Source: a virus
DNA length: 20,264 nt
Reading direction: 5' to 3' (one strand)
IMG/VR virus record: IMGVR_UViG_3300020193_000641
Location: 1-20,264 of that record
Every line of letters begins with the position of its first letter. Position 1 is the stretch's first letter. The position numbers and the translations under genes are program-made. This document shows, one piece after another, positions 1 to 20,264 of this stretch. The notes below the pieces were generated by a model, which saw only the letters and a list, made by a program, of their open reading frames with translations, was not told where the DNA came from and did no database searches.

Positions 1-1
1 G

Positions 2-187
2 CTGCCGGTATGCTCGGAGTGCGCGAAGGGAGTCATTCAAGTCGGCGTGAAGCGTGTGGTCGCTTCCTATGATATGGATAAGTTTAAGAGCGCGCCCCAC
101 TGGGTCGAGTCCGGCGAGTTGTCAAAATCAATGTTTCGCGAGGCTGGTGTAGAATGCATGGAATTCACGTTCTCGTCGTTGGAATGA
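2..187 (+). CDS. C-terminal fragment of a zinc-dependent nucleotide deaminase (dCMP/cytidine deaminase-like)
   Basis: The reading frame is already open at the left edge and ends in TGA at 185-187, leaving 61 codons. Near its start it carries P-V-C-S-E-C-A-K-G-V-I, which matches the second zinc-binding signature (PCxxC followed by an aliphatic helix) of the cytidine/deoxycytidylate deaminase superfamily; the two cysteines would be zinc ligands. The His/Cys-Ala-Glu half of the active site should lie upstream, outside the window. Family members deaminate dCMP to dUMP in nucleotide supply, and many T4-like phages carry one. The substrate cannot be told from this fragment. The gene overlaps the next one by 34 bases, suggesting co-translation. 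Confidence 0.6.
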   Translation: MPVCSECAKGVIQVGVKRVVASYDMDKFKSAPHWVESGELSKSMFREAGVECMEFTFSSLE

Positions 188-540
188 ACCCATCGTCGTA
201 CGTCGGCCCTGATCGGCGAAGTCTAGCGATGTCTAAGCTGAACGTATGGATGGAGGGGATTGGGATTCATTACTTCTCTTTTGTCAATGCATCTCCAGAC
301 CCAGGAGTCGCTCGAGTTAGGGACGTTCAGTGGGACGTGCTCGAGAAGTGTCTCGCTTACGAGTACGACGCGGTCCTGTCTCTAGGCGGGTTTGCTTCTA
401 GAATCCTGCAGCGCCTGGGCGCGCGTCACTTTAGGCTGCCGCACCCGTCTGGACTAAATAGGCAACTTAACGATTCTGAATATGTAAGGAGAGTCCTCTC
501 GGAATGTCGAGACTATATAACTGATGGCCGACATGGGTAA
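154..540 (+). CDS. Uracil-DNA glycosylase-superfamily-like protein
   Basis: This is a 128-residue protein. An N-terminal beta strand leads into V-V-G-M-N-P-S (residues 8-14), resembling motif 1 of the uracil-DNA glycosylase superfamily (GxxPS/GxNPS). Near the C terminus is L-P-H-P-S-G-L-N-R, which resembles the HPS motif 2 that holds the catalytic/intercalating histidine region. Between them V-L-S-L-G-G-F-A is a typical strand-turn element of the fold. At 128 residues it is shorter than classical UDGs (about 220) and closer to compact family-4/5-like or inactive phage relatives. It is embedded between the deaminase and the HAD gene with overlaps on both sides. A role in removing or sensing uracil or other altered bases is inference. 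ATG 184 inside the motif is an unlikely alternative start. Confidence 0.55.
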   Translation: MHGIHVLVVGMNPSSYVGPDRRSLAMSKLNVWMEGIGIHYFSFVNASPDPGVARVRDVQWDVLEKCLAYEYDAVLSLGGFASRILQRLGARHFRLPHPSGLNRQLNDSEYVRRVLSECRDYITDGRHG

Positions 541-1069
541 GAGTAAGCTAACCAAGCTTGTCACTGACGTTGACGGTGTGCTGACGACCGGTGGGCACTA
601 CTACAGCATTGATGGAAAGTGCTTTAAAAACTTTGCGTCGCACGACGCCGACGCGATTAAGATTCTAGAAGCTCTTGGCATAGAGGTAGTGGCCGTCACC
701 GCCGATAAGAGGGGGCTAGATATATCCAAAGCTCGAGCGCGCGACCTCGGCATCAAGTTATACTACGTACCGGAGAAGGAGCGGCTGTCTTGGTTTTTGG
801 AGAACTGTGACTCGGGCACTACAGCATTCATTGGAGACGGCCTGTGGGACGTTCCCGTCTTACAGGAAGCGCTAGTGTCATTTGCTCCAGCAGACGCTAC
901 TCGAGAGGCTAAGTTGGCCGCTGACCACATTCTATCTACGCGCGGCGGTTGCGGCGTCATTCTAGACGTCCTTCGTGTAATTGCCGATACTTACTTTCCA
1001 GAGCTTACGTTCGTTGACTCTCGTGGTATATTATGTCTAAGAGTCAAAAATCTTCCAGCGACGAGGTAG
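524..1069 (+). CDS. HAD-superfamily phosphatase, KdsC-like (C0/C1-capless type)
   Basis: This is a 181-residue protein with the HAD motifs in order: T-D-V-D-G-V-L-T at 14-21 (nucleophile D15, acid/base D17), the motif II threonine at T59, and I-G-D-G-L-W-D at 103-109 for magnesium binding. The arrangement and the sequence K-x-F-x-x-x-D-A-x-A-I resemble KdsC-type sugar-phosphate phosphatases and the HAD domains fused to acylneuraminate cytidylyltransferases. The usual TGR after motif II is replaced by T-A-D-K-R-G, a variant worth noting. Such enzymes remove phosphate from sugar phosphates in glycan precursor synthesis. The start overlaps the UDG-like gene; ATG 533 is an equally possible start. 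It is followed after one base by the nucleotidyltransferase-kinase fusion, which supports a joint sugar or small-molecule activation pathway. Confidence 0.72.
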   Translation: MADMGKSKLTKLVTDVDGVLTTGGHYYSIDGKCFKNFASHDADAIKILEALGIEVVAVTADKRGLDISKARARDLGIKLYYVPEKERLSWFLENCDSGTTAFIGDGLWDVPVLQEALVSFAPADATREAKLAADHILSTRGGCGVILDVLRVIADTYFPELTFVDSRGILCLRVKNLPATR

Positions 1070-1070
1070 C

Positions 1071-2669
1071 ATGTACAAGGTAGTAATTCCGAGCGCCGGT
1101 CTCGGCAGTCGCGTCGGTCCATACACTAAGTTCATCAACAAGGCGCTTATAACGATCGCGGGTCGCCCAGCGATCTCTCACGTCATTACTAAGTTTGACT
1201 CAAGGGTCGAGATCGTCATCCTTCTCGGTTACAAGGGAAGCTACGTCCGCCAGGTAGTCGAGGCCTTGCATGGGGATAGATCAATCACTTATGTAGACGT
1301 CGATAAGTTCCAGGGTCCAGGAAGTGGCCTTGGTTACTCAATGCTGTGCGCCGAGAAGCACCTTCAGTGCCCGTTCATATTTGTCGCAAACGATACCATC
1401 GTACCCATCGATAATATTAACATCAATCCGACGAGAGGTAACTGGATCGGATACTTTAAGAATGACGGCACATATGATTTACCGCAGTATCGTACTCTCG
1501 AAATAGAAGACGGCATCGTTTCTAAAGTCAATCCTAAAGGTGTCGATTGCAACGACATCTATATCGGCGCGGCTGGAATACGAGACTGGCAGCTGTTCTG
1601 GAATATGATGCATGATCCAAATGCAATCGAGATCGGCGAAGCATATGGTCTACAAGCACTGCGAAACGCGAGGGCCGTTGAGATGCCGTCCTGGTGTGAT
1701 ACCGGAAACATGATGGCTCTAGAGAAGACTAAGAAAAGGTTTGGCGCGCCCGAGCACAACGTCCTCGAGAAGGAGTCTGAGGCCATATGGTTTTTGAAAG
1801 ACCGAGTGATAAAGTTCTCAACCGACGAGTCCTTCATCAGAGATAGACTGCTCCGTGTGGAATGGTCGGCACTACCATTAAAAATGCTTCCAAAAATCGT
1901 AAGGAGCGACACGAATCTATATGTGTACGAGAAAGCTCGCGGAAAGATGCTCAGCGAGACACTCGATGCACGGACCTTTCATAGCCTCTTTACAGAGATG
2001 CGTCCGTTCTGGGTAAACGCCGACTTGGAAGCAAGCGTCATTGAGAATGCTAGGAGCAGGATCATCGATGCATCGATGGAATTTTATAAGACCAAGACTG
2101 AACAGCGACTCGAGACGTTTCTAAAAAGGTTCGAGGTAGTAGACCAGACCGAGCAAGTAAACGGCATCTCAACTCTACCGGCTAGACAACTACTAGAGTA
2201 TATAGACTGGAAGTGGCTGACTGAGACTGTATCCGTAGGCGGATTTCACGGTGACTTTCATTGCGAGAATATCGTCGAGACTGACTCAGGTCAGTTCATC
2301 CTACTTGACTGGAGGCAGAACTTCGGTAACGGCAATTACATGCTCGGGGACGTCTACTACGATCTAGCTAAGTTCTATCACGGTCTAGTGGTACCGCACT
2401 CGATGATCTACCGCGGCGAGTTCGAGACGCGAGCTTGGAATGGTGGAATTAGAGTCGACGTTAAGCGCCCAAATAGATTCGTAGAAGTTGCTGAGAAATT
2501 CTGCGAGTGGGTCGAGAACGAAGACTTCTCTATGAAGAAGATACGCACGCTTGCTGCACTGATATATATCAACAGCTCGGCCCTGCACGAGCATGAATTT
2601 GCAGTGTTTCTATACTACTTTGGTCGGTATCAGTTGCAGAGGCTTAATGATGAATATATTGATAGGTAA
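1071..2669 (+). CDS. Bifunctional nucleotidyltransferase / APH-like small-molecule kinase fusion
   Basis: This is a 532-residue two-domain protein. Residues 1 to about 230 form a nucleotidyltransferase: S-A-G-L-G-S-R at 8-14 is the nucleotide-binding loop, followed by K-F-x-N-K-A-L and later V-A-N-D-T-I, the metal-binding acidic turn. The C-terminal half, from about residue 240, is an aminoglycoside/choline-kinase-like fold with the Brenner motif H393-G-D-F-H-x-E-N, where D395 is the predicted catalytic base, and D413-W-R in place of the usual DFD/DWE metal motif. Such fusions phosphorylate a small molecule and activate it as an NDP or CDP derivative (sugar, choline or amino-acid type). The substrate is unknown. 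A GAGG ribosome site at 1063-1066 precedes ATG 1071. The gene overlaps the downstream glycosyltransferase, so the activated donor may feed that enzyme. Confidence 0.75.
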   Translation: MYKVVIPSAGLGSRVGPYTKFINKALITIAGRPAISHVITKFDSRVEIVILLGYKGSYVRQVVEALHGDRSITYVDVDKFQGPGSGLGYSMLCAEKHLQCPFIFVANDTIVPIDNININPTRGNWIGYFKNDGTYDLPQYRTLEIEDGIVSKVNPKGVDCNDIYIGAAGIRDWQLFWNMMHDPNAIEIGEAYGLQALRNARAVEMPSWCDTGNMMALEKTKKRFGAPEHNVLEKESEAIWFLKDRVIKFSTDESFIRDRLLRVEWSALPLKMLPKIVRSDTNLYVYEKARGKMLSETLDARTFHSLFTEMRPFWVNADLEASVIENARSRIIDASMEFYKTKTEQRLETFLKRFEVVDQTEQVNGISTLPARQLLEYIDWKWLTETVSVGGFHGDFHCENIVETDSGQFILLDWRQNFGNGNYMLGDVYYDLAKFYHGLVVPHSMIYRGEFETRAWNGGIRVDVKRPNRFVEVAEKFCEWVENEDFSMKKIRTLAALIYINSSALHEHEFAVFLYYFGRYQLQRLNDEYIDR

Positions 2670-3912
2670 GTTGGGTCGCGTTATTTTCTTTGATAAGAGC
2701 AAGTGGTCAACATACGCTGGCGACGAGGAAGGCCCACTCCTCTACACGATGCTCGCTAAGCGGTATCCCCAGCATACGTTCTATCTAGCGGGAAGGTCGG
2801 ACATTAAGAAGTACAGGGCCAAGAGGTATAAGACTTCTTGGTTCGACGATGAGTCGACGACGGACATCGGCATTCCCGACAACATCGTCGACCTCTTCAA
2901 TGAGTGTCCGCCGAGTAAGATGACCTACAAGGACGTGTTCAGCGAGCACGACGTGCACCTGTGGCTCGCCGACCACGTTCGCGAGAGGGGCTTGCGGTTC
3001 GATGCCGGCATTATGTACCAGGGTCCGACTGGAGCAGTCGGAATACCTAACGTTGGAATCAAGACACTAAAAGAGCATACCCTAGCCAAGCCGCTGGTCA
3101 TGTTCTCGTGGTACTACGCTCCGCCGATGCATCTTCTCAACGTGACTAATATACCGTACATCCTACTCGTCAGCGATCCGAGGTACGTTCCGCTCGAGCA
3201 GAGAGACGTGACAAATGACGAGCGAGCCATCCTAAGTCAAATCAATATCACTAAGACTAAACCCAGGATCGTCAGCTATGAAGACTCATTAAACCTACGC
3301 AAGGTTAAGCTGAGATACGAGTATGCCGGAATCGAGACGGTGTTCCTCCTCGGCGAGAAGCGAGTCGACTTTCGAAAAGTCAAGAAGGATAAGCTCTTCG
3401 TCATGGGTCTGAACTCTGGAGGCATACAGTCAGACCGACCAGCGATCGTCAAGTCGTGGCTGTTGGACACAGAGCGTGGTCGAGACGTCAAGATCTATGG
3501 CGCGTGGGAGGATGATATCGTCGCTCAGTACCCAGGTCGGTTTGAGAACAAGGGCATCTCAGAGGTCGCCGATGAATTCTGGCGATCTAAGTACACGCTG
3601 ATCCCCCCGTTCTTCAACAAGCTGAGCGGATTCGTGACTCAGAAGTTTTGGAAAATGATCTTTTACGGGATCGTCCCGTTCTTCCATCCAATGTACGACA
3701 CCGATCGCATATTCGACGTGCCTGAGGTCCTTCGCGTTAAGAGTCCGGCCGAGATGTGGAGGAACATCGACAGACTCGAGTCCAACCCGCGCGAGTATGA
3801 AGCCGTCCTACAGCACCTGTGGGAGATGCTCAACGATGGTTACTACAACGGAGAATATCTATCCAATCGCATCGCGAGCGCGCTCGAGACGCACGCTGGC
3901 ATAAAGCTCTAG
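2650..3912 (+). CDS. Putative GT-B-fold glycosyltransferase
   Basis: This is a 420-residue protein overlapping the previous gene by 20 bases. ATG 2650 was chosen because AGAGG at 2638-2642 lies 7 bases upstream; ATG 2647 is also possible. It has no signal peptide or membrane segment. The C-terminal third shows a GT-B-like second Rossmann domain: K-L-F-V-M-G-L-N-S-G-G, then K-I-Y-G-A-W, F-E-N-K-G-I-S, and the stretch K-Y-T-L-I-P-P-F-F-N-K-L-S-G-F leading to F-W-K-M-I-F-Y-G-I-V-P. That arrangement is typical of the donor-binding site of family-1-like and phage DNA glucosyltransferases. The acceptor is not visible from sequence. Position between an NDP-donor-making fusion and a DNA methyltransferase makes DNA glycosylation a tempting inference; transfer to a virion or surface glycan is the alternative. 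Confidence 0.6.
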   Translation: MNILIGKLGRVIFFDKSKWSTYAGDEEGPLLYTMLAKRYPQHTFYLAGRSDIKKYRAKRYKTSWFDDESTTDIGIPDNIVDLFNECPPSKMTYKDVFSEHDVHLWLADHVRERGLRFDAGIMYQGPTGAVGIPNVGIKTLKEHTLAKPLVMFSWYYAPPMHLLNVTNIPYILLVSDPRYVPLEQRDVTNDERAILSQINITKTKPRIVSYEDSLNLRKVKLRYEYAGIETVFLLGEKRVDFRKVKKDKLFVMGLNSGGIQSDRPAIVKSWLLDTERGRDVKIYGAWEDDIVAQYPGRFENKGISEVADEFWRSKYTLIPPFFNKLSGFVTQKFWKMIFYGIVPFFHPMYDTDRIFDVPEVLRVKSPAEMWRNIDRLESNPREYEAVLQHLWEMLNDGYYNGEYLSNRIASALETHAGIKL

Positions 3913-3920
3913 GAGGAAAG

Positions 3921-5144
3921 GTGACTACCAACCTAACCCACGCGTCGATCATCCCGCTCATCGGTGGAGAGACCATCGGCTCAGAGCGCGCCTTCGGTAA
4001 GCGACCTGAGTACTTCCTGTCGTACTCTCCGTTCTCAGCCAACGACTCGCACATCGTCAACTGGTACGAGAACGAGGTTCCGTACCTGCTCATAGACGAG
4101 GGGGCTACCTTTCCAAAGAGAGTGAACGTAGTGTCCGCGGTGTGCCCGTGCGCTGGTCTGTCGCAGATGTCTTTCGACTTCGGAGACCACAACCCAAACA
4201 ACAAGTGGATGGAGACCACGGCGCAGTACGTCCTGAGCGAGATGAAGCCTGATGTATTCTGGGGAGAGAACGCGCCTGGGTTCGCGTCGAACATCGGCAA
4301 GAACGTTCGCGAGAAGCTGCGGTCCATCGCCGCCGAGAACGGCTACACGATGACTGTCTACCGCACTAGGTCTCTCCTCCACGGCCAGCCTCAGATCCGC
4401 GAGCGGTCCTTCTACTTCTTTTGGAGGGGGACTAAGACGCCGGTCCTAAACTACTACGACCGACCGCACCGTAAGATCGAGGACGTCATCATCGAGGCGT
4501 CTCGCGCGAACAGTCAGCAGGAGCCGATCAACAAGAAGACTCCGTCTCGAGACGACATACACTACAGGTTCATCCTCGAGGAGCTTCACGGCGGAATGTC
4601 GCACCGAGAGTTCGTTGAGAAGGTCGATCCAAAGGACGTGCGGCGCAGCGACTCGTTCACCTACATACAGAACATCGGAGTCGACTTGCAGCGCCTCGCG
4701 GACTGGCTCAGGAAGGAGGGCCACGACAAGGAGGCCGACAAGACTCTTCGAAAGAAGGCTAAGCTCGACAGCGGCAAGGGCGTGATGCGTCGCGGCACTA
4801 TGATCCCGAAGGACTACATCGGTGCTTTTGTCGGTCACTACCCGACGATGCTCACGCACCCCGTCGAGGACAGGTACATCTCTTACCGTGAGGCCATGTC
4901 AATCATGGGTCTTCCGGAGAGCTTCGAGCTGCTCAATCCGACTAAGAGCGTCAACCACATCTGTCAGAACGTTCCTGTTCAGACCGCGCAGGACATGGCC
5001 GAAGAGGTCGTCGCCGCGCTCGAGGGCAAGCGAGAGTGGATTGACGCAAAGTATGTCTTTCAGCGCAACCACGACCAGTCCGTGATAGTTGGATCTAGAG
5101 GCAAGGTTGAATCAACTCCTAGTCTGGAATCATATCTTTCCTAA
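3921..5144 (+). CDS. Divergent DNA cytosine-C5 methyltransferase-like protein
   Basis: This is a 407-residue protein. GTG 3921 is preceded by a strong AGGAGG at 3911-3916 that overlaps the stop of the glycosyltransferase. C5-methyltransferase motifs appear in order: an N-terminal motif I-like I-P-L-I-G-G-x-x-I-G, motif IV C-P-C-A-G-L-S with the predicted nucleophile C77, motif VI-like W-G-E-N-A-P near residues 113-118, motif VIII Q158-I-R-E-R, a central variable region, and motif X-like Q-N-V-P-V near the C terminus. The family transfers a one-carbon group to C5 of cytosine in DNA. PCAG for PCQG, ENA for ENV and QNVPV for GNAVP are non-canonical, so a different substrate or product is conceivable. 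No restriction endonuclease is adjacent. It ends the 1-5144 gene run and is followed by a terminator. Confidence 0.75.
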   Translation: MTTNLTHASIIPLIGGETIGSERAFGKRPEYFLSYSPFSANDSHIVNWYENEVPYLLIDEGATFPKRVNVVSAVCPCAGLSQMSFDFGDHNPNNKWMETTAQYVLSEMKPDVFWGENAPGFASNIGKNVREKLRSIAAENGYTMTVYRTRSLLHGQPQIRERSFYFFWRGTKTPVLNYYDRPHRKIEDVIIEASRANSQQEPINKKTPSRDDIHYRFILEELHGGMSHREFVEKVDPKDVRRSDSFTYIQNIGVDLQRLADWLRKEGHDKEADKTLRKKAKLDSGKGVMRRGTMIPKDYIGAFVGHYPTMLTHPVEDRYISYREAMSIMGLPESFELLNPTKSVNHICQNVPVQTAQDMAEEVVAALEGKREWIDAKYVFQRNHDQSVIVGSRGKVESTPSLESYLS

Positions 5145-5147
5145 GCT

Positions 5148-5164
5148 TTTGGATACTATCCAAA
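5148..5164. repeat. Perfect 8-bp dyad just after the methyltransferase gene
   Basis: TTTGGATA at 5148-5155 is an exact inverted repeat of TATCCAAA at 5157-5164 around a single C. As DNA it resembles an operator half-site pair; as RNA it would form a short 6-bp hairpin just before the terminator stem. No function is known. Confidence 0.55.
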
Positions 5165-5167
5165 TAT

Positions 5168-5199
5168 ATCAATGAGTTACCGGTAACCCATTGATTTTT
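5168..5199 (+). terminator. Rho-independent terminator after the 1-5144 gene run
   Basis: ATCAATG at 5168-5174 pairs with CATTGAT at 5189-5195. Inside, after one A-C mismatch, GTTACC pairs with GGTAAC (5176-5187). The stem runs directly into five T residues at 5195-5199. It sits 24 bases after the methyltransferase stop codon and separates this operon from the AT-rich region. Confidence 0.8.
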
Positions 5200-5273
5200 A
5201 TAGAAATGTAACAAAATTATCTAATCCAAACCAAAAAAAGTAACAAAATTTTACAGTTTCATACATATCTTAG
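5200..5273. other. AT-rich intergenic stretch with direct repeats
   Basis: This strongly A+T-rich stretch contrasts with the roughly 50% GC coding DNA around it. It contains GTAACAAAATT twice, at 5208-5218 and 5240-5250, 32 bases apart, and a run of seven A at 5233-5239. I see no open reading frame with a ribosome site. It may hold regulatory sites or a replication-linked element, but nothing here proves either. Confidence 0.45.
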
Positions 5274-5302
5274 TTTACAATCATACTGAATAGTAGTACT
5301 AT
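5274..5302 (+). promoter_or_regulatory. Probable sigma70-type promoter for the H1-like gene
   Basis: TTTACA at 5274-5279 (5/6 match to -35) is followed by a 17-bp spacer and TACTAT at 5297-5302 (4/6 match to -10). Transcription would start near 5309, about 50 bases before the chosen GTG start at 5358. It is weaker than the other promoters in the window. Confidence 0.45.
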
Positions 5303-5357
5303 CTGAATATGGTCGATGGATCGATCAGAATGCAACATGCAACATATGGAGATATAC

Positions 5358-5651
5358 GTGTCTGACACTAACACTATCAATACCACCACGCCTTCCGTGA
5401 ACGAACACGGCTTCATTCTAAAGAAGCCTTCCAAGGTCGCCAAGGCTCCGAAGGTCGCCAAGGCTCCGAAGGTCGCCAAGGTCGCCAAGACTCCACGCGT
5501 GACTAAGATGTCTCGCGCGCTCGACGTCTTCCGTGCCAATAAAGACTCGCCGCTCAAGGACGTTCAGGCCAAGATCGCGGATGAGCTTGGTGTCGGTTTT
5601 GAGCGTGCCTACGGCTATGTTCGGGCCATCGTTACTAACAAGCTCGCCTAG
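5358..5651 (+). CDS. Small histone-H1-like basic protein with AKAPKV repeats and C-terminal helical domain
   Basis: This is a protein of 97 residues. GTG 5358 is preferred because GGAG at 5348-5351 lies 6 bases upstream and the protein then begins M-S-D-T-N; in-frame ATGs at 5316 and 5346 lack good ribosome sites. After a polar N terminus, residues of the type K-V-A-K-A-P repeat (encoded by 5433-5486), giving a lysine/alanine/proline-rich tail like that of eukaryotic H1 or bacterial H1-like proteins. The last 45 residues look like a compact helical domain with a winged-helix flavour (L-D-V-F-R-A-N, I-A-D-E-L-G-V). A DNA-binding or compaction role is inferred from charge and composition only. 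It stands alone between a terminator and a set of palindromes. Confidence 0.75.
   Translation: MSDTNTINTTTPSVNEHGFILKKPSKVAKAPKVAKAPKVAKVAKTPRVTKMSRALDVFRANKDSPLKDVQAKIADELGVGFERAYGYVRAIVTNKLA
5433..5486 (+). repeat. In-frame tandem repeat within the H1-like gene
   Basis: The 18-base unit AAGGTCGCCAAGGCTCCG occurs at 5433-5450 and 5451-5468, followed by two copies of its first 9 bases at 5469-5477 and 5478-5486. The 9-base periodicity encodes K-V-A / K-A-P triplets, so repeat number could change by slippage without breaking the frame. Confidence 0.85.
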
Positions 5652-5697
5652 GCGAAACCGGACCTAGGTCCGGTCTGCGGGACCCACCCTACCCGCA
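5645..5697 (+). repeat. Three consecutive inverted repeats at the end of the H1-like gene
   Basis: First, the perfect palindrome CGCCTAGGCG at 5645-5654 includes the TAG stop codon. Second, ACCGGACCTAGGTCCGGT at 5657-5674 is a perfect 18-bp palindrome. Third, TGCGGG at 5676-5681 pairs with CCCGCA at 5692-5697. None is followed by a T run, so they are not typical intrinsic terminators, though they may act as transcript-stabilising 3' structures. The first two share the core CCTAGG. Confidence 0.7.
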
Positions 5698-5743
5698 CTG
5701 ATGAAGCCAGGGTATAACATGCGCGGCTGTTTGGTAAACAATC

Positions 5744-5854
5744 ATGCTTAAGTCAATCTTCGCGTCCGCAGCTATAATGATCGGCGGCATATGCCTCGGT
5801 CTCGCCATCGGATCGCTGATCTCCAACACCGCCCGCATCGTCAGTGCACTCTAA
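5744..5854 (+). CDS. Small single-span membrane peptide (36 residues)
   Basis: ATG 5744 to TAA 5852-5854 encodes 36 residues beginning M-L-K-S-I-F. One hydrophobic segment (about residues 5-27, with GG and G-L-x-I-G-S small-residue motifs) is preceded by a lysine and followed by a polar tail N-T-A-R-I-V, as in a single transmembrane helix. No convincing ribosome-binding site is seen, which lowers confidence. It lies between the palindromes and a late promoter. It could be a real membrane peptide or a translated remnant; no family is recognised. Confidence 0.4.
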   Translation: MLKSIFASAAIMIGGICLGLAIGSLISNTARIVSAL

Positions 5855-5858
5855 TTTG

Positions 5859-5866
5859 GATAAATA
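5859..5866 (+). promoter_or_regulatory. T4-type late promoter (GATAAATA)
   Basis: GATAAATA differs from the T4 late consensus TATAAATA only at the first base. By T4 geometry (box at about -13 to -6) transcription would begin at 5872, exactly the A of the downstream ATG, giving a leaderless mRNA. There is no -35 box and no ribosome site. Confidence 0.65.
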
Positions 5867-5871
5867 CTTCC

Positions 5872-6216
5872 ATGAGAAAGACAGTCGCATCCCTCGTTAT
5901 GGCAACCGCACTCGCGGCAGCGCCATCCCCATCTCAGGCCGGAGACGCGGCAGTTCCTCTTCTCGGAGGCCTCCTGTTCGGTACGATCCTGGGCAGTATT
6001 CTGAATAATGGCCATGATCATCACTACCACCATGAACCGCCACCGGTATATTATTACTCGGCTCCTCCGCAGGTTTACTACTATCCGCCACCTCCTATGC
6101 GTGAGCGGCGATGCAATAGAGTCTGGTATTCTGATCGATTCGGCTATCGCTACTGGGAAGATCGGTGCTACTGGGTATATCCTCAAGTCTATAATGGATT
6201 TGGACCGCAACACTAA
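5872..6216 (+). CDS. Secreted Tyr/Pro/His-rich protein of unknown function
   Basis: This is a 114-residue protein starting M-R-K-T. It has a classic signal peptide: a basic N terminus, a hydrophobic core (V-A-S-L-V-M-A-T-A-L-A-A-A) and a likely signal peptidase I site after S-Q-A-G. A glycine-rich hydrophobic segment follows (L-L-G-G-L-L-F-G-T-I-L-G), then H-D-H-H-Y-H-H, then low-complexity runs of P-P-x-Y-Y-Y. The C-terminal 35 residues contain two cysteines and are rich in W, Y and R. The YYYPPPP style resembles small exported envelope proteins of alphaproteobacteria. A longer reading frame from 5791 exists but would destroy the signal peptide. It sits directly behind a late promoter, so expression late in infection and action in the periplasm are inferred. 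His residues may bind metal. Confidence 0.7.
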   Translation: MRKTVASLVMATALAAAPSPSQAGDAAVPLLGGLLFGTILGSILNNGHDHHYHHEPPPVYYYSAPPQVYYYPPPPMRERRCNRVWYSDRFGYRYWEDRCYWVYPQVYNGFGPQH

Positions 6217-6223
6217 CTGACTG

Positions 6224-6252
6224 TTGACAACGGTCACTTCTCGTGATATAAT
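6224..6252 (+). promoter_or_regulatory. Consensus sigma70 promoter for the VWA gene
   Basis: TTGACA at 6224-6229, a 17-bp spacer and TATAAT at 6247-6252 form a perfect 12/12 match. Transcription would start near 6259, giving a leader of about 20 bases with AGGAG at 6268-6272 before GTG 6279. Confidence 0.9.
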
Positions 6253-6278
6253 AGAATTGTAGATACCAGGAGATTCCC

Positions 6279-8300
6279 GTGAGGGACGTTGTACTGAACA
6301 CTCTGGCAAGGCTTCTGGCCACAGAGAACATTGACATTCGCCACGGTAATGGTGGCACGACCGATGCATACTTCGACGTTGAGAAAAGAATTCTAACACT
6401 TCCTAAGTTCAGCGACGTGGATGAAGAGAGGTACATCATGTACCTGGTCCACGAAGTCTCGCATGCGATCTATACTCCGACTAAGGAGTGGACGAATCTT
6501 ATTGCGGCCGATCCTAGTATTAAGACTTACGTAAACATAGTCGAAGATGCTCGGATTGAGCGACTGATTAAGAAGCGCTACCCAGGCACTCGCGTCGATC
6601 TTGCCCGTGGCTACAAGAAGTTCCACGCTATGGATGCGTTCAATCTCTCAAATCTCGGCGACCGTAAGATGTCTCTTATAGACCGCCTCAATATTCGAGC
6701 CAAGATCGGCGCTTACTATGTCGTTAACTTTGGAGACGACGAGCTCGAGTTTGTTGAGCGGTTCGACACGCTATCCACTTGGGACGAAGCCGTAACTCTA
6801 GCTATGAATCTGCGATCTCATGCCCAGCGAGTCTCGCGAGGCATCGAGCAGACTGGCAACAGAGCGCCGTCGTCTGACAAGGATCTCTCAGAGAGCTCTA
6901 GCGGTGATCTGATTGAAGACCAGAAGAACGATAATAGCGACAGCACTAGAGATGACACTGCTTCAGTCGATGCAGATCCGTTTACTCAGGATAGCTTCGA
7001 TAAGACACTTGCTAAAGACATCGTTAAGTCTCGCTCTAGGTTTAGCGAGAATGTAATCAAGATCGACTACTCAAAGTTCGACTACAAGCACTACGTGACT
7101 CCATTACGAGATCATATCGAGTATCTGCGAAATAATCCAAACTACCGTGCTCAGTTTGAAACTAGCGTTGCAGCGACGTACTCGCCCGAGGCATTGCCTA
7201 AGTTCAACTCTAAGAATCGCACGACAGTCGCCTACCTCCTCAAGGAGTTTGAGACTAAGCGAGCCGCGGACGTATTATCTCGAGCGCGAGACGCTAAGAC
7301 TGGTGTTCTGAGTCCGAATAAACTCCACCTCTATAAGTTCAGTGAGGACTTATTCAAGAAGACCATGGTAATTCCGGAGGGCAAGTCCCACGGCTTAGTT
7401 ATGTTTGTCGACTTTTCCAGCTCGATGCACCTATACATCGAGCAGGTCATCGAGCAGCTCGTGATGCTCGTGTCCTTCTGTCGTAGCGCCGGCATTAAGC
7501 ACCGAGTCTTCTCGTTTACTCAGAGGTATAACGAACGCTACGGCGCCCTGCCTACTGTCAGGGCTATGATGCGAGCGTCTTTTCCAAGTGTCGACTACAT
7601 CGATCCAAACACGGATCTCCTAGAGCTCTTCTCCGACGAGATGACCGGGCGCGACTTCTCATTAGTTGCTTCTGCTCTATTAACTAGTGTCGGTAAAGGC
7701 TTCGCTCTCTATACAATGGGACGAACTCCGCTCGACAGTACGATCATTCTTGCCAGACCAATCGTTAGAGAATTTAAAGCGAGGACTGGGGCCCAGTGCG
7801 TGAGCGTCGTGTTTCTAACCGACGGCGATAGCGACAATCCGAATCACGACATTCGGTACGTCATCGATGGAGACACGCGTCAGGAGTTGCCAAGTACAAG
7901 TACTGTGTCTAATGGCACGTCTAATAACATATTCAGATTTTCTGACTACACCGACCGCCTCATTCGAAACCTTCGCGCAGTCCTCGGAGTAGAGGTAATA
8001 AACTTTAGGATATGCGAAAAGGACCGCCACCTCAAATATATTCTCACCGAAAACATGAGGCGCGAATTCACACGGACCGGCTGTGTCAGTGTACCAGAGG
8101 CACGTGGATTCAGTACGCAGCATTTTATCACGGCTAAGATGCTCAGGGCCAACTCCAAGTCTGACTGGTTCGAAGATGCAGTCACGGATAGGCAGGTTGC
8201 GAGGGCGTTCGCTAAGGGAAGTGCCAATCGCCTTCGTACCAGGTACATTCTCAGCGACTTTGTGACTCGGATCTCTAAGCCGCTTAAGAATGTTGGTTGA
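6279..8300 (+). CDS. cobT: CobT-like protein: zincin-type metallopeptidase domain plus von Willebrand factor A domain
   Basis: This is a 673-residue protein with a GTG start behind AGGAG (6268-6272). Its N-terminal domain carries H58-E-V-S-H62, a zinc metallopeptidase HExxH, and N-I-V-E89-D-A-R-I-E, the third-ligand motif commonly found with it. A Ser/Asp-rich linker (about residues 195-245) follows. The C-terminal VWA domain has the MIDAS motif D378-F-S-S-S382 and F-L-T-D515-G-D-S. This architecture is seen in CobT-like partners of MoxR/CobS ATPases, including in T4-like phages. Despite the name, cobalamin synthesis is not implied, since cobaltochelatase CobN is not seen here. The pair more likely remodels a protein complex; zinc peptidase activity is a family-based prediction. 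The stop codon lies inside the -35 box for the next gene. Confidence 0.8.
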   Translation: MRDVVLNTLARLLATENIDIRHGNGGTTDAYFDVEKRILTLPKFSDVDEERYIMYLVHEVSHAIYTPTKEWTNLIAADPSIKTYVNIVEDARIERLIKKRYPGTRVDLARGYKKFHAMDAFNLSNLGDRKMSLIDRLNIRAKIGAYYVVNFGDDELEFVERFDTLSTWDEAVTLAMNLRSHAQRVSRGIEQTGNRAPSSDKDLSESSSGDLIEDQKNDNSDSTRDDTASVDADPFTQDSFDKTLAKDIVKSRSRFSENVIKIDYSKFDYKHYVTPLRDHIEYLRNNPNYRAQFETSVAATYSPEALPKFNSKNRTTVAYLLKEFETKRAADVLSRARDAKTGVLSPNKLHLYKFSEDLFKKTMVIPEGKSHGLVMFVDFSSSMHLYIEQVIEQLVMLVSFCRSAGIKHRVFSFTQRYNERYGALPTVRAMMRASFPSVDYIDPNTDLLELFSDEMTGRDFSLVASALLTSVGKGFALYTMGRTPLDSTIILARPIVREFKARTGAQCVSVVFLTDGDSDNPNHDIRYVIDGDTRQELPSTSTVSNGTSNNIFRFSDYTDRLIRNLRAVLGVEVINFRICEKDRHLKYILTENMRREFTRTGCVSVPEARGFSTQHFITAKMLRANSKSDWFEDAVTDRQVARAFAKGSANRLRTRYILSDFVTRISKPLKNVG

Positions 8301-8325
8301 CAACTCACACACTACCTGATATTAT
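8297..8325 (+). promoter_or_regulatory. Sigma70 promoter for the AAA+ (CobS-like) gene
   Basis: TTGACA at 8297-8302, a 17-bp spacer and TATTAT at 8320-8325. The TGA stop of the VWA gene (8298-8300) is inside the -35 box. The predicted transcription start is near 8332, just before the GGAGAG ribosome site at 8340-8345. Confidence 0.85.
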
Positions 8326-8349
8326 ATTAATATCAATATGGAGAGAGCT

Positions 8350-9534
8350 ATGCTCACAAGTGATCAGAAAGAAGCCTTCATCGCCGCTGCGACTGCCAAG
8401 TTTGGTTCCAACGGCACCATCACGTCTAAGCAGGTCAAGGAACTCGCCGCAGCCATGAATATGCCGATCCCATCGGTCATCTGGCGCGATCGCGTCTCTA
8501 AGGGTACGTTTCGCATCCCGCCGTCTGCGGCCGTATCTCCAGCTGCGGTCATAGTCCCGTTCAGCCCTCCCGCGACCAAGCCAGTTTCTGCCACTAAGTT
8601 TGATCCAAACGCCGAGACGTCGCATACTTATGCGGCCATTCCCGGCACCGACGAGTTCTTTGTGCCGTTCGGCGACTTTAAGACTCTAACTCGAATCGTG
8701 GCGTCGAGTGAGTTTTTTCCGGTCTATATCTCCGGTGACTCTGGAAACGGTAAGACTCTCATGGTCGAGCAATCGTGCGCTGCCCGAAAGCGAGCCATGA
8801 TTAGAGTCCAAGTCTCGCGTGAGACCGACGAGGACGATCTCATCGGTGGATTCCGACTCATCGGTGGCGAGACTAAGTTTGTCAAGGGTCCGGTCATTCG
8901 AGCGATGGAGCTCGGCGCAGTTCTTCTAATCGACGAGCTCGACCGAGCCGACCCAACAAAGATCATGTGCCTACAGGGAATCTTAGAGGGTAAGCCATAC
9001 TTTATCAAGAAGACCGGAGAGGTGGTTTGTTCAACTCACGGCTTCAATGTGATCGTGACTGCCAATACCCTTGGTCGAGGAGCTAGCGACGGTCGATACA
9101 CCGCTGCTACGATCCTAGACGACGCATTCCTCGAGCGCATGCCCGTGACCCTGCTGCACTCGCATCCGAGTGAATCCATCGAGATACGTATCCTTTCTGG
9201 CCGCCTCTGCGGATCGATTGGGTGCTCGGCCGCTGAGAGCTCTATCGTGGCTGACCTGGTCAAGTGGGCGAATATCATTCGCACTACTTTTGCCGACGGT
9301 GGCGTGAGCGACACGATCTCGACTCGCCGCCTCGTGCACATCGTCAACACATACCGCCTCGTGCAGTCTATCAAGACTGCAATCGAACTCTGCACTAACA
9401 GATTCGATGAGGAGACTAAGACGACTTTCTTAGAGCTTTGGGACCGCGTCACCGCTGTTGTGACGCCCCAGACCCAATCCGCGCCTGACACACAGTCGGT
9501 GCCGGATGCGGCTGCCACACCGGCGTCGGTGTAG
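8350..9534 (+). CDS. cobS: MoxR/CobS-type AAA+ ATPase
   Basis: This is a 394-residue protein. ATG 8350 is chosen because GGAGAG at 8340-8345 lies 4 bases upstream; ATG 8338 has no ribosome site and lies about 6 bases after the predicted transcript start. Residues 1-45 form a helical N-terminal region, followed by a Pro/Ala-rich linker. The AAA+ core has Walker A G129-D-S-G-N-G-K-T136, Walker B L-L-I-D195-E196-L-D-R-A-D, a sensor 1-like V-T-A-N-T, and F-L-E-R-M-P as an arginine-finger region. A low-complexity Ala/Pro/Thr/Gln tail ends the protein. Cyanophages and rhizobial T4-like phages carry the same family, usually annotated cobS. With the VWA-zincin protein encoded immediately upstream it forms the standard MoxR-VWA pair. 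Chaperone-like remodelling of a virion or replication complex is inference; cobalt chelation is unlikely. Confidence 0.85.
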   Translation: MLTSDQKEAFIAAATAKFGSNGTITSKQVKELAAAMNMPIPSVIWRDRVSKGTFRIPPSAAVSPAAVIVPFSPPATKPVSATKFDPNAETSHTYAAIPGTDEFFVPFGDFKTLTRIVASSEFFPVYISGDSGNGKTLMVEQSCAARKRAMIRVQVSRETDEDDLIGGFRLIGGETKFVKGPVIRAMELGAVLLIDELDRADPTKIMCLQGILEGKPYFIKKTGEVVCSTHGFNVIVTANTLGRGASDGRYTAATILDDAFLERMPVTLLHSHPSESIEIRILSGRLCGSIGCSAAESSIVADLVKWANIIRTTFADGGVSDTISTRRLVHIVNTYRLVQSIKTAIELCTNRFDEETKTTFLELWDRVTAVVTPQTQSAPDTQSVPDAAATPASV

Positions 9535-9567
9535 CGGTCTTTCGTCAACTGTCTGAGGAGTTTTTGT

Positions 9568-9858
9568 ATGACTAAGCTTAATAAGACTACCCGCCTTCTG
9601 AACTTCCTGAAGGATGGTAACGACATCACTGAGGCCCAGGCGCATCGCCGCTTCGGCATCGAGAACCTCAGTGCGACTGCGTCCTACCTTCGTGGTAAGG
9701 GCTACGCCGTCTACTCGAATCGCCGGGTCTCGGCCCGCGGTAATGAGTTCACGACGTATCGCATCGGCACTCCGATGCGTGCAGTGATTGCGGCTGGTTA
9801 CCGCGCTCTGCGCGATCAGTTCGGGCGTATCGATTCGGCTGTCGCCGCTCGTCGGTAA
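9568..9858 (+). CDS. Small winged-helix-like DNA-binding protein
   Basis: This is a 96-residue basic protein. ATG 9568 is preceded by GAGGAG at 9555-9560 (spacing 7). Residues 5 to about 50 look like a winged helix-turn-helix: L-L-N-F-L-K-D-G, then I-T-E-A-Q-A-H-R-R-F-G-I, then the recognition helix region L-S-A-T-A-S-Y-L-R-G-K-G-Y and a wing V-Y-S-N-R-R-V. Similar short 'ITxxQAxxRFGI' proteins recur in T4-like phages of cyanobacteria and alphaproteobacteria, function unproven. It probably shares the AAA+ gene transcript, 33 bases downstream, and is followed by a GC-rich hairpin. A transcriptional regulator or nucleoid-type role is inference. Confidence 0.75.
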   Translation: MTKLNKTTRLLNFLKDGNDITEAQAHRRFGIENLSATASYLRGKGYAVYSNRRVSARGNEFTTYRIGTPMRAVIAAGYRALRDQFGRIDSAVAARR

Positions 9859-9882
9859 CAATACGCTTACGCGGTCATGGTG

Positions 9883-9903
9883 CGGTGGGGCATTGCCCCA
9901 CCG
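9883..9903 (+). terminator. GC-rich hairpin, probable transcript end
   Basis: CGGTGGGGC at 9883-9891 pairs perfectly with GCCCCACCG at 9895-9903 around the loop ATT. Only TT follows directly, so termination may be partial. It separates the winged-helix gene from the late promoter at 9917. Confidence 0.55.
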
Positions 9904-9916
9904 TTGCCATTAGGTC

Positions 9917-9924
9917 TATAAATA
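9917..9924 (+). promoter_or_regulatory. T4-type late promoter (TATAAATA)
   Basis: An exact 8/8 match to the T4 late consensus. Predicted transcription start is near 9930, leaving a 22-base leader with GGAGG at 9943-9947 before ATG 9952. Confidence 0.85.
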
Positions 9925-9951
9925 AAAAGAATCCTACACCATGGAGGCAAC

Positions 9952-10935
9952 ATGCCGTTTGAGTTGACCGTTTCTCCAGAAGTCCTTCATACGAAGAAGA
10001 TCTTAGTCTGCACACCGATGTACGGCGGCATGTGCGCGGGACACTATACGAAATCGTGCACCGATCTCAAGGGGATGGCTATTCAGTACGGAGTCGATAT
10101 CGACTTCTTCTTCCTCTTCAACGAGAGTCTCATTCCTCGAGCTAGAAACTACCTAGTCGATGAGTTCCTTCGCAATAAGAAGTATACCCACCTAATGTTC
10201 ATCGACGCCGACATTGGGTTCGATCCAAGTGACGTCATCGCGCTCTCGATAATCGCCGACCCGAGCAAGGGTATGGACATCGTCTGCGGCCCGTATCCCA
10301 AGAAGTGTATCTCGTGGGAGAAGATCAAGCGTGCCGTGGACAAGGGAGTCGCTGACCGCGACCCGGGAATCCTCGAGCGATACGTCGGAGACTACGTATT
10401 CAATCCGACCAACGGTTCGAGTGAGATTAGACTAGACGAGCCGGTCGAAGTTCTAGAGGGCGGCACTGGGTTTATGATGATTCCGAGAGAGACGCTCGAG
10501 AAGTTTGCCGCCGCGTACCCCGAGATTCAATACAAGCCAGACCACGTTCGCACTGAGCACTTCGACGGCTCACGCAAGATCGGTCAGTACTTTCAGGCGG
10601 AGATCGACCGATATAATCCAGTGACTCCGTACGAAGCTGTCATTAAGCGAGTCATGAATGGCGAAGTCATCGATATCGGAGAAGTCCGCTCGATGTACGA
10701 GGACACGCAGAAGAAGCTTGATGCGTCGAGCGAGAGGTACTTATCCGAGGACTACTGGTTCTGTCAGAAGAGCCGCGCGGCCGGTATGAAGGTCTGGCTC
10801 TGTCCATGGATGAAGCTCGACCACCTCGGTACTTACATGTTCGGCGGCAGCTTGATCGACCTAGCGCAGATCGGCGCTGCAGCGACTGCTGACGCCGACG
10901 CTATCGGTAAGCGAAAGCTCGCAAAAAAGAGTTGA
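9952..10935 (+). CDS. GT-A-fold glycosyltransferase
   Basis: This is a 327-residue protein with GGAGG at 9943-9947 and an ATG start. The N terminus, K-K-I-L-V-C-T-P-M-Y, begins a Rossmann-like nucleotide-sugar domain. R-A-R-N-Y-L-V is the conserved 'RNxL' helix. H-L-M-F-I-D-A-D-I-G-F carries the DxD metal/sugar-nucleotide motif of GT-A enzymes. V-L-E-G-G-T-G-F-M-M-I-P and S-E-D-Y-W-F-C match the acceptor-side loop and the general-base ED motif. There is no membrane segment. Closely similar proteins are common accessory genes in T4-like phages, with targets unproven. Expression from a late promoter suggests it modifies virion components or replicated DNA rather than taking part in early takeover. 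Its TGA stop lies in the -35 box of the gp45 promoter. Confidence 0.8.
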   Translation: MPFELTVSPEVLHTKKILVCTPMYGGMCAGHYTKSCTDLKGMAIQYGVDIDFFFLFNESLIPRARNYLVDEFLRNKKYTHLMFIDADIGFDPSDVIALSIIADPSKGMDIVCGPYPKKCISWEKIKRAVDKGVADRDPGILERYVGDYVFNPTNGSSEIRLDEPVEVLEGGTGFMMIPRETLEKFAAAYPEIQYKPDHVRTEHFDGSRKIGQYFQAEIDRYNPVTPYEAVIKRVMNGEVIDIGEVRSMYEDTQKKLDASSERYLSEDYWFCQKSRAAGMKVWLCPWMKLDHLGTYMFGGSLIDLAQIGAAATADADAIGKRKLAKKS

Positions 10936-10960
10936 CATTGAGACCCGTTCAGAATATATT
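10932..10960 (+). promoter_or_regulatory. Sigma70 promoter for the gp45-gp44-gp62-regA-dps run
   Basis: TTGACA at 10932-10937, a 17-bp spacer and TATATT at 10955-10960. The stop codon of the upstream glycosyltransferase (10933-10935) is inside the -35 box. The transcript would start near 10967. Confidence 0.88.
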
Positions 10961-10971
10961 ATCATTATGGC

Positions 10972-10997
10972 GCGATAAATCCAGGGAGCAATATCGC
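10972..10997 (+). promoter_or_regulatory. Stem-loop in the gp45 leader presenting the ribosome site
   Basis: GCGATA at 10972-10977 is an exact inverted repeat of TATCGC at 10992-10997. The loop contains AGGGAG (10983-10988), the likely ribosome-binding site, and the ATG of gp45 follows one base after the stem. This could be a translational control site, for example for RegA, encoded on the same transcript. That use is inference. Confidence 0.45.
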
Positions 10998-10998
10998 T

Positions 10999-11673
10999 AT
11001 GAGACTCGCGAAAGAAACCGTAGACTTTCTCAAAAACTTCTCGTCGATCAACAGCCAGATCATGGTAAGAAAGGGAAAGGTTCTTCGAACCATCTCTCCG
11101 CAGAAGACGATCATGGCGCAGGCGGAACTCGAGGACGAGCTTCCCGTCGACTTCGCGATCTATGAGCTGTCGCAGTTTATCTCTGCTCTGAGTCTATTCC
11201 AGGACGCTGACATCGACTTTCACGAGCGCTTTCTCGACATCAACGGTGCGAATGGGTCGAGCCTGAGGTACGTCTACGCTTCTCCAGAGAACATCATCAC
11301 ACCGCCGAACAAAGAGATCAGGCTTCCGTCGAAAGACGTGACGGCTCAAGTAACGCAGAGCAACCTTGCTTCAGTCATCAAGGCTGCTGCCGTCCTTAGC
11401 CTGGCCGAAGTTTCCATCTTCAGTGACGGCAAGAGCGTCTCGCTTGTCGCCGGAGACACTCGGAATAAGTCGTCAAATGCATTTCGAGTACCGCTCGACC
11501 ACCATCCCGTATCGAGCGCGTTCACCATGACGTTTAAGACTGAGAATCTGGTCAAGCTCATGTCGTCCGTCGACTACGAACTTACCCTCTCGTCCAAAGG
11601 CCTCTCTCACTTTAAGAGTGATCGCATTCAATACTGGGTGCCGACTGAGTCGACTTCAAAGTTTGGAGAGTAA
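10999..11673 (+). CDS. gp45: Sliding clamp (DNA polymerase accessory protein gp45)
   Basis: This is a 224-residue protein, matching the roughly 228 residues of T4 gp45. It begins M-R-L-A-K-E-T-V-D-F-L-K-N-F, the usual first helix, and shows K-G-K-V-L-R-T and the second-domain repeat with S-V-S-L-V-A-G-D and Y-E-L-T-L-S-S-K-G-L-S-H-F near the C terminus, typical of T4-like clamps. Trimeric clamps encircle DNA, tether gp43 and, in T4, activate late promoters together with gp55 and gp33. Its position directly before gp44 is the conserved T4 order. It is the first gene behind its own sigma70 promoter, with an SD-bearing stem-loop in the leader. Confidence 0.92.
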   Translation: MRLAKETVDFLKNFSSINSQIMVRKGKVLRTISPQKTIMAQAELEDELPVDFAIYELSQFISALSLFQDADIDFHERFLDINGANGSSLRYVYASPENIITPPNKEIRLPSKDVTAQVTQSNLASVIKAAAVLSLAEVSIFSDGKSVSLVAGDTRNKSSNAFRVPLDHHPVSSAFTMTFKTENLVKLMSSVDYELTLSSKGLSHFKSDRIQYWVPTESTSKFGE

Positions 11674-11674
11674 A

Positions 11675-12619
11675 GTGACGAGGGAAGACTATCTCTGGGT
11701 CGAGAAGTATCGACCTAAGAAGATCGTCGACTGCGTTCTACCGACGGAGTTGAAGTCGACGTTTCAAAAATTTGTCGACTCAGGCAACGTCTCTAACCTC
11801 CTTCTAGCGGGTGGACCGGGTGTCGGTAAGACTACCGTCGCTCGAGCAATGCTAGAGGAGCTTGGGTGCGACTACATCGTGATCAACGGCTCGATGCGCG
11901 GCAACATCGATACTCTGAGAAACGATATTCAAGCTTTTGCGAGCACGGTGTCGTTTACCGAAGGCAGGAAGTACGTCATCCTCGATGAGGCCGACTATCT
12001 CAATGCTAACTCGACTCAACCGGCTCTCCGGAACTTCATGGAGGAGTTTGCGAACAACTGCGGGTTCATACTCACCTGCAACTTTAAGGCTCGCATCATC
12101 CCGCCCCTGCAGTCTCGATGCAGCGTGATCGACTTTGTCATTCCGCGAGACCAACGGCAAGCCCTGGCGGCTGAGTTCTTTAAGCGAGTCAGGAGGATCC
12201 TCGAGGCCGAGGGTGTGACTGACTACGACGTGAAAGTCCTGAGCGCGCTCATCACTAAACACTTTCCGGACTGGCGGCGCGTGCTGAATGAGCTGCAGCG
12301 CTACTCGGTTAACGGCAGGATCGACGTCGGAGTCCTAGCGCAGGTTCAAGACGCCGACCTGACCGAGCTAGTCAAGATACTAAAGAATAAGGACTTCACC
12401 GGCATGCGGCGCTGGGTCGGACACAACTCGACCGTAGACTCGACCACGTTCTTTCGCCGACTGTACGACGCATCATCGGAGTTTGTTAAGCCGAACACGA
12501 TTCCAAACCTAGTGCTGATTGTCGCCGACTATCAGTACAAGGCCGCGTTTGTCGCTGACCAGGAGATTAACTTGGCAGCATGCCTAACGTCCATTATGTC
12601 TGAGTGCGACTTCACGTGA
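11675..12619 (+). CDS. gp44: Clamp loader large subunit gp44 (AAA+ ATPase)
   Basis: This is a 314-residue protein. GTG 11675 lies two bases after the gp45 stop codon, with GGAG at 11665-11668 inside the gp45 coding end. It starts T-R-E-D-Y-L-W-V-E-K-Y-R-P, the 'WVEKYRP' signature of RFC-type loaders. Walker A is G46-G-P-G-V-G-K-T53, the Walker B box is D104-E-A-D107, and S-R-C (arginine finger) follows P-P-L-Q. Length and order match T4 gp44 (319 residues). With gp62 it opens gp45 clamps at primer ends. The close spacing to gp45 and the stop-start overlap with gp62 suggest translational coupling. Confidence 0.95.
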   Translation: MTREDYLWVEKYRPKKIVDCVLPTELKSTFQKFVDSGNVSNLLLAGGPGVGKTTVARAMLEELGCDYIVINGSMRGNIDTLRNDIQAFASTVSFTEGRKYVILDEADYLNANSTQPALRNFMEEFANNCGFILTCNFKARIIPPLQSRCSVIDFVIPRDQRQALAAEFFKRVRRILEAEGVTDYDVKVLSALITKHFPDWRRVLNELQRYSVNGRIDVGVLAQVQDADLTELVKILKNKDFTGMRRWVGHNSTVDSTTFFRRLYDASSEFVKPNTIPNLVLIVADYQYKAAFVADQEINLAACLTSIMSECDFT

Positions 12620-13044
12620 TCAACCCATTCGAGTTCGTGGACGCAGTCGGCCTCGCCAAGCGCGACTTGATAGCCGAGTCAGACAACCCGGAGCAGACCG
12701 AGCGGGACTACAGCTCGTTTATGGTTAATCGGGCATTGTCGTACCACGCCGACGGCATCTATTATGCCAACGAGATGAACCTCCGCCACTCAGTCGATGC
12801 TAAGCTTGCGACTGCCTTTTTTATAAATACTCTAAGAAAGAGAAAGAGGTTCTCCAAGTGGGCCAAGCCGGAGCTCGACGCGGACCTAAGAGTGGTCATG
12901 GAATACCACAGTTATGGTCGACCAAAGGCGATGGAAGCCATGAGAATCCTCTCGCGTGAGCAGATAGACGCAATGGAGGCGTCTCTAGAGAGGGGTGGTC
13001 AAGATGGTCAGGGGCGTCGAACAGATGGTGGAGGTCCGACTTAA
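12616..13044 (+). CDS. gp62: Clamp loader small subunit gp62
   Basis: This is a 142-residue protein. GTG 12616 overlaps the gp44 stop codon in the four bases GTGA and gives M-I-N-P-F-E-F-V, matching the N-P-F start common in phage gp62 proteins; GTG 12604 would add four residues. It is a small, mostly helical protein with D-x-Y-x-x-F-M-V-N-R-A-L-S and D-A-K-L-A-T-A-F-F-I-N, features of T4-like gp62. T4 gp62 is longer (187 residues), so this is a compact version. It has no catalytic motifs, as expected, and acts as the single adaptor subunit in the gp44(4)-gp62(1) loader. Position between gp44 and regA is diagnostic. Confidence 0.88.
   Translation: MINPFEFVDAVGLAKRDLIAESDNPEQTERDYSSFMVNRALSYHADGIYYANEMNLRHSVDAKLATAFFINTLRKRKRFSKWAKPELDADLRVVMEYHSYGRPKAMEAMRILSREQIDAMEASLERGGQDGQGRRTDGGGPT
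12822..12829 (+). promoter_or_regulatory. Possible internal late promoter inside gp62
   Basis: TATAAATA is an exact late-consensus match lying within the gp62 coding sequence, about 200 bases before regA. It could drive late transcription of regA and dps, or be a chance occurrence within Phe-Ile-Asn-Thr codons. Confidence 0.3.
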
Positions 13045-13417
13045 GTCGCCCGAAGACTTTCTAAAAGTCCGAGAGACGCTGACTCGCATAGGTATAGCGT
13101 CTAAGAAAGACAAGAGGCTCTACCAGTCCTGCCACATACTTCATAAGCGAGGCCGCTACTTCATCGTTCACTTTAAAGAACTGTTCATGCTCGATGGAAA
13201 GCCCACAGACTTTTCCGACGACGACGCGGCTCGACGAAACACAATAGCCAACTTACTGAGTGAGTGGAAGCTTGTAGACTTAGTGAGCACCGCTAACCTA
13301 GAACCGACGGCGCCGATCTCTCAGATCAAGGTGCTAACTCACAGAGAGAAGCCTGAGTGGATCCTAGAAACAAAGTATCAGATCGGAAAGAAGAGGATGT
13401 CCGATGAGCGCAGCTGA
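13025..13417 (+). CDS. regA: RegA translational repressor
   Basis: This is a 130-residue protein strongly resembling T4 RegA (122 residues): K-S-P-E-D-F-L-K-V-R-E-T-L-T-R-I-G, then L-Y-Q-S-C-H-I-L, then Y-F-I-V-H-F-K-E-L-F-M-L-D-G-K, and a C-terminal W-I-L-E-T-K-Y. RegA binds the start region of several phage early mRNAs, including clamp and clamp-loader genes in T4, and blocks initiation. ATG 13025 aligns with the T4 start; ATG 13004 (with GAGAGG upstream) would add seven residues. The gene overlaps gp62 by 20 bases. The short C-terminal extension beyond the T4 length ends K-K-R-M-S-D-E-R-S and overlaps the dps start. Confidence 0.93.
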   Translation: MVEVRLKSPEDFLKVRETLTRIGIASKKDKRLYQSCHILHKRGRYFIVHFKELFMLDGKPTDFSDDDAARRNTIANLLSEWKLVDLVSTANLEPTAPISQIKVLTHREKPEWILETKYQIGKKRMSDERS

Positions 13418-13841
13418 CACGATGAAGACGTACTTTGCTACGTCTTTTGCGTTCTACCTAAAGACTCACTACTACCATTGGAACATTGAGGGAGAAGATT
13501 TTCCTCAGTACCATAAGCTTCTCGAGGACGCCTATGTCGAGGTGTATTCGGCACTCGACGCGGCGGCTGAGTTCATTCGTACTCTGGGTCAGTACGCGCC
13601 GGGATCGTTTAACCGCTTCATCGAGCTGTCTCGAGTTCAAGACGCGACGACCGTGCCACCTGCTAAGGACATGTTGCAGCAGCTTCTTACCGATAATGCC
13701 AAGGTCCTTGAGACTATCCGCGATGCGTACGACTCGGCGGAGGCGGAGGGCGAGCATGGTTTGTCAAACTTTCTCGCGGACCGCCAAGCAGCTCATAAAA
13801 AGTTGCAGTGGTTCCTGATGTCTACTCTAAAAAATAGTTGA
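13404..13841 (+). CDS. dps: Dps-family ferritin-like protein
   Basis: This is a 145-residue protein with ATG 13404 overlapping the regA end and AGAGG at 13392-13396 upstream. The ferroxidase signature is complete with E. coli Dps spacing: H25 (in H-W-N), H37, E41, D52 and E56, equivalent to H51, H63, D67, D78 and E82, with a conservative Asp-to-Glu change. The rest is helical, as expected for a four-helix bundle. It is shorter than E. coli Dps (167 residues) and lacks an obvious lysine-rich DNA-binding N-terminal tail. Dps dodecamers oxidise and store iron using peroxide and protect DNA. Placement on the replication transcript suggests expression during DNA synthesis. Its stop codon is inside the -35 box of the hsp20 promoter. 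Confidence 0.85.
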   Translation: MSAADTMKTYFATSFAFYLKTHYYHWNIEGEDFPQYHKLLEDAYVEVYSALDAAAEFIRTLGQYAPGSFNRFIELSRVQDATTVPPAKDMLQQLLTDNAKVLETIRDAYDSAEAEGEHGLSNFLADRQAAHKKLQWFLMSTLKNS

Positions 13842-13866
13842 CAAACACCGATCAGTGTATTATATA
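13838..13866 (+). promoter_or_regulatory. Sigma70 promoter for hsp20
   Basis: TTGACA at 13838-13843, a 17-bp spacer and TATATA at 13861-13866. The TGA of dps (13839-13841) sits within the -35 box. Overlapping TATTAT and TATATT options blur the exact start, which is expected near 13871-13873. Confidence 0.82.
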
Positions 13867-13870
13867 TATT

Positions 13871-13931
13871 ATGAGTGACGCTGCTTAACGGGGCGTCAAC
13901 TCATTAACCTTGCTGACACAGGAGGAAACAT
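13871..13931 (+). ncRNA. Putative ROSE-like RNA thermometer in the hsp20 leader
   Basis: Hairpin 1: AUGAGU (13871-13876) plus GACGC (13877-13881) pair with GCGUC (13893-13897) and ACUCAU (13899-13904), an 11-bp stem with one bulged A. Hairpin 2: CCUUGCU at 13908-13914 faces AGGAGG at 13920-13925. The pairs are C-G, C-G, U-A, U-G, a G-G mismatch, an unpaired C, and U-A, closing a five-base loop. UUGCU opposite the Shine-Dalgarno with a G-G pair is the defining core of ROSE thermometers on ibpA-type genes, and the gene controlled here is of that type. The start codon is the weak TTG at 13932. Folding was done by eye. Confidence 0.6.
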
Positions 13932-14402
13932 TTGACTAGCTATATGTGGGATCGTAAGTTACTAGACCCGTTCTTCGTCGGATTCGACGAAATGCTTGAT
14001 CGACTCGGTCGCATGGACATCGGCAAGCTAAAAGCCTCAACCAACTACCCGCCATACAATATTCGAAAGGTATCCGACAACAACTACGTTATCGAGCTCG
14101 CAGTCGCTGGGTTCGGTAAGGCCGACATCGACGTGACAATCGATGGCGGAACTCTCACCATCACCGGTGGAGTCAAGAGTGATTCAGAAAACCAAGTATA
14201 CCTCTTCAAGGGCATAGCTGATCGCTCATTCAAGCGCAGCTTTACCGTTGCAGATACTATCGAGATTCGTAACGCGGAGCTTATGAATGGTATGCTACGC
14301 GTGTGGCTCGAGAACATGATTCCCGACCACAAGAAGCCTCGTAAAATCGCTGTAACTGATTCAGTTGAGACTGTATCTAAGAAGCAGATGCTCACTGAGT
14401 AG
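13932..14402 (+). CDS. hsp20: Small heat-shock protein (IbpA/Hsp20 class A)
   Basis: This is a 156-residue protein. TTG 13932 follows AGGAGG (13920-13925) with 6 bases spacing; ATG 13944 is too far from any ribosome site. The alpha-crystallin domain spans about residues 38-140, opening Y-P-P-Y-N-I-R-K and V-I-E-L-A-V-A-G-F, the hallmark of class A (IbpA-like) proteins. N-G-M-L-R-V-W-L-E is the G-x-L motif at its end, followed by K-K-P-R-K-I, an I-x-I/V-like tail. Such proteins bind unfolding proteins without ATP. Hsp20 is a near-core accessory gene in T4-like phages of cyanobacteria and some alphaproteobacteria, perhaps aiding capsid or tail folding. Expression is predicted from its own sigma70 promoter with thermometer control, and a strong terminator follows. 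Confidence 0.92.
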   Translation: MTSYMWDRKLLDPFFVGFDEMLDRLGRMDIGKLKASTNYPPYNIRKVSDNNYVIELAVAGFGKADIDVTIDGGTLTITGGVKSDSENQVYLFKGIADRSFKRSFTVADTIEIRNAELMNGMLRVWLENMIPDHKKPRKIAVTDSVETVSKKQMLTE

Positions 14403-14465
14403 TCGAGTCGTAGTCTATAGAATGATGGCTTAACGTTGTAAGTGACGTATCTTCTCGATGAGATT

Positions 14466-14488
14466 GGGCGGCTTCGGCCGCCCTTTTT
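14466..14488 (+). terminator. Strong rho-independent terminator after hsp20
   Basis: GGGCGGC at 14466-14472, the tetraloop TTCG and GCCGCCC at 14477-14483 form a perfect 7-bp stem followed by five T residues. It isolates hsp20 from the late lysis genes. Confidence 0.93.
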
Positions 14489-14496
14489 CTATGTTT

Positions 14497-14504
14497 GATA
14501 AATA
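14497..14504 (+). promoter_or_regulatory. T4-type late promoter for the lysis genes (GATAAATA)
   Basis: A 7/8 late-consensus match in the same GATAAATA form as those at 5859 and 18007, 8 bases after the terminator. Predicted start is near 14510, giving a 22-base leader with AGGGA at 14519-14523 before ATG 14532. Confidence 0.75.
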
Positions 14505-14531
14505 CACTGAGATGCGGCAGGGATGGGCAGT

Positions 14532-15146
14532 ATGATCACAGACCAACAGCTCCGAGAGTGCCTCCCGCTAGCGACAGACCAAGCTATCGCTGACTTTGCT
14601 CCGGCTATCGCCGCGGCCATGGAAGAGTTCGAGATCAATAATGCGGCTCGAGCCGCTGGATTCATCGCTCAGTGCGGCCACGAGAGCGGTAACCTGAAGT
14701 ACGTCAAAGAAAATCTTAACTACAGCGCCCAGGGTCTGATGAAGACGTTTCCAAAATACTTTAATAACTTTAACGCTGAGCAGTACGGCCGCAATCCAGA
14801 GATGATCGCGAATCGAGTCTATGCCAACCGCATGGGTAATGGACCCGAGGAGTCAGGCGACGGCTGGGCGTTTCGCGGTCGCGGTCTCATTCAGCTCACC
14901 GGCCGAAACAATTATAAATTCTGCGGCGAAGCCCTGGGTTACGATCTGCAGTCTGATCCGACGTATCTCGAGACTCCAGAGGGAGCGGCGCGCTCAGCCG
15001 GCTGGTTTTGGAAAAAGAATGGCCTGAACGCAGTAGCTGACAATCGCGACATACTCAAGATGACTAAGATCATTAACGGTGGTACCATCGGTTTAGAGGA
15101 GCGTAAGCACCACTTCGAGCATGCTCTGAGTGTGCTTAGTGGCTGA
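14532..15146 (+). CDS. Endolysin, glycoside hydrolase family 19 (chitinase-like muramidase)
   Basis: This is a 204-residue protein. ATG 14532 is chosen because AGGGA at 14519-14523 lies 8 bases upstream; ATG 14523 would add three residues. The fold signatures are A-G-F-I-A-Q-C-G-H50-E51-S-G with the catalytic glutamate, L-N-Y-S-A-Q-G-L, and F-R-G-R-G-L-I-Q-L-T-G-R-N-N-Y, the highly conserved GH19 substrate loop, ending W-F-W-K-x-N-G-L-N. There is no signal peptide, so release through the downstream holin is expected. GH19-like endolysins cleave peptidoglycan glycan strands. It is expressed from a late promoter and overlaps the putative holin gene by a few bases. Confidence 0.92.
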   Translation: MITDQQLRECLPLATDQAIADFAPAIAAAMEEFEINNAARAAGFIAQCGHESGNLKYVKENLNYSAQGLMKTFPKYFNNFNAEQYGRNPEMIANRVYANRMGNGPEESGDGWAFRGRGLIQLTGRNNYKFCGEALGYDLQSDPTYLETPEGAARSAGWFWKKNGLNAVADNRDILKMTKIINGGTIGLEERKHHFEHALSVLSG

Positions 15147-15504
15147 GAAGAAGGAAGAGTCTTGGATCAATTCCAAGTGGCGGCCGGTCATGGGCTGGCT
15201 GTACATGGCTACATGTGCGTTTGATTTTATCGTGGCTCCAGTCGGTTGGGCGATACTTCAGGCTCTTCTCAAGCTCCCAGTCAAGCAGTGGGAGCCCCTG
15301 ACTCTGCAGGGTGCCGGATTGTATCACCTAGCTATGGGCGCCATCCTCGGCGTCGCTGCATGGAGCCGCGGCCAAGAAAAGATGGCTGGAATCGGGCAGT
15401 CGTCTCTGACGAGAGATATGAGTGGTCGAACTATGATGCCGACTAGTCGACCGATTAGAGACACCGATGAGGAAGACGCCGACTTGATGCCGCGACGTCG
15501 CTAG
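15139..15504 (+). CDS. Putative holin, GTA-type 3TM-holin family
   Basis: This is a 121-residue protein from GTG 15139 (GTG 15130 is the alternative), overlapping the endolysin end by 8 bases. A short charged N terminus is followed by K-W-R-P-V-M-G-W-L-Y, resembling the R-P motif before the first helix of gene-transfer-agent-type holins. Hydrophobic segments span roughly residues 20-44 and 55-76. The C-terminal 40 residues are polar and highly charged (R-D-T-D-E-E-D-A-D), as in cytoplasmic holin tails. It would form the membrane lesion letting endolysin reach peptidoglycan. Adjacency to the endolysin supports the call strongly. No spanin genes are seen nearby. Confidence 0.75.
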   Translation: MAEKKEESWINSKWRPVMGWLYMATCAFDFIVAPVGWAILQALLKLPVKQWEPLTLQGAGLYHLAMGAILGVAAWSRGQEKMAGIGQSSLTRDMSGRTMMPTSRPIRDTDEEDADLMPRRR

Positions 15505-15507
15505 CTG

Positions 15508-15536
15508 TTGACATCTCGAAGTGAGTGTGATATATT
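15508..15536 (+). promoter_or_regulatory. Sigma70 promoter for DNA polymerase
   Basis: TTGACA at 15508-15513, a 17-bp spacer and TATATT at 15531-15536. With normal spacing (six bases after the -10) transcription starts at 15543, the A of the second in-frame ATG, predicting a leaderless gp43 mRNA. Confidence 0.88.
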
Positions 15537-15542
15537 ATGACA

Positions 15543-18008
15543 ATGAAGTTCTATACGAGCGTTGACACGCACGGTGATACCATCCTCCTTCGCGGGATCG
15601 AGGATGGCCTTAGGTTTCAAAAAAGAATTTTATACAAACCTTCTATGTTCGTTTCTTCCAAGAATGGAGATTGGAAGACTATTGACGGACGAAGCATAGG
15701 ACGCGTCGACTTTTCTGGTATTCGAGATGCCAGGGAATATATCAAGCAATACTCAGATGTAAGCGGCATCAACCTCTACGGGCTCGACCGGTTTACATAC
15801 ACCTTCATCAATGAAGAGTACCCCGGTACCATAGACTACGACGTCGATAAGATAAGGATCGCGACCCTTGACATCGAGGTTGCATCCAGCGAGGGTTTTC
15901 CAGACCCAGCCGACGCTCTGTATCCGATCATCGCTATCACACTGAGAGTCGCCGGCGTCTATCATGTGTTTGGTACCGGAGAGTTTAAGACTGATCGAAG
16001 CGACGTCGAGTATACTCTGTGTATGAGCGAGGACGAGATACTGATGCGCTTTCTGACATGCTGGGCTAGCAAGCATCCAGACATCGTCACAGGTTGGAAT
16101 GTAGATAGATTTGATATACCGTACATCGTGCGTCGAGCTAGGATGATGGATGAGCGCCGGCGAGACGACTTGACTAAGACGCTATCGCCGTGGGGAATCA
16201 TCAAGGACGCCGAAAAGTTTGGCATTGGAACTGCAAGCTACAAACCGTTCACTATCGTCGGCGTTGCAGTCCTTGACTACATGGCGCTCTATAAAAAGTT
16301 TACTTACGTTCAGCAGGAGTCCTACCGACTCGGACACATCGCTCACATCGAGCTCGGCGATAAGAAGATCGACTACAGCCAGTACGAGACCCTACACAAT
16401 CTGTACCTCAGGGACTATCAGAAGTTCATCGAGTACAACCTCCACGACGTCGAGATCGTCGACCGCCTCGAGGATAAGCTGAAGCTGATCGAGATGGCTA
16501 TGGCCCTCGCGTACGACGCCAAGGTCAACTACGAGGACGTGTTCACGCAGGTTCGAATGTGGGACGTTATCATTCACAACCATCTGTGGAAGAAGCGAGT
16601 CGCCGTACCCGCTCGAACGTCGGGCGTAAAGAGCGAGAGTTTCGTCGGAGCATACGTCAAGGATCCGCAAGTCGGTATGCATGACTGGGTCCTCTCGTTC
16701 GATCTAAACTCGCTCTATCCCCACCTCATCATGCAGTACAATATCTCGCCTGAGACGCTGAGCTCAGCCGGCGACGTACCGTCTATCGACTCACTCCTCG
16801 AGGTCGACCCAGTGATTCCACCCGGATACACGATGGCGCCGAACGGGTGCCTATACAGTACGGCTAAGCAGGGGTTCCTACCCGAGATCATGGAGCGTAT
16901 GTACGCCGATCGCGTCACTTATAAGAACATGATGATCGATGCTCAGAAGAGATACGAAGGCGAGCGCGACTCGACAAAGAAGCGTGCCCTAGAGAAGGAG
17001 GTGTCTCGGTATAAGAACCTCCAGATGGCAAAGAAGATTCAGTTAAACTCAGCCTACGGTGCGATGGGCAACCAATACTTTCGCTTCTTCAGTCTCAGCA
17101 ACGCAGTCGCCATCACGATGGGTGGGCAGCTCGCCATTCGGTGGGTAGAGGCTGAGCTGAACAAGAAGCTCAATAAAATGATGAAGACGACCGACGTCGA
17201 CTATGTCATAGCATCCGATACCGACAGCATCTACATACGCCTGGGAGACTTAGTCAAGAAGGTCGGTGTCTCTAGAGAGAAGACCGTCGACTTTCTTGAC
17301 AAGGTATCCAGAGAGGTGCTTCAGCCGGAGATCGATGAGATATATGACAGACTCGCCAAGAAGATGCAGTGCTTCTCTCAAAAGATGCAGATGAAGCGCG
17401 AGTCTATAGCCGATCGCGGGATATGGACGGCTAAAAAGAGATACATACTCAATGTATACGACAGCGAGGGCGTGAGGTACTCGTCGCCGAAGCTAAAGGT
17501 CATGGGCATCGAGGCGGTCAAGTCGTCTACTCCGGCAGCGTGTCGAGACGCGATTAAGAAGGCTCTGACGCTCATCATGACCACCGACCAATCGACAGTT
17601 CAATCGTACATCGCCGAGTTCAGGGAAAAGTTCTTTAACCTACCGTTCGAGGACGTGGCATTTCCAAGAAGCGTGCAGAGCTTGTCGGACTATGACCTCG
17701 GTATGAAGAGCGTCCCGATTCATGTTAGAGCGGCATTAGCATTTAATAAGAAGCTAAAGACTCTTAAGCTTAACAAGAAGTATCAGATTATTAAGCCCGG
17801 CGAAAAGATCAAGTTCTGCTATATGAAGACGGCGGGACAAAACGTTATGGCCGCACTGACTGTCCTTCCAAGAGAGTTCAACATGGAGGCTGAGATCGAC
17901 TACGAGACGCAGTTTAAGAAGTCCTTTCTCGATCCGCTCGAGATTATTCTAAACGTCGTCGGTTGGAGCGCGATCCAACGATCGACACTCGAATCTTTTC
18001 TGGAGTGA
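15543..18008 (+). CDS. gp43: Family-B replicative DNA polymerase gp43
   Basis: This is an 821-residue protein, somewhat shorter than T4 gp43 (898). Exonuclease motifs: Exo I D110-I-E112, Exo II G-W-N-V-D-R-F-D, Exo III Y-N-L-H-D-V-E. Polymerase motifs: motif A F-D387-L-N-S-L-Y-P, motif B K498 to N502-S-A-Y505-G506, motif C D559-T-D-S562, then K-K-R-Y. All catalytic acids are present, so both polymerase and 3'-5' proofreading should be active. It works with gp45 at the fork. ATG 15543 was chosen over ATG 15537 because the latter overlaps the edge of the -10 box and would precede the predicted transcript start. There is no ribosome-binding site for either. T4's hairpin operator for gp43 autoregulation is absent. 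Confidence 0.95.
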   Translation: MKFYTSVDTHGDTILLRGIEDGLRFQKRILYKPSMFVSSKNGDWKTIDGRSIGRVDFSGIRDAREYIKQYSDVSGINLYGLDRFTYTFINEEYPGTIDYDVDKIRIATLDIEVASSEGFPDPADALYPIIAITLRVAGVYHVFGTGEFKTDRSDVEYTLCMSEDEILMRFLTCWASKHPDIVTGWNVDRFDIPYIVRRARMMDERRRDDLTKTLSPWGIIKDAEKFGIGTASYKPFTIVGVAVLDYMALYKKFTYVQQESYRLGHIAHIELGDKKIDYSQYETLHNLYLRDYQKFIEYNLHDVEIVDRLEDKLKLIEMAMALAYDAKVNYEDVFTQVRMWDVIIHNHLWKKRVAVPARTSGVKSESFVGAYVKDPQVGMHDWVLSFDLNSLYPHLIMQYNISPETLSSAGDVPSIDSLLEVDPVIPPGYTMAPNGCLYSTAKQGFLPEIMERMYADRVTYKNMMIDAQKRYEGERDSTKKRALEKEVSRYKNLQMAKKIQLNSAYGAMGNQYFRFFSLSNAVAITMGGQLAIRWVEAELNKKLNKMMKTTDVDYVIASDTDSIYIRLGDLVKKVGVSREKTVDFLDKVSREVLQPEIDEIYDRLAKKMQCFSQKMQMKRESIADRGIWTAKKRYILNVYDSEGVRYSSPKLKVMGIEAVKSSTPAACRDAIKKALTLIMTTDQSTVQSYIAEFREKFFNLPFEDVAFPRSVQSLSDYDLGMKSVPIHVRAALAFNKKLKTLKLNKKYQIIKPGEKIKFCYMKTAGQNVMAALTVLPREFNMEAEIDYETQFKKSFLDPLEIILNVVGWSAIQRSTLESFLE

Positions 18009-18014
18009 TAAATA
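18007..18014 (+). promoter_or_regulatory. T4-type late promoter (GATAAATA)
   Basis: GATAAATA begins inside the TGA stop codon of gp43. As at 5859, exactly five bases separate it from an ATG (18020), so the predicted transcription start is the start codon itself. Confidence 0.65.
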
Positions 18015-18019
18015 GAAAC

Positions 18020-18403
18020 ATGAGCACAGTTCCCGCAGAGTACCTAGGCTACGATTACGGATTCACGGCGGTCGACGAGAGCGAGATGGTTCGCCGCTCG
18101 CAGGTCGTCGAGGCTCCGCCGACTCCCCCGACCCTGCCAGGCGACGTTCTAGAAAAAATTCTAGACCGGCTTGAGTCTAAGATAGACGAACTCGGCATCA
18201 AGATAGACGAAGTCGTATCGACCGACGGAACTAAACTCACGGCCGACGAGGCGAGCGCAAAGATTCGCCGCCTCGAGTCGATCATTGTGCCGCTGCTCAA
18301 TAACCTACTCAAGACTGCCGATAAAGAATGGATACATTGGCCGAATCGAAGAGAGACGCTGCAGCGACAGCTCGACACTGTGCTATCAATAACTCGAGGC
18401 TGA
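18020..18403 (+). CDS. Late-expressed protein of unknown function with a WPNR motif and coiled coil
   Basis: This is a 127-residue protein starting M-S-T-V-P at ATG 18020; a longer frame from 17963 would overlap the polymerase and ignore the late promoter. The N terminus has a Tyr/Gly-rich stretch (Y-L-G-Y-D-Y-G-F) and a Pro-rich linker. Residues about 45-70 form a short coiled coil (L-E-K-I-L-D-R-L-E-S-K-I-D-E-L). The C terminus contains D-K-E-W-I-H-W-P-N-R-R, then L-D-T-V-L-S-I-T-R-G. I recall 'WPNR'-type endings in small proteins of T4-like phages but know no function. The late promoter suggests a virion or assembly role. The next gene follows after one base. Confidence 0.72.
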   Translation: MSTVPAEYLGYDYGFTAVDESEMVRRSQVVEAPPTPPTLPGDVLEKILDRLESKIDELGIKIDEVVSTDGTKLTADEASAKIRRLESIIVPLLNNLLKTADKEWIHWPNRRETLQRQLDTVLSITRG

Positions 18404-18404
18404 G

Positions 18405-19247
18405 TTGAGACGTCTCGACGCGTTAGCGACCGGTATAGTCATATCGTTAGTCTCGGCCTGGTACTCGATTCTTGGGCTGATGACGATATTCTCCGGAGCT
18501 CAAGTTCCCATATTGATAATGGGTACCGTCCTAGAAGCTGGTAAGGTAATCACCGCTTCTTGGCTGTATCGAAACTGGAAGCATATACCTATCGTTATGA
18601 GAGCTTACTTTTCAGCCGCCGTGATAGTCTTGATGGTCATAACGAGCATTGGAATATTTGGATACCTATCGAGCGCGCATGTGTCGGCTTCGATAGAAAC
18701 CGGCGACGCTCGAGCCAGAGTCGCTTCGATGGATAGCGAGATAGCCGCTCAGCAAGTAGCTGAAGCCGCAGCGACTCGCCAGATCAGGCAGCTCGATGCA
18801 GCGGTCGACAAGCTCATAGAGCTAGACCAAGTAACTAAGTCGATGCAGCTCAGGCAGCAGCAGGCTAAAGATCGAGAAGCGCTTCGAGCAGAGATCAAGC
18901 GAGCGCAGGATGCTGCATCCGCTCTAAGAATGGAGCGAGCTCAGGAAGAGACTTCTATAAGACGCGCTGAAGCTGAAGCCGGACCGGTAAAGTATGTCGC
19001 CGAGATTATGTACGGCGAGTCGAGCAAAGATTCAATGGATCGAGCAGTGCGATTCATCATCGTCTTGCTGATGTTTGCATTCGATCCGCTAGCTATACTA
19101 CTGATCATGGCCGCGAGCTATAAGACGTCGCCGGAGAACAGCAAGCTTGAGACTGCAGCCAAATTCGACTCAACGGGACGCGTGCAGGGATCATCTGATG
19201 TGTTCGTTCCGATTAAGAAACGCATGAAGCGGAGATTTATTGGTTGA
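18405..19247 (+). CDS. Multi-span membrane protein with a large coiled coil
   Basis: This is a 280-residue protein from TTG 18405, with GAGG at 18396-18399 five bases upstream and the stop of the preceding gene at 18401-18403. Three hydrophobic segments (about residues 8-29, 35-55 and 68-91) are followed by about 110 residues rich in Ala, Arg, Glu and Gln with heptad character (coiled coil, about 95-205). A fourth hydrophobic segment (215-237) then leads to a basic C-terminal tail ending K-K-R-M-K-R-R. Depending on topology the coiled coil would lie in the periplasm or cytoplasm. I do not recognise the family. Likely partners are the upstream late protein and the cell envelope. The stop lies in the -35 box of the uvsX promoter. 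Confidence 0.75.
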   Translation: MRRLDALATGIVISLVSAWYSILGLMTIFSGAQVPILIMGTVLEAGKVITASWLYRNWKHIPIVMRAYFSAAVIVLMVITSIGIFGYLSSAHVSASIETGDARARVASMDSEIAAQQVAEAAATRQIRQLDAAVDKLIELDQVTKSMQLRQQQAKDREALRAEIKRAQDAASALRMERAQEETSIRRAEAEAGPVKYVAEIMYGESSKDSMDRAVRFIIVLLMFAFDPLAILLIMAASYKTSPENSKLETAAKFDSTGRVQGSSDVFVPIKKRMKRRFIG

Positions 19248-19272
19248 CATCTAATATTGGTTGTTTTATAAT
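19244..19272 (+). promoter_or_regulatory. Consensus sigma70 promoter for uvsX
   Basis: TTGACA at 19244-19249, a 17-bp spacer and TATAAT at 19267-19272, a 12/12 match. Transcription would start near 19279, leaving a 16-base leader consisting almost only of the AGGAGG ribosome site (19283-19288). Confidence 0.92.
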
Positions 19273-19294
19273 ACATTTAACTAGGAGGTTGTGA

Positions 19295-20264
19295 GTGAGT
19301 AACTTCTTTCGCGAAATGATCAAGTCTCTCAACGACGAGAACACTTATGTGGCTGATGACGGCTTGCACTCGTCCGAGTACACGGGTTATATCGATACTG
19401 GCAGCTACATTCTAAACGCCGCTCTCAGTGGATCAATCTATGGCGGCATTCCAAACAATAAGATCACTGCGTTTGCCGGCGAATCTGCTACCGGTAAGAC
19501 TTACTTCGTGCTTGGAGTCATGCAGAGATTTCTTGAGAGCGATTCCAATGCCGGCGTGATCTATTACGATAGCGAGGCGGCGGTCACTAAGAAGATGATG
19601 CAGGATCGAGGAGTCGATACGTCTCGCGTGATTATATCCGAGCAATCGACCGTACAGACGTTTAGAACTCACGCGATGCGTACTCTAGAGAAATACATCG
19701 AGGCCAAGGATCGCCCACCGATGCTGATGGTCCTCGACAGTCTCGGCCAGTTGTCGACTGACAAAGAGGTCGGCGACATATCCGAGGGTAAGGACGCTCG
19801 AGACATGACTCGAGCCCAGCTCATTCGCGGTACGTTTCGAGCACTGGCTCTTAAGTTAGCCAAAGCTAAGTGCCCGCTTCTAGTCACTAACCATGTGTCA
19901 GAGGCTATAGGAAGCTACGTGCCGATGAAGGTCATGGGTGGTGGAAGCGGCTTGCGGTACGCCGCCTCTCAGATCGTTTTTCTGTCAAGAAAGAAGGATC
20001 GAGACGGCACCGAAGTCGTAGGCAACATCATTCACTGCAAGATGGATAAGAGTCGACTCACTAAGGAAAACAAGATGGTCGACGTTCGACTAACGTACGA
20101 CCGAGGCCTCGAGCGACACTATGGTCTCCTGGATCTGGCTGAGAAGCACGGCGTGATTCAGAAATCCGGTACTCGATACGAGATGGCCGATGGGTCCAAG
20201 GTATTCGCTAAGACGATCGCGGAGAATCCAGAGAAGTACTTTACCGAAGAAGTTCTAAAGGTTC
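19295..20264 (+). CDS. uvsX: UvsX recombinase (RecA-like), cut by the right edge
   Basis: 323 codons are visible from GTG 19295; AGGAGG at 19283-19288 lies 6 bases upstream, and a TGA in frame just before the GTG fixes the start. Walker A is G62-E-S-A-T-G-K68-T69, the expected Walker B-like strand is M-L-M-V-L-D-S-L-G, and L-V-T-N-H with K-V-M-G-G-G-S-G-L-R-Y-A-A-S matches the RecA/UvsX loop 2 region. UvsX forms filaments on single-stranded DNA, drives strand exchange and starts recombination-dependent replication in T4. T4 UvsX has 391 residues, so roughly 60 or so are probably missing beyond the window. It has its own perfect sigma70 promoter, suggesting strong early expression. Confidence 0.93.
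   Translation, partial: MSNFFREMIKSLNDENTYVADDGLHSSEYTGYIDTGSYILNAALSGSIYGGIPNNKITAFAGESATGKTYFVLGVMQRFLESDSNAGVIYYDSEAAVTKKMMQDRGVDTSRVIISEQSTVQTFRTHAMRTLEKYIEAKDRPPMLMVLDSLGQLSTDKEVGDISEGKDARDMTRAQLIRGTFRALALKLAKAKCPLLVTNHVSEAIGSYVPMKVMGGGSGLRYAASQIVFLSRKKDRDGTEVVGNIIHCKMDKSRLTKENKMVDVRLTYDRGLERHYGLLDLAEKHGVIQKSGTRYEMADGSKVFAKTIAENPEKYFTEEVLKV

Follow-up and report, generated by a model that had tools for sequence, protein, structure and literature searches.

The window analysed here is a stretch of 20,264 nucleotides from a T4-like phage (IMG/VR record IMGVR_UViG_3300020193_000641) that encodes, among others, an IbpA-like small heat-shock protein (Hsp20). According to sequence and fold, the 61-nt leader directly 5' of hsp20 (positions 13871-13931) consists of two hairpins, the second of which covers the Shine-Dalgarno (SD) sequence (Table 1). 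Translation is assigned to the TTG codon at 13932-13934, as the next in-frame ATG (13944) follows AGGAGG by 18 nt and is thus too distant to serve as its start. A ferritin-like (Dps-type) gene (13404-13841) lies directly 5' of hsp20, so that two stress-protection genes are neighbours at this locus.

Table 1 Features of the hsp20 locus. Positions refer to the window; the strand and the basis of each assignment are indicated.
Feature	Position	Strand	Basis and remarks
Sigma70-like promoter (TTGACA 13838-13843, 17-nt spacer, TATATA 13861-13866)	13838-13866	+	Sequence
Hairpin I	13871-13904	+	Fold; conserved core 13877-13897; bulged G at 13883
Hairpin II, proposed thermosensing helix (CCUU-G-CUG-ACA-CAG-GAGG), covers the SD	13908-13925	+	Sequence, fold, 60-sequence alignment, ROSE_3 alignment
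ROSE motif C-C-U-U-G-C-U, G13912 unpaired	13908-13914	+	Sequence; present in relatives
Shine-Dalgarno sequence AGGAGG	13920-13925	+	Sequence; 6 nt 5' of the TTG start
hsp20, IbpA-like class A small heat-shock protein, TTG start, 156 aa	13932-14402	+	Pfam PF00011 (HSP20), E 3.4e-16; homologues
Intrinsic terminator 3' of hsp20	14466-14488	+	Terminator scan

The whole leader folds with -21.8 kcal/mol (z-score of -2.95 compared to shuffled sequence). Hairpin I contributes -17.3 kcal/mol and is composed of an outer stem (AUGAGU/ACUCAU) and an inner stem (GACGCU/GGCGUC), with G13883 bulged below the tip as in the Rfam ROSE_3 consensus. Hairpin II has -4.4 kcal/mol at 37 °C. Its stem is the same as CUUGCUG/CAGGAG of the Pseudomonas aeruginosa ibpA leader, and it contains U(U/C)GCU, the diagnostic motif of ROSE elements (PMC3669281). 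A first-pass annotation made without database searches had proposed a ROSE-like leader composed of a hairpin, a CCUUGCU/AGGAGG helix and a TTG start in front of an ibpA-class gene. These elements and their positions were confirmed, as was the class of the protein, and conservation proved broader than had been claimed. Two details were revised: an additional G13915-C13919 pair closes the stem of hairpin II and reduces the proposed five-base loop to 3 nt, and the proposed G-G mismatch corresponds to the G (G13912) that is bulged or unpaired in the ROSE consensus. The bulged G of hairpin I had not been remarked upon.

The leader meets the structural and positional criteria by which a ROSE element is recognised: a U(U/C)GCU strand pairs with the SD in the 3' hairpin, a G inside this helix is unpaired or G-G paired, a stable hairpin lies upstream, and a small heat-shock gene follows. 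The SD-facing strand and the G are kept in relatives, and the upstream hairpin shows compensatory changes among them. The criterion of the fourU class, four consecutive uridines facing the SD, is not met, as the window has only UU at this place. At the Rfam gathering thresholds no family matched in the window, and 19 related phage loci yielded only tRNAs, with no locus passing ROSE_3. In a listing of weak matches to a 121-nt leader sequence, ROSE_3 (RF02523) ranked first of 4227 Rfam families and was aligned end to end, with a score of 17.0 bits (E 0.13). Since this is below the gathering threshold of 43 bits, we do not file the leader as a ROSE_3 member; it is likely a ROSE-type element that the current Rfam models do not cover. 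A positive control, the ibpA leader of Pseudomonas type in OQ572409, reached 69.2 bits with ROSE_3. This record, named 'Pseudomonas phage Y7', was dropped as a phage case: it is unverified, and the region resembles the ibpA locus of the host. The ibpA-like gene with its full-score leader probably represents host DNA deposited under a phage name.

To describe conservation, we sampled hsp20 loci from IMG/VR and named phages and obtained 73 distinct leaders (72 from viruses or viral contigs and one from Pseudomonas); the gene itself occurs in hundreds of phage records. All 73 show a hairpin followed by YU(U/C/A)GC(U/C), a loop and the SD. The strict pattern U(U/C)GC(U/C) facing the SD was present in 72 of the 73, compared to 4 of 290 other SD-led open reading frames at the same loci, and the motif is therefore beyond chance. 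Almost without exception, the leaders conserve the U(U/C)GCU strand together with the unpaired G of hairpin II. When all leaders were aligned with MAFFT, variable loop lengths led to misplacement of the SD, and a clean 12-sequence seed and model-based alignment were used instead; a 13-protein alignment was too diverse for a genome scan. In the resulting alignment of 60 sequences, 97.1% of the cells were paired (81.9% after shuffling) and changes on both sides of a pair occurred in 88 cells (18 after shuffling). The covariation score was 0.433, compared to 0.155 for shuffled alignments and at most 0.132 for slid partners. These values carry the caveat that the alignment was fitted to the structure and that the sequences are related. 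Compensatory change is found mostly in hairpin I, which is paired in 100% of the cells in relatives and shows such changes in six of its seven pairs. Hairpin II is constrained by the SD, and its outermost pair varies between C-G, U-A and A-U. The U/C position of U(U/C)GCU appeared to be coupled to an extra closing pair of hairpin II (Fisher P 1e-6). This coupling is not used as evidence, as it rests on about seven changes on the tree, does not have enough independent pairs to reach significance and is lacking in bacteria.

A covariance model (R1) was built from a seed of 12 distant phage relatives that excluded the window. Searched against 65 loci (739 kb, both strands), it returned 61 matches of at least 14.3 bits, all of which were hsp20 leaders; no match at this score preceded any other phage gene in the 739 kb. 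The window was recovered at 21.6 bits (E 0.004 in the 739-kb search, E 1e-4 within its own 20 kb), with a match spanning 13876-13933 or 13876-13934. In each of 17 records the best R1 match was the hsp20 leader, and the element was found in 11 of 12 named cyanophages held out by being fetched only after the model had been made. In P-HM2 (GU075905, locus L210) the element is present once the hsp20 start is moved from the annotated site to the ATG at L210:291; for the region L210:218-290, the ROSE leader and the SD indicate this ATG, and the annotated start is probably wrong. With a phage-trained model (R2), 18 of the 19 named phage genomes gave one strong match each, and every one of these matches lay at hsp20; the genomes belong to phages of Synechococcus, Prochlorococcus, Pelagibacter and Methylophilales. 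A weak second R2 match in S-H34 (L220:75-133) was taken as chance, as it lies inside an annotated gene and lacks U(U/C)GCU. Among the named phages tested, S-TIM61 (L218, leader before position 353) alone gave no match. There, the SD reads AAGGUGG and the facing strand CCACGCU (CCAC-G-CU...AG-GUGG), a double change that preserves both the helix and the unpaired G. Thus, the two-hairpin structure, its conservation and its specificity for hsp20 are established.

The same arrangement occurs in bacteria. All 80 of the nearest bacterial hsp20 genes in GTDB, mostly from SAR11 and SAR86, have U(U/C)GCU facing the SD. R2 matched elements in SAR11, SAR86, PS1, a Burkholderiales and an Acetobacteraceae genome and recovered the Rfam-accepted Pseudomonas ROSE_3 element (L202) at 28.4 bits, but missed the P. 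aeruginosa leader of OQ572409 (L128). An Rfam scan of ten bacterial loci accepted only the Pseudomonas one. As an observation in its own right, SAR11, SAR86 and other marine bacteria (GTDB loci L129-L208) carry the short ROSE layout about 60 nt before hsp20, and the ROSE models of Rfam miss those that were scanned; for SAR11, no description of it was found in the literature searched. In the Hsp20 protein tree the window falls within a supported branch whose 49 sequences are all viral; the cyanophages group in a second branch, and SAR11 phages are placed beside SAR11. We infer that transfer from proteobacteria, once or several times, with subsequent long descent within viruses fits best. The phages probably acquired hsp20 together with its thermometer, so that both would have been inherited jointly from a proteobacterial ibpA-like gene. 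Cyanophage Hsp20 was earlier traced to bacterial class A (PMC3827213); the text of that study does not discuss the hsp20 leader.

Among described thermometers, the leader most resembles that of Pseudomonas ibpA (Krajewski et al. 2013, PMC3669281; RF02523). Both have two hairpins only and a 61-nt leader, a bulged G under the tip of hairpin I, U(U/C)GCU with an unpaired G opposite the SD, a G-C pair closing hairpin II and a class A small heat-shock gene downstream. Published hairpin II energies range from -4.1 to -7.6 kcal/mol (PMC3669281), which includes the value calculated for the window. The phage elements differ in being viral, in their low score with the Rfam model, in a usually shorter hairpin I and in their promoters, which are sigma70-like or phage-late, whereas Pseudomonas uses sigma32. 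With the classical ROSE elements of Bradyrhizobium hspA and E. coli and Salmonella ibpA, the leader shares the 3' thermosensing motif and the kind of gene, but those elements have three to four hairpins in a longer leader (PMC3669281). Reported phage thermometers comprise lambda cIII, the fourU element of SPbeta blyA and one predicted sigma70 case; blyA was counted as only the second phage RNA thermometer by a 2024 paper (PMC11182007). Lambda cIII and SPbeta blyA also place temperature-dependent RNA structure at a phage translation start (PMC4166951, PMC10586365, PMC11182007), a dependence that is inferred for the window. In contrast to the leader described here, cIII acts through alternative conformers and closes on warming, both precede other genes, and neither is reported as a family conserved across many phages. 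In line with the first-pass annotation, no phage ROSE element was found in the open-access literature searched, although subscription papers could have been missed.

The first-pass annotation had also assigned hsp20 a strong sigma70 promoter. This was confirmed only in part: TTGACA and TATATA are present, but a consensus promoter scan of the window did not list them, and we therefore judge the promoter to be weak. It predicts an RNA start at about 13872-13877, at the foot of hairpin I or just inside it. Many relatives carry TTGACA...TATATATA or TATAAATA at the corresponding place; by simple pattern, a TATAAATA-like phage-late promoter lies upstream in 43 of the 73 relatives and a TTGAC-type promoter in 19. 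This makes sigma32 control improbable, and heat control would thus be translational. Phage hsp20 transcription is likely uncoupled from sigma32, which is inferred from sequence alone.

Together, these findings suggest that the leader is likely a short two-hairpin ROSE-type RNA thermometer on hsp20, where the temperature response is inferred without phage temperature data. At normal growth temperature, hairpin II would cover the SD and keep translation low; upon warming, the weak helix would open at the unpaired G and ribosomes would translate Hsp20. At the 5' end of the mRNA, hairpin I would remain folded and may aid folding or mRNA stability. Transcription would come from the phage's own late or sigma70-like promoters, leaving heat control to translation rather than to sigma32. 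The short ROSE element of Pseudomonas ibpA behaves in this way: hairpin II melts, hairpin I stays, and reporter expression increases 3- to 8-fold between 25 and 42 °C (PMC3669281). According to ViennaRNA, the SD is less accessible in hsp20 leaders than in those of other genes (P 2e-4); a rise from 20 to 42 °C, however, was not predicted to open it any further than theirs. Likewise, nearest-neighbour accessibility from 10 to 50 °C separated them by lower accessibility only and not by melting. Such calculations ignore the non-canonical pairs that make ROSE elements melt. As probing and reporter data are lacking and nearest-neighbour energies alone predict no melting, the heat-inducible translation of Hsp20 claimed by the first-pass annotation remains an inference for the window and for the phages, as does a role in infection. 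A further point against a thermometer is that many of the phage hosts inhabit waters with small temperature swings, and it is unclear which heat signal a phage would meet.

In an alternative explanation, the leader is mainly a binding site for Hsp20, which would repress its own mRNA until misfolded phage or host proteins titrate it, so that aggregation more than temperature would be sensed. In E. coli, repression of the ROSE-bearing ibpA mRNA by IbpA itself is known, as is a role of this protein as an aggregation sensor. Conservation of the element in phages of thermally stable ocean habitats and its restriction to hsp20, as autoregulation needs, would also fit. However, no sequence feature demands protein binding, and in the Pseudomonas elements temperature alters ribosome binding in vitro without IbpA (PMC3669281). 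As the main function, autoregulation appears unlikely. The two mechanisms are compatible, and autoregulation may still be a live alternative or an addition.

It seems very unlikely that the leader is an inherited, unregulated damper with a 5' stabilising hairpin, which would hold Hsp20 at a fixed low level and hardly open at phage temperatures. This reading is supported by the calculated SD accessibility, which is low and hardly changes between 20 and 42 °C, and hairpin I could shield the 5' end. Yet any complement of the SD would serve as a damper, whereas the unpaired G and U(U/C)GCU are near-invariant, and the calculation omits precisely the pairs behind ROSE melting. Gene order would suggest that the leader is an operator bound by an RNA-binding protein of the phage, for example RegA, as regA lies two genes 5' of hsp20 in the window and immediately 5' in several cyanophages. 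This appears extremely unlikely: bacteria, among them SAR11 and SAR86, also have the element in front of hsp20, as do phages in which hsp20 does not adjoin regA, and the 739-kb search did not find it before other phage genes.

In layout the leader is a short ROSE element of a known kind; new is that such an element is found in viruses, that it is widespread there and too divergent for Rfam, and that it is apparently uncoupled from sigma32. Phage RNA thermometers are rare, and here the same class is found in front of hsp20 in phages infecting cyanobacteria, SAR11 and Methylophilales. Nearly every related marine or freshwater phage examined has the element, and it is possible that many viruses control Hsp20 by temperature. 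If the inferred temperature response is real, water temperature would be linked directly to phage gene expression, and the natural leader variants would represent a ready set for studies of thermometer tuning. Thirteen Prochlorococcus genomes are reported to lack small heat-shock genes (PMC3827213), and phages of this host deliver the gene plus its putative switch. It may be speculated, though we would not yet favour it, that the ROSE-type thermometer belongs to the core regulation of T4-like phages from the sea and from fresh water, that it accompanies them even into hosts lacking any small heat-shock gene, such as Prochlorococcus, and that it is kept for tuning chaperone supply to temperature, or to aggregation via Hsp20 binding, during infection.

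Other genes of the window were noted in passing. A small lysine-rich protein with KVAKAPKVAKAPKVAK repeats and a histone-H1-like composition, without Pfam match, is encoded at 5316-5651. A 673-aa protein (6279-8300) likewise has no Pfam match; we take it, as a guess from its sequence, to be a CobT-type metalloprotease/VWA protein, and it is followed by a gene for an AAA (MoxR/CobS-like) ATPase (8338-9534). The region 524-5144 contains genes for a HAD hydrolase, an NTP-transferase fused to an APH-like kinase, a glycosyltransferase and a C5-cytosine methylase, a run that could represent a surface-sugar or DNA-modification module.
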